In this document: positions 1-64,000 of the stretch, one piece after another | Position numbering within the stretch: position 1 is the stretch's first letter | Layout: every line of letters starts with the position of its first letter | From: Gammaproteobacteria bacterium | GTDB taxonomy: Bacteria > Pseudomonadota > Gammaproteobacteria > UBA5861 | Length of the DNA stretch: 64,000 bases | Assembly (NCBI GenBank): GCA_022360445.1 | Contig: JAKSCV010000036.1 | Span: forward strand, 62,001 to 126,000 | Reading direction: 5' to 3' | Made by a program: the position numbers and the translations under genes | The notes under the pieces: generated by a model | Seen by the model: the letters and a program-made list of their open reading frames with translations, nothing else | What the model was told of the DNA's origin: nothing | Database searches by the model: none

Positions 1-1
1 A

Positions 2-166
2 TTAGCGAACCCTCAAATGCAAGCGTCTGGCTTGCTACAACAGCAACAAGATAGCCGGATTGACTTAATCGGATTGCCATTGCTGTTTAATGGGCAGAGG
101 CCGGCGTTCCGTAGACCACCTCCACGTTTAAATCAGCATGAAGATGAGCTAATGGGAGGCGCTTAG
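2..166 (+). CDS. CaiB/BaiF-type CoA-transferase, C-terminal end (partial)
   Basis: The reading frame is open from the window edge and ends at TAG 164-166, giving the last 54 residues of a protein. These end with GLPLLFNGQRPAF and a Pro/Arg-rich tail that closely matches the C-terminus of the complete CoA-transferase directly downstream (GLPIKFDGQRPGF). The two are therefore probably tandem paralogues of the class III (formyl-CoA/carnitine CoA) transferase family, which move CoA from one carboxylic acid to another. The 59-bp gap to the next gene on the same strand suggests one operon. The catalytic part lies outside the window, so substrate and activity cannot be judged. Confidence 0.8.
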   Translation, partial: LANPQMQASGLLQQQQDSRIDLIGLPLLFNGQRPAFRRPPPRLNQHEDELMGGA

Positions 167-225
167 CGTTGTGAGCAGCCTATTCATAAAGAATAATAGA
201 AATAATACATTAAGATGAGGTCAAC

Positions 226-1353
226 ATGTCTGAAACACTCCCTTTAACAGGAATCAAAGTGATCGAGCTAGGCTCCAGTATTTCCGGGCCCAGTTGTACA
301 GAAGCATTGGCGTTTATGGGGGCTGACGTCATTAAAGTCGAAGGTCCGGAAGGTGATGCAACGCGCGCCTGGGGGACAAAACTCGACTGGAACTCAGCCG
401 TTGGCTATGAGTGCGTGAACCGCGAAAAGCGTGCGGTAACCGTGGACTTTGGAAATGCTGAGCAGCTGAAAATGCTCATTCACCTGATTGCGTCCGCAGA
501 TGTTGTTTTACAAAACTTTCGTGCCGGTGTTGTGGAAAAGTTTGGTATTGATGCCGAAGCCATGCTTAAGAAAAATCCACAGCTGATCTACTGTAATGTG
601 AATGCTTATGGCGATGGCCCTATGTTTGCAAGGCCGGGTTATGATCCACTGATGCAAGCCTTCTCTGGCATTATGAGTATTACCGGAGAAGCCGAACGCT
701 CGCCTTCGCGTGTGGGTGTTTCCCTGATTGATATCGGCACAGGCATGTGGTCAACCATTGGAATTGTCGCAGCACTTTTCCGCCGGCATACGACAGGCAA
801 AGGCGGTGTGGTGGATACAGCGCTCCTGGATACGGCATTAAACTGGATGAAGTTGCCAATCACTGAGTATCTTGCATCCGGTTACATGCCTCAACGAATG
901 GGAAACCGCGGGCCCGCTTTAGTGCCTAACCAAGGGTTTGAAACAGCCGATGGGATTCTCATGGTGACAGCAGGTACGGATGGGCAATTTAAAAACTTTT
1001 GCAAAGCCCTTGATCGCACCGAATGGTCTGAAGATGAACGATTTGAAAAAGTACAAGCGCGTAATGCTCATGCTGATTTGTTGCTCGTAGAAATTGCGGA
1101 AGTCATGAAGACCCAGCCCCGAGCATACTGGGTTGAAAAGTTTGATGCGTTGAATATTCCCAATTCACCGGTGCAGACGATTGATGAAGTCGTTGTTCAT
1201 CCTCAAGTGCTTGCGAGCCAGATGATTCAATCCAATGAAAGCTCATCTCTGAAGCTCGTTGGGTTACCGATTAAATTTGATGGTCAGCGCCCTGGTTTTA
1301 TGCGTCGGCCACCTCATTTAGGTGAGCACAATGATGAAGTGTTCGGACAATAA
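226..1353 (+). CDS. CaiB/BaiF (class III) CoA-transferase
   Basis: Complete 375-residue protein. The N-terminus (LPLTGIKVIELGSSISGP) is the typical Rossmann-like start of class III CoA-transferases, and GADVIKVEGPEGD follows. The family's catalytic Asp is probably Asp140 in GYDPLMQAFSG. Known members form interlocked dimers and transfer CoA between acyl-CoA and a free acid through an enzyme-bound anhydride. A GAGG ribosome site sits just before ATG 226. It lies between a second CaiB-like gene (59 bp upstream) and a crotonase gene (21 bp downstream), which suggests activation and then beta-oxidation-like processing of an organic acid. The substrate is unknown; carnitine, bile-acid or aromatic acids are all possible. 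Confidence 0.88.
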   Translation: MSETLPLTGIKVIELGSSISGPSCTEALAFMGADVIKVEGPEGDATRAWGTKLDWNSAVGYECVNREKRAVTVDFGNAEQLKMLIHLIASADVVLQNFRAGVVEKFGIDAEAMLKKNPQLIYCNVNAYGDGPMFARPGYDPLMQAFSGIMSITGEAERSPSRVGVSLIDIGTGMWSTIGIVAALFRRHTTGKGGVVDTALLDTALNWMKLPITEYLASGYMPQRMGNRGPALVPNQGFETADGILMVTAGTDGQFKNFCKALDRTEWSEDERFEKVQARNAHADLLLVEIAEVMKTQPRAYWVEKFDALNIPNSPVQTIDEVVVHPQVLASQMIQSNESSSLKLVGLPIKFDGQRPGFMRRPPHLGEHNDEVFGQ

Positions 1354-1374
1354 TATATTTTGAGGAGGAAACCC

Positions 1375-2166
1375 GTGAGTGACATAGACGATATTGTACT
1401 GGCTGAACAGAAAGGCCATGCGCTTTGGCTAACGGTCAACAGACCAGAGCGGAGAAATTCATTAACCGGGCATGTTTTTCAAAAACTCCGTGCCCATCTT
1501 GAAGCAGCTGAACAGGATCCTTCTGTGCGGGTAATTGTGCTGACCGGTGCGGGTGACGCGGCTTTTTCCGCCGGAGCAGACCTTAAGCCAGATACCGATT
1601 ACAGCCCAGTCAAAATGCGTCTGGAGAGTTTAAATCACCCCATTGTAGATGTATTCCGTGTGCTGGAACGTTGTACGACCCCTACGATTGCACGCGTAAA
1701 TGGTGTTGCTATGGCCGGCGGTATGGCATTATTGGCAATGTGCGATATGGCTGTGGCAGCGGACCACGCTAAATTCGCATTGCCCGAGGTCAAAATCGGT
1801 TTGTTCCCTCTAATGATCGTACCGTATTTACAGAGAACGCTGCCGCGACGAGTGTTAAATGAAATGATTTACACCGGTGAGACGTTCGATACCCAGTGGG
1901 GTAAGGAAATGGGCCTGCTGAACTATGTCGTGCCCCAAAGTGAGTTGGACACTAAAGTTAACTGGCTTTGTGAGCGTGTGGCGACCAAGTCACCGGCAGC
2001 GATTCGGCGTGGCAAGCACGGCATGAACTCGATTCGGAATATGAACCTTGATGAAGCATTTGCCTATGCGCAATCGGAAGTTGCTTTGTATTTCATGACT
2101 GATGATTTTAAAGAAGGTGTTGCTGCGTTCAACGAAAAGCGTAAGCCCAAGTGGGCAGACGACTAG
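1375..2166 (+). CDS. Enoyl-CoA hydratase/isomerase (crotonase) family protein
   Basis: 263 residues from GTG 1375, chosen because a strong AGGAGG lies at 1363-1368; an upstream TTG at 1360 would put that site inside the gene. The crotonase oxyanion-hole segments FSAGADL (about 64-70) and NGVAMAGG (109-116) are present. Of the two glutamates used by hydratases, the second is present (Glu138 in LPEV) but the first position is Ala118, so activity may be isomerase, hydrolase or otherwise rather than a standard hydratase. It follows the CoA-transferase and probably shares its operon. The last 4 bases overlap the end of the convergent TetR gene. Confidence 0.87.
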   Translation: MSDIDDIVLAEQKGHALWLTVNRPERRNSLTGHVFQKLRAHLEAAEQDPSVRVIVLTGAGDAAFSAGADLKPDTDYSPVKMRLESLNHPIVDVFRVLERCTTPTIARVNGVAMAGGMALLAMCDMAVAADHAKFALPEVKIGLFPLMIVPYLQRTLPRRVLNEMIYTGETFDTQWGKEMGLLNYVVPQSELDTKVNWLCERVATKSPAAIRRGKHGMNSIRNMNLDEAFAYAQSEVALYFMTDDFKEGVAAFNEKRKPKWADD

Positions 2167-2795
2167 TTGCGGGTGGCACCCAAAAGTTGCAGAGTATACT
2201 CAACCATGCGATCACAAATGCCGGCCAATGAGAGCCGGCCATTTGGACGGTACCAAGTATAGACCCAGCTGACCATTCCGGTGATGGCGAAGCCTGCGAG
2301 TTGGGGGTCGTCCACCTTAAATTCACCGCAGTCAATGCCCTCCTTAATCAAACTTGTTAATTGCTCATCATATTCACGCTTGAGCTGATTGATCGCGAGG
2401 CGATCATCTTCTGGGATATTCGCGGCTTCCTGAAAATACACAGCGACCACAGCCTGCTCACGGATGGTCAACTGGACGAAAAGCTGAACAAAGCGCTCAA
2501 TGATTTTCCGGGGAGAGTCACTGACACTTTTTGCTTCAATGATGCAGTCCTGAGAATAGGTGATGACACGGCTGTAAATTTCTGTGAGCAGCTCTGTTTT
2601 GTTTTTGTAGTAAGAATAAATAAAGGGTTTGGTCACACCCAATGATTCAGCAATCGCATCGAGTGTTGTCTTGTGGTACCCGCGTTCGTAAAACAACTTG
2701 CCGGCTTCTTCCAGAATGCGTTCACGCTTATACGTTCTTAATTCCTCTTTCATTGAGGTTGAGTGTGTATTTTTTATATTTTTCGAGTTGACCAT
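2163..2795 (-). CDS. TetR/AcrR-family transcriptional regulator
   Basis: About 210 residues. The N-terminal helix-turn-helix is clear: RERILEEAGKLFYERGYHKT, then LDAIAESLGVTKPFIYSYYK (roughly residues 25-63), the standard TetR DNA-binding region. The C-terminal ligand domain is divergent, as usual. ATG 2795 is chosen because GGGAG lies five bases upstream of it; ATG 2807 would add four residues but has no ribosome site. It ends convergently against the crotonase gene with a 4-bp overlap. By position it is a candidate repressor of the neighbouring acyl-CoA genes, with an acyl-CoA ligand plausible, but this is inferred only from location. Confidence 0.88.
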   Translation of the reverse strand: MVNSKNIKNTHSTSMKEELRTYKRERILEEAGKLFYERGYHKTTLDAIAESLGVTKPFIYSYYKNKTELLTEIYSRVITYSQDCIIEAKSVSDSPRKIIERFVQLFVQLTIREQAVVAVYFQEAANIPEDDRLAINQLKREYDEQLTSLIKEGIDCGEFKVDDPQLAGFAITGMVSWVYTWYRPNGRLSLAGICDRMVEYTLQLLGATRN

Positions 2796-3171
2796 TGGTA
2801 CTCCCATTTAAATAGAGTGCCGAATGTTTGGAGCCCGGCACGCCATTTTAGCGCAACTGAGTGCCTTTACGTTGATTGATAAGTCCTTTTACCTTCATGA
2901 CAGTGAATATCTTCAATTACTGATCAGCTTCTTTGAGCAGGACTGCTGTCAGTGTATCCATACTTTTGGGAAATGCGGTTCAACGGGCCAGGTGTTGCCA
3001 AAGTCGAGTAGCTCGATTTATTCTTTTATGATGTAGCCTCCCGTTTGATTCATCATTATTTCCTTTTATAACCATTTGTGGAGATAGCCATACTACCCCG
3101 TAAAAAGGGCGTTATGAATACATAGGTTGCTAAACATTAAGGGGTTATTTTTTGCAAAACGTATGAGCTGA
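2796..3171. other. Non-coding stretch upstream of the TetR gene
   Basis: About 375 bases between the TetR start and the 3' end of the permease gene. A 70-codon open frame on the plus strand (2824-3036) has no ribosome site and an unconvincing composition, so I do not call it. GTGCCG at 2817-2822 pairs with CGGCAC at 2836-2841, a possible operator close to the TetR start, but the arms are short. No clear terminator or RNA gene was seen. Confidence 0.4.
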
Positions 3172-4536
3172 TTACCAACCCAAAAAACGCCACCATAAAT
3201 AGTCTAAGGGAAAGAGTAAAAGAATCGTTAGCAATGCGAGGTAAAAAATCGGCTTAATGATCTTCCCCGGCGGTAATCCTGCAATTTGCATGGCGATGAT
3301 CAGCGGGGCTGAGTGATAAGGCAGCAAAATAGTAGAAAATCCCAGTACCTGAGTCATGACGACCGTATAAATAGGCATGCTCGACATTTCGGCCATGCCT
3401 GTTGCCATCGGCGTGAGGATGGCGGGAACACTCGGCATAGTGGCCAGTGCACCGGTTAACGTGGCTGCCAGTGACAAGGCCATGAAATTTTGAAAATCAG
3501 CGCCTTCTTCGACAGGCAGATGGGCTAAAACAAAGTCACCTAGGCGGTTGCCCAGGCCGGAATCTGCAATCAACCCACCCATGGCCAGGACTCCGACGAC
3601 AAAGAACAGCGAACTGTAATTGAGGTTATTGAGGTTTGCTCGTGGAATCACGCCAATGCGTGGCATTAAGAGTAAAACGGCTGCTGCGAGTGCTATCCAT
3701 GCCGCTGAAATATGGTGAATGAAGTCGGTTATCCACAGGATCAGCGCGATAAAAAGCACGGTTGCCAGTTTGAATTCGTCAATGGAAAAAACCTTTTTTT
3801 CAGTACTCCGGGACATTTGAGGTCGCTTTGACTCGGGAAAAAGCCAAAGCACCAACGCTACAATCAAGACGGCTTTGACAAAACCCAAAACGGGAAAATG
3901 CAACAGCAGATATTCACCATACAACGGTGTGATGCCAAGAATCGTCTCGGCTTGTCCCAGCATAATCATATTGGGAACATTGGCGGGAAGAATGGTGAAT
4001 GCGGGAATATGATTGCCCATAGCTGTTGCGATGATGAGGCCTGTGTAGCCCCGGTCGCTCGGGGCATAGCCACACTGCTTGGCCAAGGCAATTGAAATGG
4101 GAATCAATATCATCAGACGGCCGAGAGATGACGGCATAATGAATGACATCAACACACCAATGGCCACCATGCCTGCCACCAGTGTGACGTAACTGTGGTC
4201 GATGTGCCTTGCAATCAGGCTGGCCAGCCGTTCGCCCAAACCCGTATCTTTAACGGCTACGCCAATGATCAGGCCAGCAAAGATCATCCAAAAAGCCGTT
4301 GAAGAAAAGCCGGAAAAAATGACCGATGGTGCAGCAACGGATAAAAGTACCGCCAACAACATAAAAATCAGTGCGGTTAGATGTTCCGCAATCACGCCAG
4401 TTGACCAAAAGGCAATGGCGCCAAGCGTGAGAGCGGCGACATGCCCCTCGGTGGGAGAGAGGCCACAAGGTGGGGAAAATCCGATCAGAAAGGCGGTAGA
4501 AAGCAATACAACCGCAATGCTACGGGGAAGCGTCAT
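3172..4536 (-). CDS. SLC13/DASS-like anion permease
   Basis: 454 residues, almost entirely hydrophobic, with about a dozen predicted membrane helices. The layout (EHLTALIFMLLAVLL, then FWMIFAGLIIGVAVKDTGLGERLA, and a second half repeating the pattern with FFVVGVLAMGGLIADSGLGNRL) is that of the ion-transporter superfamily that includes SLC13/DASS and CitMHS carriers. Known members import di- or tricarboxylates or sulfate with Na+ or H+. It lies 35 bp downstream of the thioesterase gene on the same strand, so uptake of an organic acid for the nearby CoA pathway is plausible. The substrate cannot be read from sequence. Confidence 0.78.
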   Translation of the reverse strand: MTLPRSIAVVLLSTAFLIGFSPPCGLSPTEGHVAALTLGAIAFWSTGVIAEHLTALIFMLLAVLLSVAAPSVIFSGFSSTAFWMIFAGLIIGVAVKDTGLGERLASLIARHIDHSYVTLVAGMVAIGVLMSFIMPSSLGRLMILIPISIALAKQCGYAPSDRGYTGLIIATAMGNHIPAFTILPANVPNMIMLGQAETILGITPLYGEYLLLHFPVLGFVKAVLIVALVLWLFPESKRPQMSRSTEKKVFSIDEFKLATVLFIALILWITDFIHHISAAWIALAAAVLLLMPRIGVIPRANLNNLNYSSLFFVVGVLAMGGLIADSGLGNRLGDFVLAHLPVEEGADFQNFMALSLAATLTGALATMPSVPAILTPMATGMAEMSSMPIYTVVMTQVLGFSTILLPYHSAPLIIAMQIAGLPPGKIIKPIFYLALLTILLLFPLDYLWWRFLGW

Positions 4537-4571
4537 GACTATGCGGGCAGGGCGTGTTCTGCTCGAATGGA

Positions 4572-5000
4572 CTAAAGCGACCGTGGGGGTATTGAGTACG
4601 TGACTGTTGCATGCGCCACGGGTGCTTGCTCCTCATCACCTTCGCTATAGATATAGACCTCACCGATAGCCAACCGTGATCCCAGTTTGAGAATTTTGGC
4701 GGTGGCGATGATATCTCCCGGAAGTGGTTTGCGCAGAAAGTTGATGTTGAGGTTGGTTGTTACAGCGAGTTCCACAGGGCCGATCAGGCTCATTACCAAG
4801 GCATACATGGCGGCGTCGGCTAAGCCCATCATAATTGGACCGGAGACAGTGCCACCCGGCCGCAGGAATGACTCATCATAGCGCGCGCGCGCGGTGACTT
4901 CCCCTGTGCCGATATGTTCGAGATGAATGCCCATTGAATCCATAAACGTCAAGCTGCGGCGGGCAATTTCCTGAAATTCTTCAATCGTAATTTTCGGCAT
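4572..5000 (-). CDS. PaaI-type hotdog-fold acyl-CoA thioesterase
   Basis: 142 residues from ATG 5000; GGAGG lies 10 bases upstream. The hotdog-fold signature is seen in RPGGTVSGPIMMGLADAAMY (about 48-67), where the Gly-rich segment and Asp correspond to the active-site helix of PaaI-type thioesterases, and in NLNINFLRKPLPGDIIA. Known relatives hydrolyse aryl- or acyl-CoA esters in the cytoplasm to recycle CoA. It is upstream of the permease on the same strand and divergent from the next crotonase gene, in keeping with a local acyl-CoA locus. Confidence 0.85.
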   Translation of the reverse strand: MPKITIEEFQEIARRSLTFMDSMGIHLEHIGTGEVTARARYDESFLRPGGTVSGPIMMGLADAAMYALVMSLIGPVELAVTTNLNINFLRKPLPGDIIATAKILKLGSRLAIGEVYIYSEGDEEQAPVAHATVTYSIPPRSL

Positions 5001-5119
5001 GAAAAACAATCCTCCAGCGGGTTTGAATTTTATTATTGATCAGAGGCCCCTTAGTTATGCTTGCGAGTCATGGCCAGTTGCCGCACTATTAAACCACGAA
5101 ATTGAAGGGGAAGGGAGAG

Positions 5120-5902
5120 ATGGATACCACACCGGTTTTTTGTAAAGAAGAAGGCGCGCAGTGTATTTTGACGCTCAACCGGCCACAGCAATTCAACGCA
5201 CTCTCAGAAGAAGTGCTGGACGCCTTGCAAACAACATTGAATGCAGTGGCCAATGATCGCTCAATCCGAGTATTGATGATTGAAAGCGCCAGTGAAAAAG
5301 CATTCTGTGCGGGCCATGATTTAAAACAAATGCGCGCAAATCCCGACAAGGCCTACTATCAAAAACTGTTTTCCCGTTGCGCAAAAGTCATGCAAACGCT
5401 GGTCAACATGCCTCAACCGGTTATTGCCAAAGTACAAGGTGTTGCCACAGCGGCTGGCTGCCAGTTGGTCGCGTCTTGTGACATGGCGATTGCCGACACG
5501 CAGGCGCGATTTGCCGTTTCTGGTATTAATGTCGGCTTGTTTTGTGCGACGCCATCGGTTGCGCTCAGCCGCAATATTTCGCGCAAACGTGCTTTTGAAA
5601 TGCTATTTACTGGGGATTTTATCAATGCAAAGCAGGCGGCAGAGTATGGCTTGATTAATCGTGCCGTGGAGCCTGAGAAGCTGGATGCAGAAGTTCAGAC
5701 ACTGGTGGACAAGATCCTGCAAAAAGCGCCGGTGGCTGTGCGTACCGGGAAAAGCATGTTTTACAAGCAGCTGGAGCAAGGCCTCAATCATGCCTACAAC
5801 TTTGCGGGCGAAGTGATGGCCTGCAATATGATGGCAGAGGATACCGGCGAAGGGATCGATGCCTTTATTGAAAAACGCCCTCCTGACTTTAAGGGGCAAT
5901 GA
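5120..5902 (+). CDS. ECHDC3-like crotonase-family protein without hydratase glutamates
   Basis: 260 residues from ATG 5120; AAGGGA at 5111-5116 is the ribosome site. The fold markers FCAGHDLKQM (about 62-71) and VQGVATAAGCQLVASCD (105-121) show a crotonase oxyanion hole, and FAVSGINVGLFCATP (131-145) strongly resembles the ECHDC3 subgroup. Both catalytic glutamates of enoyl-CoA hydratase are replaced: Gln115 and Gly135. It is therefore unlikely to be a hydratase; it may be another crotonase-type enzyme or an acyl-CoA binding protein. cmoM begins 6 bp downstream, so the two are probably co-transcribed. Confidence 0.85.
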   Translation: MDTTPVFCKEEGAQCILTLNRPQQFNALSEEVLDALQTTLNAVANDRSIRVLMIESASEKAFCAGHDLKQMRANPDKAYYQKLFSRCAKVMQTLVNMPQPVIAKVQGVATAAGCQLVASCDMAIADTQARFAVSGINVGLFCATPSVALSRNISRKRAFEMLFTGDFINAKQAAEYGLINRAVEPEKLDAEVQTLVDKILQKAPVAVRTGKSMFYKQLEQGLNHAYNFAGEVMACNMMAEDTGEGIDAFIEKRPPDFKGQ

Positions 5903-5908
5903 CAGGTT

Positions 5909-6691
5909 ATGTCAGGTGGCCGCAACTTTGATGACCTGATTACACGCTTTACCCAAAATATCTACGCGCATCCAAAAGGAAAAATTCGTTTAGCAATTGT
6001 GCAAAGTGACTTGGAGGACAATATTCCTCAGCTGTGTCAGCCAGGGTCACTCAAGGTGTTAGATGCTGGTGTCGGCAGCGGGCAGATGGTGCGATATTTT
6101 GCACAAAAAGGGCATGCGATTGTTGCCTGTGATATTTCCAAAAATATGCTGTGTGAGTCTGAAAGGCTCGTTGCAGAGACGGTCCCGAGCGCCGATGTGA
6201 GGTTTATCCATCAAGCATTTCAGCAATTGCCGCATGAGATGCGGGGGCAGTTTGATCTTGTTATTTGTCACGCAGTGCTGGAGTGGGTTGACGAACCCAT
6301 CGAAGCCATCGAATCGCTATTAACGTATCTGAGACCTGGCGGTAGGCTTTCGCTCATGTTTTATAATGTGAACGCATTTATCCTACGGAATTTATTAAAA
6401 GGTAATTTTCGTAAAGTACAATCGGGCGATTATCGAGGCCACCCAAACGGATTAACACCGAATAACCCTTTAGACCCAGCCTCCATACTGGATGCGCTAA
6501 AAGCGCGTCAGATTCAGGTGGATCTCTATAGTGGTGTACGGATTGTGTATGATTACCTGTCAGCCGACATGCGAGAGCAACGGAGTTTGGAGGACATCCT
6601 GGACATGGAGAAACGCTTTTCCCGGCGCGACCCTTTCCGTGCCATGGGTCGTTATGTTCACTTACTTTGCACGTCTGGAACCACAACATAA
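5909..6691 (+). CDS. cmoM: tRNA 5-carboxymethoxyuridine methyltransferase CmoM
   Basis: 260 residues, the same length as Escherichia coli CmoM (formerly SmtA), with the same landmarks: RNFDDLITRFTQNIYAHPKG at the start, the SAM-binding LDAGVGSGQMVRYFA, CHAVLEWV, LRPGGRLSLMFYN and a final RYVHLL. CmoM uses S-adenosylmethionine to methylate the carboxylate of 5-carboxymethoxyuridine at tRNA position 34, giving the mcmo5U wobble base that broadens codon reading. The start ATG is 6 bp after the upstream stop. No other cmo gene is in the window. Confidence 0.92.
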   Translation: MSGGRNFDDLITRFTQNIYAHPKGKIRLAIVQSDLEDNIPQLCQPGSLKVLDAGVGSGQMVRYFAQKGHAIVACDISKNMLCESERLVAETVPSADVRFIHQAFQQLPHEMRGQFDLVICHAVLEWVDEPIEAIESLLTYLRPGGRLSLMFYNVNAFILRNLLKGNFRKVQSGDYRGHPNGLTPNNPLDPASILDALKARQIQVDLYSGVRIVYDYLSADMREQRSLEDILDMEKRFSRRDPFRAMGRYVHLLCTSGTTT

Positions 6692-6785
6692 TCCTGCGGG
6701 GTTTTTCTCGTTCTGTAGTGGCCTGCTGCCTGGCAAGATGGTATCAGCATGGCAAAACAGTTGACTAAAAGGCTAGCGGATAGTG

Positions 6786-8117
6786 ATGGCTAAGCTGCTC
6801 ATTTTTCTTGTCGCAGTCGCTTTCTCGTTGACGATTGCTTTCGGCAGCCCTATCGATCCGGCGACGGCTATTGGTCTGGGGATACTGAGCCTGGTGACGG
6901 TACTGTGGTTGACAGAAGCACTGCCAATTTACACCACTGCGCTATTGGTGCCCGTGCTGGCAATAGGCACAGGCGTGTTAGATGTCGTCAGTGCGTTGAA
7001 AAATTTTGCCAACCCCATCATATTTTTATTTTTAGGCGGGTTCGCACTCGCCTCGGCCATGCGCGAGCACAGATTAGACCATTGGATGGCTCAGAGCTTG
7101 ATGGGGCTAGCCAAAGGGCGTTTTTTACCCTCTAGCCTTTTATTGTTCCTGGGGACGGCTTTTCTCAGTATGTGGATGAGCAATACCGCTATTGCTGCGC
7201 TTGCATTACCCCTTGCAATTGGGCTTGTCGGGCCTGTACGCGAGGTTCCCCGATCTACCCTGATATTTGTTTTACTGGGGACAGCCTACAGCGCCAATAT
7301 CGGTGGGATCGGCACGTTAATCGGCAGCCCGCCGAATGCGATTGCTGCGTCTGTGATCGGTATCGACTTCTTGGGCTGGCTGCAAATCGGTCTGCCATTG
7401 GTTGGTATTTTATTGCCAGCCATGGTTTTGATTTTGTGGGTTACCCTCAGGCCCGCTCTACCGCCACCTCGGCCACTGGAAACAGCGCGTGTCGCTTGGT
7501 CTACATCGTCATGGCTGGTATTGGGCGTTTTTCTGACAACAGCAGGTTTGTGGTTATTTGGGCCACCTTTGGCCAGCAGCTTTGGCATTGATAAAGGCTT
7601 TGATGCCTTAATCGCCATTGCTGCAATCGTTGTGTTGACAGGCTTACGGCTTGTGAGCTGGCAAGCCTTGACGCGAGATACAGACTGGAAGGTATTGATT
7701 CTCTTTGGTGGAGGCATCACATTAAGTGAGGTGCTTATTAGTACAGGGGCCAGTGCCTATTTGGCCGAACCCCTGTTGGATTTGCAAAATACCGTCTCTC
7801 CCATCGTATTTCTGTTATTGGTGGTTGGAGTGGCTATCTTTTTGACGGAACTGGCGAGTAACACAGCCACCGCAGCGCTTCTTATCCCTATTTTTTACGC
7901 ATTGCCCTCGGTGCAGTCAGGTTACTCACCCGACGCCTTTGCGCTGACGTTGGCGGTGGCGGTCTCGTGTGCTTTTATGTTACCTGTCGCCACGCCGCCC
8001 AATGCGTTGGTATTCGGAACAGGTCTTATTGAGCAAAAGGAGATGATACGTATTGGACTGCGGTTGAATATTGTGTTTATTTTTCTGATTACCTTCGTTA
8101 CAGGAGCCATTATTTGA
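6786..8117 (+). CDS. SLC13/DASS-family sodium:anion symporter
   Basis: 443 residues from ATG 6786 (an alternative GTG is three bases upstream). Very hydrophobic, with family landmarks: WLTEALPIYTTALLVPVLAI, FLGGFALASAMREHRLD, MWMSNTAIAALALPLAI and ELASNTATAALLIPI. The two SNTA segments correspond to the substrate and sodium sites of dicarboxylate transporters such as VcINDY. It probably imports C4-dicarboxylates or a related anion across the inner membrane. Its stop overlaps the start of the CDF transporter gene by one base (TGATG), so they are translationally linked. It is better conserved than the SLC13-like permease at 3172-4536. Confidence 0.87.
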   Translation: MAKLLIFLVAVAFSLTIAFGSPIDPATAIGLGILSLVTVLWLTEALPIYTTALLVPVLAIGTGVLDVVSALKNFANPIIFLFLGGFALASAMREHRLDHWMAQSLMGLAKGRFLPSSLLLFLGTAFLSMWMSNTAIAALALPLAIGLVGPVREVPRSTLIFVLLGTAYSANIGGIGTLIGSPPNAIAASVIGIDFLGWLQIGLPLVGILLPAMVLILWVTLRPALPPPRPLETARVAWSTSSWLVLGVFLTTAGLWLFGPPLASSFGIDKGFDALIAIAAIVVLTGLRLVSWQALTRDTDWKVLILFGGGITLSEVLISTGASAYLAEPLLDLQNTVSPIVFLLLVVGVAIFLTELASNTATAALLIPIFYALPSVQSGYSPDAFALTLAVAVSCAFMLPVATPPNALVFGTGLIEQKEMIRIGLRLNIVFIFLITFVTGAII

Positions 8118-9133
8118 TGAACCGCCAGAAGCAAACTCGAAGGCTACGTGATCAGTTGGAGAAAGGGTTCATTGTGTTCCAAAACACGGTACATTTTTTT
8201 GTATTCACTGCTGAAATGATAGTGGCTTTAGCGACCGGTTTATGGGTATCACTGAGCGATAAAGTCCGCGCAAAAAGCCGTACGATAACGCGGGATCAAG
8301 CGGTAAAACTTTTGATTCTGATTGAAGGTGGTATCAATTTATTCGTCTTTTTGACGAAATTGACGGTTGGTTTAATGACCGGTTCACTCGCCATTCTGGG
8401 GGATGCGATTCACTCCATGACGGATATGGCAAATAACATTGTTGCCTGGATTGTCATTGGAGTATCGGCTAAACCAGCCGATCATGAGCACCCTTATGGC
8501 CATCGCAAGTTTGAAACACTCGCTGTTTTTGGTCTGGCGAGCTTGCTGGCTGCGCTTGGACTGGAGCTCGTAATACGTGCCGTGCAACCACGTGACGCTG
8601 TTATTTCAACAGGCACATGGGAGTTGTGGCTCATGATAGGGGTACTGGTGGTGAACGTATGCCTAGCAATCTGGCAACGGTATTGGGCGAGAAGGTTATC
8701 TTCAGACATCCTTGAAGCCGATGCCAGCCACACGGTTGGTGACGTGTTGACGACACTGGTTGTCATCATTGGCTGGCAGCTTTCAGCCGCGGGCTACCTC
8801 TGGCTGGATCGACTGTGTGCCCTAGTTGTTGCGGGTATGATTTTTTACCTCGCGTACGGCTTGTTCAAGCGCGCTGTTCCCGTGTTGGTGGATGAAATTG
8901 CTGTCGATCCTGAACCAATTACTTACGCTATTGAAAGCGTTAAAGGTGTATACAATGTTTTGCAGATCCGGTCACGGTGGATTGGGTCTACACGGGCTGT
9001 TGATATGGTTTTCACAGTCGATCCTGAGCTGACAACAGAGGCGGCTCACGAGATCGCTGATGAAGTTGAAATACTTCTGGAAGGAGAATTTGGCATTAAG
9101 GATATTTCCATTCATATCGAGCCGGAAAAATAG
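8117..9133 (+). CDS. Cation diffusion facilitator (CDF) family metal transporter
   Basis: 338 residues. An N-terminal extension of about 50 residues containing one extra hydrophobic segment precedes the CDF core. Core marks: GSLAILGDAIHSMTDMANN (about 95-113) and DASHTVGDVLTTLVV (about 202-216), the two H/DxxxD metal-site helices of Zn/Fe/Mn exporters, then a C-terminal ferredoxin-like cytoplasmic domain ending FGIKDISIHIEPE. Members exchange cytoplasmic divalent metal for protons. It starts inside the stop of the SLC13 gene. The metal is not identifiable; the His/Asp pattern is compatible with Fe or Zn. Confidence 0.88.
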   Translation: MNRQKQTRRLRDQLEKGFIVFQNTVHFFVFTAEMIVALATGLWVSLSDKVRAKSRTITRDQAVKLLILIEGGINLFVFLTKLTVGLMTGSLAILGDAIHSMTDMANNIVAWIVIGVSAKPADHEHPYGHRKFETLAVFGLASLLAALGLELVIRAVQPRDAVISTGTWELWLMIGVLVVNVCLAIWQRYWARRLSSDILEADASHTVGDVLTTLVVIIGWQLSAAGYLWLDRLCALVVAGMIFYLAYGLFKRAVPVLVDEIAVDPEPITYAIESVKGVYNVLQIRSRWIGSTRAVDMVFTVDPELTTEAAHEIADEVEILLEGEFGIKDISIHIEPEK

Positions 9134-9155
9134 GCCGGTCTATTGCCTGTCGCAG

Positions 9156-9170
9156 ACAGCTGAGGGCTGT
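9156..9170. terminator. Short hairpin between convergent CDF genes
   Basis: ACAGC (9156-9160) and GCTGT (9166-9170) form a 5-bp stem with a TGAGG loop between the two convergent CDF genes. Only three T follow on the plus strand, so this is a weak terminator candidate based on position. Confidence 0.3.
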
Positions 9171-10070
9171 TTAAAGACTCTTAGGTGCTGCTAATGGGCA
9201 GGTACTTTTTTCACTTTGTTCGATTTGAACAGTGGTGTGAGCAATACCAAACTTCACATTGAGGATATGCGCGACGTGACTTAAAAAGACATCATCAGGA
9301 TGCTTGTCAGGCATAACAAGGTGTGCTGTTAAGGCAACTTTTGTCGTACTCGTTCCCCAGATATGCAGATCATGAACGCTTTCTACGCCAGGTAATTCGA
9401 GTAGCCAGGTTTCGACATCGTCAAAACGAATGTGAGCTGGAACGCCATCAATGGCAAGCTGGGCTGAGTCTTTAAGCAGCTTCCATGTCACAACGAACAC
9501 GACGACGACAATCACCAAGCTGATGAGTGGGTCTAGCCATAGCCAACCGGTGAATAGAATGAGGATGCCAGCAATGACCACGCCGACAGACACGAGAGCG
9601 TCGGCCGCCATATGTAAATAAGCCGCTTTGATGTTCAAATCGTGTTTTTGGCCGGAGAAGAAAAGCAGCGCCGTAATCGTGTTAACGATAACCCCAGCAA
9701 GGGCGATAACTACGACTGTCCATCCGTCAATGGGTGTTGGCTCAGCCAAGCGTCCCAGGGCTTCCCATGTAATACCTCCCAGTGCAAGCAGCAACAAGGT
9801 GGCGCTGAGCAGGGAGGTGAGAATGGTCACACGCTGTAGGCCATAAGTCCTTTGGGGTGTTGGTTGTTGCGCAGCGAGAAAAGTGGCCCCCCAGGCCAGC
9901 AGCAGGGTAACCACGTCAATCAGGTTGTGTCCGGCGTCCGCAATCAGGGCCAGAGAGTTGGACAAAATACCGTAGAAACCTTCGATCCCCACAAAAACCA
10001 AATTCAAGGTTACGCCGATGACAAAAGCCCTGTTGTCGTTTAGTGCATGGTGGTGTGAGTGTGTGTGCAT
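9171..10070 (-). CDS. CzcD/ZitB-type cation diffusion facilitator
   Basis: 299 residues from ATG 10070; a TTG at 10094 would add eight. The His-rich start (MHTHSHHHALNDNRAF) and the two metal-site helices LIADAGHNLIDVVTLLLAW and HMAADALVSVGVV give the HxxxD pairs typical of zinc exporters of the CzcD/ZitB group. Six membrane helices are followed by a C-terminal domain with SVHDLHIWGTSTTKVALTAH, a CzcD-type hallmark. Likely role: efflux of Zn and perhaps Co or Cd. It is convergent with the other, more distantly related CDF gene, so two CDF subfamilies sit side by side. Confidence 0.9.
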   Translation of the reverse strand: MHTHSHHHALNDNRAFVIGVTLNLVFVGIEGFYGILSNSLALIADAGHNLIDVVTLLLAWGATFLAAQQPTPQRTYGLQRVTILTSLLSATLLLLALGGITWEALGRLAEPTPIDGWTVVVIALAGVIVNTITALLFFSGQKHDLNIKAAYLHMAADALVSVGVVIAGILILFTGWLWLDPLISLVIVVVVFVVTWKLLKDSAQLAIDGVPAHIRFDDVETWLLELPGVESVHDLHIWGTSTTKVALTAHLVMPDKHPDDVFLSHVAHILNVKFGIAHTTVQIEQSEKSTCPLAAPKSL

Positions 10071-10127
10071 AAATGCCGTTGATGTAGGTTTCAAGGGTTT
10101 ATAAAGCAGGGTGCTGTCATATTGGAA

Positions 10128-10583
10128 CTACAGCTCTTCACGGAAAAGCGCATAAAGCCAATCGGTTGCGAGTGTGACGTAGTTTTTATGTGCAGGCGTG
10201 TCAATTAAGAGTGCATTGCCGATACGCTGGCTGCCGTATCGTGTGAGCAGTGTGTCCAGCTTTTTGACCCCGCCACAAAACGTATCACGAAAAACACTGT
10301 CTCCTAGCCCGATGATGGCATAGTTGAGGCCATGCAGATTGGTCGGGTTGTCTCTCAAGGTTAAATACAGCGGGGTCAGACCTTTAGGCAGGCCACCTGC
10401 TCCCGTAGTGGATGAGCAGATAAGTACACATTCATCTGCCCCGGTGTGCTGAAGGTCTTCAAGTTGAGCATTTTCAATCAATTCCACATTTTCCAGCGGA
10501 CCTTGGCGGGCCTCAACAATGTTTTGTGCAACATTTCGAGCATTGCCGGTCACAGTGCCCAAGAGTATTTTTATCTTTTTCAT
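10128..10583 (-). CDS. MioC-like flavodoxin-domain protein
   Basis: 151 residues from ATG 10583, chosen because the flavodoxin strand begins there (MKKIKILLGTVTGNARNVAQ). The phosphate-binding loop TVTGNARNVA, the CSSTTGAGGLPKG loop and GLGDSVFRDTFCGG loop (FMN ring contacts) are all in place. Short flavodoxins of the MioC type carry single electrons, for instance to biotin synthase. The start is divergent from the HugZ-like gene with about 53 bp between them, containing TATACGAT, which could serve as a -10 region. Confidence 0.85.
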   Translation of the reverse strand: MKKIKILLGTVTGNARNVAQNIVEARQGPLENVELIENAQLEDLQHTGADECVLICSSTTGAGGLPKGLTPLYLTLRDNPTNLHGLNYAIIGLGDSVFRDTFCGGVKKLDTLLTRYGSQRIGNALLIDTPAHKNYVTLATDWLYALFREEL

Positions 10584-10636
10584 GGCCTGGATTATACGAT
10601 AGGATGAACGCCTCAATGACAAAGCAGGAGTCCAGC

Positions 10637-11179
10637 ATGAGTGACTCGCCGCCGATTCAATCGGATGATTGGGATAGCGTTCGAGCGGCCTGTCTTGCCT
10701 TCCCCAAGCAGTTTAAAACATTGTTGTTGGCAACGACAGATGCAGACGGGAAGCCGAACGCCAGTTATGCGCCTTATCTGAATATAGGGGGCTGGTTTTA
10801 TATTTACATCAGTGGGCTGGCACAACACACTCAAAATATTCAAGTTTCCAAACGAGCCAGCATACTTTTTATTGAAAATGAAGAGATGGCTGAACACCCG
10901 TTTGTGCGCAAGCGCTTAACATTTGACTGCTCAGTGACAGAAATTTACCGGCCGTCTCCCCAGTTTTCAGAAACCTTGGACAGATTTCAGGATATGTTTG
11001 GTCATTTGATGAAAACGCTGCGCAATTTGGCAGACTTTCACTTGTTTTGCTTGTCACCTGAAGAGGCTAATTTTGTGCTCGGTTTTGGGCAAGCCTACCG
11101 TTTTTCCGGCGAAGAACTGACATTGATCACGCACCGTAATCAAAAAGGGCATACGCCACTGAAGCGCGATGTAGAGTGA
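10637..11179 (+). CDS. HugZ/HutZ-like pyridoxamine-phosphate-oxidase-fold protein
   Basis: 180 residues from ATG 10637; AGGAG at 10626-10630 supports this start over several upstream codons. The split-barrel segments KTLLLATTDADGKPNASYAP and WFYIYISGLAQHTQNI match the FMN-binding-like barrel of the HugZ/HutZ haem-utilisation group, and NFVLGFGQAYRFSG is typical of its C-terminal part. A late His (GHTPL) is present, as in haem-binding members. Likely roles are haem handling or degradation, but no haem uptake genes adjoin it, so a general flavin or haem-binding role remains possible. Confidence 0.75.
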   Translation: MSDSPPIQSDDWDSVRAACLAFPKQFKTLLLATTDADGKPNASYAPYLNIGGWFYIYISGLAQHTQNIQVSKRASILFIENEEMAEHPFVRKRLTFDCSVTEIYRPSPQFSETLDRFQDMFGHLMKTLRNLADFHLFCLSPEEANFVLGFGQAYRFSGEELTLITHRNQKGHTPLKRDVE

Positions 11180-11209
11180 CCGAATCTTGGACTTTTGGCC
11201 GGTTTGTTT

Positions 11210-11980
11210 TTACTGAATGACAAAGTCATCTGCATCTTTATGCGCCGGAAAGCGCTCACGAAATTTTATCAACGCCTCGGCTGAGAGAGTCATTGTCGGG
11301 CTGACTTCTTCATCTACTGAGTGAAACAGCGTGTTACCTTTGGGTCCGATCACCATGGAGTCACCCGAGTGAGCAAAGCCATTGCCGTCCTCGCCCACGC
11401 GATTGACGCCGACAACGTAACAAAGGTTTTCGATCGCTCTGGCAGGAAGGAGTGCACGCCAGGGCTCGCGGCGCACGCGGGGCCAGTTGGCTATGTAGAT
11501 GAGAAAATCGTAGTCATCTCGGTTTCGGCTCCAGACAGGAAAGCGCAAGTCATAACAAATCAGCGGGCAAATGCGCCACCCTTTGTATTCTACGATCAAT
11601 CGTTTCTGGCCGGCTGAGTAGTGTTTGTCTTCTCCGGCCATGCGGAAAAGGTGTCGTTTGTCATAGATATGGTACTCACCATTGGGTTGCATCCATATCA
11701 GTCGGTTGTAGTAGTGGCTGCTTTCCCTGACGGCAATACTGCCCGTGATTACAGCGTTTAAGCGCTGGGCCTGGGCTGCCATCCAGTCAACACTTTCTCC
11801 TGGGAAGTCTTCAGCAAGTTGTTCGGGCTTCATGGTGAAGCCCGTGGTGAACATTTCCGGCAGAATGACAAGGTCAGTGTCCCCTAAGGTTTCGAAAATG
11901 CGCGCGTTTTTTTCAAGATTAGCCGTTTTATTTTGCCAGTGAAGTGTTGTTTGGAGGAGGGTGATGGTTAAATCTTGCAT
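11210..11980 (-). CDS. yafV: Omega-amidase, nitrilase superfamily (YafV-like)
   Basis: 256 residues, as in E. coli YafV, with near-identical blocks. The nitrilase triad is visible: Glu42 (LPEMFTTGFTM), Lys108 (YDKRHLFRM) and Cys142 (CYDLRFPVWSRN). YafV-type enzymes deaminate alpha-ketoglutaramate and alpha-ketosuccinamate, the products formed when glutamine or asparagine serve as amino donors in transamination. The start overlaps the end of the aminotransferase gene by 13 bp, which supports a coupled aminotransferase/omega-amidase pair. Confidence 0.92.
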   Translation of the reverse strand: MQDLTITLLQTTLHWQNKTANLEKNARIFETLGDTDLVILPEMFTTGFTMKPEQLAEDFPGESVDWMAAQAQRLNAVITGSIAVRESSHYYNRLIWMQPNGEYHIYDKRHLFRMAGEDKHYSAGQKRLIVEYKGWRICPLICYDLRFPVWSRNRDDYDFLIYIANWPRVRREPWRALLPARAIENLCYVVGVNRVGEDGNGFAHSGDSMVIGPKGNTLFHSVDEEVSPTMTLSAEALIKFRERFPAHKDADDFVIQ

Positions 11981-13110
11981 AGAATTTCTGCCGCTTTATC
12001 CAGTGTTTCGGTGTCTTTCGCGAAGCAAAATCGTAGTACCTTTTCATCGCAGCCGTCACCATAAAAGACGGAAACGGGGATTGAGGCAATGCCTGATTCC
12101 GTCGTCAATTTGCGTGCGAATTCGATGTCGTGTTGGTCAGTGATGTCTGCATAGGACATTAATTGAAAGTATGTCCCATGGCAGGGCAGTGCTTTAAACC
12201 GGGATGATTTCATGCGAGCCAGGAAGTGGTTGCGTTTATTTTGATAGAACTCGCCAAGCGATCGATAATATCCTGAGTATTGCAGGAATTCAGCCAGGGC
12301 GTATTGCATGGGGGTACAGGTTGTGAATGTATTGAACTGGTGAATTTTTCGAAACTCGGCACTCATGTCGGGGGGCGCAATGCAGTAGCCTATTTTCCAG
12401 CCTGTCATGTGGTAAGTCTTCCCAAAAGAAGAGACGACAAAAGATCGGGCGCGTAAGTCCTCGAAACGTAAGAGGCTTTGGTGTTGAGAGCCATCGAATA
12501 CGATGTGCTCATAGACTTCATCCGCGAGTAGAAAAACAGGTGTATTGGAGACCAGCGCCTGAAGGTTTTGAATATCATGCGAGGTCAAAATGGAACCCGT
12601 GGGGTTGTGAGGATTATTGAGAATTATGAGGCGGGTTTTCGCATTGATACAGGCCTTGACCTGGTGCCAGTCAATGGCATAGTCCGGGTAGCTCAGTTTG
12701 ATGCGCCGTGTGATACCGCCTGATAGTTGGATGACAGGCTCATAGGCATCATAGGCGGGATCAAAAATGATGACTTCATCGCCGGGATTGACCAAGGCGG
12801 TAATCGCGCAAAACAGCGCTTCTGTTGCGCCGGAGGTGACCGTGACTTCTGTGTCTGCATCCAAAGCGGTTTGGTAAAGAGAGGCGTACTTATCAGCAAT
12901 GGCTTGACGAAGTTGTGGTACCCCGCTCATTGGCGGATACTGGTTATACCCCTCGCGCATGAAGCGGTGGACGCTTTCGATAAGCTCTTCCGGGCAACTA
13001 AAGTCTGGAAATCCTTGTGATAAGTTGATCGCGCTGTGTTCATTGGCCAACGCAGACATGACGGCGAAGATCGTTGTACCAACATCAGGTAGTTTGGACG
13101 GTATGTGCAT
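11968..13110 (-). CDS. ybdL: Methionine aminotransferase (YbdL-like, class I PLP)
   Basis: 380 residues that follow E. coli YbdL closely: SKLPDVGTTIFAVMSALA, INLSQGFPDF, NPHNPTGS, LADEVYEHIVFDG and SSFGKTYHMTGWK, where Lys231 is the expected pyridoxal-phosphate lysine. YbdL prefers methionine and aromatic amino acids. With the overlapping omega-amidase gene it could act in methionine salvage: transamination of ketomethylthiobutyrate with glutamine, made irreversible by ketoglutaramate hydrolysis. A perfect 13-bp hairpin ends five bases before ATG 13110 and covers the area where a ribosome site would lie. Confidence 0.9.
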   Translation of the reverse strand: MHIPSKLPDVGTTIFAVMSALANEHSAINLSQGFPDFSCPEELIESVHRFMREGYNQYPPMSGVPQLRQAIADKYASLYQTALDADTEVTVTSGATEALFCAITALVNPGDEVIIFDPAYDAYEPVIQLSGGITRRIKLSYPDYAIDWHQVKACINAKTRLIILNNPHNPTGSILTSHDIQNLQALVSNTPVFLLADEVYEHIVFDGSQHQSLLRFEDLRARSFVVSSFGKTYHMTGWKIGYCIAPPDMSAEFRKIHQFNTFTTCTPMQYALAEFLQYSGYYRSLGEFYQNKRNHFLARMKSSRFKALPCHGTYFQLMSYADITDQHDIEFARKLTTESGIASIPVSVFYGDGCDEKVLRFCFAKDTETLDKAAEILCKI

Positions 13111-13115
13111 GGTCA

Positions 13116-13155
13116 GCTCAATCGGTTACGCGGCTACTAGCATAACCGATTGAGC
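13116..13155 (-). promoter_or_regulatory. 13-bp perfect hairpin abutting the ybdL start codon
   Basis: GCTCAATCGGTTA (13116-13128) and TAACCGATTGAGC (13143-13155) are exact inverted copies separated by 14 bases. The hairpin lies 10 bases after the OmpA-type gene's stop and 5 bases before the ybdL ATG, both on the minus strand. It could terminate ompA transcription, although no T-run follows, or control ybdL translation by enclosing the only purine-rich stretch (TTGAGC) upstream of the start. Confidence 0.6.
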
Positions 13156-13165
13156 GGCTTAGAGG

Positions 13166-14335
13166 CTATTCAGCCACGTGAAATTCAACTCGCCGATTGC
13201 GTTGTCGTCCTTCTGACGTGCTGTTGTCAGCAATAGGTTGGGACTCACCAAAACCAATCGCTGTGAGTCGCTTTGCAGAGACTCCTTTTGCAATCAGGTA
13301 GCCAACAACAGCTTCTGCGCGGCGTTCAGATAAGCGCTGATTGGCCTCAGTATCGCCTTGACCATCGGTATGCGCATGAACATTCAGTTTGGTGGTGGGG
13401 AAATCTTGTAAGCGGCGTGCTAACCAGGCGAGCAGTGCCTGTGATTTTTTGGTCAACTCCGCAGAGCCTGTTTGGAACTTAATAGCGGGTAGTTTTGCTA
13501 GATCCAGGTGGCAGCCGTAGTTGTTAACCATCGTGGCTGTAGCTGGGGTATCCGGGCAGCGGTCAATGTTGTTGTTGATGCCATCGCCATCCAGGTCTGT
13601 GGATAAAGCAGGCGCTGCAACGGGTGTTTTAGGCTCAGGTTTTTTTGCTTCAGATGTCGGCGGTGTTTTTTGCTCTGCATTGTGTGGTGCTTGAGAGATA
13701 GAAGATCGGGCACCGCCAAAGCGTTTACTGAAGCCGAGTGATAGCATTTGTACATCAGTCGAGAATGATGTGAGTTCGGCACGTGCCGTATAACCACTGG
13801 ACCATCCGTACTCCAAGCCGCCACTGCCAAACAATTTGATGTCAGGACTGCCATCAATATTGAGGTTTGATGAGGACGAGCTGATATCCATCGCACTCAA
13901 ACCCAGTCTGCCGTACAGTGAGATTCCTGAACGCAATTGGTAGGGAGGTGCTTCGGAGGAGTTACCGCTAAAGCCCTGGCTGTTATAAAAGTAGCCAAGG
14001 CCACTGATCCCATACTGAAAGTAGTCGAGGCTGCCGATGTCTTGTTGGGTACTGTCACTTTCGAGGGTAACATCCCCTAAATCAGCAATAGCGCCTTCGA
14101 TAGAAAAGCGCTCACTGATATCGTAACCAAAATGCAGGGAGTACCCTATTCCTGTTTCGTCTTTGGTGGATGCGCCGGAAACATCGGGTGACAAGCGTGT
14201 GATACCCACCCCCCCGCCGGCATAGAAGCGTGACGCTAAGTTATAGTTTACTTCGTCTTCCCCACGGGCTGATGCAATCCATGCATTCAGCAGTGTTGAC
14301 GATAACAATGCCAGGATCGTGATTTTTCTTTTCAT
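13166..14335 (-). CDS. OmpA-family outer membrane protein
   Basis: 389 residues in the OmpA/OprF plan. A signal peptide (MKRKITILALLSSTLLNAW, cleavage near SARGED) is followed by an eight-strand-type beta-barrel (about 30-205), a Pro/Lys-rich linker (215-245), one calcium-binding thrombospondin-type repeat (DLDGDGINNNIDRCPDTP), and an OmpA C-terminal domain (about 280-389) with HAHTDGQGDTEANQRLSERR and a final RRVEF, which binds peptidoglycan. It probably links outer membrane and cell wall and may form a small pore. A signal-sized gap of 170 bp separates it from the regulator gene upstream. Confidence 0.9.
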   Translation of the reverse strand: MKRKITILALLSSTLLNAWIASARGEDEVNYNLASRFYAGGGVGITRLSPDVSGASTKDETGIGYSLHFGYDISERFSIEGAIADLGDVTLESDSTQQDIGSLDYFQYGISGLGYFYNSQGFSGNSSEAPPYQLRSGISLYGRLGLSAMDISSSSSNLNIDGSPDIKLFGSGGLEYGWSSGYTARAELTSFSTDVQMLSLGFSKRFGGARSSISQAPHNAEQKTPPTSEAKKPEPKTPVAAPALSTDLDGDGINNNIDRCPDTPATATMVNNYGCHLDLAKLPAIKFQTGSAELTKKSQALLAWLARRLQDFPTTKLNVHAHTDGQGDTEANQRLSERRAEAVVGYLIAKGVSAKRLTAIGFGESQPIADNSTSEGRQRNRRVEFHVAE

Positions 14336-14506
14336 TGGACGTTATTTTACGGTTATTAGACGGGCTATCCAATTTTAATTATCCACTATTGTGGTTGTCT
14401 GATTCTGTGACCCGTTAGAAAAGACGTATTTTCTGTGGCAAGGTGCGGGCAATGAGCAGGGAGAGGCTCGATTTAGATTCTCTTAAATAAGAAGCGAATA
14501 TGATAA

Positions 14507-15301
14507 TCAGGCATAAATGCTTTCGATCATCGTTCGTATGGTTTGCGGCTCAAAAGGCTTATCGCACAGTGCCGAGACGCCTGCTTGTTGTATCGCTTTG
14601 AGTCGTCCTTGATCTTTTTCACTGGTAATCATGAGTATGGGTAGTGACGACTGATTACTTTTGTTACGGATAAAGTTAACCAGTGCCTGGCCGTCAATAT
14701 TCGGCATGTTGTAGTCGGTTACAAGCAGGTCATAAAAGTTTGTTTTGATCATCTCTATCGCTTGCTGTCCATCCTTGGCTTCATGAATGTTGGTAATGCC
14801 CATATTCGTTAAAATGCGCTTAATTTGCTTGCGTGACATGGTACTGTCATCAACCACTAGTAGCTCCAGTTCCCGGGTATCAAATGTGTCGGAGTCGACA
14901 GGTGTTGGAATGAAATAATCGACAGAGGCTTTTAGGGCGTAAGATAATGCTTCAATTGTAAATGGTTTCGGCAGAATACTGATGGCCCCCCCCTGTTTGA
15001 TCGGTTCAAGGGCTTTGATGGATGTTTCACTTGAAATTAGAATGAACGCAGTCTTATCAAAAGAGGGCTCAGTATTAATGCGAGCAAGTAAGTCAGTGCC
15101 TAACATATCGGGTAGGTACATCGCACTGATCATGAGGTTTGGCTGTAGCGAGCGTAACATGCCAAGAGCCTCATCCCCGGTTTCAGTATCATGGATTTCA
15201 ACGGCGCCCATCGCCATAATTTGCTCTTTTATGATGCGCCGTTGTGTCACTGAGGGCTCAACCAATAAGATTGATAAGCTGGCTATATCGCTGGTAGACA
15301 T
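14507..15301 (-). CDS. Double-receiver response regulator, N-terminal receiver degenerate
   Basis: 264 residues from ATG 15301; upstream in-frame sequence overlaps the neighbouring gene and is rejected. Two CheY-like receiver domains in tandem: residues about 9-130 and 146-264, no output domain. The second has all key residues (acidic pair Asp151/Asp152 in LVVDDS, Asp196 in VTDYNMP, TS at 226-227, Lys248 in CDKPF). In the first, the phosphorylation site is Ala60 (ISAMYLP) and the acidic pair is Glu-Pro, while Lys112 remains. Receiver 1 is therefore probably a non-phosphorylated interaction module. It is a close paralogue of the gene just upstream. Confidence 0.9.
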   Translation of the reverse strand: MSTSDIASLSILLVEPSVTQRRIIKEQIMAMGAVEIHDTETGDEALGMLRSLQPNLMISAMYLPDMLGTDLLARINTEPSFDKTAFILISSETSIKALEPIKQGGAISILPKPFTIEALSYALKASVDYFIPTPVDSDTFDTRELELLVVDDSTMSRKQIKRILTNMGITNIHEAKDGQQAIEMIKTNFYDLLVTDYNMPNIDGQALVNFIRNKSNQSSLPILMITSEKDQGRLKAIQQAGVSALCDKPFEPQTIRTMIESIYA

Positions 15302-15338
15302 TTTACGGTTCCATGGAGGATGCAGATAGGATTCATGA

Positions 15339-16124
15339 CTATGAGAGCACTTCTTCAAGCAGCGTGCGAACGGTATTGGGGTCAAACGGTTTGTCGCAGA
15401 TTGCTGATACACCGGACTGCATAACCGCACTGAGTCGGCTTTCGCTTTCTTCGCTGGTGACCATAATGATGGGAATGGTTTGTTGGCCGCTATTTTCACG
15501 AATGTAGGCCGTGAGCTTTTCCCCATCCATTTCCGGCATATTGTAATCAGTTACCACAAGGTCGAAATAGTGTTCGGACAGGTATCGTGCGGCTTCCACG
15601 CCATTAGTCGCTTCAGTTAATCTGTCGACACCCATACTGCGTAGAACGCGCATCATATGATTGCGAGCCATTGTGCTGTCATCCACAACCAGTACATTTA
15701 AATCATCGACACAGTAGCTTGATAACGAGAGGGACTGCTTGCGGTGAAAGTTGACAGTGGCCGTTAGCGCGTATTTTAACTCGTTGAGTTCAAAAGGCTT
15801 GGGCAGAATGGCAACGCATCCAGCTTGCCTTATACCATCAAGCAGGTGCCAGTTACGTTCACCAGAGATTAAAATAAAAGGCGTTGCTTGTGTTTCAGTG
15901 TCAAGACGGATCTCATGCAGCAGCTCGGTGCCTGTCATATCTGACAAATACATATTGCTAATAACAAGATCGGGTGAGCCTTGCCGTATCGCCAGTAAGG
16001 CCTCTTGCCCTGATTGTGCATAGGTCACATACTGAACCCCCAGTTCCATCAAGCGAGCCTTGATGATGCGTTGTTGGGTCAGTGAAGCTTCAACCAGCAG
16101 GACGCGCATTTGAGAGAAATCCAT
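15339..16124 (-). CDS. Double-receiver response regulator, N-terminal receiver degenerate (paralogue)
   Basis: 261 residues from ATG 16124, with GAAGG seven bases upstream; ATG 16130 is also possible. The build is that of the downstream gene: receiver 1 (about 6-125) has Asn57 at the phosphoacceptor (VISNMYLSDM) and Glu-Ala instead of the acidic pair; receiver 2 (about 142-261) is intact with Asp148/Asp149, Asp193 (VTDYNMPEMDG), the TS pair and Lys245. No DNA-binding or enzymatic output is present, so signalling should be through protein contact, as for CheY. The two genes are 37 bp apart and look like a duplication. No histidine kinase or chemotaxis gene adjoins them. Confidence 0.9.
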   Translation of the reverse strand: MDFSQMRVLLVEASLTQQRIIKARLMELGVQYVTYAQSGQEALLAIRQGSPDLVISNMYLSDMTGTELLHEIRLDTETQATPFILISGERNWHLLDGIRQAGCVAILPKPFELNELKYALTATVNFHRKQSLSLSSYCVDDLNVLVVDDSTMARNHMMRVLRSMGVDRLTEATNGVEAARYLSEHYFDLVVTDYNMPEMDGEKLTAYIRENSGQQTIPIIMVTSEESESRLSAVMQSGVSAICDKPFDPNTVRTLLEEVLS

Positions 16125-16315
16125 AGCCATACCTTCAACACCTGATACCTGCACTAGCGGCCAATCTCTCTTTTTCTTAATATGCCACGCCACCGATCCA
16201 CCTATAAATGCTCAGAAATCGCATATACTTTGAGCCGGTCAAGAGTGGTTTTGATTCAAAGATTAAGGGGTCAGGCGTATCGTCAGGCCTCCCGTTAAGG
16301 ACGATTGGAAACCTA

Positions 16316-17275
16316 ATGTCATCAGCACCCATCATAGAAGCACATGGAATTTGTAAAGCCTACGCAGGTCAGGTTGTTTTAAGTGCGCTGAGCTTGCAGC
16401 TGCAAGCAGGGGAAGTACTTGGTTTATTGGGGGTCAATGGTGCAGGCAAGTCCACCACGCTTGGTATTCTCAGTGGAGTGATTAATCCAACTTCAGGTGT
16501 GTTGAAAATTATGGGACAAAATCCTTGCCAACGGCCGAAAGTCGTTCAGCGCCTCTTGGGCTATTTGCCTGAGCAACTGCCCTTGCACCCTGAATTAACG
16601 GTCGACGAGTATCTGTGGTATTGCGCTCGTTTACGTGGCGTCCCTTCAAACAGATGCCTGGTCGCAGTTAAAGATGCTAAACACCTGTGTGGTTTGTCTT
16701 CTGAGGGAAAGCGCTTATCGCGCAATCTGTCCAAAGGCTTTCAGCAGCGCTTGGGGATAGCGCAGGCCATTGTGCACCAGCCCAAGCTGATCATTCTTGA
16801 TGAGCCGAGTTCTGGGCTGGATCCAGAACAGGCTCATTCGATGCGGGAGCTGATCAGTTCACTGGGAGGGCATTGCTCGGTTATTTTATCAACTCACGTG
16901 CTGGCCGATGTCCAGGCGACTTGCTCGCGCGTTGCAATTTTGGCCAAAGGTCGTCTGGTGTATGACGAGCCATTAGGAAATCAGGGGCTTCACCGAGATT
17001 CGAGTCAGCTGATTGTACAACTGAAAAAGACAGTGACTTCAAGTGACTTGATGCGCGCCATACCCGAGTTAGAAAGCGTACACATGCATGCGGATGGCTG
17101 GCTCTTAAAATTTCGTTCCTCCGAGGTTTCTGTGGATAAAATCGCACGATGCGCATACGAAAATCAGTGGGGTCTGGGAGCCATTTATCCGCCGGCGCAA
17201 ACGCTGGAAAAAACGTTTTTATCGGTCATTTCCCAAGACAACCTTGTTGTCCATCAGAAAAGTGAGTCTGTATGA
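16316..17275 (+). CDS. ABC transporter ATP-binding protein (GldA-like, ABC-2 exporter)
   Basis: 319 residues from ATG 16316, where the family alignment begins (PIIEAHGICKAYAGQ). Walker A is GVNGAGKST (39-47); the signature is LSKGFQQRLGIAQA, the variant usual in GldA/CcmA-type exporters; Walker B is LIILDEPSSGLDP; the switch His follows in STHVL. It energises the membrane partner encoded next, whose start overlaps this stop by four bases (ATGA). In Bacteroidetes GldA-GldF-GldG are linked to gliding, but in gammaproteobacteria the role of this transporter is unknown. Confidence 0.9.
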   Translation: MSSAPIIEAHGICKAYAGQVVLSALSLQLQAGEVLGLLGVNGAGKSTTLGILSGVINPTSGVLKIMGQNPCQRPKVVQRLLGYLPEQLPLHPELTVDEYLWYCARLRGVPSNRCLVAVKDAKHLCGLSSEGKRLSRNLSKGFQQRLGIAQAIVHQPKLIILDEPSSGLDPEQAHSMRELISSLGGHCSVILSTHVLADVQATCSRVAILAKGRLVYDEPLGNQGLHRDSSQLIVQLKKTVTSSDLMRAIPELESVHMHADGWLLKFRSSEVSVDKIARCAYENQWGLGAIYPPAQTLEKTFLSVISQDNLVVHQKSESV

Positions 17276-19398
17276 GCGGACTTTTGGCGATAACCCGGCG
17301 AGAGTTACGCAGCCTGTTTTTATCACCTGTGGCCTGGGTGATGTTATCGGGTATGCAGCTGTTATCCGCCTATCTCCTCCTGGCCGGAGTCGAGCGTTAC
17401 CTCTTGCTGCAACCCCAACTCGTTAATATGAGTCAGCCCCCAGGACTCACGCAGTTTTTGATTGCCCGTTTTTATGCGCCTGTTTCCGTCATTTATTTGC
17501 TGATGATCCCCCTGTTGAGCATGCGGTTGGTTTCGGACGAAAGGCGCCAGAACACCTGGGTGTTACTGCTGACCGCTCCACTAAACAGCATTGAAATTGT
17601 TTTCGGTAAATTGTTGGGGTTATGGGCTTTTTTCCTGATTCCTCTCGGCTTAAATGCGTTGATGTTATTGGGGATGGCCGTGATTACGTCCATCGATACC
17701 GGTGCCGTTTTACTGGCCACGCTGGGCGCTTTTTTGATGATAGCGGCGGTGTGTGCGGCGGGTTTCTTTTTTTCTTCCTTGACGCGCCAGCCCATTATTG
17801 CAGCGTTTGCGCTCTACTGCTTCTTATTGTTTTTGTGGTTATCTGGGAATACAACGCGCGATGACAGTGCCGTATTCTATTGGCTGGCCCCCCACAAACA
17901 CTTGGAAAGCTTTTATTCTGGGGTTTTACATACCGGAGATCTTGGCTATTACGTATGGTTCATTGCCTTATTTTTATTGTTATCGGTCATGCAAACCGCG
18001 ACCATGAAAGGCTATCAGCAGGTGCCGAGTGCTGACACCGGATTCATGAAAAGTGGGCATTTTTTCCACCCGTTACGCTTTGTTTTTGTGATCTGCTTTG
18101 CGGCCGTTGTGGCTTATTTTTTATTTTCCCGCGATCATTGGCAAATGGATTTAACGGCCACACAACGTAACACCTTGTCCGAAGCGAGTAAGGCGCTGTT
18201 AAAGACACTGCCAGAACCGATCTCTATGACGGTATATACCACGGGCCAAACGGCGCCCCGGCAGGCAATTGAATTGTTGATCTCACGTTACCAGCGTATC
18301 AAGCCCGACGTGACGTTGTCTTTTGTCGATCTCGGTCAGTCACCGGCGCTGGCCGAGCAGCTGGATATCCAGAACAGTGGCGCGATGGCCATTCGTTATG
18401 GCAATCGCGAGGAAAGACTCCAACAGATTAGCGAAGTCAGTATCAGTCAAGCATTGCACCGGCTGTATCGTGATCATCGACGTAAGCTGGTTTTCATAAC
18501 GGGGCACGGCGAGAGAGACCCTCAAGGGAGGGCGAACTTCGACATGAGCCGATTAAGTCAGCGCCTGACACAGAACGGGTTTGAGATCAGTGAGCAAAGC
18601 CTGGTGACTTCACCAAAGATTGCCGAGGATGTGGATATTGTGATCATTGCAAGCCCTCAGCATGACTACTTTCCAGGAGAAATGGCGGCAGTGCTGGATT
18701 TCATCCGCCGCGGTGGTAATCTTTTGTGGTTTGTTGAGCCGGGGCGGCCGCTTCATGTTGAGGCATTGGCGGCTGAGCTGGGTGTGAAAGTATTGCCCGG
18801 TGTCGTGATTGATCAATCAGCCAGTCTCTACGGCGTTGATTCCCCGGATTTTGCCTTGGTTTCCCAGTACCCTGCTCACCCGTTAACCACGGATTTACGT
18901 CTGGTGACACTGTTCCCCCAAGCGGCGGGCTTAATCATTCAACCCCGTGAAAACTGGCAAACAACACCCTTTCTACAAACAAGCCAAGGCAGTTGGACTG
19001 AAGTAAATGCCATCACTCACCCGCAGACCGGGCAATTGGTGGGTGAAATCCGTTTTGATGCTGATACAGAAGAGCGTGCAGGGCCGATTACACTGGGGGC
19101 TACGCTGACCCGGCGGTATGCCGAACGAGAGCAACGAATCGCTGTGTTAGGTGATAGCGACTTCCTCTCAAACGCCTATCTTGGCAATGGCGGTAATTTA
19201 AGCCTCGCTCAGCGCCTGTTTGACTGGCTCGTAGGTGATGACGCTCTGCTGCAGGTAGCGGGCCAGTCACCTGCTGATAGCCATGTGGTGTTGACCTCCA
19301 CTCAAATTGCCGTACTCGGTGGTTTATTTCTCGTCCTTTTGCCGGTTAGCCTAGTTTTGGCCGGGTTGATCATTTGGTGGAAAAGGCGGCGTTTGTAG
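17272..19398 (+). CDS. Fused ABC-2 permease / GldG-like protein
   Basis: 708 residues combining two normally separate families. Residues about 1-240 form an ABC-2-type permease (six hydrophobic spans; RLVSDERRQNTWVLLLTAPL is a typical loop). A further membrane span at about 265-285 leads into a GldG-like extracytoplasmic domain (about 290-675: MDLTATQRNTLSEASKALLK, VFITGHGERDP, DIVIIASPQHDYFPGE), and a final helix near 682-703 ends with Lys/Arg-rich WWKRRRL. With the ATPase gene it forms a complete exporter. A DUF4340 partner that I recall often following this pair is absent; mutM comes next, two bases after the stop. Confidence 0.88.
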   Translation: MSGLLAITRRELRSLFLSPVAWVMLSGMQLLSAYLLLAGVERYLLLQPQLVNMSQPPGLTQFLIARFYAPVSVIYLLMIPLLSMRLVSDERRQNTWVLLLTAPLNSIEIVFGKLLGLWAFFLIPLGLNALMLLGMAVITSIDTGAVLLATLGAFLMIAAVCAAGFFFSSLTRQPIIAAFALYCFLLFLWLSGNTTRDDSAVFYWLAPHKHLESFYSGVLHTGDLGYYVWFIALFLLLSVMQTATMKGYQQVPSADTGFMKSGHFFHPLRFVFVICFAAVVAYFLFSRDHWQMDLTATQRNTLSEASKALLKTLPEPISMTVYTTGQTAPRQAIELLISRYQRIKPDVTLSFVDLGQSPALAEQLDIQNSGAMAIRYGNREERLQQISEVSISQALHRLYRDHRRKLVFITGHGERDPQGRANFDMSRLSQRLTQNGFEISEQSLVTSPKIAEDVDIVIIASPQHDYFPGEMAAVLDFIRRGGNLLWFVEPGRPLHVEALAAELGVKVLPGVVIDQSASLYGVDSPDFALVSQYPAHPLTTDLRLVTLFPQAAGLIIQPRENWQTTPFLQTSQGSWTEVNAITHPQTGQLVGEIRFDADTEERAGPITLGATLTRRYAEREQRIAVLGDSDFLSNAYLGNGGNLSLAQRLFDWLVGDDALLQVAGQSPADSHVVLTSTQIAVLGGLFLVLLPVSLVLAGLIIWWKRRRL

Positions 19399-19400
19399 CT

Positions 19401-20213
19401 ATGCCAGAATTACCTGAAGTTGAAACAACGCGGCGAGGTATTGAGCCACACATTTTAAAACATGGGGTGGCCGGGGTGGTAGTGCGAAATGCCCAGTTGC
19501 GATGGCCAGTGCCGGAGACCATTCATTCAATAGTGGGGGACCATATTGCCGCCGTCAAGCGCAGGGGAAAATACCTTTTACTGGGCATGACTCAGGGTAC
19601 TGTCATTATGCACTTGGGGATGTCCGGGAGTTTGCGGGTCTGTGGCAAAGCAGAGCCGTATCGCAAACATGATCACTTTATCTGTTGTTTTGAGACGGGT
19701 AAGTCGCTGAGATTCCATGACCCACGAAGGTTTGGTGCAATCCTGTGGACGACAGAAGAGCCCTATGAACACCCCTTGCTTGCTGAACTGGGGCCTGAGC
19801 CCTTGAGTGCAAAGTTTCATGCGGAGTATCTCTACCGGGTCACTCGGAACCGCCGTATGCCGATCAAGTCATTCATTATGAACAGCCATGTCGTTGTTGG
19901 CGTTGGGAATATTTATGCCAATGAAGCACTCTTTATGGCGAGTATTCGTCCAGGAAGAGCGGCAGGGCGGCTTACGAAAGCGGAGTCTGAGCAGTTTGTG
20001 GGTGCTATTAAACGTGTGCTCAAAAAAGCAATTCAGGAAGGTGGAACAACGCTACGGGACTTTCTCAATGCAGAGGGAAATCCTGGGTACTTCGTGCAAT
20101 CACTGCAGGTTTATGGGCGGGACGGTGCGCCTTGTCAACAATGCCATCGCCCCATCAAGCGGAAGATGATTGCCCAGCGGGCAAGCTATTATTGCCCGGC
20201 CTGCCAAACGTGA
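19401..20213 (+). CDS. mutM: Formamidopyrimidine-DNA glycosylase MutM/Fpg
   Basis: 270 residues from ATG 19401, the only start that exposes the catalytic Pro2-Glu3 (PELPEVETTRRGIEPH). The family's beta-hairpin lysine is in KRRGKYLL, VGVGNIYANEALF is the helix-two-turn-helix, and the C-terminus carries the zinc finger CQQCHRP...CPAC. MutM removes 8-oxoguanine and other oxidised purines and nicks the strand. It begins two bases after the transporter stop and overlaps the convergent gph gene by 25 bp. Confidence 0.96.
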   Translation: MPELPEVETTRRGIEPHILKHGVAGVVVRNAQLRWPVPETIHSIVGDHIAAVKRRGKYLLLGMTQGTVIMHLGMSGSLRVCGKAEPYRKHDHFICCFETGKSLRFHDPRRFGAILWTTEEPYEHPLLAELGPEPLSAKFHAEYLYRVTRNRRMPIKSFIMNSHVVVGVGNIYANEALFMASIRPGRAAGRLTKAESEQFVGAIKRVLKKAIQEGGTTLRDFLNAEGNPGYFVQSLQVYGRDGAPCQQCHRPIKRKMIAQRASYYCPACQT

Positions 20214-20881
20214 TCGATACAGCTGGGCAGCTCTGAGAAGTCTTCAAAAATCGCGTCAGGTTGGCTGAGGGCAATATCTTCACCGTGGTTATAGCCTTCT
20301 GTTTTACAAATAACCGGTAGCTTTAACGCCCGGGCAGCGCCGACGTCATTCTTAGAGTCCCCTACCATCACGGCTGCATCCGGTGCCACGTTCATCAACT
20401 TCAACGCGTGGGAGAGCGGTTGTGGCGCAGGTTTTTTAACGGCCAAGGTGTCGCCGCAAACCGTAGCAGATAACCAGGAATCCAGCTGTTTGTCCGCCAA
20501 CAACTGCTCTGTGAAGCGTGTGGCTTTGTTGGTGACAACGGCGAGCTTGATATGGCGGCGAGCAAAGTGATCCAAGGTATCTTCAACATGCGGGTAGGTA
20601 CGGCTGTAGCGGGAAGGTTCACAACCGTAATGGTGTTTGAAAGATGCGAGTGCTTTGCTGTAGAGCATGGGGTCGACGGATGCTGTGTCATTGCCATTTG
20701 TCAGCGCTCGCCGCACCAGCTGATCAACGCCGTTTCCTACCCAGTTGCGAACCTGATTTTCACCACAAGGAGGGAGTTGAAAGTGAGCCTGCATTTGGTC
20801 AATTGCCCAGGCAAGGTCTGGCACACTATCGACCAAGGTGCCATCAAGGTCAAAGAGAATGGCTTTTAGGGCTGGTTTCAT
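20189..20881 (-). CDS. gph: Phosphoglycolate phosphatase (HAD family)
   Basis: 230 residues from ATG 20881. HAD motifs: ILFDLDGTLVDSVPDL (motif I with nucleophile Asp and acid/base Asp), VVTNKA (motif II), a lysine in AVKKPAPQPL (motif III) and MVGDSKNDVGAARA (motif IV). Gph hydrolyses 2-phosphoglycolate, including that released in DNA repair. Its ATG overlaps the rpe stop (ATGA), the common rpe-gph order. The 3' end overlaps convergent mutM by 25 bp. Confidence 0.93.
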   Translation of the reverse strand: MKPALKAILFDLDGTLVDSVPDLAWAIDQMQAHFQLPPCGENQVRNWVGNGVDQLVRRALTNGNDTASVDPMLYSKALASFKHHYGCEPSRYSRTYPHVEDTLDHFARRHIKLAVVTNKATRFTEQLLADKQLDSWLSATVCGDTLAVKKPAPQPLSHALKLMNVAPDAAVMVGDSKNDVGAARALKLPVICKTEGYNHGEDIALSQPDAIFEDFSELPSCIDHVWQAGQ

Positions 20882-21543
20882 CACGCCAGTTCTGCGCGCA
20901 TGGCCTGAATCACCTGGGTATAATCATCCGCATTAAAAATTGCAGAGCCGGCGACAAAGGTATCCGCACCGGCGGCGGCTATTTGGGCAATGTTGTCGAT
21001 GTTGACACCGCCATCTACTTCCAGGCGAATGTCGAAGCCTGAGGTCTCGATCAAATGGCGCGCTTCTTTTAATTTATCCAGCGTTGCGGGGATGAACCGC
21101 TGCCCGCCAAACCCTGGGTTCACCGACATGAGTAAAACCATGTCGATTTTATCCATAACGTATTTCATATGGTTCAGGGGGGTGGCGGGGTTAAAGACAA
21201 GGCCGGCTTTGCAGCCACAGTCTCGGATCAGCTGCAGGCTTCTGTCGATGTGTTCGCTGGCTTCCGGGTGGAAAGTAATGTAAGTGGCTCCGGCATCCGC
21301 AAAATCAGGAATCAGCCTGTCAACGGGCTTGACCATCAGGTGGACATCAATGGGAGCCGTGATCCCGTCCTTTCTCAGTGCTTCGCAAACCATCGGCCCA
21401 ATTGTCAGGTTAGGTACATAATGGTTGTCCATGACATCAAAGTGAACAATATCGGCGCCGGCACTGAGTACATTTTCAACCTCTTCGCCAAGGCGGGCAA
21501 AGTTAGCAGAGAGGATCGAGGGAGCAATCAGGTAATCATTCAT
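20881..21543 (-). CDS. rpe: Ribulose-phosphate 3-epimerase
   Basis: 220 residues, standard for the family. The TIM-barrel landmarks are complete: [14 protein letters not shown] at the start, [18 protein letters not shown] (metal His/Asp), [24 protein letters not shown] and [12 protein letters not shown] with the catalytic Asp. It interconverts ribulose-5-phosphate and xylulose-5-phosphate in the pentose phosphate pathway. It is the upstream gene of an overlapping rpe-gph pair. Confidence 0.96.
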
Positions 21544-21695
21544 TCAAAAACCTCATGTGTTGTGCTGACTTTTTGTAACTCCGCTGAGGAGTATAGGGGG
21601 GCTGTTGAGGGGCTAATACAGAAAGCCCGGTGAGCATGCGGCTTTGGTTAATCCGCTGGTATAAAAAGGTAAATATAAGGTAGGGCGCTACAAGG

Positions 21696-21722
21696 CCATA
21701 GGCGGAAATGTTCCGCCTATGG
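21696..21722 (-). terminator. Hairpin downstream of the EF-G2 gene
   Basis: CCATAGGCGGAA (21696-21707) and TTCCGCCTATGG (21711-21722) form a perfect 12-bp stem with a three-base loop, 18 bases after the EF-G2 stop. The T-rich tract on the minus strand is poor directly after the stem, with TTTTT only about 25 bases later, so terminator function is likely but not certain. Confidence 0.6.
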
Positions 21723-21740
21723 CAAAACGTGTGTGCAAGC

Positions 21741-23822
21741 TTAGCTGGCTTTGCGTTCCTTAACTTCTTTAATGACAGCTTCAGCAACATTGGCCGGGCA
21801 CGGCATGTAGTGTGAAAATTCCATAGAGAACTGACCACGTCCTGAGGTCATGGTGCGTAAGTCACCAATATAACCAAACATTTCGCTCAGAGGCACGTCC
21901 GCTTTAATCCGGACGCCTGTTGAAGCAGGGTCTTGTGATTTAATCATACCCCGTCGACGGTTCAAGTCACCGATCACATCACCGACGTGATCTTCGGGTG
22001 TAAAAACATCGACTTTCATCACCGGTTCAAGCAGCTGCGGTGCTGCCTTGGGTATGGATTGGCGGTAGGCGCCACGTGCTGCGATTTCAAAAGCGACAGC
22101 GGAAGAGTCAACCGCATGGTAGGCGCCGTCCATTAAGGTAATCTTGACATCCAATAGAGGGAAGCCTGCGAGAATGCCCTCTTGCATGCAGGAGGCAAAG
22201 CCTTTTTCAACCGCTGGCCAGTATTCCCGAGGCACGTTACCACCGGTTACTTTAGATTCGAAAACAAATCCTGAGCTTGTTTCGCCGGGTTCAATGATAT
22301 AGTCAATTTTACCAAACTGACCGGCGCCGCCGGATTGTTTCTTATGGGTGTAGCTGTCTTCAACACGTTGAGTGATTGTTTCACGGTAAGCCACTTGAGG
22401 CTTGCCGACTTCAACGTCTACGTTGTGAGTACGGCGGAGAATGTCTACTTTGACGTCGAGGTGCAGCTCACCCATGCCTTTAATGATGGTTTCGCCACTT
22501 TCCTGGTCGGTTTCTACTTGAAAAGAGGGGTCTTCCTGTACCATTTTGCTCAAAGCAAGTCCCATTTTTTCAGTACTGCCTTTGTCTTTCGGTGTGACAG
22601 CGACAGAAATCACCGGGTCAGGAAAGACCATGGGTTCTAGCGTTGCAGGTGCTTTAGGGTCACACAGTGTATGGCCGGTTTGGACATTTTTCATGCCGAC
22701 AATCGCAACGATGTCTCCCGCTTGAGCCGAATCGAGTTCTTCACGGGAGTCTGCGTGCATTTCGACAATACGCCCGATCCTTTCCGTTTTCCCGGTGAAG
22801 GTGTTGAGGACGGTATCGCCCTTTTTAAGTTTGCCGGAATAGATACGTGTAAACGTCAAAGCGCCGTAGCGGTCATCCATGATTTTGAAGGCCAGTGCAC
22901 GAAGAGGCCGCCCATCATCAACGACAGCGAACTCACCTGTTTCATTGCCTTCCAGATCAACTTCTGGTTGAGGGTTCACTTCGGTCGGGCTTGGCAGGTA
23001 GTTGACGACAGCGTCCAGTAAGATTTGAACGCCTTTATTTTTGAAGGCCGAGCCGCAAAAAGTCGGGAAGAAGTCGAGGTTGATCGTGCCTTTGCGAATG
23101 CAGCGTTTAATATCGTCAAGAGAAGGCTCTTCCCCTTCGAGGTAGGCTTCCATTAAATCGTCGTCTTGTTCAACGGCAGTTTCGATCAGCTTTTCGCGGT
23201 ATTCTTCGACTTGATCGACCATGTCAGCAGGGACATCCTGGATTTCATAGTTCTTGGGGTCACCGCTGTTATCCCAAACCCAGGCTTTGCGCGTCAGCAG
23301 ATCGACAACGCCTGAATACTCGTCTTCGCGGCCGATAGGAAGGACCATCACGAGTGGATTGGCACCCAAAATATTTTCGATCTGGTCGACAACACGGAAG
23401 AAATCAGCGCCCAGGCGGTCCAATTTGTTGACGAAAATGATCCGCGCGACTTTGGATTCGTTGGCATATCGCCAGTTCGTTTCTGACTGAGGCTCCACAC
23501 CGCCTGATCCGCAAAAAACACCGACACCACCATCAAGTACTTTGAGCGACCGGTAGACTTCAATGGTAAAGTCTACGTGCCCAGGCGTATCGATGATATT
23601 GAAACGATGGTCTCCCCAATAACAGGTGGTTGCAGCTGACTGGATTGTGATGCCCCGTTCACGCTCCTGGTCCATAAAGTCAGTGGTTGCTTCGCCATCA
23701 TGCACTTCACCGATTTTGTGCGTCTTTCCTGTCAAATTAAGGATGCGCTCTGTGGTTGTCGTTTTACCGGCGTCAACGTGCGCGAATATCCCGATATTCC
23801 GGTAATGGCTCAAATCTGTCAT
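21741..23822 (-). CDS. Elongation factor G, second type (FusB/EF-G2)
   Basis: 693 residues. GTPase motifs: [14 protein letters not shown] (G1), the switch segment [23 protein letters not shown] (G3) and [10 protein letters not shown] (G4). Domains II-V follow, ending in [19 protein letters not shown]. The wording [19 protein letters not shown] and [20 protein letters not shown] match the second EF-G found in Pseudomonas and Vibrio rather than the primary FusA. It is monocistronic here, not in the rpsL-rpsG-fusA-tuf operon. Role: ribosomal translocation or ribosome recycling; which of these applies here is unknown. Confidence 0.93.
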
Positions 23823-24061
23823 GTTCTCTCTCGAATCGTATGGGTTAGTTTGAATGTACCGCTTTGTTTGCTATCGCATAAGCAGGGCTTTTGGGAGCAT
23901 CTAAAACAAAGTATGCAGAAAAGCAATATTTTAGCAGTTAGATAGAATGCAATGCCAGTCTAAAGCACTTTATTGTCATGCGTTAATGTGGCATTACGAA
24001 TGCAAGGTGATCCGCGTCAACTCATGGGAAAAGTGGTTGCTCTCGTGGAGCTTGCGCTAAC

Positions 24062-24535
24062 TCAGTGAGTATCCGGTCGGCGCCAGGCCAATACCATGCA
24101 TTCGATTGTCATCACGCACACATCATTTTGATTAAAAACCTTGTGTTTATAGCGAAAGACGCCCCTGTCAGGCTTGCTTTGAGAAGGTTTGACTTCGGTG
24201 ATCGTTGAGGCCACGCGTAGGGTATCGCCCGGGAACACAGGCTTAAGGAAGTACATTTTCTCAATACCGGGGGAGACAATGCCGGCGATTTTGTGCATAA
24301 AGCCTTGAACAGAGAGGCGCTGGGCGATCCCTGCTGTATTCCACCCGCTGGCGATAAGCCCTCCGAACTCTGACTTTTTAGCCGCTTCTGGATCGACATG
24401 AAAATAGATCGGGTCATACTGCTTGGCGAAGGTGATGATTTCTTCTTCGGTGATTGTGTACTGGTCTGACTCAAAGGTCATTCCGATTTCAAGGTCATCC
24501 AGGTAGTATTCAGGAGGGCTGGTTTGATCAATCAT
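24062..24535 (-). CDS. MaoC-family (R)-hydratase-like protein
   Basis: 157 residues with the MaoC hotdog fold. YYLDDLEIGMTFESDQYTIT opens the domain; FAKQYDPIYFHVDPEAAKKS carries the usual Asp/His hydratase dyad (DPIYFHVD), and FGGLIASGWNTAGIAQRL is the helix that follows it. Members hydrate trans-2-enoyl-CoA to (R)-3-hydroxyacyl-CoA or act in related dehydrations. It stands alone between EF-G2 and the divergent MOSC gene; the pathway is not evident. Confidence 0.87.
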   Translation of the reverse strand: MIDQTSPPEYYLDDLEIGMTFESDQYTITEEEIITFAKQYDPIYFHVDPEAAKKSEFGGLIASGWNTAGIAQRLSVQGFMHKIAGIVSPGIEKMYFLKPVFPGDTLRVASTITEVKPSQSKPDRGVFRYKHKVFNQNDVCVMTIECMVLAWRRPDTH

Positions 24536-24621
24536 TTTTCCATCATCATAGTGTGCAAGAATATGCAGAGTTTATCGCATTTTGATTGAACCAAGTGGTT
24601 GATATTTCGTTTGGATATTGA

Positions 24622-25431
24622 ATGATGACCTTGCAGATCTCCCGTTTGACGTACTACCCCTTAAAGTCGGCTCAAGGAATATCGGTTGAAACCGCCACGC
24701 TTCAAGCACGGGGTTTGGAACATGATCGCCGATGGATGCTGGTTGATGCGCAAGGCGACTTTCTCACTCAGCGGACACATCCTCAGCTGGCTCAGCTGCA
24801 AGTCCGCGTTGTTGAATCTGGCTTACAGATAGCAGGCCCGGAAGGGCACAATATTCTGGCTCAGCTCAGGGAAAATGAATGGGTTCCCGTCACGGTTTGG
24901 GGTGACCGGCTGCAAGCTGCAGCGTGCTCCGTGGACGTTGATCAATGGCTGTCGAACTTTCTTGGAGAGGCTTGCCGCCTGGTTTACATGCCAGATGCCG
25001 TCATGCGTGAGGTGGACCCGGATTATCGGAGTGGCAAAGGTGATATTGTCAGCTTTGCAGATGGCTTTCCGGTGTTGATTGTGACAGAAGCCTCTCTGAA
25101 GATGTTGAATCGTTCGTTAGAACACCGGGTTCCCATGAACCGCTTTCGCCCTAATATTGTGATCAGTGGCAGTGGCGCATTCGCAGAAGACACATGGCAG
25201 GCGATAGAGACAGATACTGTAAAGCTTAACCTCGTGAAGCCCTGTAGCCGATGCCAAATTACAACGATCGATCAAGTTACCGGCCAGCGCCCAGATCGTC
25301 ACGAACCCTTAAAAACACTGAAACAACTGCATGCCTGGCAAGGGCAGATTTTTTTTGGGCAAAATGCCATCCCTGTGAAAACTGGGAAGATTGCCGTGGG
25401 TGACCCGGTGCAGGCAATATTCAAAACATAA
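24622..25431 (+). CDS. MOSC-domain protein, YcbX/mARC-like without ferredoxin domain
   Basis: 269 residues. An N-terminal MOSC beta-barrel (ISRLTYYPLKSAQGISVETA, GLEHDRRWMLVD) precedes the MOSC domain with DGFPVLIVTEASLKMLN, MNRFRPNIVISG and KPCSRCQITTIDQVTGQRP, which holds the conserved Cys that binds molybdenum cofactor. YcbX and mitochondrial mARC reduce N-hydroxylated compounds. E. coli YcbX has an extra C-terminal 2Fe-2S ferredoxin domain; this protein stops before it, so it needs a separate electron donor. Confidence 0.88.
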   Translation: MMTLQISRLTYYPLKSAQGISVETATLQARGLEHDRRWMLVDAQGDFLTQRTHPQLAQLQVRVVESGLQIAGPEGHNILAQLRENEWVPVTVWGDRLQAAACSVDVDQWLSNFLGEACRLVYMPDAVMREVDPDYRSGKGDIVSFADGFPVLIVTEASLKMLNRSLEHRVPMNRFRPNIVISGSGAFAEDTWQAIETDTVKLNLVKPCSRCQITTIDQVTGQRPDRHEPLKTLKQLHAWQGQIFFGQNAIPVKTGKIAVGDPVQAIFKT

Positions 25432-25487
25432 ACATCGCGCGATAACAGCTAAAGTTTGTTGAAATCGCGCTTTACCAGGAGGTCATC

Positions 25488-27170
25488 ATGCACCGAATCT
25501 TTCATATTGTATTGCTCTGGATGCTTGTACCCCCATTGCTTTTTGCGGCAACCCCGGTGCCGGTTGAAGGCCGGCAGGGCGTCGTTGCCTCTGCATCTGC
25601 ATTAGCCTCAGAAGTGGGCGTTAGCATCATGAAGCAGGGAGGCAATGCCATTGATGCGGCGGTTGCGGTTGGTTTTGCGCTGGCAGTCACCTACCCTTCG
25701 GCCGGCAATCTGGGTGGAGGGGGCTTTATGGTTATCCACACTCAGGCGGGTGATCAGGTGGCCCTGGATTTCCGCGAGGTTGCGCCGTTGAGCGCGCATC
25801 GTACCATGTACCTGGATGATCAAGGCAATGTGACGCGTGACTCGGTCAAATCGCATAAATCATCCGGCGTACCGGGCAGTGTGGCCGGGCTGCTGGACGC
25901 ACTGGAAAAGTACGGAAAACTCAAGCGCCACGAGGTCATTCAGCCCGCCATTGACCTGGCTCAAAAAGGTTTTGTTATACCGGCTCACCTTGCTGCACAA
26001 TTTGAAAAGCAATTGGAAAGTATGGCGGCTTACCCCGCATCGATGGAAACGTTCAGTCGTAACGGTGTGCCCTATGTGGCGGGTGACCTTTGGAAGCAAC
26101 CTGATTTGACCAAAACACTGCAACGCATTGCCGATCAGGGAAAAGAAGGTTTTTATCAAGGTGAAACCGCGCAGCTCATTGTTGATGAAATGGCCAGAGG
26201 GAATGGGCAAATAACACTGGAAGACCTTGCCCAGTACCAAGCCAAATGGCGGGAGCCCGTTTCTGGTACCTATCGGGGCTACCAGGTCACCAGCATGCCC
26301 CCGCCTTCATCAGGGGGCGTGTTAATCCTGGAAATGTTGAACATGCTTGCCCCTTATCCCGTTGCTGAGCTGGGTTGGAACAGCGCCGAGCTGGTGCACT
26401 TAATGGTTGAAGCCGAGCGCCGGGCCTATGCGGACCGTGCTGTCCACTTGGGTGATCCGGACTTCTACGCCGTACCGGTAGAGACTTTGATTTCACCTGA
26501 GTATGCAAAGCAGCGTTTCAGTAACTTTGATTCAGGCAAAGCCACGGACAGCGATGCCGTGGGAGCGGGCCGCATCCCAGCGGAGAGCCCGGAAACGACG
26601 CATTACTCCGTCATGGATGCAAAAGGCAATGCCGTTGCGGTGACCACAACGCTGAACTGGGGTTATGGCAATAAAATTGTCGTGTCGGGCGCGGGTTTTC
26701 TATTGAACAACGAAATGGATGATTTTGCCGCCAAACCGGGTGTGCCCAACAGTTACGGCTTGCTGGGCAGTGAGGCAAATGCGATTCAGCCCCGGAAGCG
26801 CATGCTCAGCTCCATGTCGCCGACGATTGTCAGCCAGGCGGGTCGCCCTTTATTAGTCACGGGTTCCCCTGGTGGTTCCACCATCATTACCACGACGTTG
26901 CAAGTCATCCTAAACATTATTGACCACAAAATGTCGTTGAATGACGCGGTGGGCTTGCCGCGCTTTCACCACCAGTGGAAGCCTAACCAGATTTTTTATG
27001 AGCCCTACGCCTTGTCGCCGGATACGTTAAAACAACTCAAGCAGAAACAGCATCAAGGGCTAACCGTTAGCAAGCGGCTGATTGGAGATGCTAATTCCGT
27101 GTTATTTCGTGATGGTGTGTTGCAGGGCGTCAATGACCCCCGTAACCAGGGGGGAACTGCCGTTTATTGA
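25488..27170 (+). CDS. ggt: Gamma-glutamyltransferase
   Basis: 560 residues with a strong AGGAGGT ribosome site (25477-25483). A signal peptide (about 1-21, ending LLFAA) directs it to the periplasm. The large-subunit landmark GGNAIDAAVAVGFALAVTYP and the self-cleavage point before Thr370 (ETTHYSVMDAKGNAVA) are present; Thr370 becomes the N-terminal nucleophile of the small subunit. SSMSPTIV and GSPGGSTIITT line the active site. Ggt hydrolyses glutathione and other gamma-glutamyl compounds or transfers the glutamyl group. It stands alone in its transcription unit. Confidence 0.95.
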   Translation: MHRIFHIVLLWMLVPPLLFAATPVPVEGRQGVVASASALASEVGVSIMKQGGNAIDAAVAVGFALAVTYPSAGNLGGGGFMVIHTQAGDQVALDFREVAPLSAHRTMYLDDQGNVTRDSVKSHKSSGVPGSVAGLLDALEKYGKLKRHEVIQPAIDLAQKGFVIPAHLAAQFEKQLESMAAYPASMETFSRNGVPYVAGDLWKQPDLTKTLQRIADQGKEGFYQGETAQLIVDEMARGNGQITLEDLAQYQAKWREPVSGTYRGYQVTSMPPPSSGGVLILEMLNMLAPYPVAELGWNSAELVHLMVEAERRAYADRAVHLGDPDFYAVPVETLISPEYAKQRFSNFDSGKATDSDAVGAGRIPAESPETTHYSVMDAKGNAVAVTTTLNWGYGNKIVVSGAGFLLNNEMDDFAAKPGVPNSYGLLGSEANAIQPRKRMLSSMSPTIVSQAGRPLLVTGSPGGSTIITTTLQVILNIIDHKMSLNDAVGLPRFHHQWKPNQIFYEPYALSPDTLKQLKQKQHQGLTVSKRLIGDANSVLFRDGVLQGVNDPRNQGGTAVY

Positions 27171-27357
27171 TAGAGAGCAGGACGGGCCGTTTGCTAACAC
27201 TCACAGGTCTGTCCTATCAAAAGGCTTTAAAGGCTGTATCTCTGCAGTGTTTCATTTCAGCTAAATGTCACAGGCCCTTTAACCTGAGGATATTGGGGTT
27301 ATTAAGAGCTTAGGGGCCAAACGCAAGTTTTTCGCAAACTGGAACTCTTGACTAAGG

Positions 27358-27385
27358 GCCGGCAGAGCGGAAAAACAGTGCCGGC
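27358..27385. repeat. Inverted repeat between ggt and the degQ-like gene
   Basis: GCCGGCA (27358-27364) and TGCCGGC (27379-27385) can pair with a 14-base loop in the 243-bp convergent gap. No T-run follows on either strand, so terminator function is only a guess. I see nothing else in this gap. Confidence 0.35.
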
Positions 27386-27413
27386 ATTGAGTGCGAGGTA
27401 CCCTCCCTTTTAT

Positions 27414-28787
27414 TCATCTCAGCAGAATAAAAAACGCGCGCTGGCGGCGTTGAATATTCAGGAGTAGTTCTGGCTCGTTTGCCGCAAGGCGCTGCAGGTC
27501 GTTCAGATCTTGCACGCGTTTACGGTTAATTGACAGGATGATGTCCTTTTCCCGCAACCCGGCTTCCCAAGCGGGACTGCGTTTGTCCACGTGTTGGACG
27601 TAGACGTATGCGATCGTTTGGTAGCGGTCTTTCTCTTCGTGAAAGGCAAAGTCAGCGCCGGCGAGGTAAGGGGATATCTGTTTGCCGTTTGCTTGTTTTT
27701 TTGAACGTTCCTGTATCTCTGCACGGATGATGGCAAGTTTCCCATCGCGGATGATTTTCAGGTTAATTTGTTCACCGACGCGCAACAGCCCGATGATGTT
27801 GCGGATATCGTTAACACTGGTGACGCGCCGGCTCTCCAGCATGGTGATGACATCTCCGACTTTGAGACCCGCTTTCTCAGCAGCAGAGTCTGCCTCGATC
27901 TCCGTGACGATGACACCTTGAGGTGCTGTGATACTCAGGCTTTGGGCCAAGTCGGCAGAGAGGTCTTGAACGCTGATGCCCAGGCGGCCTCGGCGGACTT
28001 CGCCATAATCAATCAGCTGTTGCATGATTTGCTTGGCCATGTTCGCCGGAATGGCAAAGCCGATCCCCACATTACCCCCACTGGGGCCTAAAATAGCGGT
28101 GTTGATGCCCACCAATTCACCGCGCAAATTGACCAGTGCACCGCCGGAGTTTCCAGGATTGATGGAGGCGTCTGTCTGGATAAAGTCTTCATAATCTTCA
28201 ATGCCCAAGCCACTTCGGCTCAGCGCACTGACGATTCCTGAGGTTACGGTTTGTCCAAGGCCAAAGGGGTTACCGATCGCCACCACGAAGTCTCCGACGC
28301 GCAGTGTGTCGGAGTTGCTCCAGGGGATTTGTGTAAGTTGACGGGCTTTGATCTGAATAACCGCCATATCGGCCAGTGGATCACTGCCGCGCAGCTTGGC
28401 AAAAAAACGCCGTCCGTCATTGAGTGTGACTTCAATTTTATTCGCGTTTTCGATGACGTGGTGGTTGGTGACAATATATCCCTGCTTGGCGTCTACAATG
28501 ACACCGGACCCCAGGCTTTGTGTTTGTCGCTCCCGGGGTTGATCGGGGATGTCAAAAAAGCGGCGAAAAAAAGGATCTTGGAAAAGTGGGTTGCTCTGGA
28601 CTCTGACCGCGCCTCGCGTGGCGATATTGACCACGGCCGGCGTCGCCTTTTCGAGCATGGGGGCCAGGCTTGGTATGGGTTGGCCGTTAACGGCCGCAGG
28701 CAAAGCGGCGTGAGCTTGCTGAAGTGTAACCAGGAATAGCAGGAGGCCAAGCAGGGACTTGCTCGGGGCATTACGGCTGGTTAACAC
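27414..28787 (-). CDS. Periplasmic serine protease, DegQ/MucD type
   Basis: 457 residues from GTG 28787, supported by a strong AGGAGG four bases upstream. Signal peptide about 1-27 (LLGLLLFLVTLQQAHA). The trypsin-like domain has His110 (VTNHHVI), Asp140 (DPLADMAVIQ) and Ser214 (NPGNSGGALVN), and two PDZ domains follow (about 260-345 and 365-457). It should degrade or hold misfolded envelope proteins. Its start overlaps the TerB-like gene by 7 bp, so the two are co-transcribed. It could be MucD, DegP or DegQ; the sequence alone does not decide. Confidence 0.93.
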   Translation of the reverse strand: MLTSRNAPSKSLLGLLLFLVTLQQAHAALPAAVNGQPIPSLAPMLEKATPAVVNIATRGAVRVQSNPLFQDPFFRRFFDIPDQPRERQTQSLGSGVIVDAKQGYIVTNHHVIENANKIEVTLNDGRRFFAKLRGSDPLADMAVIQIKARQLTQIPWSNSDTLRVGDFVVAIGNPFGLGQTVTSGIVSALSRSGLGIEDYEDFIQTDASINPGNSGGALVNLRGELVGINTAILGPSGGNVGIGFAIPANMAKQIMQQLIDYGEVRRGRLGISVQDLSADLAQSLSITAPQGVIVTEIEADSAAEKAGLKVGDVITMLESRRVTSVNDIRNIIGLLRVGEQINLKIIRDGKLAIIRAEIQERSKKQANGKQISPYLAGADFAFHEEKDRYQTIAYVYVQHVDKRSPAWEAGLREKDIILSINRKRVQDLNDLQRLAANEPELLLNIQRRQRAFFILLR

Positions 28788-29233
28788 GCTTCCTCCTCTA
28801 CACGGTGTTTGGCCTGGATAAAATCTTTATGCGGTAGGTAGATCAAGTCCGAGATTCTGCGCAGCAGGTGCTCTTCGTATTTGTCTAATTGGTTATCTGC
28901 GAAGGCAACCCGCCAGAGTTGCTCCATCAGCGTTTGTTTTTGTTCCTGTGTGTAGTGGTCCTTGATTAATTTCGTAAATTCGTAGAGTGAAGAGGCGGAC
29001 TCACTTTCTTCAATGGCCATGGACACAAGTGTTGCGGATTCCGCATCGGATATATCCAGTGTTTTTTGCAATGATTGAGTAATGGCTTCGATTTCTTCCG
29101 TTTGGAGGGAAAAGTCTGCGCGTCCAATTTCGATCAACAGCGCCGCCGCCGCCATATTCAGGCGGTGATCCGATAATTGTTCGTTTGTTTGCGACAGACT
29201 GCTTTGAAAGAACTTTTGAATTCGGCTTATCAT
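28781..29233 (-). CDS. TerB-like (tellurite resistance TerB family) protein
   Basis: 150 residues, helical and acidic. The pattern NMAAAALLIEIGRADFSLQTEE and, later, LMEQLWRVAFADNQLDKYEEHLLRRISDL repeats the TerB helical core, where acidic residues of the AD.. motif bind metal in known members. The function of the short stand-alone family is unknown. It is the first gene of a pair with the DegQ-type protease and is divergent from gspC. No other ter genes are present, so tellurite resistance should not be assumed. Confidence 0.8.
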   Translation of the reverse strand: MISRIQKFFQSSLSQTNEQLSDHRLNMAAAALLIEIGRADFSLQTEEIEAITQSLQKTLDISDAESATLVSMAIEESESASSLYEFTKLIKDHYTQEQKQTLMEQLWRVAFADNQLDKYEEHLLRRISDLIYLPHKDFIQAKHRVEEEAC

Positions 29234-29283
29234 AGTTAAGTTAGCCTGTGGTTGTTAACTCGTCGTATCTGTTTTTGAGTGTA

Positions 29284-29302
29284 TCAATCACGGTGTGATT
29301 GA
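29284..29302. promoter_or_regulatory. Palindrome in the terB-like/gspC divergent region
   Basis: TCAATCAC (29284-29291) and GTGATTGA (29295-29302) are exact inverted copies around three bases, in the 251-bp gap between divergent genes. A TTGACA overlaps its right edge (29299-29304), though no good -10 lies at the proper distance. The layout suits a repressor operator. The regulator is unknown. Confidence 0.4.
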
Positions 29303-29484
29303 CAAGGGGTTCCTTTTTTCTTCTGTCAAGATAGTAATAAGCGGCTTTCTTTAAAGGTTGCTAGAATTTGCCGTTATGGTTTAGGCGTGCCGATACATAT
29401 TGAATGGTATCTAAGTGATATGGCATCAATGACACTAAAATGGTTTTTTAACCTGATCTTCATAAGAGTAAACTTTCCCTGCAT

Positions 29485-30411
29485 ATGGTTTCTATCCCAT
29501 TAGATATTACGTCCCGATTTAATGTTTCGAAGCGGCTAGGTCGGCTGCCCACGGTGCTGAATGTATTATTGGTTATTCTATTGGGGTATTTGACAGCGGC
29601 GTTGGCGGTCAGTTTTTTGCCGAAAAGTCAAAGCGCAATGGCGATAAAAAGCCCGGTTTCAACAGAGCGCAACGCAGGTGCCATAAAAGGTCAGAAACAG
29701 GTTGGGAAGGTGGTGGCACAGTCTCACCTTTTTGGTCGTGCCGGCACAACGAAGAAACCAGAGACCCAAAAGGCTGACACTGCTCCAGTGACCCGACTCA
29801 ATCTTTCTCTGCAAGGAGTTTTGGCGTTTACGCCCCCCGAGATGGCAATGGCTATTATCCGCTCAGGTAATAAAGAAGAAAAAATCTACGGTATTGATGA
29901 CGAGATCGTGAACAATGTCACGTTGAAAGAAGTGCATGCCGATCGGGTCATTATCAACCGCGCTGGTAAGCTTGAAACTTTGCAATTACCCGAAAAAATG
30001 GATTCCTTTCAGGTGAAATCGGTTGCTCGTGCAACATCGAGCCGTCCTCGCACAGCTCAGAGAGCCACCAAGCCGACCCCTCGAAATCTTGAAAAGCTGT
30101 CCTCAAATCCCGGAGAGCTGAGAGCCGAGTTGGTCAAAAACCCGGCGATGTTAGCGCAGCTAGTCACAACAAAGCCCTATCGGCAGGGCGGTAAGCTTCT
30201 CGGTTATACGATCCAGCCAAAGCATCGGGAAGACATTTTGCAATCTCACGGGTTACAGGCAGGTGATGTCATCACCCAGGTCAATGGCATTCCAATCAAT
30301 AGTTCCCAACGTGGGTTACAGGCGCTTAGAAAGCTGGTTAAGGCGAACGCGATTGATCTCGTTGTATTGCGGAACGGGGCTGAAATACCACTTTCGATCT
30401 CTCTTCAGTAG
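29485..30411 (+). CDS. gspC: Type II secretion protein GspC
   Basis: 308 residues. A single N-terminal membrane anchor (LPTVLNVLLVILLGYLTAALAV, about 23-44) precedes the homology region (SHLFGRAG ... NLSLQGVLAF) and, after a basic linker, a C-terminal PDZ domain (about 235-308, with LQAGDVITQVNGIPINSSQR). GspC joins the inner-membrane platform to the secretin and may select substrate. First gene of gspCDEF. No good ribosome site is visible before ATG 29485. Confidence 0.92.
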   Translation: MVSIPLDITSRFNVSKRLGRLPTVLNVLLVILLGYLTAALAVSFLPKSQSAMAIKSPVSTERNAGAIKGQKQVGKVVAQSHLFGRAGTTKKPETQKADTAPVTRLNLSLQGVLAFTPPEMAMAIIRSGNKEEKIYGIDDEIVNNVTLKEVHADRVIINRAGKLETLQLPEKMDSFQVKSVARATSSRPRTAQRATKPTPRNLEKLSSNPGELRAELVKNPAMLAQLVTTKPYRQGGKLLGYTIQPKHREDILQSHGLQAGDVITQVNGIPINSSQRGLQALRKLVKANAIDLVVLRNGAEIPLSISLQ

Positions 30412-30526
30412 CCGTTATAAATAAATATGACACGTGCCATAATGTTGAAATGTGTTTAAGATATACTCGTAAGTCACGGAATAGACTATAAAAGAGTTGA
30501 TTACGGAGCGCTTTTTTGGTTTGTAT

Positions 30527-32950
30527 ATGGATAAGAAGAAACTGTTTAATCATTATTTTTGCCAACGATTTCAGAGCATTGCGCTTCTTTTAGTAAGCTT
30601 AATTAGCGGCTTTGGGTATTCAAGCGCATTTTCAGATACCTTTACCCTGAATTTAAAAAATGCGGATATCAGTTCATTTATTTCTACGGTATCCAAACAA
30701 ACGGGTAAAAACTTTGTAGTCGATCCGCGTGTTAAGGCCAAAGTCACTGTGATCTCTTCACGGGAAATGGACGCGGATGAGTTATATGAAGTGTTCCTTT
30801 CTGTCCTCCAGGTTCACCAGTTTTCAGCCGTTCCTACCGGGGATGTGATTAAGATTATTCCTGATGTGAGCGCCAAACAGAGTCCCGTTCCTGATCTGGT
30901 TAAAGGCTCTCGCAAAGATCAGTTAGTGACCCACGTGATCAATATAGAAAATGTGCCAGCTGCCCAGCTTGTACCCATCCTGCGTCCTTTGGTGCCTCAG
31001 CAAGGACATCTGGCGGCTTATGCGGCGACAAATGCCCTGATTATTACAGACAGGGCTGCCAATATCGGCAGAATCACAAAAATCATCAAGCGTATAGATC
31101 GCCCGGATAATGAAGAAATTGAGGTCGTGCAGTTGGAGAATGCCTCAGCTAGTGAAGTTGTACGCATTTTAGGGGCTTTAAAGCCGGCGACTAAGGCTAA
31201 AGGCGCGAATACCCCGGGTAATATCAAGCTCGCTGCTGATGAGCGAACAAACAGCATATTGATCAGTGGTGATCGGGCGGCAAGATTGCGTACACGCAGC
31301 CTCATTGCTCACTTGGATACACCCACGGAGTCAGGTGGGAATACCCGTGTTGTTTATTTGCGTTATTCTAAAGCGGAAGATTTGGCTAAGGTACTTAAAG
31401 GCGTTTCCGAAGGGCAGGCTAAAGTCGGGGTTGCCGGCCAACCTCAAACAGCTCAGGCCAGGGCGAATGCCAGCAAGCAAAAGGAATCCGTAGACATTCA
31501 GGCCGATGAGCATACGAACTCCTTGATCATCACGGCTCCTCCTGACCAAATGCGTAATATCCTGGCGATCATCCGGCAGTTGGATATTCGCCGAGCTCAG
31601 GTGCTGATTGAGGCAATTATTGCTGAAATCTCACAAAACAAATCAAATGCGCTAGGCGTCTCCTTTGCAACCAATGGCATTGATAAGGGTGCACCGGCGG
31701 GCGTTATCAATTTGGGCAACATGGCGGCCGAAATTGCCAGTGCCGTCGCCAACCCGGCTAACATTGGACTTGGCAGCACACTTGCTATCGGGGATGTCAC
31801 CGGCGATATCGACTTTGGCTTTATCGTTCGAGCGATTGCCTCAGATGCAGCTAACAATATTCTGTCGACGCCCTCGCTGGTCACACTGGATAACCAAGAA
31901 GCAGAGATCGTTGTCGGTCAAAATGTGCCTTTTGTGACTGGCCAAACAACCTCGTCGAGTAACGACAACCCCTTTCAGACAATTGAACGTCAGGATGTCG
32001 GTCTGACATTGAAGGTTTTGCCTCAAATCAATGAAGGCAACTCTATCAAGATGGATATTTCCAAGGAAATTTCCAATGTGACCAGCCAAGCTAATTTGGC
32101 CAATGCCGTTGATTTGGTCACCCAGAAAAGGGCAATTAAAACGACAGTGATCGTGGAGGATGGGCAGACACTGGTGCTCGGTGGGTTGATTGATGAAACG
32201 CTCAGAGATACTCGTGAAAAAGTTCCTCTACTTGGAGATATTCCCCTTTTGGGACGCTTATTTCAATACCGTGGGACCGAGAAAGCAAAACAGAACCTGA
32301 TGATGTTTATGCGTCCCGTCATTTTGCGTGATCGCACATTGGAGGATTACCATAGCAGTCGCAAGTATAATTTCCTTCGTACTCAGCAGTTATTAAGTGA
32401 AGAGAACAGCATTGGCCTGTTGAAAGGTGAAGGCCCAGTATTGCCGGAACTGGAAGTGCTTTTCAATAATCAACCGGTCAAGCGTTCTTCAAGTGGCCGG
32501 GAATCGGGTGAAGTTAAGCCTGAGGCCCAACTAAAAGCTCCCCTTCCAAAGCCTTTAGCGCGCCGTTCGGTTGATCCTGGTCCAGTGGCGTCACGGCCAT
32601 CCTCAGCAGGAATAGGGAATACGGTTCAGGCTGTCAGGCACAGTGAGAGTTCTGTGCAAACCCGGCTAGTCTTTGACTTGCAACAACCCGTGGCTTCACC
32701 TGTTCAAAAGTCGACAAGTCAAGCAGGCGTTGCCATTTTCCGTCTAAAAAATACCGTGCTCGGTGATAATATTACGATCCCGGCGATGCCCATTGCCCAT
32801 GTTGATAATATGGCGTTAGAGCAACGAGGTGACGATGTTTTTCTGTTTTTACGTCCAGCGGCTGATACAGCATTGAAACACTATGAACTGAATCCAGGGG
32901 CAAGCCCTTCTCATCGGTTGGTGATTGACATCATGCCCAAGAGTCAGTGA
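30527..32950 (+). CDS. gspD: Type II secretion secretin GspD with extra C-terminal domain
   Basis: 807 residues from ATG 30527. A signal peptide (to about 45) is followed by periplasmic domains N0-N3 (TFTLNLKNADISSFISTVSK; VIPL-type repeats) and the secretin core (about 360-600; VGQNVPFVTGQTT, VEDGQTLVLGGLI, LLGDIPLLGRLF) that forms the outer-membrane channel. A Pro/Ser-rich linker (about 625-705) leads into a final 100-residue domain with TRLVFDL near its start and HRLVIDI at its end, resembling an AMIN domain. GspD proteins are usually 650-700 residues, so this is an unusual extension. Confidence 0.92.
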   Translation: MDKKKLFNHYFCQRFQSIALLLVSLISGFGYSSAFSDTFTLNLKNADISSFISTVSKQTGKNFVVDPRVKAKVTVISSREMDADELYEVFLSVLQVHQFSAVPTGDVIKIIPDVSAKQSPVPDLVKGSRKDQLVTHVINIENVPAAQLVPILRPLVPQQGHLAAYAATNALIITDRAANIGRITKIIKRIDRPDNEEIEVVQLENASASEVVRILGALKPATKAKGANTPGNIKLAADERTNSILISGDRAARLRTRSLIAHLDTPTESGGNTRVVYLRYSKAEDLAKVLKGVSEGQAKVGVAGQPQTAQARANASKQKESVDIQADEHTNSLIITAPPDQMRNILAIIRQLDIRRAQVLIEAIIAEISQNKSNALGVSFATNGIDKGAPAGVINLGNMAAEIASAVANPANIGLGSTLAIGDVTGDIDFGFIVRAIASDAANNILSTPSLVTLDNQEAEIVVGQNVPFVTGQTTSSSNDNPFQTIERQDVGLTLKVLPQINEGNSIKMDISKEISNVTSQANLANAVDLVTQKRAIKTTVIVEDGQTLVLGGLIDETLRDTREKVPLLGDIPLLGRLFQYRGTEKAKQNLMMFMRPVILRDRTLEDYHSSRKYNFLRTQQLLSEENSIGLLKGEGPVLPELEVLFNNQPVKRSSSGRESGEVKPEAQLKAPLPKPLARRSVDPGPVASRPSSAGIGNTVQAVRHSESSVQTRLVFDLQQPVASPVQKSTSQAGVAIFRLKNTVLGDNITIPAMPIAHVDNMALEQRGDDVFLFLRPAADTALKHYELNPGASPSHRLVIDIMPKSQ

Positions 32951-32951
32951 C

Positions 32952-34478
32952 ATGGCGGAAACAGAATTCAGTGTGTCAAATGACAGTAAGCTGCCTTACT
33001 CTTTTGCCAAGCGTCATGGCGTATTAATTGAAAGCCTCGAGCCCAGTGTCACACATGTAGTACATCGCCCCGGTGTACAGGCATCCACCTTATTAGAGCT
33101 GCGGCGCAAAACCAAACGTCCGCTGGCGCTCAAACCGGTAGATGCAGAAACCTTCAACGGCTTACTCGCCCGCAGTTATGAAGGCAGCACGCATCAGGCC
33201 ATGGACATTATTGGTGACCTCGATAGCGACACGGACTTAAATAGCTTGGTGGAAGCTTTACCAGAACCCGAAGACCTGATGGAATCTGAGGATGATGCAC
33301 CGGTGATCCGATTGATTAATGCCATTCTGTCAGAATCCATTAATAAAGGTGCCTCGGATATCCACATCGAACCGTTTGAACAACGCCTCAGCATCCGCTT
33401 CAGGGTGGACGGCGTGATGCAGGAAATGTTAGAGCCGCCTCGGAAAATGGCGCCTTTGCTGATTTCGCGTATCAAAGTCATGGCCAAACTGGATATTGCC
33501 GAAAAGCGTTTGCCTCAAGATGGTCGAATGTCCCTTCGTTTGGCCGGACGGCCTGTCGATGTTCGGGTGTCGACGCTACCTTCGGGGCATGGTGAGCGTG
33601 TTGTTTTACGTTTATTGGATAAGCAGGCTGGCCGCTTAGATATTGATCACCTGGGAATGTCAAACGTTGCCAAAAATCACCTGCTGGATGTGCTCAAGAT
33701 GCCGCATGGCATTGTGCTGGTTACCGGGCCAACCGGTGCCGGTAAAACAACCACGTTATATGCGGCACTGGGTCGGTTGAATACGAGCCGAAATACGATA
33801 CTCACTGTGGAAGACCCCATCGAATATTATATTGACGGCATTGGACAAACACAGGTCAATAACAAAGTTGACTTGACCTTTGCAAAGGGCTTGCGAGCGG
33901 TTTTGCGGCAAGATCCCGACATCGTCATGGTCGGTGAGATTCGTGACTTGGAAACAGCCGAAATTGCTGTGCAAGCAAGCTTAACCGGACACCTGGTATT
34001 ATCCACATTGCATACCAACAGTGCTGTGGGCGCAGTCACGCGTTTGCGCGACATGGGTATTGAGGCCTTTTTACTGTCTTCCAGTTTGATTGGCGTGGTT
34101 GCTCAGCGTCTGGTCAGAGTTTTGTGTCCTGACTGTAAAGTTCCACATTTTCCGAGCGAAGCCGAGCGCGAAGCCATCGGAATCACTGTTAAAAGGGACG
34201 CTAGCGGTCAGTTCAGTTCGGATTCAGTACCTGAAATTTTTGGCCCGCAAGGCTGCGACCAATGCAACCACACCGGTTATGTGGGTAGAACCGGTACCTA
34301 TGAAGTGATCCCGATTAATGACCATCTGCGTAACATGATTCATGATGGTGTGGGTGAATACGAAATGGAAAAATATGCAAGAACCATTTGCCCGGGCATT
34401 ATGGATGATGGCCGTCGACTGGTGCTTGACGGGCTGACCTCTGTTGAAGAGGTCTTGCGCGTAACGCGCGAAATGTAA
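32952..34478 (+). CDS. gspE: Type II secretion ATPase GspE
   Basis: 508 residues from ATG 32952, one base after the gspD stop. The N-terminal domain contacts GspL in other systems. The ATPase core has Walker A (TGPTGAGKTTTLY), the Asp box (LTVEDPIEYYIDG), Walker B (DIVMVGEIRDLETAEIAVQA) and His box (GHLVLSTLHTNSAVGAVTR). A four-cysteine zinc loop follows (CPDC ... CDQC), as in GspE. It powers pseudopilus assembly from the cytoplasm. Notably, the other platform genes gspL and gspM are not nearby. Confidence 0.95.
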   Translation: MAETEFSVSNDSKLPYSFAKRHGVLIESLEPSVTHVVHRPGVQASTLLELRRKTKRPLALKPVDAETFNGLLARSYEGSTHQAMDIIGDLDSDTDLNSLVEALPEPEDLMESEDDAPVIRLINAILSESINKGASDIHIEPFEQRLSIRFRVDGVMQEMLEPPRKMAPLLISRIKVMAKLDIAEKRLPQDGRMSLRLAGRPVDVRVSTLPSGHGERVVLRLLDKQAGRLDIDHLGMSNVAKNHLLDVLKMPHGIVLVTGPTGAGKTTTLYAALGRLNTSRNTILTVEDPIEYYIDGIGQTQVNNKVDLTFAKGLRAVLRQDPDIVMVGEIRDLETAEIAVQASLTGHLVLSTLHTNSAVGAVTRLRDMGIEAFLLSSSLIGVVAQRLVRVLCPDCKVPHFPSEAEREAIGITVKRDASGQFSSDSVPEIFGPQGCDQCNHTGYVGRTGTYEVIPINDHLRNMIHDGVGEYEMEKYARTICPGIMDDGRRLVLDGLTSVEEVLRVTREM

Positions 34479-34483
34479 TCCTG

Positions 34484-35704
34484 ATGCCTGCGTATGAATA
34501 CAAGGCGCTAAATGAAAGTGGACGCGAAGTTAAAGGTGTTCTGGAAGGGGATAACGCACGCCAAATCAGGCAGCAGCTGCGAGAAAAGAAACTAACGCCC
34601 CTCTCCGTTTCGGAAGGCTCATCACGGCCTAGAAGTGCTTCGGGCAGTAAGAAAAAGGCGGTGAGAGGTGGCCTTAGTACTGCAGAACTTGCTTTGATTA
34701 CCCGCCAGGTAGCAACCTTATCAGCGTCAGGTTTGCCATTGGAAGAAGCACTCTCAGCGATCGCCAGTCAAAGCGAACGCCAGAAAACAAAAGCGCTCAT
34801 ACTTTCTGTTCGTTCGCGAATATTAGAAGGGCATACCTTTGCATCCGCTTTATCTGATTACCCGAAAGTTTTTCCGGAAATTTACCGTGCAACCGTTGCC
34901 GCAGGAGAACAATCAGGGCACCTGGATGCGGTGCTTGAAAGGCTAGCGGACTACACCGAAGACCGGCAATCGGTGAAACAAACTGTGACCAAAGCCTTAA
35001 TGTATCCCATGGCACTGGTCATTGCCGCAATTGCGATTGTCTCTTTACTACTGGCCTATGTTGTCCCACAAGTTGTAGGTGTATTTGACAGCCTGGATCA
35101 AGAGCTGCCGGCGCTGACTCGTATGTTGATTATGGCCAGCGACTTTTTACGCGCCTGGGGACTGGGTGTATTGGCCGTTATTGTTATTGTATTTCTCCTG
35201 TTCAGGCGCGCATTGAGTAATGAGGCATTCCGGCTCAAGGTCGATACGTTTTATCTCAAGATTGGTTTTGTCAGCAAGCTGATACGCGCATTTAACAGCG
35301 CACAGTTTGCACGGACACTGAGTATTCTCGCATCCAGCGGGGTTCCTGTACTTGAAGCGCTCAGTATTGCCTCTGCGGTGTTAACCAACCGATTGATGCG
35401 CCAAGCGGTAAAAAACGCCGCCGTTCAGGTACGGGAAGGCTCCAGCTTGAGTGCGTCTTTGAAGCGAACAGGGCTTTTCCCGCCTATGATGCTTCACTTG
35501 ATTGCTAGTGGTGAGTCATCCGGGCGCCTGGGTGATATGTTGGAAAAAGCGGCCACACAGCAAGAAAGAGAGCTGGATTCTGTGCTCACAATTTTTCTCG
35601 GCTTGTTTGAGCCGCTTATTATTCTGGTGATGGGTGGTACCATCTTGATCATCGTTTTAGCGATCCTTTTGCCTATCTTCCAGCTCAATCAACTGGTGAG
35701 CTAG
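34484..35704 (+). CDS. gspF: Type II secretion inner-membrane protein GspF
   Basis: 406 residues. Starts with the family marker MPAYEYKALNESGREVKG and holds two T2SF repeats (LITRQVATLSASGLPLEEAL at about 67; FARTLSILASSGVPVLEALS at about 272), each followed by membrane helices; the last helix is LFEPLIILVMGGTILIIVLAIL. GspF is the platform protein at the base of the pseudopilus. It begins five bases after gspE. The gene expected next, gspG, is missing: the stop overlaps a convergent OmpA-domain gene by four bases. Confidence 0.95.
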   Translation: MPAYEYKALNESGREVKGVLEGDNARQIRQQLREKKLTPLSVSEGSSRPRSASGSKKKAVRGGLSTAELALITRQVATLSASGLPLEEALSAIASQSERQKTKALILSVRSRILEGHTFASALSDYPKVFPEIYRATVAAGEQSGHLDAVLERLADYTEDRQSVKQTVTKALMYPMALVIAAIAIVSLLLAYVVPQVVGVFDSLDQELPALTRMLIMASDFLRAWGLGVLAVIVIVFLLFRRALSNEAFRLKVDTFYLKIGFVSKLIRAFNSAQFARTLSILASSGVPVLEALSIASAVLTNRLMRQAVKNAAVQVREGSSLSASLKRTGLFPPMMLHLIASGESSGRLGDMLEKAATQQERELDSVLTIFLGLFEPLIILVMGGTILIIVLAILLPIFQLNQLVS

Positions 35705-37074
35705 AGGCCTTCGGGTAATAGCTTGATCTCGATGCGGCGGTTACGTTTTCGGCCCTCGGGTGTGTCATTATCTGCGATAGGATGATATTCACCCAACCCG
35801 ATAGCCAATAACCGTTTAGGAGAAAGACCTTTGTTGGTCTCCAACAGGTAGCGTACAGCGGAAGAGGCCCGTGCGGCAGATAGTTCCCAGTTACTCGGGT
35901 AAACCTTCACTAAGCTGGATGAGCGAATGGGCAGATTATCGGTGTGCCCTTCGACACTGATGCGCCGATTGGGTGATTTTTCCAATGAGTCAGCGATTTT
36001 ATCCAGCACAGAAAAAATGGATTGATTTAAACGCGCGGAGCCACGCGCAAAAAAGGCGTCGACGTCTAAAGTGATCACCGCATAATCATCTTTAACCCGT
36101 TGGATTGCGACCGATGCTGCCATTTTTTCATTTTCCAGCTTCCGCTGTAATTCATCCAAGGCGTTGCTGAGTTGTTTTTTTTCAGCTTCAAGTGCGGCAT
36201 TTTTGCGTTTGAATTCGCTGCCGGTTTTTTCCAAATCAACGCCTAAGCCTTTGAGTTGAGCGCGCAAATGTTTGCGTTCATTCAACAAGAGCTTGAGGTC
36301 ATCTTTCATGGTACTTTCAGCCGCATTTTTAGCGGCAAGCTGGCCTTTTAACTGAGTAATCTCATTTAATAATTCATCAATTTGAGCACTGAAGTTGTTC
36401 CGTTCCTTAAGCAGATTTTCCTTTTCGTTAAATGCTTCGTCCCGGGCCGCGACAGCGGATTCAAGTTCCCGCTCGAGCACGACTGATTGTTTTTCCAGTG
36501 TCTCAATAGTGCTGGTTAGCAGTGTTTTTTCTTTGGCCAGTGACTGCTTGAGTTCCTGGTATTGGTTTCCCAGCCGTTCCGCTTCTGTCTTATAACGTTC
36601 ACGCTCAATGCCGAGCAGTTCTTTTTCGGTTTCCAAAGAGGTTCGGCGGACTTCCGCGGTATTCAACTCTTCTTGAAGAAGAGAGGTTTCTTTACGTAAA
36701 AGTGAGAGTTGATTGTTTAACAGTTCTTTATCGGCGCTTGCAGTTGCTAATTTCTCCGTGAGCCGTTTATTACTGGAGTTGGCTTCTGCCAGTTTGTCAC
36801 CCAAACGCTTCAGACGGTTTTCCAGGCCGTTAAAGTCTCCTTTGATTTCCTGAGTTGATTGCAGCAGTTTGTCGCGATTATTTTCCAGTTTGCTCAAACG
36901 TTCGCGCAGTTCGGCTGTTTCGCTGACATACTGTTTTTTGATGCTCGATAGCTCTTGTTCCTGCCGTGTTGAAGTTGCGTGTTCGCCGAAGTAAAACCAC
37001 CAGCCAACCGTTGCGATAACCACAGAAAAAATCAGCAGTAGCCAGGGGGCAATATTTGAGTTGCGTTCTTCCAC
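35701..37074 (-). CDS. Coiled-coil protein with C-terminal OmpA/MotB domain
   Basis: 457 residues. A short cytoplasmic N-terminus, one membrane span (APWLLLIFSVVIATVGWWFY, about 8-27), a very long coiled coil (about 35-315, Glu/Lys/Leu-rich heptads) and a peptidoglycan-binding OmpA domain (about 340-457: VEGHTDNLPI, SNWELSAARASSAVRYL, a final KRNRRIEIKL). It should be anchored in the inner membrane and reach across the periplasm to the cell wall. There is no MotB plug helix or proton-channel Asp, so it is probably not a stator. Convergent with gspF, 4-bp overlap. Function unknown. Confidence 0.85.
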   Translation of the reverse strand: MEERNSNIAPWLLLIFSVVIATVGWWFYFGEHATSTRQEQELSSIKKQYVSETAELRERLSKLENNRDKLLQSTQEIKGDFNGLENRLKRLGDKLAEANSSNKRLTEKLATASADKELLNNQLSLLRKETSLLQEELNTAEVRRTSLETEKELLGIERERYKTEAERLGNQYQELKQSLAKEKTLLTSTIETLEKQSVVLERELESAVAARDEAFNEKENLLKERNNFSAQIDELLNEITQLKGQLAAKNAAESTMKDDLKLLLNERKHLRAQLKGLGVDLEKTGSEFKRKNAALEAEKKQLSNALDELQRKLENEKMAASVAIQRVKDDYAVITLDVDAFFARGSARLNQSIFSVLDKIADSLEKSPNRRISVEGHTDNLPIRSSSLVKVYPSNWELSAARASSAVRYLLETNKGLSPKRLLAIGLGEYHPIADNDTPEGRKRNRRIEIKLLPEGL

Positions 37075-37274
37075 TTTTACCTTGTTCCGATTCTGGGTTG
37101 ATCTTTGTTAAGTTAGCGTATTCTTGTTAAGAATTCATGTGTATTTATCACTAAGAGCGACTTACTTGCATAAGGAGTCTGAGTTGCTGGGACTGATTTG
37201 TTAAAGTATTTTCTGTTAAGCCTTCATACCCCGCCAAAATCACAGATAAAATAGACATTGAATGTTATTTTATT

Positions 37275-37292
37275 CATGTTAACACTAACATG
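37275..37292. promoter_or_regulatory. Palindrome between the coiled-coil OmpA gene and the ydcF-like gene
   Basis: CATGTTA (37275-37281) and TAACATG (37286-37292) are exact inverted arms around ACAC, 40 bases before the ydcF-like ATG, in a 257-bp divergent gap. It is a candidate operator for either gene. Nothing else is recognised in the gap. Confidence 0.4.
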
Positions 37293-37331
37293 CTCTTAGC
37301 ATTCGAACAGAAAAGACTGGCATAAAACCCG

Positions 37332-38201
37332 ATGGATTTTTTCTTAAACACACTGCAGAACTCCGATGTAAGAGCGCTGTTGAAAGGCGCTGTGTTACCT
37401 CCCTCTCTTAATATTTGGCTTGGTTTATTAGGTGTATTGCTTTCCAAAAAGTTTCCGAAAACAGGCCGTTTGCTGATAATTTTTTCACTAATACTTTTGT
37501 ATCTTTTGAGTACAACGCTCGGTGAATTGGCGTTGAACCCTTCTCAGGATATTGTCCGGCCACTAGATATTCAGGCCCTTGTGAGGGATATCGAGCGCGG
37601 GGAGGCGCGTGGTGAATCCCCGCAGGCGATTGTGATTCTGGGGGGTGGGCGTTACGGCTACTCACCGGAGTACCATGCCCGAGGCACAGTCAGCGATCGA
37701 ACATTAGTGCGGCTTCGTTATGGCGCCAAACTACACCGCGAAACCGGTTTGCCAGTTTTGGTCACGGGTTGGGGGGAGCCATACGAGCAGGAACTAGGGG
37801 AAGTGCAGATGATGGCTAATGTGCTGACCGAGGAGTTTTCTGTACCTGTGCGTTGGATTGAAGGTAATAGTCGAACAACTGCAGAGAATGCGCTTTACAT
37901 TGGTAAAATGTTATTACCCCAGGGGATTGACCATATTGTATTGGTCACAGAAGTTGGGCATATGGCGCGGGCTCAAGAGGCCTTCTTGCGAAATGGTTTT
38001 AAGGTTATGCGTGCACCAACAGGTTATGGTGGAGGTGTTTATGCGAGTGACGGTGGTTCTACTTCCATGCTAAAACGGTTGACACCGAATGCAGAAACGT
38101 TTCGTCGTAATGCCTTTTATCTCCATGAGCGGCTTGGTACTTTATGGTACCGCCTGGCTGCGCTGTGGAAGCAATTCAAACGACCATCACCCGCTGGGTA
38201 A
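37332..38201 (+). CDS. YdcF/ElyC-family (DUF218) membrane protein
   Basis: 289 residues. Two N-terminal membrane helices (about 27-42 and 47-66) are followed by a DUF218 domain: AIVILGGGRYGYSPEYHA, VRLRYGAKLHRETGLPVLVTGW, EGNSRTTAENALYIGKML and VLVTEVGHMARAQEAFLRNGF. ElyC and SanA, characterised members, act in envelope biogenesis (peptidoglycan and lipid carrier balance) and barrier function. Domain orientation suggests the DUF218 part is periplasmic. It is divergent from the coiled-coil OmpA gene, so both may be envelope genes. Confidence 0.85.
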   Translation: MDFFLNTLQNSDVRALLKGAVLPPSLNIWLGLLGVLLSKKFPKTGRLLIIFSLILLYLLSTTLGELALNPSQDIVRPLDIQALVRDIERGEARGESPQAIVILGGGRYGYSPEYHARGTVSDRTLVRLRYGAKLHRETGLPVLVTGWGEPYEQELGEVQMMANVLTEEFSVPVRWIEGNSRTTAENALYIGKMLLPQGIDHIVLVTEVGHMARAQEAFLRNGFKVMRAPTGYGGGVYASDGGSTSMLKRLTPNAETFRRNAFYLHERLGTLWYRLAALWKQFKRPSPAG

Positions 38202-38349
38202 CAGGATTTTTAAAAAGACGTTGATAACAGACGAGGTCAACTGCGTTGCATTTAATGAGATAACTGGTAGATTTAGCGTTTGACGATATTGATGTCCCTC
38301 TAAATGGCTTTTCGTCAGCCAAAAATAATGACCTTGGAGTATTAACATA

Positions 38350-39492
38350 ATGAGTGTTTATTTTTCTGAAGAACAGAATTTGTTGCGCGAACAAATCCGG
38401 CGTTTTATCGACGAAGAAGTTAAACCGCACGGGGAAAAGTGGGAAGAGGTAGGCATGGTGCCGCGCGACGTCCTTCGAAAAATGGGTGAGCTGGGCTTTC
38501 TCGGCATTCGTTATGACGAAAAGTACGGTGGTGCAAACATGGGTACATTAGGCACGGTGATATTGGGTGAAGAACTGGGCCGCTCATCGTTTGGCGGTTT
38601 TGCTGCCACCGTCTCTGTACACACGGATATGGCGTCCCCCCACCTTGTTAATTTTGGTAATCCGGAACAACTCGATCACTATATGCCGGATATCGTGGCG
38701 GGTAAAAAAATCACTGCGATTGCCGTGACGGAGCCGGATGCAGGTTCTGATGTCGCCGGGATTCGCACGACCGCGGTTCAAGATGGCGATCACTACATCA
38801 TCAATGGTAGCAAGATGTTCATTACTAATGGCGTGCACGCAGACGTTTACTTTGTGGGCGCCAAAACAGACTTGAACGTGAAAGGCTCCCGCGGCGTGAC
38901 CATGTTCATTGTTGAAAAAGGTACACCTGGTTTTAAACCTAGCCGTTCGTTAAAAAAGTTTGGTTGGCGTTGCTCAGATACGGCGGAGTTGTCTTTTGAT
39001 AATGTTCGTATTCATAAAGACAACATTTTGGGTGAATTGAATAAAGGCTTTTATTCCATCATGCGGAACTTTCAAAATGAGCGCATTATCATTGCTTCGA
39101 TGGCCATGGGAGAAGCGCAGGCCGCCATTGATATGACCATTCAATACGTTAATGAGCGCAAAGCTTTTGGTCAGCCTCTGTGGGACAAACAAGGTATCCG
39201 CCAACGGTTGAGTATGTTGCAGTCTAAAGTGGAGGCGGGGCGGCAGCTCACTTACTATTCGGCCTGGTTGGATGAGCAGGGGCAGGATTCCATTAAAGAA
39301 GTCTCCATGGCTAAGGCATTTTGTGGTGAACTCGTGAACGAAGTTATGTATACCTGCCAACAGTTTCACGGTGGGTTTGGCTATATTCAGGAGAGTTCGA
39401 TCGAGCGAATGGTGCGGGATGCCCGTATTGACTCAATTGGCGGTGGCGCAACGGAAGTGATGTTAGAAGAAGTCGCCAAGCGCATGGTCTAA
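38350..39492 (+). CDS. Acyl-CoA dehydrogenase
   Basis: 380 residues with the complete family plan: N-terminal helical domain, ITAIAVTEPDAGSDVAGIRT (FAD/substrate strand), SKMFITNGVHAD, KKFGWRCSDTAELSFDNVRI, and C-terminal helices with QQFHGGFGYIQESSIERMVR. The catalytic base of medium-chain enzymes (YEGT position) is Gly365 here, but Glu244 in NERIIIAS lies where isovaleryl- and long-chain enzymes carry theirs. It probably oxidises a branched or unusual acyl-CoA, giving electrons to ETF. It stands alone; the next gene starts 39 bp later. Confidence 0.92.
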   Translation: MSVYFSEEQNLLREQIRRFIDEEVKPHGEKWEEVGMVPRDVLRKMGELGFLGIRYDEKYGGANMGTLGTVILGEELGRSSFGGFAATVSVHTDMASPHLVNFGNPEQLDHYMPDIVAGKKITAIAVTEPDAGSDVAGIRTTAVQDGDHYIINGSKMFITNGVHADVYFVGAKTDLNVKGSRGVTMFIVEKGTPGFKPSRSLKKFGWRCSDTAELSFDNVRIHKDNILGELNKGFYSIMRNFQNERIIIASMAMGEAQAAIDMTIQYVNERKAFGQPLWDKQGIRQRLSMLQSKVEAGRQLTYYSAWLDEQGQDSIKEVSMAKAFCGELVNEVMYTCQQFHGGFGYIQESSIERMVRDARIDSIGGGATEVMLEEVAKRMV

Positions 39493-39531
39493 AAACGACC
39501 GCTTGTATAGGCGGGAGAAGGCATCGTTTTT

Positions 39532-40590
39532 ATGAATCCTATTCAATTCCGCAAAAATGTGTTGCGAGGTTCTCAACATGACCCTCGCAACTCACTCAAG
39601 TTAACCCCATACGATACAGAAGTTCGATACGATCCGCTTACCGGCAGAAGTTCACGTATCTGCCACTTTTCCTCAAGCACGCGTTTGCCGAAAAATTTTG
39701 AGCAGCTTGTTGAAAGCACCCAAAAACACTGCCCTTTTTGTCCTGAGCGTATTCTGAGAGAAACTCCACGCTTTGACGAGTCGCTTCTACCCGAAGGACG
39801 TTTGCGCCTGGGGGAGGCGGTGCTGTTTCCCAATCTGAACCCTTATGATGAACTGTCTGCCGTGATTGTGCCTTGCCGGGCACATTACTTTCCTGCGAAT
39901 GAGTTGCCCGTAAAAATTGTTGTCGACGGTATTCGCTTGGCACGAGATTTTTTAGCCTTGTTAGAGTGCAAACGGGAAGGTGTTCATTACGGAAGCTTTT
40001 ATTGGAATTACCTGCCGCCTTCCGGAGGGTCACAGATCCATCCTCATATGCACGTCCTTTACTCCACGGCCGCACCGAATTTATTGAGAGAGCGATTAGC
40101 GGCAGAGAAACAATATTTCAAGAAGTACCACCGCACTTACCAGCAAGACCTGTGCATGTCAGAGGAGGAGCAAGGTGAGCGTTGGGTTGGTTCGACAGGC
40201 ACGATTCATTGGCACACACCGTTTGCGCCGACAGGCTTGCTAGGAGATCTGATGGCCACATTCCCGAAAAAAAAGCGCTTAACCGAACTCAATGACGAAG
40301 ACATTACCGAATTTGCACACGCACTTCGGGCAGCCATGCAAGCGTTTTCGAGCACCAATCTATGGAGTTTTAATCTGGCTTTTTACCCTCAAGCGACAGG
40401 TATAGAGACAGATGAGCATTACTTGACAGCTCACTTGGTTCCAAGGCTTTACATTGCTCCAGGGCTTCACTCCGCGGATGTTTCTTTTATGCAGTTATTG
40501 TTGGATGAAAAATTTGCCACCGTTTACCCTGAGCAGGTTGCTCAGCAAATCAAGAGTGTATTTAAAGAACAGGGCTTATTGAACAGCTAA
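39532..40590 (+). CDS. GalT-like nucleotidyltransferase/HIT-superfamily protein with HxHxH motif
   Basis: 352 residues. Zinc-type Cys pair at Cys67/Cys70 (CPFCPERI), a GalT-like strand VLFPNLNPYDELSAVIV, and the active-site motif IHPHMHVLY with His170, His172 and His174. GalT proper reads HPHGQ, where the last residue is Gln; the third His here is the arrangement of HIT hydrolases and phosphorylases. A second half contains GTIHWHTPFAPTG and further His-rich strands. It may be an ADP-glucose or dinucleotide phosphorylase, or an uncharacterised transferase. Gal pathway genes are not nearby. Confidence 0.75.
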   Translation: MNPIQFRKNVLRGSQHDPRNSLKLTPYDTEVRYDPLTGRSSRICHFSSSTRLPKNFEQLVESTQKHCPFCPERILRETPRFDESLLPEGRLRLGEAVLFPNLNPYDELSAVIVPCRAHYFPANELPVKIVVDGIRLARDFLALLECKREGVHYGSFYWNYLPPSGGSQIHPHMHVLYSTAAPNLLRERLAAEKQYFKKYHRTYQQDLCMSEEEQGERWVGSTGTIHWHTPFAPTGLLGDLMATFPKKKRLTELNDEDITEFAHALRAAMQAFSSTNLWSFNLAFYPQATGIETDEHYLTAHLVPRLYIAPGLHSADVSFMQLLLDEKFATVYPEQVAQQIKSVFKEQGLLNS

Positions 40591-40616
40591 CCTTTTTCTC
40601 TTATAACAGGACAGTC

Positions 40617-42035
40617 TCAAGCAATGACATACAGCACAACGCACATCACCAGCATGGCAGCCAGCGTGTAGCGAAGGTTCCACTGATACGCAATTAAGCG
40701 GCTGGGTTTCCCGGTTAAGCCTGCCATCACCAGATTAGCGATGGTGAACTGAGAGCTCCCCACCCCAACGCCCCAACCCACTAAATAAGCCAGTGCCAAT
40801 GAAAGGGATGAAATGCCGAGTGCCTCCCCGGAAGGGATGGCCGCGCTGAGAATAAATGTGGACATCATTGGATTAATGGCCAAGTGAGCCAGCAGTACAA
40901 TAAGCAAAAAAGCCGCAGGCGGTAACCACTGGGCTGAAATATTTAACTGCTCCAAAAGTTGACTAATGAGGCCTGGGGGTAAGGCATATTGAACAAGCAC
41001 GCCCAAGCATGCCGCAGTAAACAGAACCGTCAACTCTACACGGCATCCGGGCATTGTAACCATGACATGCTGGGTCACGGATCGAGTAAACCGGTGGCTG
41101 CGATTGTCTGAGGAGTATAGCGCTTGAAATAGCATCCAGCTCATGGCAACAAAAGGGCAAACCAACATAACGCTGACGACCAGGCGAAGCTCTAACACGC
41201 TTTCAGCTGTGATCGCTAAAACGAAAATGAGCAGGATCAGTGTGAGCACCGGTAAGTGTACCGACCAACGCTCGTGGGTAGACAAAATACCCGAAGCAGG
41301 TACGGGCAAGGTTGGTTGCAGTTTGTCTTCGACCCAGCCCAACAGCATTAAAACCACTGCGATTAAAAGTGCCCAAGGCACCAGCGTTTGCCAAGTCAAA
41401 CCCGGCTGGGAGAGTAACACCATGGGGACGGCAATTGATAAGGGTGACCAGGCGGGCACCATAGAAAAGCCGCGTAAAATGGCCAGAATGCCACGCCGGG
41501 AGCGTGCGTGACTGCCCGCGTCAGGGTTGCCCTGGGTGATCTCAGATTCCGCCCGGAGTACCATTGCACCGAGCAGGTTAAGTGAACCAAAACTGATAAT
41601 CAGCCCGAACAAGTTCGCACCAAAAGTCAGTGCGAGGTAGCGCCAGGCAGGTGGTTGTGCCAGTAAATGTAAACCCGCCCGGCGGATTTGATCAGAGTTT
41701 TCTGCCGCCCCCCTTAAAAAGCTGAGTGCGCAAAAAAAGGTCATAAAGAAAGCACCCAGCCCCACACCTTCCAAGAAAAGCTGGAGCGGCTCGTCAATGA
41801 GCAGCCAGGCGCTTGCCATTAAAAGTGCTGTTAATCCAACAAGACACTTCGCCATCAACACATTGTGCTTCCACTCAAGTCCAACATAAAGCAGTGCGCT
41901 GACGACAGCCAAATGAGGCAGCCCAGGCAGACTGCCGGATAACTGCTCAATGAGCACTAAGAGACAAGTCGATAGCAGTGCAAATCCCGAGAGGCGGGCG
42001 CGGAGAACTTCTGTTTTTTGAATATCAGTAAACAA
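40617..42035 (-). CDS. Polytopic membrane protein, possible ion-transporter-superfamily permease
   Basis: About 472 residues, with roughly twelve hydrophobic spans and short loops. Segments such as HLAINPMMSTFILSAAIPSG and YLVGWGVGVGSSQFTIANLV recall DctM/SLC13-like carriers, where similar Asn/Gly/Ser loops bind substrate, but the similarity is weak and no family is named with confidence. The start is uncertain: the longest frame begins at TTG 42035 without a ribosome site. It is convergent with the GalT-like gene (26 bp between). Substrate unknown. Confidence 0.6.
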   Translation of the reverse strand: MFTDIQKTEVLRARLSGFALLSTCLLVLIEQLSGSLPGLPHLAVVSALLYVGLEWKHNVLMAKCLVGLTALLMASAWLLIDEPLQLFLEGVGLGAFFMTFFCALSFLRGAAENSDQIRRAGLHLLAQPPAWRYLALTFGANLFGLIISFGSLNLLGAMVLRAESEITQGNPDAGSHARSRRGILAILRGFSMVPAWSPLSIAVPMVLLSQPGLTWQTLVPWALLIAVVLMLLGWVEDKLQPTLPVPASGILSTHERWSVHLPVLTLILLIFVLAITAESVLELRLVVSVMLVCPFVAMSWMLFQALYSSDNRSHRFTRSVTQHVMVTMPGCRVELTVLFTAACLGVLVQYALPPGLISQLLEQLNISAQWLPPAAFLLIVLLAHLAINPMMSTFILSAAIPSGEALGISSLSLALAYLVGWGVGVGSSQFTIANLVMAGLTGKPSRLIAYQWNLRYTLAAMLVMCVVLYVIA

Positions 42036-42271
42036 TAGACTTTTTCAGTTGGGTGAAACACACATTATTTTATTAGCAAGCTAATGGGTTTGAGAGAATA
42101 GTGTCATGCATAGGCCCCATATTCAAATTGATTTGTTGCTCTGGGCAAAGAGCCAAGACTTGAGAAGATGAGCGAAATTTTGATGGTGCCTTTGATTTGC
42201 ATCAACACCATTAGAGTGGGCGCTGGCAAAATAACAGCGTGTTAGGTCATCGTTTTTACAGGTTGTTATTT
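42036..42271. promoter_or_regulatory. Divergent gap before the DksA-like gene
   Basis: 236 bases between the membrane-protein start and the DksA-like ATG. ATTAGC (42072-42077) and GCTAAT (42080-42085) form a short palindrome around AA. ATGGTG and CACCAT near 42180-42215 can also pair. Promoters for both genes are expected here but none is clear. Confidence 0.35.
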
Positions 42272-42601
42272 ATGCCAGATACCACCGCATTTAAACAGAA
42301 GCTCCTGGATCAAAAAACCGAGCTAGAGGATCGCATCAGCCGAGTTAAGCAAAGTATTCGTCGGCCACCCAGTACGACAGATTGGGAAGACCTTGCAACT
42401 GAGCGTGAAAATAGCGAAGTGGTAGATGCCTTGGGAAACGCTGCTGTAAAGGAGCTCGAACAAGTCAAGGCCGCCTTAATGCGTATTGAGCGGAGGCGCT
42501 ATTTTATCTGCGACCGGTGTTGCCATGAGATTGAGGTCGCTCGCCTAGAGGCAATGCCATATACAACGGTTTGCCGCCATTGTGCAGAAAATGATGATTG
42601 A
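42272..42601 (+). CDS. DksA/TraR-type C4 zinc-finger protein
   Basis: 109 residues from ATG 42272. An N-terminal coiled coil (about 5-75, FKQKLLDQKTELEDRISRVK) leads to a four-cysteine zinc finger: Cys80, Cys83, Cys101 and Cys104 (CDRC ... CRHC). DksA proper binds the RNA polymerase secondary channel and has a DxxDxA tip. Here the tip region (DWEDLATERENSEV) lacks that exact motif, so it may be a DksA-like modulator or a free-standing zinc protein. It is followed by the YdcH-like gene after 32 bp. Confidence 0.82.
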   Translation: MPDTTAFKQKLLDQKTELEDRISRVKQSIRRPPSTTDWEDLATERENSEVVDALGNAAVKELEQVKAALMRIERRRYFICDRCCHEIEVARLEAMPYTTVCRHCAENDD

Positions 42602-42633
42602 AGGCACTTATAACCCTACTGATCAGGAGAATG

Positions 42634-42873
42634 ATGTCTATTGAAAAGCACGACTTGGTACATGAGTTACCCGAGTATCGAGAAAAAATTCACAATCTGA
42701 AAATGAACAATGCCCACTTTGCCCGGCTTTTCGAGCAGTATCACCAAGTGGATCATGCCGTACACCGGGTTGAGTCCGGTGCCGAAGTGACTTCGGATGA
42801 ATACCTTGAAGGGTTGAAAAAAAAGAGGTTGATGCTCAAAGACCGGCTGTATGCCATGTTGAAGAAGGCCTGA
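42634..42873 (+). CDS. YdcH/DUF465-family small helical protein
   Basis: 79 residues from ATG 42634, with AGGAG at 42625-42629; ATG 42631 is equally close. The DUF465 pattern is clear: HDLVHELPEYREKIHNLKMN, FARLFEQYHQVDHAVHRVE and YLEGLKKKRLMLKDRLYAML. A helical hairpin is expected. These proteins are common in proteobacteria and their function is unknown. It probably forms an operon with the DksA-like gene; the 3' end is convergent with the histidine kinase. Confidence 0.87.
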   Translation: MSIEKHDLVHELPEYREKIHNLKMNNAHFARLFEQYHQVDHAVHRVESGAEVTSDEYLEGLKKKRLMLKDRLYAMLKKA

Positions 42874-42885
42874 AACCGGGCGATT

Positions 42886-44313
42886 TTAACTGTCCAGCGG
42901 AAGTGTGACGTTAATCCGCAAGCCACCACCCGGGCGGTCCGAAAGCTGAATGTCGCCCCCGTGGCGACGAATAATCGTACGAGCAATGGTCAACCCGAGG
43001 CCCGTTCCCCCTGTTTCTCGATTGCGGGAAGATTCCAGCCGGTAAAAAGGTGAAAAAACGTTTTCGCGTTCGGACTCAGCAATGCCGGGGCCGCGGTCAG
43101 CTATCGTAATGATTGCGTCATCTTTTTCGGTGGTCAGTGCTACATCTGCTTCATTTCCGTAGCGGATGGCGTTGGCGATCAGGTTAGAGAGCGCACGACG
43201 AAGGCTAACAGGGTGAACACGGGCATAAACGGTCGCATCACTATGGAAGCGTACCGCTTCACCGGTATCGCTGAGGTCATCACACAGCGTGGAGAGCAGA
43301 GAGGTGATCTCGGTTTTGACGGCGGGTTCAGCTTCCACATCATCTCGCGCAAATGAGAGGGTGGCAGCCAGCATGGCGTTCATTTCGTCGATATCGGCTT
43401 GTAATTTTTCGCGCTGGGTTGTGTCTTCGATAAACTCGGCGCGTAATTTCATGCGAGTTAAAACCGTACGAAGGTCGTGCGAAATCGCGGCCAGCATTTG
43501 CGTACGATCAGAAATAAACCGTCTCAAACGTGCTTGCATGCGATTAAAGGCTTGTGCCGCCTGGCGGACTTCGCTGGGGCCACTGACTTCAATCGCCGGA
43601 GCGTTGACGTCTACACCAAAGCGGTCAGCGGCTTTGGCCAGTTGCGTCCAAGGGCGGCTCAGCCGGTGAGTTGCCCATATCGCGATGGCTAATAAACCGA
43701 GCGCAATAATAATCCAGAAAAAGGGATACTTACGTTTTTGTTCAATAAAAGCAGGATGTGCGAGATAGGTTACCCATAAGCCGTTGCTGAGTTGCGTGCG
43801 TATGGCAAGTTGGTGGCGCTTCCCCAGACGCTGGCTATCCAAAGGGGCGTGCTCTCGCTGACGGTGTATCGAAATGTGATAAGGAGTTGTACTCCGGCTG
43901 TGTAAACGTATCATCGTTTGTTGATGTATTCGTGCACTCAAGCCGCTGAGGCGTTTCACGTTATCTTCCCACTTGTCATCGTCATCTTCTAGTTCGTTGT
44001 CTTCCCACTCATTGTCCTTGTGATGATTCTTGTGGAAACGTTTTTCAGGCAGTGGCCTTGGCATTAACACACGAAAGCCAGGGTTGCTGATAGCGGTGAT
44101 GATGCGATGGTAGTCTTCAATGTGTGAGACCTCATTGAGTAATGCGGTCGTCGCAATAATACGGTCGGCCGTAGCGATGGCAAAGACTTCTCCCGCTTCT
44201 CGCCAACGGTCACGGCCAAAGGCGTACCATAGCAGTACAATGGTAGTGACTAAACCAAAGATAGTCAGTAGTGAAAGCCGAGCAGCAAAGCTTTTCGGTA
44301 AAAATCGGCTCAT
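42886..44313 (-). CDS. Sensor histidine kinase with His/Asp-rich periplasmic insert
   Basis: 475 residues. Membrane spans near 12-32 and 198-214 bracket a periplasmic domain; HAMP (about 217-268), HisKA with His279 (ISHDLRTVLTRMKL), and HATPase with N box NLIANAIRYG, DRGPGIAESE and GTGLGLTIAR. Residues about 92-118 of the sensor domain are extremely rich in His, Asp and Glu (three His, then runs of Glu/Asp), which looks like a metal-binding segment. It overlaps the response-regulator gene by four bases. The Spy/CpxP-like neighbour suggests a Cpx-like envelope or metal stress role. Confidence 0.92.
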   Translation of the reverse strand: MSRFLPKSFAARLSLLTIFGLVTTIVLLWYAFGRDRWREAGEVFAIATADRIIATTALLNEVSHIEDYHRIITAISNPGFRVLMPRPLPEKRFHKNHHKDNEWEDNELEDDDDKWEDNVKRLSGLSARIHQQTMIRLHSRSTTPYHISIHRQREHAPLDSQRLGKRHQLAIRTQLSNGLWVTYLAHPAFIEQKRKYPFFWIIIALGLLAIAIWATHRLSRPWTQLAKAADRFGVDVNAPAIEVSGPSEVRQAAQAFNRMQARLRRFISDRTQMLAAISHDLRTVLTRMKLRAEFIEDTTQREKLQADIDEMNAMLAATLSFARDDVEAEPAVKTEITSLLSTLCDDLSDTGEAVRFHSDATVYARVHPVSLRRALSNLIANAIRYGNEADVALTTEKDDAIITIADRGPGIAESERENVFSPFYRLESSRNRETGGTGLGLTIARTIIRRHGGDIQLSDRPGGGLRINVTLPLDS

Positions 44314-45032
44314 TGCTCCGTCACCTGAGCGCTAAAGACATAACCGCCATTGCGTACGGTTTTGATCAATTGAGGCTGTTTGGGATTGTGTTCAATTTTT
44401 TTGCGTAAACGGCTGAGCTGCACATCAATACTACGGTCGAAAGAGGTGGCTTCTCGGCCTCGGGTGATGTCCAGTAGCTGGTCTCGGCTCAAGGTACGTC
44501 CTGGGTGTTCAACAAAGGCGAGCAGTAACTCATACTCACCGGATGTTAACGTCACCAAGATACCTTTGTTGTCTCTCAGCTCTCGTTTGGCGGGGTCCAG
44601 CACCCAGCGGTCAAACCGCTTGCAAGTGGGTGTGTTGGGATGAGTGGCGTAGCCTAAGTGGTTGGTGCGTCGGAGGACTGAACGGATGCGGGCAAGCAAC
44701 TCGCGTGGATTGAAGGGCTTGGCCAAATAGTCATCAGCACCCATTTCCAGTCCTACAATGCGGTCGGTTTCTTCACCAAGCGCTGTGAGTAAAATAATGG
44801 GGAGTCCTGAGTTTGCCCGGATCCACCGGCATACACTCAGACCATCCTCACCGGGCATCATGATGTCGAGGACAACTAAATCGAACTGCCCTGTCGTAAG
44901 AGTCTGCCGTACTTGGCGACCGTCTTCAGCTTCACTCACGCGGTAGCCGTGTTTGCGTAAAAACTCACCTAGCAGTTGGCGAATATCCCGGTCATCGTCG
45001 ACAACCAGAAGGTGCTTTGTCTTTTCTGTCAT
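44310..45032 (-). CDS. OmpR-family response regulator
   Basis: 240 residues from ATG 45032. Receiver domain with Asp56 (VVLDIMMPGEDGL), acidic pair in VVDDDRD, Thr in LLTALGEE and Lys in AKPFNPREL; then a winged-helix DNA-binding domain (about 135-238: LTSGEYELLLAFVEHPGRTL, RSIDVQLSRLRKKI, IKTVRNGGYVF). It pairs with the overlapping kinase gene. It is transcribed away from the Spy-like gene, with 189 bp between that contains a TTTGTAACA/TGTTACAAA inverted pair, a natural candidate for its binding site. Confidence 0.93.
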   Translation of the reverse strand: MTEKTKHLLVVDDDRDIRQLLGEFLRKHGYRVSEAEDGRQVRQTLTTGQFDLVVLDIMMPGEDGLSVCRWIRANSGLPIILLTALGEETDRIVGLEMGADDYLAKPFNPRELLARIRSVLRRTNHLGYATHPNTPTCKRFDRWVLDPAKRELRDNKGILVTLTSGEYELLLAFVEHPGRTLSRDQLLDITRGREATSFDRSIDVQLSRLRKKIEHNPKQPQLIKTVRNGGYVFSAQVTEQ

Positions 45033-45073
45033 AGTTTTATTATAAAAACACTGGAACCCATAGGTTGCGCTTA

Positions 45074-45122
45074 TTTGTAACAAAATATTTCAAACGTTCA
45101 GGAAGACACGCTCTGTTACAAA
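45074..45122. promoter_or_regulatory. 9-bp inverted repeat between response regulator and Spy-like gene
   Basis: TTTGTAACA (45074-45082) and TGTTACAAA (45114-45122) are exact inverted copies 31 bp apart, in the 189-bp divergent gap. TGTTACA-type half-sites are known for some OmpR-family regulators such as RstA. It could be an operator for autoregulation and for the Spy-like gene. Confidence 0.45.
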
Positions 45123-45221
45123 GCTCACTTTTTTCGCAATTCGTCTGCAATAACTGTTTGAGAAAGTAGCTCCACGCCACCCATGTGGCGAGTTTGGAAC
45201 TCACTTATCAGGAGATATTTT

Positions 45222-45731
45222 ATGAGCAAAACAAATGTTGTTTTTACGTCAATGATCACCGGGCTGGTACTTCTGAGTGCGGCTTTTTTTTTCGTCAACT
45301 CAGCGCAAGCCGGTAGTTACGGAAAGCACGGGGGAGTGATGGGTATGGCGTGCAGCCCCAAAGCCGGTGAGCGGATGGATAAAAAGTTAGCGCGCGCCCA
45401 GGAAAAGCTGGCGCTGACAGCTGAACAAATGCCGGCATGGGAGCAATTGGTTCAGCAGCTCCAATCGGTTCGTGCACAAATGTCTGATTATTGCGCGTCC
45501 GAGCGTTCGGCTGGAATACCCGTTACAGCGCCCGCGAAAGTCGCTCGCATGCAAGCCATGATGACGAAAGGCGCCGATTTGATGGCTCAAGTCCAGCCTG
45601 ATTTACAAAATTTCTATGATGTTTTGGATGCCGATCAAAAACAAATGCTGGATGCGATGGGGCCGAGGCGTGGGCACCATGGGCGATACGGTTCTTGGAA
45701 AGGTTATGATGATGACCGGGACGACGACTAA
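45222..45731 (+). CDS. Spy/CpxP-like periplasmic LTxxQ-motif protein
   Basis: 169 residues from ATG 45222; AGGAG at 45210-45214 supports this start. Signal peptide about 1-30 (LVLLSAAFFFVNSAQA). The mature part is helical with the family's LTxxQ motif (ALTAEQMPAWEQL) and a second copy-like site (VLDADQKQML). The tail is rich in His, Gly and Asp (RRGHHGRYGSW, then several Asp). Spy is an ATP-independent periplasmic chaperone and CpxP damps Cpx signalling. Divergent placement from a two-component system fits the CpxP arrangement. The Asp/His tail could bind metal. Confidence 0.83.
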   Translation: MSKTNVVFTSMITGLVLLSAAFFFVNSAQAGSYGKHGGVMGMACSPKAGERMDKKLARAQEKLALTAEQMPAWEQLVQQLQSVRAQMSDYCASERSAGIPVTAPAKVARMQAMMTKGADLMAQVQPDLQNFYDVLDADQKQMLDAMGPRRGHHGRYGSWKGYDDDRDDD

Positions 45732-45774
45732 ATCCCGTCAGTAAATCCGGCTTGGTTGTCATATTCGATTGAGG

Positions 45775-45803
45775 AAGGGGCCCGGCATTTTACCGGGCCT
45801 TTT
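45775..45803 (+). terminator. Rho-independent terminator after the Spy-like gene
   Basis: GGCCCGG (45779-45785) pairs with CCGGGCC (45793-45799) around a seven-base loop, and TTTT follows (45800-45803), preceded by AA on the other side. It sits about 45 bases after the stop and just before the convergent SDR gene. Confidence 0.8.
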
Positions 45804-45821
45804 AATGGTCTTATCAGCGCT

Positions 45822-46652
45822 TTAGTCGTCGTCAAACGCGGGGTGTTTACCACCACTATCAGCCGGGGGCATACGGGGTTCATACAGCGGGTCGCCACCA
45901 TCTACTTTGAGCGTTTCCCCAGTCACAAAGCCTGCCGCGGGTGAGAGCAGGTACAAAATGGCGGCTGAAATTTCCGCTTCAGTTCCCAGACGATAGACGG
46001 CTTTTGTTTTGCCGCTTGCCAAGGCGCGTTCGCGAAAGGCGGGGTCATAGGTATCTAAGCCACTTGATTGAATGGTACCGGGTGCGACGGCATTGATGCG
46101 CACGCCATAGCGGCCCCATTCTGTTGCCAGTGTTTTGGTCATATTTTCAACACCTGCGCGGGCAGCGCCGGTGTGGCACATGATTGGGAAACCCCGTCCA
46201 ATTTCGGCGATGATGTTGACAATAACCCCACCCTTTTCTTTAAAGACCTGGTTAAAGACAACCTGAGTCATAAAAAAAGTGCCGTTCAGGTTGTTGTCAA
46301 TCACGGCGCGCCAGCCGTTGGGTGAGATTTCTTCTGCCTTTTTGGGGAACTGTCCGCCGGCATTGTTGACGAGCAAATCAATGGTCCCTGCTTGTTGAAC
46401 CGCCTCAGCGACGGCACGCTCAACGGCTTCAACATCGCGAATATCGCAAATAACATAGGACGCGGTTCCGCCCTCTTCAGAAATCATCCGCACGGATTCT
46501 TGCAGTTTTTCTTCATTACGGCCGGCAATGACGACACGAGCACCAAGCTGTGCCAGCTCTCGCGCGGTTCGGCGGCCAATCCCTGAACCTCCACCGGTGA
46601 CCAGCGCAACTTTGTCTGCAAACAAATCCTCTTTATATATTGTATTAACCAT
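45822..46652 (-). CDS. SDR-family oxidoreductase, PECR-like (trans-2-enoyl-CoA reductase type)
   Basis: 276 residues with a strong AGGAGG ribosome site. The Rossmann loop TGGGSGIGRRTAREL (about 19-33), the NADPH-preferring Arg in IAGRNEEKL, and NNAGG are normal SDR marks. The usual YxxxK is replaced by HTGAARAGVENMTK, which is the signature of the peroxisomal trans-2-enoyl-CoA reductase (PECR) group. Members reduce enoyl-CoA double bonds or act in dienoyl-CoA metabolism. It ends in an acidic tail (FDDD). It lies upstream of a cytochrome c gene, 38 bp apart, in the same direction. Confidence 0.87.
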   Translation of the reverse strand: MVNTIYKEDLFADKVALVTGGGSGIGRRTARELAQLGARVVIAGRNEEKLQESVRMISEEGGTASYVICDIRDVEAVERAVAEAVQQAGTIDLLVNNAGGQFPKKAEEISPNGWRAVIDNNLNGTFFMTQVVFNQVFKEKGGVIVNIIAEIGRGFPIMCHTGAARAGVENMTKTLATEWGRYGVRINAVAPGTIQSSGLDTYDPAFRERALASGKTKAVYRLGTEAEISAAILYLLSPAAGFVTGETLKVDGGDPLYEPRMPPADSGGKHPAFDDD

Positions 46653-46690
46653 CGCTCCTCCTGTTATTTTTTAGAATGGTTTCGATTGAA

Positions 46691-47158
46691 TCAGTTTTTT
46701 TCGTATCCAAATCGCGATGCCCAGCGTTGGTACACGTCATCCGGCCAGAGGGAGGTGATATAGGCCAGAATATTGTCGATCTCCGTTTCAGTTAATGCTC
46801 CTCCCATCGCAGGCATGGTGCCGCCAAGGCGTAGACCGCCTTCAGTAATCACACGTCGTAATACTGGTAAATCGTGATGCCAGGTGTGTGCATTACCATT
46901 GAGGGGTGGGGGCGGGTATTTACCATTTGACAATGGTGTTTGCCAGTCTTGGACGGCCCCTTTCCCAGAGTCTCCATGACAGACGAGGCAGTGCTCGTTA
47001 AAAATAGCCTGCCCTAAGTCCACTTGTTTTTGAGTGTACCAACGATGTCTGACAGTTTCTAAGGATAACTGGCCAGGATCGGTTGTGTGCGATCCTTCTT
47101 CTTGCGGGCCACATGAGATCAGTAAGATTGCGGCCAGCAGGCATGTCAGGCATTTCAT
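46691..47158 (-). CDS. Monohaem cytochrome c lipoprotein
   Basis: 155 residues. A lipoprotein signal (LLAAILLISCGPQ, modified Cys at about 16) places it on a membrane. The haem site CLVCH (about 57-61) and the distal Met in GGTMPAMGGALTETE (about 113-127) make a class I cytochrome c fold. It probably moves single electrons in the periplasm. Partners are not evident; the neighbouring SDR gene is unlikely to be one. Confidence 0.87.
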   Translation of the reverse strand: MKCLTCLLAAILLISCGPQEEGSHTTDPGQLSLETVRHRWYTQKQVDLGQAIFNEHCLVCHGDSGKGAVQDWQTPLSNGKYPPPPLNGNAHTWHHDLPVLRRVITEGGLRLGGTMPAMGGALTETEIDNILAYITSLWPDDVYQRWASRFGYEKN

Positions 47159-47302
47159 GAGTACCTCAATGGATGGAAACGGGCAGGCATAAAAAATTAA
47201 TGAACATTAAGGGATGGTATTAGTCTAAGATCGATAAATAAAGTAAGTTCATCCAGTCTAGCGTGGTATCGATAGACACACTGTTATTTTAGCGAGAGCC
47301 TT

Positions 47303-48169
47303 GTGATTAAAAAAATCTATCCAGCAATACATCATTTCTTGGTTGTTCTAACAGCATTATTGACGCTGTCAACGGTCCCGGTGATGGCCAATGAAAAAAC
47401 CGTGGCACTCACCGAGTCCGAGCTCAATGCACTGATTGATGCGCGTATTGAAAAGGCACTGGCACGCTACCAATTAGATAATGGAGGGTTTGATGCAAAA
47501 GTTGAAAAAAGCATCATTACCTTTATCGGTAAGCAACAGGACGAGCAGCGTCGGCAACAGGCTGAAGTACAACAGCGCCAGGATGCAAAAGCAAAATATG
47601 TGAAGCCTGTTGATCCCAAGCAGGATCATATTTATGGGGATCCTAAAGCCCCTGTTTCGCTGATCGAATACTCAGACTTTGAATGCCCCTTTTGTAAGCG
47701 GTTTCATCTTACAGCTAAAAAGCTGATTGACGATAATCCCGGTAAAATCAATTGGGTCTACCGGCATTTTCCATTGCAATTTCATAACCCGGGCGCACAA
47801 AAGCAGGCCGAGGCCTCTGAATGTGCCGCTGAGCTGGGTGGCAATGATGCTTTTTGGGCCTACACGGATTTAATTTATGAACGAACCAAAGCCGGTGGTA
47901 AAGGCTTCCCAATCGCTGATTTGACGCCTTTAGCGGTTGAAATAGGTTTGCCAAAAGCACCATTCGCAGAATGCCTGGAGAGCGAAAAATATGCTCAGAA
48001 AGTAAAGCAGGACTTTGCTGAGGGCGCAAAGGCAGGCATTTCGGGTACGCCCGGGAATATTCTGAGGCATAACGCCTCGGGTCAGGTGGTTGTTGTATCC
48101 GGTGCTCAACCTTACGAACGCTTGCAACAGGCGTTGGATAACCTGAATAAAGTGGTAGCAAAAAAATAG
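47303..48169 (+). CDS. DsbA-family periplasmic thiol oxidoreductase
   Basis: 288 residues from GTG 47303. Signal peptide about 1-29 (ALLTLSTVPVMA), a helical, Gln-rich N-terminal region (about 35-95, partly coiled coil), then a DsbA/BdbD-type thioredoxin domain with active site Cys128-Pro-Phe-Cys131 (SDFECPFCKRFH) and a cis-proline region at GISGTPGN. The CPFC site and the extra N-terminal part resemble bacterial DsbA-like oxidases of the Com1/BdbD group more than E. coli DsbA. The next gene, a CcmG-like reductase, starts seven bases later, so one operon is likely. Confidence 0.87.
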   Translation: MIKKIYPAIHHFLVVLTALLTLSTVPVMANEKTVALTESELNALIDARIEKALARYQLDNGGFDAKVEKSIITFIGKQQDEQRRQQAEVQQRQDAKAKYVKPVDPKQDHIYGDPKAPVSLIEYSDFECPFCKRFHLTAKKLIDDNPGKINWVYRHFPLQFHNPGAQKQAEASECAAELGGNDAFWAYTDLIYERTKAGGKGFPIADLTPLAVEIGLPKAPFAECLESEKYAQKVKQDFAEGAKAGISGTPGNILRHNASGQVVVVSGAQPYERLQQALDNLNKVVAKK

Positions 48170-48176
48170 GCTTGTG

Positions 48177-48713
48177 ATGTTCCGTTACGCGTTTCCACTG
48201 ATCATTTTCATAGGCCTTGCCGTTTTCCTGGCTTTAGGACTGAAGAATGACCCCAAGAAGGTTCCGTCTCCCTTTATTGACAAGCCTGCGCCTGGGTTTT
48301 CCGCGCCCTCTCTTTTAGATCCGGATAAGCATGTTTCATTGAGCGATTTGAAAGGCAAGGTGACCCTGTTGAACGTTTGGGCCAGTTGGTGTGCCGCGTG
48401 TTACGAAGAACATCCGGTACTCAATAAGCTGGCTGAGATGAGCCAAACACCCATTTACGGCTTGAATTACAAAGATACGCGCGAAGCCGGTATTGCCTGG
48501 CTCGATAAGCTCGGTGACCCTTATCACGACACGATATTTGATGCGGATGGGAAAATCGGCATTGATTACGGAGTTTATGGGGTGCCTGAAACGTTCGTGA
48601 TGGACAAAACTGGTATCATTCGCTACAAACATATTGGGCCGATAACAGAATTAGACCTTGAAAGTAAGATTTTGCCGTTGATTAAACAGTTGGAAAATGA
48701 ACAGCCTGGCTGA
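48177..48713 (+). CDS. CcmG/DsbE-like membrane-anchored thioredoxin
   Basis: 178 residues from ATG 48177 (a GTG lies three bases upstream). One membrane anchor (about 4-21), then a thioredoxin fold with Cys72-Ala-Ala-Cys75 (WASWCAACYEEH), the acidic Glu-His after it, and the cis-proline GVPETFVMD. CcmG/DsbE proteins reduce apocytochrome c thiols before haem attachment, and usually read WCPTC or similar; here it is WCAAC. It follows the DsbA-like gene, apart from any ccm operon. Confidence 0.88.
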   Translation: MFRYAFPLIIFIGLAVFLALGLKNDPKKVPSPFIDKPAPGFSAPSLLDPDKHVSLSDLKGKVTLLNVWASWCAACYEEHPVLNKLAEMSQTPIYGLNYKDTREAGIAWLDKLGDPYHDTIFDADGKIGIDYGVYGVPETFVMDKTGIIRYKHIGPITELDLESKILPLIKQLENEQPG

Positions 48714-48746
48714 ACATGTACTGAATTTACGTTTGGGATATTTTTG

Positions 48747-50018
48747 ATGAAAGTCCCGCTGACGTCGTCCATCGCTGGATTGAATGAGTCGGCTACCTTG
48801 GCAATTAACATCCGAGCCAGAGAAATACGTGCACAGGGCGGCTCAGTTTGCCACTTTGGCTTTGGTCAGTCGCCATTTCCTGTACCGATGCCTATTCAAG
48901 ATGCATTGCGCGATCACGCAGCAGTTAAAGACTATTTACCCACGTTGGGATTGCCGGAGCTGCGTGAAGCTGTCGCTCGGTTTTACCAGCAAGAAATGAA
49001 CAGCCCTTTTTCTGCCGAACATATTTGTATTGGCCCCGGTAGTAAAGAATTGATATTTCAAGCTCTGTTTGTTCTGGAGACTGCTGTTTTAATTCCAGCC
49101 CCCAGCTGGGTCAGCTATGGCCCTCAGGCGCAACTCTTAGGCAAGCCGGTTTACACATTGCCCACCAGGCGTGAGTATCACTACCGATTGCAGGCAGATG
49201 TGCTGGAGCAAGTCTGTCAACAGCTAGTCGACACACCCAAGCTACTGATTATAAATAGCCCTAACAATCCGACCGGGGCCGTTTATGGGGAGGACGATTT
49301 GTCTGCCCTGGCCGAAGTTTGCCGGAAGTTTGGAGTTATTGTTTTATCGGATGAAATTTACGCCATGATTGATTTTACGGGCCAGTCGCATCAGAGCATG
49401 GCGCATGCGTATCCCGAGGGTACAATCGTGACGGGAGGACTGTCGAAGTCTTTTGCAGCCGGTGGATATCGTCTGGGCGTTATGTTGATTCCGGACCCTT
49501 TGTGCGCGTTGACAAAGGCGCTACAGACTGTGGTGAGCGAAACCTTCAGTACGGTTTCTGCGCCCGTTCAGTATGCTGCATTGGAGGCGTATGGTCATTT
49601 TGATACGGTTCGTTCCTTTATCAATCAAACCCTTGAAATACATCGCAGCGTTGCTGAGTATGTTCATGCTCGTTTTATAGGTATGGGGTTGAACTGTCCG
49701 GAACCTCAAGGGGCTTTTTATATGATGCCTGACTTTCAAAACTACCGGGCATCACTGGCTAAAAAAGGCATGACGTCAGACGAAGCACTTTGCCATGCTT
49801 TACTGGGAGAGGCACACATTGCATTGCTGCCCGGGTCATCCTTTTATTTGGGGCCGGAAGCACTCAGTGCGCGCGTGGCTTTTGTGGATTATGACGGGGG
49901 TGATGTGCTGGCGTGCTGGCCAGGAAAAGACGCCTTAACGACAGAAAAGATGACGGATTTCTTTCCACACATCATAGCGGGTTGTGACCGGTTGGAACAG
50001 TATTTATCGCTTCTTTGA
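48747..50018 (+). CDS. Class I/II PLP-dependent aminotransferase
   Basis: 423 residues from ATG 48747. Family landmarks: FGFGQSPFPVP, IGPGSKELIFQAL, NSPNNPTGAVY, VLSDEIYAMIDF and GGLSKSFAAGGYRLG, where the Lys of SKS holds pyridoxal phosphate. A late RVAFVDYDG contains the carboxylate-binding Arg. It is distinct from the YbdL-like protein at 11968-13110. The substrate is not clear; aspartate or aromatic amino acids are possible. Confidence 0.88.
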   Translation: MKVPLTSSIAGLNESATLAINIRAREIRAQGGSVCHFGFGQSPFPVPMPIQDALRDHAAVKDYLPTLGLPELREAVARFYQQEMNSPFSAEHICIGPGSKELIFQALFVLETAVLIPAPSWVSYGPQAQLLGKPVYTLPTRREYHYRLQADVLEQVCQQLVDTPKLLIINSPNNPTGAVYGEDDLSALAEVCRKFGVIVLSDEIYAMIDFTGQSHQSMAHAYPEGTIVTGGLSKSFAAGGYRLGVMLIPDPLCALTKALQTVVSETFSTVSAPVQYAALEAYGHFDTVRSFINQTLEIHRSVAEYVHARFIGMGLNCPEPQGAFYMMPDFQNYRASLAKKGMTSDEALCHALLGEAHIALLPGSSFYLGPEALSARVAFVDYDGGDVLACWPGKDALTTEKMTDFFPHIIAGCDRLEQYLSLL

Positions 50019-50094
50019 GTTGTGACTCGCTGGGTTACAAAACGTCTAGGCGCATACAGCAGGGACAAAGTTGGAGGTACGTGGCGTGCTGTAG

Positions 50095-50565
50095 TCATTG
50101 TATTTCTTCGAGACGGTTTGCCAGAGAGTAAAGTGAGGGTGTTTGCTTATCCTGGTCACTTTTTAGCCGCGAGCGGCTGGCGTGCATCTTAAGGACAAGC
50201 TCTGCTTCGGCCTCGGTCATTTGGCAGTTTTGCATCAACCCCTCAACCCCGGCACCATTTTCGGCGAGGCGGATGGCGCTGTCATAGGATACTTGCGCTT
50301 CTCGGCTCATGGAGAGCTGTTGCACTTGTTCTTGTAGCCAGCTGAGATCACGGCCTAGCTTGTCAAGGCGCTTTCCCATGCCGACTGATCCGGAGCCGAT
50401 GACTTCTATTTGCGAGCGTAGGCCATCAATCTCTTCTCGCTGCTGTCTGGCCTGTGAGGCCATTGTTTGAGATTGGCGCCGCATGATAATCAGGCAACCT
50501 CCCCATAAACCGGCAAACAGGATAGCCACTACGATAGCCGCAATTTCTGTGACTGTGATAATCAT
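50095..50565 (-). CDS. DUF2802 protein of the chemotaxis locus
   Basis: 156 residues. One N-terminal membrane helix (about 8-28), then a coiled coil with MASQARQQREEIDGLRSQIE, and a C-terminal segment LAENGAGVEGLMQNCQMTEA that recalls a small helix-turn-helix. DUF2802 proteins commonly end the Pseudomonas-type chemotaxis operon after cheW; the role is unknown. It lies 90 bp after cheW on the same strand. Confidence 0.82.
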   Translation of the reverse strand: MIITVTEIAAIVVAILFAGLWGGCLIIMRRQSQTMASQARQQREEIDGLRSQIEVIGSGSVGMGKRLDKLGRDLSWLQEQVQQLSMSREAQVSYDSAIRLAENGAGVEGLMQNCQMTEAEAELVLKMHASRSRLKSDQDKQTPSLYSLANRLEEIQ

Positions 50566-50655
50566 TATTACCTCAGTCGCTGTGTCATGATCATAAGATC
50601 ATTTTTTTTATTGAAATACATTTTTATTGCGTCCTCGTTGGAGAAACAATAACGC

Positions 50656-51147
50656 CTAGAAAACAACGTTATCCCATTCATCGCCGCTCAACATTCGGTT
50701 CAAGTCCACCAGAATCAATAAGTGTTCGTCCCGGCTGACGACGCCATGAATATAACGGGCACTCTCTTCGTTACCGATGCTGGGTGCGGTATCGATTTCG
50801 TTAGGATTAACGTCTACTACTTCGGCGACGGCATCAACCATGATGCCAATTGTGTGCTCACTGGATTCGATGATAATAATTCGTGTGCTGTCTGTGAGGT
50901 CGGCTGGTATCAGCCCGAAACGTTGTCGGGTGTCCACAACACTGACAACATTACCACGCAGGTTGATGATGCCAATCACATAGCTCGGTGCGCCGGGCAC
51001 TGGAGCAATGTCACTCACCCTCAACACTTCCTGCACTCCCATTACGTCAATGCCATAGGTTTCCTGGTCTAAGACAAAAGTCACCCACTGGCTGACGTCA
51101 TGACTCGAGGTTTCGTCGGGATGCAATACTTCAGCGATATCCGTCAT
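50656..51147 (-). CDS. cheW: Chemotaxis coupling protein CheW
   Basis: 163 residues, the usual size. Core marks: QWVTFVLDQETYGIDVMGVQ, VLRVSDIAPVPGAPSYVIGI, NLRGNVVSVVDTRQRFGL and HTIGIMVDAVAEVVDV. CheW links chemoreceptors to the kinase CheA. It is the second of two CheW-fold genes here. The kinase gene itself is not in the window. Confidence 0.94.
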   Translation of the reverse strand: MTDIAEVLHPDETSSHDVSQWVTFVLDQETYGIDVMGVQEVLRVSDIAPVPGAPSYVIGIINLRGNVVSVVDTRQRFGLIPADLTDSTRIIIIESSEHTIGIMVDAVAEVVDVNPNEIDTAPSIGNEESARYIHGVVSRDEHLLILVDLNRMLSGDEWDNVVF

Positions 51148-51257
51148 TTATTTAAGCTCCAAAAATTCGTTCAACGTTTAGCCGAAAGTGCAAAAGAAAC
51201 AGCACTTTTTAGGCCAACCCTACGCTTTTGTCGGCAAAAACATGTCGTTCTGTACCC

Positions 51258-51935
51258 CTACACGTTATTTTTTGCATATGCGGGTGACTCGGGCTTTCCA
51301 TACGCTGCGTGAATTTCTTCGGTATTGAGCACGAAGTGCAAGGAATCTTGTGTTAATCCAAGGCTCCAGCGCGTTTCGGAGGGTTTTTGCTTGTGCCAGC
51401 AAATCTGATCGTATTCCAACTTAACGACATCACTGATCGCGTGACTGCTCAGGCCCAGATTGGATTTGGCCAAGACCAGGACATATTTCGGCGTCATGCC
51501 GTCATTTTTTTGGCGAAAATCAATGGCGGCATCCGTATTTATGACTTTTATAAGGCGCTCTTGATGTCGCAAAATACCGAATGACCAAACCGGTTGATGG
51601 GGCAATCGAATCATTTTATTCAAGGGTGAAATGACTTTTTCCAGAGCCCGCAATGGGATGGCAAGACGAGAGTGCTTTGTTGAAAACAGAAGATAATCCG
51701 TTGGCGGGTATTGTGACACTAACGCGTCTTCTTGGGCTGCTAACCTAACGCTCGATGCCTCTATTTGGTTAGCGGGAGTCTCCCCCTGCAAGTCTTTGCC
51801 AGGAGGATGAAGAGGGAGAGAGTGCACTTCAGGAGGTGAAGTGACGTTTTCCAGCAGAAGATTGTTGAAGTATTGGTTGAGTAATGTCGCCGTTTTGGTT
51901 TTGAGTGCTTGCTTAGGTGGTGTGGGTATACTCAT
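51258..51935 (-). CDS. CheW-domain protein of the chemotaxis locus
   Basis: 225 residues. About 85 N-terminal residues are variable and partly Pro-rich; residues about 95-215 form a CheW-like domain (YLLFSTKHSRLAIPLRALEK, WSFGILRHQERLIKVINTDA, YVLVLAKSNLGLSSHAISDV). It occupies the place of the CheW-like gene between parA and cheW in Pseudomonas. Its exact role in receptor coupling or in ParA-dependent placement of arrays is not fixed. It starts 20 bp after the parA-like stop. Confidence 0.85.
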   Translation of the reverse strand: MSIPTPPKQALKTKTATLLNQYFNNLLLENVTSPPEVHSLPLHPPGKDLQGETPANQIEASSVRLAAQEDALVSQYPPTDYLLFSTKHSRLAIPLRALEKVISPLNKMIRLPHQPVWSFGILRHQERLIKVINTDAAIDFRQKNDGMTPKYVLVLAKSNLGLSSHAISDVVKLEYDQICWHKQKPSETRWSLGLTQDSLHFVLNTEEIHAAYGKPESPAYAKNNV

Positions 51936-51955
51936 GGACTCATGACGGAATGGCT

Positions 51956-52717
51956 TCAGGCCGCCAGGTCTTGAAGCAGCTGCTCATAAGCGAGCACACC
52001 TCGGGCGCGTGGGTGTAGGTATGACAGTGGTTTACCCAACTTGCTGGCGTCACGGAACTTAGTGTCTACTGGAATTTTTTCACGCCACACTTCATTCCCG
52101 TAACGCGCCCTTAGGGTATGTAAACTATCCACAGAGGCGCGTGTTCGTTGGTCATACATCGTGGGGACGATGCATTTCGATGGGACCGACTTTTGTGAGT
52201 GCTGAACCATATCCAGTGTGTGATACATGCGCTCCAGGCCTTTGAGCGCGAGAAACTCTGTTTGAACAGGGATTAACAGTTTTTCGCAGGCAGCAAGAGC
52301 GTTGATCATTAAAATACCCAGCACTGGGGTGCAGTCAAGCAAAATGAAGTCAAACCGATTTTCCAGCCGTCCCAGGGATTTTTTTAGCACCAGGCCCATG
52401 CCGGGGTGCGTACCGATTTCCTTATCTAAGGTGGCCAGCACGACTGAGGAGGGTAATAACCACAGGTTATCGCAAAGGGTTGGGTGGAGTGCGGAAATCA
52501 CATTTGAGGTGCTTGGGCCTGATGCGAATAAGTTATAAACACTGTCTTCAATGTCGTCGGGATTGTAGGAAAAGTAGCTGGTGAGCGAGCCCTGTGGGTC
52601 CAAGTCAACAAGCAGCGTTCGCTTTCCCTGTTGTGCCAGCATTCCCGCGAGCGTGACAGCGGTGGTTGTTTTTCCAACCCCGCCTTTTTGATTGGCAACC
52701 GTCCAGATATGCATCAT
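51956..52717 (-). CDS. ParA-family ATPase of the chemotaxis locus (ParC/Soj-like)
   Basis: 253 residues. Deviant Walker A at the N-terminus (ANQKGGVGKTTTAVTLA), Walker A-prime DLDPQGSLTSYFSY, and Walker B DFILLDCTPVLG. In Pseudomonas and Vibrio the chemotaxis-linked ParA homologue positions receptor arrays at the pole. Two possible starts, ATG 52717 and 52714, cannot be separated. It lies seven bases after the motD stop. Confidence 0.92.
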   Translation of the reverse strand: MMHIWTVANQKGGVGKTTTAVTLAGMLAQQGKRTLLVDLDPQGSLTSYFSYNPDDIEDSVYNLFASGPSTSNVISALHPTLCDNLWLLPSSVVLATLDKEIGTHPGMGLVLKKSLGRLENRFDFILLDCTPVLGILMINALAACEKLLIPVQTEFLALKGLERMYHTLDMVQHSQKSVPSKCIVPTMYDQRTRASVDSLHTLRARYGNEVWREKIPVDTKFRDASKLGKPLSYLHPRARGVLAYEQLLQDLAA

Positions 52718-52724
52718 ACGTCGA

Positions 52725-53489
52725 TTAGGGTTTGGGTACTTCTAAGGAGGTTTCAGCCAGATTGGCGTCAATGACAATTAGAACCCGGCGGTTTCTATGT
52801 CGGCCTTCGGGTGTGGCGTTGTCATCCACCGGTCGGAATTCGCCATAGCCAACGGCAGCCATGCGTTCAGGGGCAATGCCGTTGCGCGCGAAAAACCGGA
52901 CCACGCTGGCCGCTCGGGCAGAGGATAACTCCCAGTTACTGGGAAACTTGCTGGTTAAAATCGGGGTATTATCGGTAAACCCTTCAACATGAATACGGTT
53001 GCTAAGTGTGGACAATACATCTGCGACTCGGGTTAGCAGTGTTCTGGATTTTTCTGATAAATCAGCCTGCCCCACCTGGAACAACACCTGACTTTCAATT
53101 TCGATTTCGACACGATTGGGTTGTCGGCGTAGACGAACCGACTTTCTTTCATCGAGTTGGCTCAATGTGTTTTGCAGGCTCCTTGTTAGCTGGTTAAGGA
53201 CAGCCAACTCTTCTTGCGTATGCGCCTCAGCATTTTGTTTTGGTTCTGTTACTAACACTCTTTCCAGAAGGCTCTGGTGCGATGCCTGGGTTTTTGTGGT
53301 TGGTTTGAAGGCTTGGCTCAAGGCTTCAGAAATCACTTGATATTTCTCTCCGTCGAGTGAGGAAACGGAATACATGACAATAAAAAAACCCAGCAAAAGT
53401 GTAATAAAATCGGCGTAAGACACCATCCAGCGATCGTTGTTGTCCTCCTGGCGGTGGAGGTAACGTGTCAGCAAGTTATCCGGCTTCAT
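52725..53489 (-). CDS. motD: Flagellar stator protein MotD (MotB family)
   Basis: 254 residues from ATG 53489. The single transmembrane helix contains Asp27 (WMVSYADFITLLLGFFIVMY), the proton-binding residue of MotB-type stators. The C-terminal OmpA/MotB domain (about 125-245: HVEGFTDNTPI, SNWELSSARAASVVRFF, HRNRRVLIVI) anchors to peptidoglycan. It overlaps motC by 14 bp. In Pseudomonas this is MotD, the second stator set, required for swarming. Confidence 0.93.
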   Translation of the reverse strand: MKPDNLLTRYLHRQEDNNDRWMVSYADFITLLLGFFIVMYSVSSLDGEKYQVISEALSQAFKPTTKTQASHQSLLERVLVTEPKQNAEAHTQEELAVLNQLTRSLQNTLSQLDERKSVRLRRQPNRVEIEIESQVLFQVGQADLSEKSRTLLTRVADVLSTLSNRIHVEGFTDNTPILTSKFPSNWELSSARAASVVRFFARNGIAPERMAAVGYGEFRPVDDNATPEGRHRNRRVLIVIDANLAETSLEVPKP

Positions 53490-54240
53490 TGAAGAAACTC
53501 CGTAGCTTATTTTCCAGAACGCGAATATTCGCGCCTTCGGCGATACCGACAATGCCTTCAAGGACCATAGCTTGCTCAAGCACTCTGTTTTCAATAGTGC
53601 CTTTCAGCTTGTTCGCAACAGGCAGAAAGACCAGGTTGGCAAAGGCCACGCCGTAAACGGTGGCGACAAAAGCGGTTGCAATGCCATCACCCAATTTAGC
53701 GGGCTCGGTCAGGTTGTTCATGACGTGGATTAAGCCCATCACTGCACCGATAATGCCAATCGTGGGGCTATACCCTCCCATGCCTTCGAAGACCTTGGCC
53801 GCCTGCATTTCCTTGTATTCTTTGGCGCTGATTTCAACTTCCAGGATTTGTCGTATTTCGAGGGCCTTGTGGCCGTCTGCCAGTAGCATCATGCCTTTAC
53901 GAGTGAAGAGGTCGCCCTCGCGGCTGGCAAGCCTTTCCAGCGCGAGTGGGCCATCTTTGCGGGCAATTTCTGCCCATTCCAGTACTTTGTCGATGTGTTC
54001 GTCGTGGTCAAAGCGGGGGGAACGTACGACCCATGTCAACATTTCCATCGCACGCTTAAAAATGCTGGGTGGTGTTTGCAGCATCACGGCGCCCACCGTG
54101 CCGCCTACGACCACAAGAAATGCTGTACCTTGGATTAAAGCACCTAACTGGCCGCCTTCCAGCATGTTTCCGCCGGCTAATGCGGCAAAAGCGATGAGAA
54201 AACCGGTAATACTGAGCGCATCAAAACGACCCGATTTCAT
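53476..54240 (-). CDS. motC: Flagellar stator protein MotC (MotA family)
   Basis: 254 residues from ATG 54240, with AGGGAAG nine bases upstream. Four membrane spans (about 6-24, 33-52, 148-168, 178-202), the cytoplasmic loop with RSPRFDHDEHIDKVLEWAE and a conserved Pro-Gly pair near YSPTIGIIGAVMGLI. Together with MotD it forms the torque-generating stator. Upstream, where Pseudomonas has cheB, this gene is preceded by yheS, so the cluster is separated from cheYZAB. Confidence 0.93.
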   Translation of the reverse strand: MKSGRFDALSITGFLIAFAALAGGNMLEGGQLGALIQGTAFLVVVGGTVGAVMLQTPPSIFKRAMEMLTWVVRSPRFDHDEHIDKVLEWAEIARKDGPLALERLASREGDLFTRKGMMLLADGHKALEIRQILEVEISAKEYKEMQAAKVFEGMGGYSPTIGIIGAVMGLIHVMNNLTEPAKLGDGIATAFVATVYGVAFANLVFLPVANKLKGTIENRVLEQAMVLEGIVGIAEGANIRVLENKLRSFFNEAG

Positions 54241-54387
54241 GCGTTTAAACTTCCCTAAAATGTGATTGACGTGATCCTGACGGGCAGCGGCCCTTGCAGA
54301 AGTGATAAACAAGAAGCAGGCCAACTTTGATCAGTTGCACCTGTTGGGAAGCGATTTAGAAGGAGCTGAGGTGAAAGAAACGTTAAT

Positions 54388-56295
54388 TTAATCAGTGGAT
54401 TGGCTTAGTATTTCTATCTTTTCGCTTAAGTTTAACCAGTCATTTTCGGCTTGTTCATAAGCTTTTTTCAGGTCGGCTTGTTCCGTCAATGTGGCTTTGA
54501 GGCGGCCTTTATTTTCCGCTTGGTAGATGTGTTCATCCAGCAAGGTTTGCTCAACACGCTTGAGGTGGGACTCTATCCCGGCCATGGTTTTCTCAACCGA
54601 TTGCAATTGTTTTTTAAACGGTTGAAGTGCTTGGCGGCGTTCCGCCTCTGCCCGTTTTTTTTGCTTCCGAGCGACACTGCTCTGGTCGGATTGAGGAGGC
54701 TGATCATCCGCCACAGGTGTTTGCGCTAACGGCTGAGAAAGGTATCTGGCGTAGTCATCCAGGTCTCCTTCAAAGCTCGTTGCTTGATTTGAATTGACCA
54801 ACAGAAACGTATCGCAAACCGAGCGCAACATGTGCCGATCGTGCGATACGATCACCATTGCGCCGTCAAAACTTTGCAGGGCAACGGCCAGCGCATGCCG
54901 CATCTCCAAGTCCAAATGGTTGGTGGGTTCGTCCAGCAATAATAGGTTCGGTTTTTGATAAACCAGCATTGCCAGCACCAGCCGGGCTTTTTCGCCACCT
55001 GAAAAAACCGCTGTTTTGCTTAAGGCCATGTCGCCGGAAAAGCCAAAGTGCCCTAGATGCTGGCGCAAGTCACCTTCGCGTGCGGTTGGATCCAGTGACT
55101 GAATGTGAGCTAGGGGAGTTTGGTCTGGCTTTAAAGTTTCGAGCGTGTGTTGTGCAAAATAACCGCATGAAAGCTCCTTAGCGCGATGGATGTGGCCCGA
55201 TAGAGCCGGGAGCTCGCCTGCCAGGAGTTTGATTAATGTGGATTTTCCTGCCCCGTTGGGGCCCAGTAAGCCGATGCGATCGCCTGGTGAGAACGTTAAA
55301 TTCAGGGCTTTGAGCAACGGCGTGTGCTGGTAACCGGTGCTGACTTCATCAAGTTGCAGCAAGGTATGGGGCTGTTTAGTGGGTGAAAAAAACTGAAAGC
55401 TAAAAGGTGAGTCACTATGAGCGGCTGCGATCAGCTCCATTTTTTCCAATGTTTTCAATCGGCTCTGAGCCTGTTTGGCTTTGGTGGCCTTTGCGCGGAA
55501 TCGGTCAACATAGTGTTGCAGGTGTTTAATGTCGCGTTGCTGTTTTTCGTGAGCCGCTTGCTGGGCCGCCAGTTGTTCAGATCGCTGGTGTTCAAAAGCC
55601 GTGTAATTGCCGGTATAGAGTTTCAGGCTTTGTTGCTCGATGTGGCCAATGTGGGTGGTCACACTGTCCAGGAAATCGCGGTCGTGTGAGATAAGCAGCA
55701 ATGTGCCCGGATACTGTTTGAGCCAACTTTCCAGCCAAATAACCGCATCAAGGTCCAGGTGATTGGTTGGCTCATCTAAAAGTAACAGGTCAGACCGGCA
55801 CATTAAGGCTTGAGCCAGATTGAGGCGCATCCGCCAGCCGCCAGAAAAAGTGTTGACCGGTTTGATTTGTGCCTCTGAGCTAAACCCTAACCCAGCTAAA
55901 AGTTTGGCCGCTCTTGCCGGCGCAGAATACCCGTCGATAGTTTCGAGTTCGCTATGCAAACGACCTATTTGCGCGCCATCGTTAGCCTGCTCTGCTTTGG
56001 TTAATGCCTGCTGAAGCTGTCGGAGGGCCTTGTCACCATCCATCACATACTCAATAGCCGGTGTCCCAGTGGCCGGTGTGTCCTGCCCAACGTGGGCTGT
56101 GACAAGGTGAGCCGGCAGCTGGACATTACCCGTGTCTGGTTGTAAATCGCCGAGTAATAGTGCGAACAGGCTGGATTTGCCGGTGCCATTTGCACCGGTA
56201 ATACCCACCCGCTGGCCCGCGTGGATGGTTAATGTCGCATGATCGAAGAGTGTGCGTACACCGCGGCGTAGCGTTAATGCGTTAAAGGTCAGCAT
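54388..56295 (-). CDS. yheS: ABC-F family ATPase YheS
   Basis: 635 residues from ATG 56295. Two ABC cassettes: Walker A GITGANGTGKSS (about 33-44) and GLLGPNGAGKST (second half), signatures TFSGGWRMRLNLAQAL and VFSGGEKARLVLAM, each followed by LLLLDEPTNHLDL; the linker between cassettes is KATKAKQAQSRLKTLEKMEL, and a coiled-coil C-terminus follows. ABC-F proteins act on ribosomes rather than as transporters; YheS is the third E. coli member. 147 bp separate it from motC and 11 bp from the upstream MFS gene. Confidence 0.94.
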   Translation of the reverse strand: MLTFNALTLRRGVRTLFDHATLTIHAGQRVGITGANGTGKSSLFALLLGDLQPDTGNVQLPAHLVTAHVGQDTPATGTPAIEYVMDGDKALRQLQQALTKAEQANDGAQIGRLHSELETIDGYSAPARAAKLLAGLGFSSEAQIKPVNTFSGGWRMRLNLAQALMCRSDLLLLDEPTNHLDLDAVIWLESWLKQYPGTLLLISHDRDFLDSVTTHIGHIEQQSLKLYTGNYTAFEHQRSEQLAAQQAAHEKQQRDIKHLQHYVDRFRAKATKAKQAQSRLKTLEKMELIAAAHSDSPFSFQFFSPTKQPHTLLQLDEVSTGYQHTPLLKALNLTFSPGDRIGLLGPNGAGKSTLIKLLAGELPALSGHIHRAKELSCGYFAQHTLETLKPDQTPLAHIQSLDPTAREGDLRQHLGHFGFSGDMALSKTAVFSGGEKARLVLAMLVYQKPNLLLLDEPTNHLDLEMRHALAVALQSFDGAMVIVSHDRHMLRSVCDTFLLVNSNQATSFEGDLDDYARYLSQPLAQTPVADDQPPQSDQSSVARKQKKRAEAERRQALQPFKKQLQSVEKTMAGIESHLKRVEQTLLDEHIYQAENKGRLKATLTEQADLKKAYEQAENDWLNLSEKIEILSQSTD

Positions 56296-56305
56296 TCGTA
56301 CGGTC

Positions 56306-57526
56306 TCACAAATGGGACTTAGTTTTTTGTGCGGCAATAAAGGCGCAAGCCAAACCGATTAATGCCGGAAGAAGCAGCACCCCAAAGCTGTCAGCGTAGT
56401 TGCCATATCTCTGATAAATTGCGATAAAAAGTGGGGAACCCATTAAAATACCGGTGTATGTAATGCTGAGCGAAGCCCCGGTTGCAGCACTGACTTGTCC
56501 CTCTGGACTGTATTTGGCGACTTCTGATAGATAAATGCCATTCCAACCAATGGCGGTCATGCCAAACAAAATAAAGGCCAAGTATAAGGCGGGCACTGAC
56601 CATTGAGGTGAGACGGATGAGACCACAACGGTCATGATGGAAATAATAACGCCCAGAAAAACCAGCATCCACAAGCCCCGGTTAATCCAGTCAGCAATAC
56701 CGCCCCAGAGAATCCGTCCGCTGACGCCAGCGACTTGAACAGCAGCGAGAATCGCGCCGGCCGTGAGTAAATCGATGTGGATGTCTTCCACCAGCATGGT
56801 GACCAGATACGTGGATAAATTGATCTGCAAAATGCCGTAACAAAATGCAACCAGTGAGACAAACCGGAGAACAGGGACTTGCCAGATAATCGTTAAGCCG
56901 TAAAAAGGGTTGCGCGGCAGGGGAGCGTTGGGGATGCGATCATCATCCCAGCGTGCTTGGTAGTACTGCATTGCTATAATTAATACGAGTGCCACTAACC
57001 CAACGAGCCCCAAAGCCGGTTGCCAGCCTAAATAGATTGTCGCAGAGGGAAGAATAAAGCCCGCCATAACCCCGCCGAGTGGGACTCCTGTTTGTTTAAG
57101 TGAAAAGATTAGACTTCGTCGCTTGACCGGTACCAGACGCATCAGTAAGTGTGAAGCGGATGGGTTGGTCAGGCCATAACCTATGCCGATAAATAAGGAT
57201 CCGAGTGCAATGCCGGCAACATGCGGCACCATCAACAGTGTTGAGCCCAACAACGTTAAGAGCATACTCCATTGACTGATGCGACAAGCGCCGTAGCGCA
57301 CAACAAAGGCACCCGCGAGCATGGCACTCACCATGGCAAAGCCGTAAATCAGGCTGGCCTGGTAGCCCACGAGCACCGTTGGGACACCCAGCGCGCTCGC
57401 AACTTCAGGCGCAATTGACGCCACTGAAAGCGTCGCCATCGCTGCAACCGCCTGAACCAGCGTGGTCAGAATCACAGCTGGCATCGCGCTTCGCAGAGAC
57501 AGTTCTTCGGTGGCGATTGGAGACAC
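56306..57526 (-). CDS. MFS transporter
   Basis: About 407 residues with twelve hydrophobic spans. Typical MFS marks: GYQASLIYGFAMVSAMLAG in the first helices, the loop SHLLMRLVPVKRRSLIFSLK, and the second half beginning at VPVLRFVSLVAF. The start is uncertain: GTG 57526 has AGG nine bases upstream; GTG 57568 and ATG 57484 are alternatives. Direction of transport and substrate are unknown. An inverted pair of GTTGACAGCCGGC-type elements lies upstream (57575-57612), shared with the divergent two-component genes, so it may belong to their regulon. Confidence 0.8.
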   Translation of the reverse strand: MSPIATEELSLRSAMPAVILTTLVQAVAAMATLSVASIAPEVASALGVPTVLVGYQASLIYGFAMVSAMLAGAFVVRYGACRISQWSMLLTLLGSTLLMVPHVAGIALGSLFIGIGYGLTNPSASHLLMRLVPVKRRSLIFSLKQTGVPLGGVMAGFILPSATIYLGWQPALGLVGLVALVLIIAMQYYQARWDDDRIPNAPLPRNPFYGLTIIWQVPVLRFVSLVAFCYGILQINLSTYLVTMLVEDIHIDLLTAGAILAAVQVAGVSGRILWGGIADWINRGLWMLVFLGVIISIMTVVVSSVSPQWSVPALYLAFILFGMTAIGWNGIYLSEVAKYSPEGQVSAATGASLSITYTGILMGSPLFIAIYQRYGNYADSFGVLLLPALIGLACAFIAAQKTKSHL

Positions 57527-57574
57527 GCAGAATAACCTGAAAAGTGTAAAGCAGCACAGTCTGTTCACTCACCT

Positions 57575-57612
57575 GCCGGCTGTCAACTGAAAAGCCTTCA
57601 TTGACCGCCGGT
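57575..57612. promoter_or_regulatory. Inverted TTGACnGCCGG elements in the MFS/two-component divergent region
   Basis: Reading the minus strand, TTGACAGCCGGC lies at 57586-57575; on the plus strand, TTGACCGCCGG lies at 57601-57611. They face away from one another with 14 bases between. The minus copy, extended to GTTGACAGCCGGC, recurs exactly at 59702-59714 upstream of the chalcone-isomerase-like gene. They may be -35 regions or a regulator's binding site; no matching -10 was found. Confidence 0.5.
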
Positions 57613-57657
57613 TACGGTACTTTCTTTTTCCTTCTGGTGCCCTTTAGAATAACCGCC

Positions 57658-58353
57658 ATGAACAGTGCACCCATCCGACTACTCGTCATTGAAGACAACG
57701 TCGATATCGCAACCCTCATCGGTGACTATTTTGAACCGCGCGGCTACATCCTGGATTTTGCCTACGACGGCGTCACCGGATTGCATCTGGCGGTGACTAA
57801 CACTTACGATGTGGTTGTGCTGGATCTGGCCCTGCCGGGCATGGACGGTCTGGCGCTTTGCGACAAACTACGCCGCGACGCCAACTCTAGCGTGCCGGTA
57901 CTGATGTTAACCGCGCGCGACACACTGGATGACAAACTCAGCGGCTTCGCCTCCGGAGCCGATGACTATCTGGTTAAACCCTTCGATTTGCCGGAGCTTG
58001 AAGTGCGCGTTCAGGCCTTGTGGCGGCGCACAGTTGGACACACAGAAACGCTGTTAGCGGTATGCGACCTGAGTCTGGACACCAGCACCCTGGTGATCAA
58101 ACGTGATGGGCAAACTATTGCTCTAAACCCGGTGCGCCTGCGGATATTGGAGCTATTGATGTCTCGAAGTCCTGAAGTGGTTACGCGGCGTGATATTGAG
58201 CGTCACATCTGGGGTGAGGAGCAAGAGGACAGCGACACTCTGCGCACGCACATGTCAGCCATTCGGCGGGCGGTGGACAAACCGTTTGCCGAGCCGTTAA
58301 TCCGCACCATTCATGGCATTGGTTACCGAATCTGTGCACCTGATGAAGCTTAA
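57658..58353 (+). CDS. OmpR-family response regulator (lipid-operon associated)
   Basis: 231 residues from ATG 57658. Receiver with Asp56 (VVLDLALPGMDGL), acidic pair in VIEDNVD, MLTARDTLDD and Lys in VKPFDLPELE; winged-helix domain about 130-228 (VRLRILELLMSRSPEVVTRR, RTHMSAIRRAVDKPF, IRTIHGIGYRI). It overlaps the kinase gene by 11 bp and stands directly before the lipid-modification operon in the same direction, so it is the natural candidate to control it. Confidence 0.92.
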   Translation: MNSAPIRLLVIEDNVDIATLIGDYFEPRGYILDFAYDGVTGLHLAVTNTYDVVVLDLALPGMDGLALCDKLRRDANSSVPVLMLTARDTLDDKLSGFASGADDYLVKPFDLPELEVRVQALWRRTVGHTETLLAVCDLSLDTSTLVIKRDGQTIALNPVRLRILELLMSRSPEVVTRRDIERHIWGEEQEDSDTLRTHMSAIRRAVDKPFAEPLIRTIHGIGYRICAPDEA

Positions 58354-59605
58354 CCCCGGGATCAAAACCCGCATCGCGCTGATCTTTCTGTTCCAGGGTG
58401 TACTGATCAGCCTCGCCGCAGTGGGAAGCCTGTTTGCTGCCAGCTACGTCATTGAAAAAATACTGGTGGAAGAAGCGTTGGCACTCGAATCCGAGTATTT
58501 TATCGACAATGTTCAGCAGAATCCGCGGTATCCATTGCCACTGACCAAAAACCTGACCGGCTACCGCGCCTCAGGTGACAACGTGCCGCCGGAACTGACT
58601 GGCCTCGGACCGGGTTTTCACCGCAACGTCGAGATCACCTCACTCAACTCCAACCGCCCGGTTTACGTCTCCCGGTTCGCCGACGATACACTGTTCCTGC
58701 TCTACGGCGAACAGAGCATTGATGCGCTGGTATATTATTTCGGGTTGTTGCCACTGGCTACGGTGCTGGTGGTGCTTTACCTCATGGCAGGCCTCGGCTA
58801 CATTTTCGCGCGCCGGGCCGTGTCACCCGTTGTTGCCTTGGCCCGCCAAGTAAAAACCCTGAAGCCGGGGGAAACCCGTCAACTCAAACTGCCCCAAAAC
58901 AATGACGAAGTCGGTACCCTGGCCGCTGCACTGGAGCAGTACGCCCAACGCATGACCGACGCGTTAGAGCGTGAACAGCAGTTCACCAGCGATGTCAGCC
59001 ACGAATTACGTACACCACTCACCGTCCTGAATGGTGCTGTGCAAGTACTGTTGGGAAGCCCCGAATTGACCGACTTCCAGCGAGACAAGCTGCGGATGAT
59101 GCAACGCTCCATTCGTGACATGAACGAGCTGATCCCCGTGTTGCTGCTGATTGCCCGTGAGCATGACCCGACATCCGCTCGCAGTGAACCCTGCAACCTA
59201 GCCGATGTGGTTAACCAGGAGATTGAAAACCACTGCGCCCTGTTGGCCAACAAACCCGTCGAGGTGCGTTTTCTGCGCCACGCTGACCGTGAACTGAACA
59301 CGGTGCCGCAGGCGCTTTCTATCGTGATTGGTAACCTGATCCGTAACGCCTTTCTCTACACAGAGTCGGGCGAAGTGGTGGTCACGTTGCAATCCAAGCG
59401 GCTATTGGTTGAGGACACCGGCACGGGCATTCAGAATGCTGACTTACCGCATCTGTTTAAACGCCATATTCGTGGCCGTGGACAAAGCCAGCCCGGCCAG
59501 GGCATTGGGCTGGCGCTGGTCAAACAACTGTGCGACCGCTTCGGTTGGCGAATCACGGTTCAAAACAGCGCCTCTGGCGGCGTCATTGCCGCGCTGGAGT
59601 TCTAG
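58343..59605 (+). CDS. Sensor histidine kinase (lipid-operon associated)
   Basis: 420 residues from ATG 58343. Membrane spans about 10-34 and 132-154 enclose a periplasmic sensor of about 95 residues. HAMP (about 155-208), HisKA with His220 (FTSDVSHELRTPLTVLNGA), HATPase with NLIRNAFLY, VEDTGTG and GQGIGLALVK. The sensor domain is small and matches no ligand family I recognise. It is paired with the preceding response regulator and followed by 150 bp of non-coding sequence. Confidence 0.92.
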   Translation: MKLNPGIKTRIALIFLFQGVLISLAAVGSLFAASYVIEKILVEEALALESEYFIDNVQQNPRYPLPLTKNLTGYRASGDNVPPELTGLGPGFHRNVEITSLNSNRPVYVSRFADDTLFLLYGEQSIDALVYYFGLLPLATVLVVLYLMAGLGYIFARRAVSPVVALARQVKTLKPGETRQLKLPQNNDEVGTLAAALEQYAQRMTDALEREQQFTSDVSHELRTPLTVLNGAVQVLLGSPELTDFQRDKLRMMQRSIRDMNELIPVLLLIAREHDPTSARSEPCNLADVVNQEIENHCALLANKPVEVRFLRHADRELNTVPQALSIVIGNLIRNAFLYTESGEVVVTLQSKRLLVEDTGTGIQNADLPHLFKRHIRGRGQSQPGQGIGLALVKQLCDRFGWRITVQNSASGGVIAALEF

Positions 59606-59660
59606 CCACCACACTCACAAAAACGCCACCTAAAATAGCGCACGACTGCACTTCAAAAAA

Positions 59661-59714
59661 TCACACGCGTTCACATTTTTTTCACACTTTTTTCGCGTTT
59701 TGTTGACAGCCGGC
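59661..59714 (+). promoter_or_regulatory. Three phased TCACA repeats and TTGACAGCCGGC before the lipid operon
   Basis: TCACA occurs at 59661, 59671 and 59682, that is every 10-11 bp, the helical spacing typical of OmpR/PhoB-family binding sites. TTGACAGCCGGC follows at 59703-59714, 42 bases before the first gene. A standard -10 at 16-18 bp spacing is not visible. The arrangement suggests an activator-dependent promoter controlled by the adjacent two-component system. Confidence 0.5.
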
Positions 59715-59755
59715 TGCGTAAACTGGCCCCCAACATCAAACCGTGGAGGTGGCAA

Positions 59756-60289
59756 ATGTGGCGTTTTATCGTACGACTGTTGTGGGTTGGACTGTTCGTT
59801 GGCCAAACACAGGCAACAGCGTTTGATGCAGCCCTGGAACGGGATCTGTTCCAGAAAAACGATCTCAGCAAGGGTGGCGAAACTCAGTTCAGTTGGTTCG
59901 GTCTGAAAGTCTACGACATCGCCCTGTGGTGGTCGGCCGACAACTACGACAACAGCGAAAAAGCAGCCCTGACCATTCGCTACCTCCGAGATATCCCGGC
60001 CGACAATCTGATCGCCGAAACACGCAAACAATGGCACCAACAGGGTAAGGTCACGGTTGCCCAGGAAACCGCCTGGTCCCAACGCCTGAAACAGCTGTGG
60101 CCTGATGTAAGCAAGGGCGATGTACTGACCGTGTACGTCGAATCGGGTCAGGAAAGCCTGTTCTACGCCAACGACCAACCACTTGGCAGCGTGGCAGACT
60201 CGGCATTCGGCCCAGCTTTTTTATCAATCTGGCTGTCTGACCGCGCCAAGTATCCAAAACTGCGCGAACAACTGCTGGGTCAGCAGTAA
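59756..60289 (+). CDS. Chalcone-isomerase-like periplasmic protein
   Basis: 177 residues with GGAGGT at 59745-59750. Signal peptide about 1-20 (LLWVGLFVGQTQA). The chalcone-isomerase-like pattern appears in QFSWFGLKVYDIALWWSA and TIRYLRDIPADNLIAETRKQ, ending PAFLSIWLSDRAKYPKLREQ. Bacterial members are exported proteins of unknown activity; the fold can bind fatty acids. It is first in an operon for lipid modification, so fatty-acid binding is more likely than flavonoid chemistry. Confidence 0.82.
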   Translation: MWRFIVRLLWVGLFVGQTQATAFDAALERDLFQKNDLSKGGETQFSWFGLKVYDIALWWSADNYDNSEKAALTIRYLRDIPADNLIAETRKQWHQQGKVTVAQETAWSQRLKQLWPDVSKGDVLTVYVESGQESLFYANDQPLGSVADSAFGPAFLSIWLSDRAKYPKLREQLLGQQ

Positions 60290-60322
60290 TCTAAAGTCGA
60301 CTATCAACACGGAATTATCATC

Positions 60323-60898
60323 ATGCGCTTTACATTGATGCAACACTGGTCTCGGCCACTACTGATATTGGGGATTGCTATGAGTTTACTGATAAGCGGG
60401 TGCAGTACTACACGGGTAGACACCTACCGTGACATTCAACCGAAACTGGATCTGCGGGACTATTTTGACGGCGAGGTCATCGCCTGGGGTGTATTGCAAA
60501 ACTGGCGCGGACAGATGACGCGGTATTTTACGGTGCACATGGTCGCCACCTGGGAAGGCAACGTATTAACGCTTGAGGAGCGCTTTGACTATAACGACGG
60601 AGAAACCGACGAACGCACCTGGGCCATCACTCAACTGGAAGATGGCCGCTACGTCGGTGACGCCGGCGATATCGTCGGCAAAGCCAGTGGTCAGGCTGCT
60701 GGTAACGCCCTGAATTGGCGCTACACCTTAGCCTTGCCCGTCGATGGCAAAGTCTACAACATTCATTTCGATGACTGGATGTGGCAACTGAACGACGAGA
60801 TTCTCGTGAACCGTGCTGTGATGAAAAAGTTCGGCTTTAAGGTGGCCGAACTGAGCATCTTCTTTCAGAAAAAACCCTCGGCGGAGGGTTCGCAATGA
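60323..60898 (+). CDS. DUF3833-family lipoprotein
   Basis: 191 residues. A lipoprotein signal (LLILGIAMSLLISGCSTTR, lipidated Cys at about 27) is followed by the DUF3833 pattern DLRDYFDGEVIAWGVLQNWRG and VTLEERFDYNDGETDERTW. The family is found repeatedly next to cyclopropane-synthase-like genes; function unknown. Likely outer-membrane-attached and lipid-binding. It is 33 bp after the chalcone-isomerase-like gene and overlaps the SDR gene by four bases. Confidence 0.85.
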   Translation: MRFTLMQHWSRPLLILGIAMSLLISGCSTTRVDTYRDIQPKLDLRDYFDGEVIAWGVLQNWRGQMTRYFTVHMVATWEGNVLTLEERFDYNDGETDERTWAITQLEDGRYVGDAGDIVGKASGQAAGNALNWRYTLALPVDGKVYNIHFDDWMWQLNDEILVNRAVMKKFGFKVAELSIFFQKKPSAEGSQ

Positions 60899-61683
60899 AA
60901 ACGCGTGGCCAACGAAATCATGCCGCTTTGGATGGCCGCCGGATCTGGATTACCGGTGCGTCCAGCGGTATCGGCGCGGCGCTGGTGGAAGCCCTTGCAA
61001 ACTACGATGTTCAACTGGTCATCAGCGCCCGAAGCGAAGAGCCGCTGAACACGTTGGCGCAGAAAATCGGCACCGAGCGTTGCCGTGTTGCTACGGCGGA
61101 TTTATCCACCCGAGAGGGGAATCAGCAGTGCGCATCTGTGATCACAGAACAACTCGGGGGTATAGATACCATCATCCTTAACGCTGGCAACTGTGAGTAC
61201 GTTGACGTCAGCCAGTTCAACTACCAGACCTTTGCCAACATGCTGCAGACCAACGTCATGAGTCAGGTGTACGGCATCGAAGCGACATTGCCGCTGCTGC
61301 GTCAATCAAACCAAGGCCATATCGTCGGTGTTTCCAGTCAGGCCGGGCGACTGGGCCTGACGCGATCGGAAGCCTACGGTGCCAGTAAAGCGGCCATCCA
61401 CAACATGCTGGAAGCGCTGCGGGTTGACCTGAAAGAGGAAGGTATCGATGTCAGTGCCATTTACCCCGGTTTCGTCAAAACGCCGCTCACCGACCGCAAC
61501 GACTTCCCAATGCCGTTTTTGGTATCGCCAGAGGCCGCCGCTCGGGTCATTGTAGACGGCATAGCGCAACGGCGGGCTGAAATACATTTTCCCAGGCGTT
61601 TGTCGGCCTTGATCGCCCTGGCGGCCTGGTTGCCGGCATCCTGGTATACCCGGTTGGCTCAATCGATGGTGCGCCCGACATGA
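60895..61683 (+). CDS. SDR-family oxidoreductase of the lipid operon
   Basis: 262 residues. TGASSGIGAALVEAL (about 20-34) binds NAD(P), ILNAGN corresponds to NNAG, and VSSQAGRLGLTRSEAYGASK contains the catalytic Ser-Tyr-Lys. The C-terminal LIALAAWLPASWYTRL is hydrophobic and could contact the membrane. Substrate is probably a lipid-linked hydroxyl or ketone, from context. Both ends overlap neighbours by four bases (ATGA), so translation is coupled. Confidence 0.9.
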   Translation: MKTRGQRNHAALDGRRIWITGASSGIGAALVEALANYDVQLVISARSEEPLNTLAQKIGTERCRVATADLSTREGNQQCASVITEQLGGIDTIILNAGNCEYVDVSQFNYQTFANMLQTNVMSQVYGIEATLPLLRQSNQGHIVGVSSQAGRLGLTRSEAYGASKAAIHNMLEALRVDLKEEGIDVSAIYPGFVKTPLTDRNDFPMPFLVSPEAAARVIVDGIAQRRAEIHFPRRLSALIALAAWLPASWYTRLAQSMVRPT

Positions 61684-62921
61684 ATATCGCAGTGATTGGC
61701 AGCGGCATCTCGGGGCTGACCGCAGCCCATTTACTCGCACGGTCCCACACGGTGACTTTGTTCGAAGCCAACACCTACATCGGTGGCCACACCAACACCA
61801 TCGATGTGCGGGAAAACGGACGTACACTGGCGGTCGATACGGGCTTTATTGTCTTCAACGACTGGACCTATCCGAACTTCATCAAGCTCATCGAGCAGCT
61901 CGATGTTGACTCGCAGGACACTCGAATGAGTTTCAGCGTGCAGTCGGAAACCACCGGGTTGGAATATTGCGGCTCAAGCATCAACGCCCTTTTTGCCCAG
62001 CGCCGTAACTTAGCCAACCTGGCCTTCTACCGGATGCTACTCGATATTGTCCGGTTTAACCGCGACATGAAACGCGCCCGGCTGCAGCTCGACAACCGGG
62101 TTTCACTGGGTCAATACCTGGATCATAACGGCTACAGCCGCGATTTCGTTGAACACTACATCATTCCCATGGGTGCTGCCATCTGGTCGGCAACACACGC
62201 TGCGATGCTGGAGTTCCCGCTGCGGTTTTTTTGCGATTTCTTCGACAACCACGGCCTGTTCAATATCGTCAATCAACCCCAGTGGCGCGTGATAAAAGGG
62301 GGTTCTCGGGAGTACATCGCGCCGATGATTGCCCCGTTTCGCGAACGGGTGCATCTGAATCGCCCGGTCAAGGCGGTGCGGCGGACGGTCAGCGCGGTGG
62401 AATTGCACTTCGCCGATGGCACCTCAGAGACCTTCGACGGGGTAGTGTTGGCCTGTCACAGTGATCAGGCTCTCGCCATGCTGCAGGATGCAACCGATAA
62501 GGAGCGCGACACTCTCGGGCCCATCGAATATCAGGAAAACCTCGCGGTATTGCACACCGACACTTCCTTGTTGCCCAGCAGTCATCGTGCCTGGGCGGCC
62601 TGGAATTACCATGTTTCGCCGAATCAGGCCCTGCCCCGACTGACCTATAACATGAATATTTTGCAGGGCCTGGCGTCTGAAGAAACTTACTGCGTGACCC
62701 TCAATCACGACACCACGATCGACCCCGATCGCATCATCCGAAAAATTCAATACGCGCACCCGGTATTCAGCGCTGGCGCAGTTGAAGCGAAAAAACAGCA
62801 AGCGCGTATCAACGGTATTCAACGGACCTGGTTTTGTGGTGCGTACTGGGGCAACGGTTTCCACGAAGATGGCGTCAACAGCGCACTGGCGGTCACAGAA
62901 CAGTTTGGAATAAACCTATGA
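61680..62921 (+). CDS. FAD-dependent amine-oxidase-like oxidoreductase of the lipid operon
   Basis: 413 residues. FAD-binding start AVIGSGISGLTAAHLLARS with the ribose-binding Glu in LFEANTYIGGHTNT, and the C-terminal WFCGAYWGNGFHEDGVNSAL, which closes the FAD site. This cfa-adjacent flavoprotein group is related to phytoene desaturase-like enzymes and probably oxidises or desaturates the lipid that its methyltransferase partner modifies. Overlaps DUF1365 by four bases. Confidence 0.9.
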   Translation: MNIAVIGSGISGLTAAHLLARSHTVTLFEANTYIGGHTNTIDVRENGRTLAVDTGFIVFNDWTYPNFIKLIEQLDVDSQDTRMSFSVQSETTGLEYCGSSINALFAQRRNLANLAFYRMLLDIVRFNRDMKRARLQLDNRVSLGQYLDHNGYSRDFVEHYIIPMGAAIWSATHAAMLEFPLRFFCDFFDNHGLFNIVNQPQWRVIKGGSREYIAPMIAPFRERVHLNRPVKAVRRTVSAVELHFADGTSETFDGVVLACHSDQALAMLQDATDKERDTLGPIEYQENLAVLHTDTSLLPSSHRAWAAWNYHVSPNQALPRLTYNMNILQGLASEETYCVTLNHDTTIDPDRIIRKIQYAHPVFSAGAVEAKKQQARINGIQRTWFCGAYWGNGFHEDGVNSALAVTEQFGINL

Positions 62922-63688
62922 CGCAACTACAAAGTGCGCTCTACACGGGTAAGGTATACCACCGCCGTCTGCAACCCACCGAACATGCCTTCAGTTACCG
63001 CGTGCTCTTTTGGTACATCGATTTGGTGGAACTGGAAAGTGGCCAACTCAACACCCTGCTCAATGGTTGCCGATGGTGGTCACCCACGCGTTTTCATCGC
63101 AAAAACTACCATGGTGATGCCCGTGAATCGCTTCTGCAAGCCGTTGAACGAACGGTCATAGGCCACACCGGTCAGTCGGTTAGTGGTCCGGTGCGTGTGC
63201 TGACCCAACCCACTTATTGGGGCTATCACTTCAACCCGGTGAGCATCTATTTCTGTTTTGACAAGGCCGGTGCCCGGGTAGAAACGGTGGTGGCAGAAGT
63301 AACCAATACCCCCTGGGGCGAGCGCCATACCTACGTCTTGCCCCGGCCGAGTCACACAGATGGGCAAAACTGGTCGGTGGATTTCGACAAGGCGTTCCAT
63401 GTCTCGCCGTTCATGCCACTTGATCAGTCCTATCGTTGGCATTTCCAGGAGCCGGGAGCCGTATTGGCCAACCGGCTGACCAATCAGATGGCGGGCGAAA
63501 CGGTTTTTGAAGCCGGTATGAAGCTGCAGCGCCATCCACTCACGGCGCGTGAACGCAGCCAACAACTGCTACGAGAACCGGCCATGACCATCAAAACCAC
63601 TGTCGCCATCTATTTTGAGGCGCTGCGTCTGGCACTCAAGCGCGTGCCCGTTTATTCACATCCACAACCGAATACGAGGAATCACTGA
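62918..63688 (+). CDS. DUF1365-family protein of the lipid operon
   Basis: 256 residues from ATG 62918. Starts ALYTGKVYHRRLQPTEHAFS and has YRVLFWYIDLVELE, RVLTQPTYWGYHFNPVSIYF, and NTPWGERHTYVLP, the DUF1365 hallmarks. The family nearly always lies between the flavoprotein and a Cfa-type gene; function unproven. The stop overlaps the Cfa start by one base. Confidence 0.9.
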   Translation: MTQLQSALYTGKVYHRRLQPTEHAFSYRVLFWYIDLVELESGQLNTLLNGCRWWSPTRFHRKNYHGDARESLLQAVERTVIGHTGQSVSGPVRVLTQPTYWGYHFNPVSIYFCFDKAGARVETVVAEVTNTPWGERHTYVLPRPSHTDGQNWSVDFDKAFHVSPFMPLDQSYRWHFQEPGAVLANRLTNQMAGETVFEAGMKLQRHPLTARERSQQLLREPAMTIKTTVAIYFEALRLALKRVPVYSHPQPNTRNH

Positions 63689-64000
63689 TGTCTACGATCT
63701 CGTCTACGCCCACGGAAAAGCAGGGTTCACTGTTACAACGCTTGTGCCGGCGGGCACTGTTCGCTGGGTTCGAGCGGATCGAATACGGCCGTATCACCAT
63801 CACGGAAAATGGCGAAACCTTCCAGTTTGGAAAACTGCAGCGCGCATCCGATGCTGATGTGCGGATCTCCGTGTGGCAACCCAGCGGTTACCCGGCGCTC
63901 CTATTTCGAGGCACAATTGGCGCTGGCGAAACCTATGCCAATGGCGATTGGGATGCGGATGACCTGACCGGGTTAATCCAGATTTTCGCTGCCAACCAGG
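63688..64000 (+). CDS. Cyclopropane-fatty-acyl-phospholipid synthase family methyltransferase (partial)
   Basis: The frame opens at ATG 63688 and runs off the window after 104 codons. The visible part is the family's N-terminal domain: LFAGFERIEYGRITITENGE and FRGTIGAGETYANGDWDADD, then LTGLIQIFAANQ. The SAM-binding and catalytic parts lie outside the window. Members add a methylene or methyl group from SAM to the double bond of membrane phospholipid acyl chains; related enzymes make methylated or furan fatty acids. Confidence 0.87.
   Translation, partial: MSTISSTPTEKQGSLLQRLCRRALFAGFERIEYGRITITENGETFQFGKLQRASDADVRISVWQPSGYPALLFRGTIGAGETYANGDWDADDLTGLIQIFAANQ

What the first reader, a model, noticed from the sequence alone, without database searches (positions are those of the whole stretch)
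14507..16124. Tandem double-receiver regulators with inactive first receivers
Both proteins have two receiver domains and no output. In each, the second receiver is complete while the first lacks the phosphorylated Asp (Ala60 in one, Asn57 in the other) and the acidic pair (Glu-Pro, Glu-Ala), yet keeps the Lys. Parallel loss with different replacements in adjacent paralogues suggests selection for a pseudo-receiver that works as a scaffold or dimerisation module. No kinase is adjacent, so the partners are unknown.
Basis: partly seen in the sequence, partly recalled or inferred. Interest (0 to 1): 0.6.

Follow-up and report, generated by a model that had tools for sequence, protein, structure and literature searches.

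The report
CheY-derived double receivers, first half dead
Two neighbouring bacterial signalling proteins each join two copies of a chemotaxis switch, the first copy having lost its phosphate site long ago yet kept under strong selection, and the same kind of protein occurs across many swimming marine and methane-eating bacteria.

Summary
Genes A (14507-15301, -) and B (15339-16124, -) are 44% identical paralogues, each two receiver domains and nothing else. Receiver 1 has Ala (A) or Asn (B) for the phospho-Asp and Glu-Pro or Glu-Ala for the acidic pair; receiver 2 is intact.

Parallel loss in adjacent paralogues is not supported. The two belong to a discrete stand-alone family in 60 of 369 sampled genomes of the class. 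In 141 merged rows receiver 1 never has Asp there (Ala 97, Ser 34, Thr 5, Asn 3, Cys 1, Arg 1), so the loss is most simply ancestral. Receiver 1 is constrained, not decaying (dN/dS 0.07-0.10; 23 columns at least 95% conserved, several around the former active site). Both receivers match the organism's chemotaxis CheY best: a CheY duplication. CheY's motor-facing positions are changed in both halves.

Holders nearly always have CheA (58 of 60) and FliM (56 of 60), also among large free-living genomes, but the gene is not beside cheA. Best reading: a phospho-switched adaptor or phosphate sink in chemosensory signalling, receiver 1 being a phosphorylation-blind binding or dimerisation half. Kinase, partner and output are inferred.

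The parts
14507..15301 (-). Gene A: stand-alone tandem receiver protein, 264 aa (P0001 is this protein without its first Met)
   Evidence: ATG at 15299-15301; the longer mechanical ORF of 339 aa starts inside gene B and is not taken as the start.
14912..15283 (-). Gene A receiver 1, pseudo-receiver: Glu-Pro for the acidic pair, Ala60 at the phosphorylation site, Ser and Lys kept
   Evidence: receiver fold in the model; domain limits approximate
14513..14869 (-). Gene A receiver 2, complete receiver (Asp-Asp, Asp, Thr, Lys), CheY-like core with Asn at D+2 and Glu at T+2
   Evidence: domain limits approximate
15122..15124 (-). Codon of Ala60, at the position of the phospho-Asp of receiver 1 in gene A
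15302..15338 (-). Gap of 37 bases between genes B and A, same strand: likely one transcript (inferred)
15339..16124 (-). Gene B: paralogous tandem receiver protein (start at 16124, or at 16130 two codons earlier)
   Evidence: 44% identical to A over 258 aa
15744..16115 (-). Gene B receiver 1, pseudo-receiver: Glu-Ala for the acidic pair, Asn57 at the phosphorylation site, Ser and Lys kept
   Evidence: domain limits approximate
15345..15701 (-). Gene B receiver 2, complete receiver (Asp-Asp, Asp, Thr, Lys)
   Evidence: domain limits approximate
15954..15956 (-). Codon of Asn57, at the position of the phospho-Asp of receiver 1 in gene B

Best explanation
Genes A and B are members of a family made by duplication of chemotaxis CheY within one protein. 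The second copy stayed a working receiver; the first lost its phospho-Asp and one of its two metal-binding acids in the common ancestor and was then kept for another task. Most likely, a kinase of the CheA type (inferred) phosphorylates receiver 2, which changes how receiver 2 sits against receiver 1 (inferred from PleD, where a receiver and a pseudo-receiver do this in the opposite order). Receiver 1 cannot be switched itself and serves as a fixed binding or dimerisation half. With no output domain and with CheY's motor-facing residues replaced, the protein would not drive the flagellar switch but act as an adaptor or phosphate sink that tunes a chemosensory pathway, as the dual CheY protein FrzZ does in Myxococcus. 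Shown by sequence: architecture, ancestral loss, constraint on receiver 1, CheY origin, association with CheA and FliM. Inferred: the kinase, the domain rearrangement, the partner and the effect on the cell.
For: Discrete family, 60 of 369 class genomes at E <= 1e-45, weakest 8.6e-79. In the phylum sample family hits end at 3.6e-68 and the next hits start at 4.4e-33, nearly all over the receiver-2 part alone and in single-receiver proteins; the 15 taken from loci L214-L228 are 66-80% identical to the own CheY. Best match of receiver 1 in 15 of 15 and of receiver 2 in 15 of 15 tested members, among 38 other receivers of the own genome, is that CheY, encoded 1.8 kb from a CheA match on contig C97. 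No Asp in receiver 1 in 141 of 141 rows; receiver 2 has DD, D, T/S, K in 141 of 141, Asn59 in 138 and Glu89 (CheY numbers) in 132. dN/dS receiver 1 / receiver 2: A 0.10/0.14, B 0.07/0.06. CheA: 58 of 60 holders versus 178 of 309 others; FliM: 56 of 60 versus 134 of 309; among 238 genomes of at least 2.3 Mb with TonB receptors, strong CheA 57 of 59 versus 110 of 179, FliM 56 of 59 versus 113 of 179. The family gene of G363, which has neither CheA nor FliM, carries two in-frame stops. PleD and FrzZ precedents: PMC12632262 (section 19), PMC4546325 (passages).
Against: The gene is not near cheA in the genomes with long contigs looked at (G123, G133, G242, G249, G347) and has no conserved neighbour across lineages. 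G344 has the family and FliM but no CheA match; G035, G186 and G303 have CheA but no FliM. The co-occurrence is not corrected for descent, and holders also all have TonB receptors (60 of 60 against 249 of 309), so lifestyle contributes. Within FliM-positive genomes the extra link with CheA is weak (55 of 56 against 119 of 134, p 0.04). The model's domain arrangement is unsure (pTM 0.51 and 0.61). No test of phosphorylation, binding or phenotype exists here.
Confidence: 0.42

Rival explanations
1. Ligand-sensing pseudo-receiver: receiver 1 binds a small molecule (c-di-GMP or other) at its rebuilt pocket or its alpha4-beta5-alpha5 face and gates receiver 2, as the pseudo-receiver of ShkA gates its kinase.
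For: The most conserved columns of receiver 1 include E12, P13, S14, Q17, S56, S87, S88, E89, K109, P110 (CheY numbers), around the former active site, and R/K99-Q100 in helix 4 in 141 of 141 rows. ShkA precedent: PMC7010744 passages.
Against: The ShkA DDR linker motif is absent (a loose D-x-R pattern in 24 of 141 linkers), and the beta5 stretch of receiver 1 is Ile-Leu-Pro-Lys with no Tyr. That ShkA Tyr338 lies at the matching position was not verified. No ligand tested.
Confidence: 0.2
2. Partner of a non-chemotaxis kinase (for example a hybrid kinase or a type IV pilus Chp-type CheA), with co-occurrence with flagella only reflecting motile, free-living hosts.
For: No gene linkage to the flagellar che operon; four of 60 holders lack FliM; the own genome has three CheA-type matches; in some Alteromonadales the gene lies near a receiver-SpoIIE phosphatase gene and a STAS gene.
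Against: Association with CheA and FliM stays in size-limited, TonB-positive genomes; both receivers are closer to flagellar CheY than to the other 37 receivers of the own genome that were compared.
Confidence: 0.25
3. One reading: two adjacent paralogues lost the active site of receiver 1 in parallel.
For: Different residues, Ala and Asn; Pro and Ala. Genes A and B are not sisters in the trees as found.
Against: 0 of 141 rows have Asp at the site; the loss covers the whole family. A local duplication of A and B is not rejected either (p-AU 0.39).
Confidence: 0.03
4. Receiver 1 is a decaying leftover without a function.
For: Loss of catalytic residues; receiver 1 is somewhat more variable than receiver 2 (mean majority fraction 0.57 against 0.65).
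Against: Purifying selection on receiver 1 about as strong as on receiver 2; 23 columns at least 95% conserved; kept across many taxonomic families.
Confidence: 0.02

Closest known systems
Chemotaxis response regulator CheY
   Same: Nearest relative of both receivers by best match and tree; receiver 2 keeps D12, D13, D57, N59, T/S87, E89, K109
   Different: Two domains, the first without D57 and D13; F14, W58, K91, R/K92, Y106, V/I107, V/I108 and K119 mostly replaced in both receivers. That several of these make the FliM-binding face is recalled, not from a call.
FrzZ of Myxococcus xanthus (dual CheY output of the Frz chemosensory pathway)
   Same: Stand-alone protein of two CheY-like receivers; FrzZ amplifies Frz signalling (PMC4546325, passages)
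   Different: FrzZ has phosphorylation sites in both receivers (D52 and D220, PMC4546325 passage); here receiver 1 is dead and the gene is an orphan. FrzZ was not aligned here.
PleD (receiver, pseudo-receiver, GGDEF)
   Same: Receiver and pseudo-receiver in tandem; best two-domain Foldseek hit of the model (E 2.2e-14)
   Different: Opposite order (PMC12632262 section 19), GGDEF output, and a different relative arrangement (rmsd about 12 A over both domains)
ShkA hybrid kinase (kinase, pseudo-receiver, receiver)
   Same: Pseudo-receiver first, second receiver after it
   Different: ShkA has a kinase core and a DDR linker motif; neither is present here
Bacterial pseudo-receivers as a class (PMC12632262)
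   Same: Receiver 1 lacks the phospho-Asp and DD2 and keeps an acid at DD1, in line with the residue pattern that review reports
   Different: Here the pseudo-receiver is tied to an active CheY copy as the only other domain, and this holds in every member seen

Membership tests
Receiver domain, Pfam PF00072 | Match above Pfam's cut-off | tested here: met
   Two stretches in each protein; all four domains over the cut-off one by one
Pseudo-receiver (receiver 1) | Recognised as a receiver but lacking key phosphotransfer residues | tested here: met
   Ala60/Glu-Pro and Asn57/Glu-Ala in the window; none of 141 rows has Asp at the site
CheY (chemotaxis) | Single receiver domain | tested here: not met
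   Two receivers in every near-complete member
CheY (chemotaxis) | Score over the NCBIfam cut-off for CheY (NF007901, 189 bits) | tested here: not met
   136.3 and 131.8 bits
CheY (chemotaxis) | Aromatic residue at K-3 (Tyr106) and the motor-facing residues | tested here: not met
   Receiver 2: Ile 75, Leu 48, Met 10, Val 6, Phe 2 of 141; receiver 1: no aromatic in 141
CheY (chemotaxis) | Phosphorylation by CheA and binding to FliM | not testable with these tools
   Needs protein
FrzZ-type dual CheY | Two receivers, both phosphorylatable | tested here: not met
   Receiver 1 lacks the Asp
FrzZ-type dual CheY | Homology to FrzZ and a place in a Frz-type gene cluster | not tested
   FrzZ sequence was not fetched; neighbourhoods show no kinase cluster
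PleD | GGDEF output domain after the receivers | tested here: not met
   Only PF00072, and for B an overlapping AmiR_N match under its cut-off
ShkA-type gating by c-di-GMP | DDR motif in the linker | tested here: not met
   Loose D-x-R in 24 of 141 linkers, not conserved
ShkA-type gating by c-di-GMP | c-di-GMP binding by the pseudo-receiver | not testable with these tools
   Needs protein

The most novel reading that the evidence does not exclude
A widespread, undescribed accessory component of gammaproteobacterial chemosensory signalling: a CheY duplicated within one protein, whose dead first copy was rebuilt around the old active site into a lock, sensor or partner-binding half, and whose live second copy has been rewired away from the flagellar motor, so that CheA phosphate is diverted to a second, non-motor task.
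Probability: 0.3. Interest if true: 0.65.

Novelty: new variant of a known kind. Interest (0 to 1): 0.42.

Why it matters
How bacterial pseudo-receivers are switched is called a mystery in the 2025 review read here (PMC12632262, abstract). This family is a clean natural test case: a dead and a live copy of the best understood receiver, CheY, in one small protein with nothing else attached, present in cultivated Shewanella, Pseudoalteromonas and methanotrophs. If it takes phosphate from CheA, models of the chemotaxis pathway in these bacteria lack a component.

Tried and rejected
Parallel loss in adjacent paralogues: rejected as an explanation of the missing Asp, since no relative has it. Whether A and B arose by a local duplication stays open: not sisters in two trees, but a joint clade is not rejected (p-AU 0.39).

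Neighbours differ by lineage: peptidase and DJ-1 genes in Methylophaga and others, HU and a membrane protein in Shewanella, a SUI1 gene in Colwellia and others, receiver-SpoIIE and STAS genes in some Alteromonadales; no kinase kept. Broken or partial copies (L074, L088, L090, L092, and L014) fell below the score limit; L086 (partial) was but left out of the later counts, as was the fragment L147.

Fused output domains: three long open frames (L118, L089, L059) hold no further domain over its cut-off. ShkA-type DDR linker motif: not conserved. Domain arrangement from AlphaFold2: pTM 0.51 and 0.61, too low to use; Foldseek two-domain hits have rmsd near 12 A. A paper search for REC-REC gave mostly noise; one for tandem receiver with CheY and Shewanella gave none.

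Co-occurrence control: TonB receptors are in 60 of 60 holders and 249 of 309 others, so part of the association is lifestyle; the restricted comparison is. The genome lists were copied by hand; the set sizes agree with the tallies of those calls (60, 236, 190); the 238 large TonB-positive genomes are my own selection.

Full report
What is there. On the minus strand, gene B (15339-16124) and, 37 bases downstream, gene A (14507-15301) each encode about 264 residues that are two receiver domains and nothing else. They are 44% identical over 258 residues without a gap. In both first receivers the phosphorylated Asp is missing (Ala60 in A, Asn57 in B) and the acidic pair is Glu-Pro or Glu-Ala; Ser and Lys are kept. 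The second receivers are complete. The nearest kinase-like gene in the window is some 27 kb away and has its own regulator.

A family, and an ancestral loss. A scan of named genomes with protein A gave 77 loci, largely Shewanella, Colwellia and relatives, Pseudoalteromonas, Alteromonas relatives, Methylophaga and methanotrophs. Of 80 non-redundant sequences (window proteins included) none has Asp at the receiver-1 site: Ala 59, Ser 17, Asn 2, Thr 1, Cys 1; receiver 2 is intact in all 80. Because that scan was seeded by one protein, I repeated the search with a 30-row profile over 369 genomes drawn evenly from the class: 60 hold the family at E <= 1e-45, the weakest at 8.6e-79. Of 70 sequences recovered, one a fragment of a broken gene, none has Asp: Ala 43, Ser 19, Thr 4, Asn 2, Arg 1, one not readable. 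Merged, with two fragments dropped, it is 0 of 141 rows (A and B are in twice): Ala 97, Ser 34, Thr 5, Asn 3, Cys 1, Arg 1; DD1 is Glu in 141, DD2 Pro in 138 and Ala in 3, the Ala rows being gene B (twice) and its copy in the sibling genome. The simplest history is one loss before the family spread. Ala against Asn in A and B is later variation at a site that takes mostly Ala or Ser, not parallel loss.

Not a relic. Against the sibling species (L017, Halothiobacillaceae bacterium UBA5861), dN/dS is 0.10 (receiver 1) and 0.14 (receiver 2) in A, 0.07 and 0.06 in B. In receiver 1, 23 columns are at least 95% conserved, 28 in receiver 2; receiver 1 is somewhat more variable overall (mean majority fraction 0.57 against 0.65). 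The conserved columns of receiver 1 include E12, P13, S14, Q17, S56, S87, S88, E89, K109 and P110 in CheY numbers, that is, the surroundings of the former active site, and R or K at 99 followed by Q100 in all 141 rows. So the emptied pocket itself is kept in a fixed new form.

Origin. Compared with 38 other receivers of the own genome (43 matches less the four of A and B and one partial), the best match of receiver 1 is the same protein in 15 of 15 members tested, and so for receiver 2 (a sixteenth member named in the script was missing). That protein is taken as the flagellar CheY: it lies 1.8 kb from a CheA match and on one contig with FliM. In a tree of these domains the receiver 1 sequences form one group (100/97) on a long stem, beside the receiver 2 sequences, next to this CheY; one odd own-genome receiver with a very long branch (L195) falls among them, and the weaker forks are unsure. 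In 299 genomes of the phylum, 15 hold family members (14 of the same class, one partial match from another class, G559), ending at E 3.6e-68; the next hits start at 4.4e-33, cover nearly always the receiver-2 part alone and lie mostly in short, single-receiver frames. The 15 of these taken from L214-L228 are 66-80% identical to the own CheY. A CheY duplication inside one protein, with the first half disabled, fits this best.

Changed surfaces. In CheY numbers and against 16 CheY sequences, receiver 2 keeps D12, D13, D57, N59 (138 of 141), T/S87, E89 (132 of 141) and K109. F14, W58, K91, R/K92, Y106, V/I107, V/I108 and K119 are mostly replaced in both receivers; receiver 2 has Cys (131) and Asp (140) at 107-108 where CheY has aliphatic residues. 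That part of these positions forms CheY's FliM-binding face is recalled knowledge. The review PMC12632262 (section 7) gives 86% Tyr or Phe at K-3 in true receivers; here receiver 2 has Phe in 2 of 141 rows. So receiver 2 looks able to take phosphate but unlikely to act on the motor as CheY does.

Company. In the 369 genomes, CheA (PF02895) is in 58 of 60 holders and 178 of 309 others (odds ratio 21); FliM in 56 of 60 and 134 of 309 (odds ratio 18). As a control for lifestyle, TonB receptors are in 60 of 60 and 249 of 309, so holders are more often free-living; limiting the comparison to 238 TonB-positive genomes of at least 2.3 Mb still gives CheA at E < 1e-10 in 57 of 59 against 110 of 179 and FliM in 56 of 59 against 113 of 179. 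Holders without FliM: G035, G186, G303, G363; without CheA: G344, G363; weak CheA: G094. In G363, which lacks both, the family gene carries two in-frame stops. None of this is corrected for descent, and within FliM-positive genomes the link with CheA is weak (p 0.04). The gene does not sit with cheA in the genomes with long contigs looked at and has no lasting neighbour.

Structure. AlphaFold2 models of B (30 sequences, pLDDT 85.8, pTM 0.51) and A (63 sequences, pLDDT 85.6, pTM 0.61) show two receiver folds with a poorly defined linker; the arrangement of the two domains is not reliable. Foldseek finds PleD and the tandem-receiver part of a GGDEF protein (3luf, 3mf4) as two-domain hits, at rmsd near 12 A, and single receivers such as CheY at about 1.1 A.

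Mechanism. I commit to a phospho-switched adaptor: receiver 2 takes phosphate, most likely from a CheA; this alters its contact with receiver 1, which is a fixed, phosphorylation-blind partner- or dimer-binding half; the protein tunes a chemosensory pathway as adaptor or sink rather than driving the motor. PleD shows that phosphorylation of a receiver can act through its contact with a pseudo-receiver (PMC12632262 section 19), and FrzZ shows that a dual CheY can amplify chemosensory signalling, with sites D52 and D220 in its two receivers (PMC4546325, passages). Only the anatomy, constraint, origin and co-occurrence are shown here.

Known or new. Not a CheY by NCBIfam's cut-off (136 and 132 against 189 bits), not FrzZ-like in having both sites, not PleD or ShkA by domains or linker motif. 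No description of this family turned up in searches, which cover open-licence PubMed Central papers only. What I read: PMC12632262 outline, abstract and sections 4, 7, 19, 20; passages of PMC5907407, PMC3441718, PMC4546325 and PMC7010744; the rest only as search listings. I file it as a new variant of a known kind: a dual CheY with a pseudo-receiver.

Noticed in passing
window 50656-54324 (-): A cheW gene, a second CheW-like gene, a ParA-type gene and motC/motD-like genes look like the tail of a flagellar chemotaxis operon, about 35 kb from the tandem receivers; own CheY, a CheA match and FliM lie on another contig (C97). Names read from the sequences by eye, not tested by a family search.
   Followed up: partly
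G363 contig C13:44135-44896 (locus L147; contig of the same length as that of L074): The family gene is broken by two in-frame stops in a 1.7 Mb genome that has no CheA and no FliM match.
   Followed up: partly
L045, L049, L051, L052, L054, L057, L063, L064, L067, L068, L070, L082, L090, L093: In these 14 Alteromonadales loci (of 77 named loci) a small SUI1-domain (YciH-type) translation factor gene lies just upstream of the tandem receiver gene in the same direction.
   Followed up: partly
L070, L071, L073, L052, L093 (also L103, L204, L205): A receiver-SpoIIE phosphatase gene and a STAS gene, resembling HsbR/HsbA-type anti-sigma control (recalled names), lie divergently near the tandem receiver gene in some Alteromonadales.
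   Followed up: partly
L042:4740-6807 and L121 (G065): Two adjacent copies of the family also occur in a Methylococcales bin and in G065, so neighbouring pairs have arisen or been kept more than once.
   Followed up: partly
G559 contig C200:5428-5967 (locus L213): A single partial family match (E 3.6e-68) in a genome of another class of the phylum, 80% complete; gene transfer or contamination not settled.
   Followed up: no
receiver 2, CheY positions 107-108: A Cys-Asp pair before the conserved Lys is nearly invariant (Cys 131 and Asp 140 of 141 rows) where CheY has aliphatic residues; its meaning is unknown.
   Followed up: no
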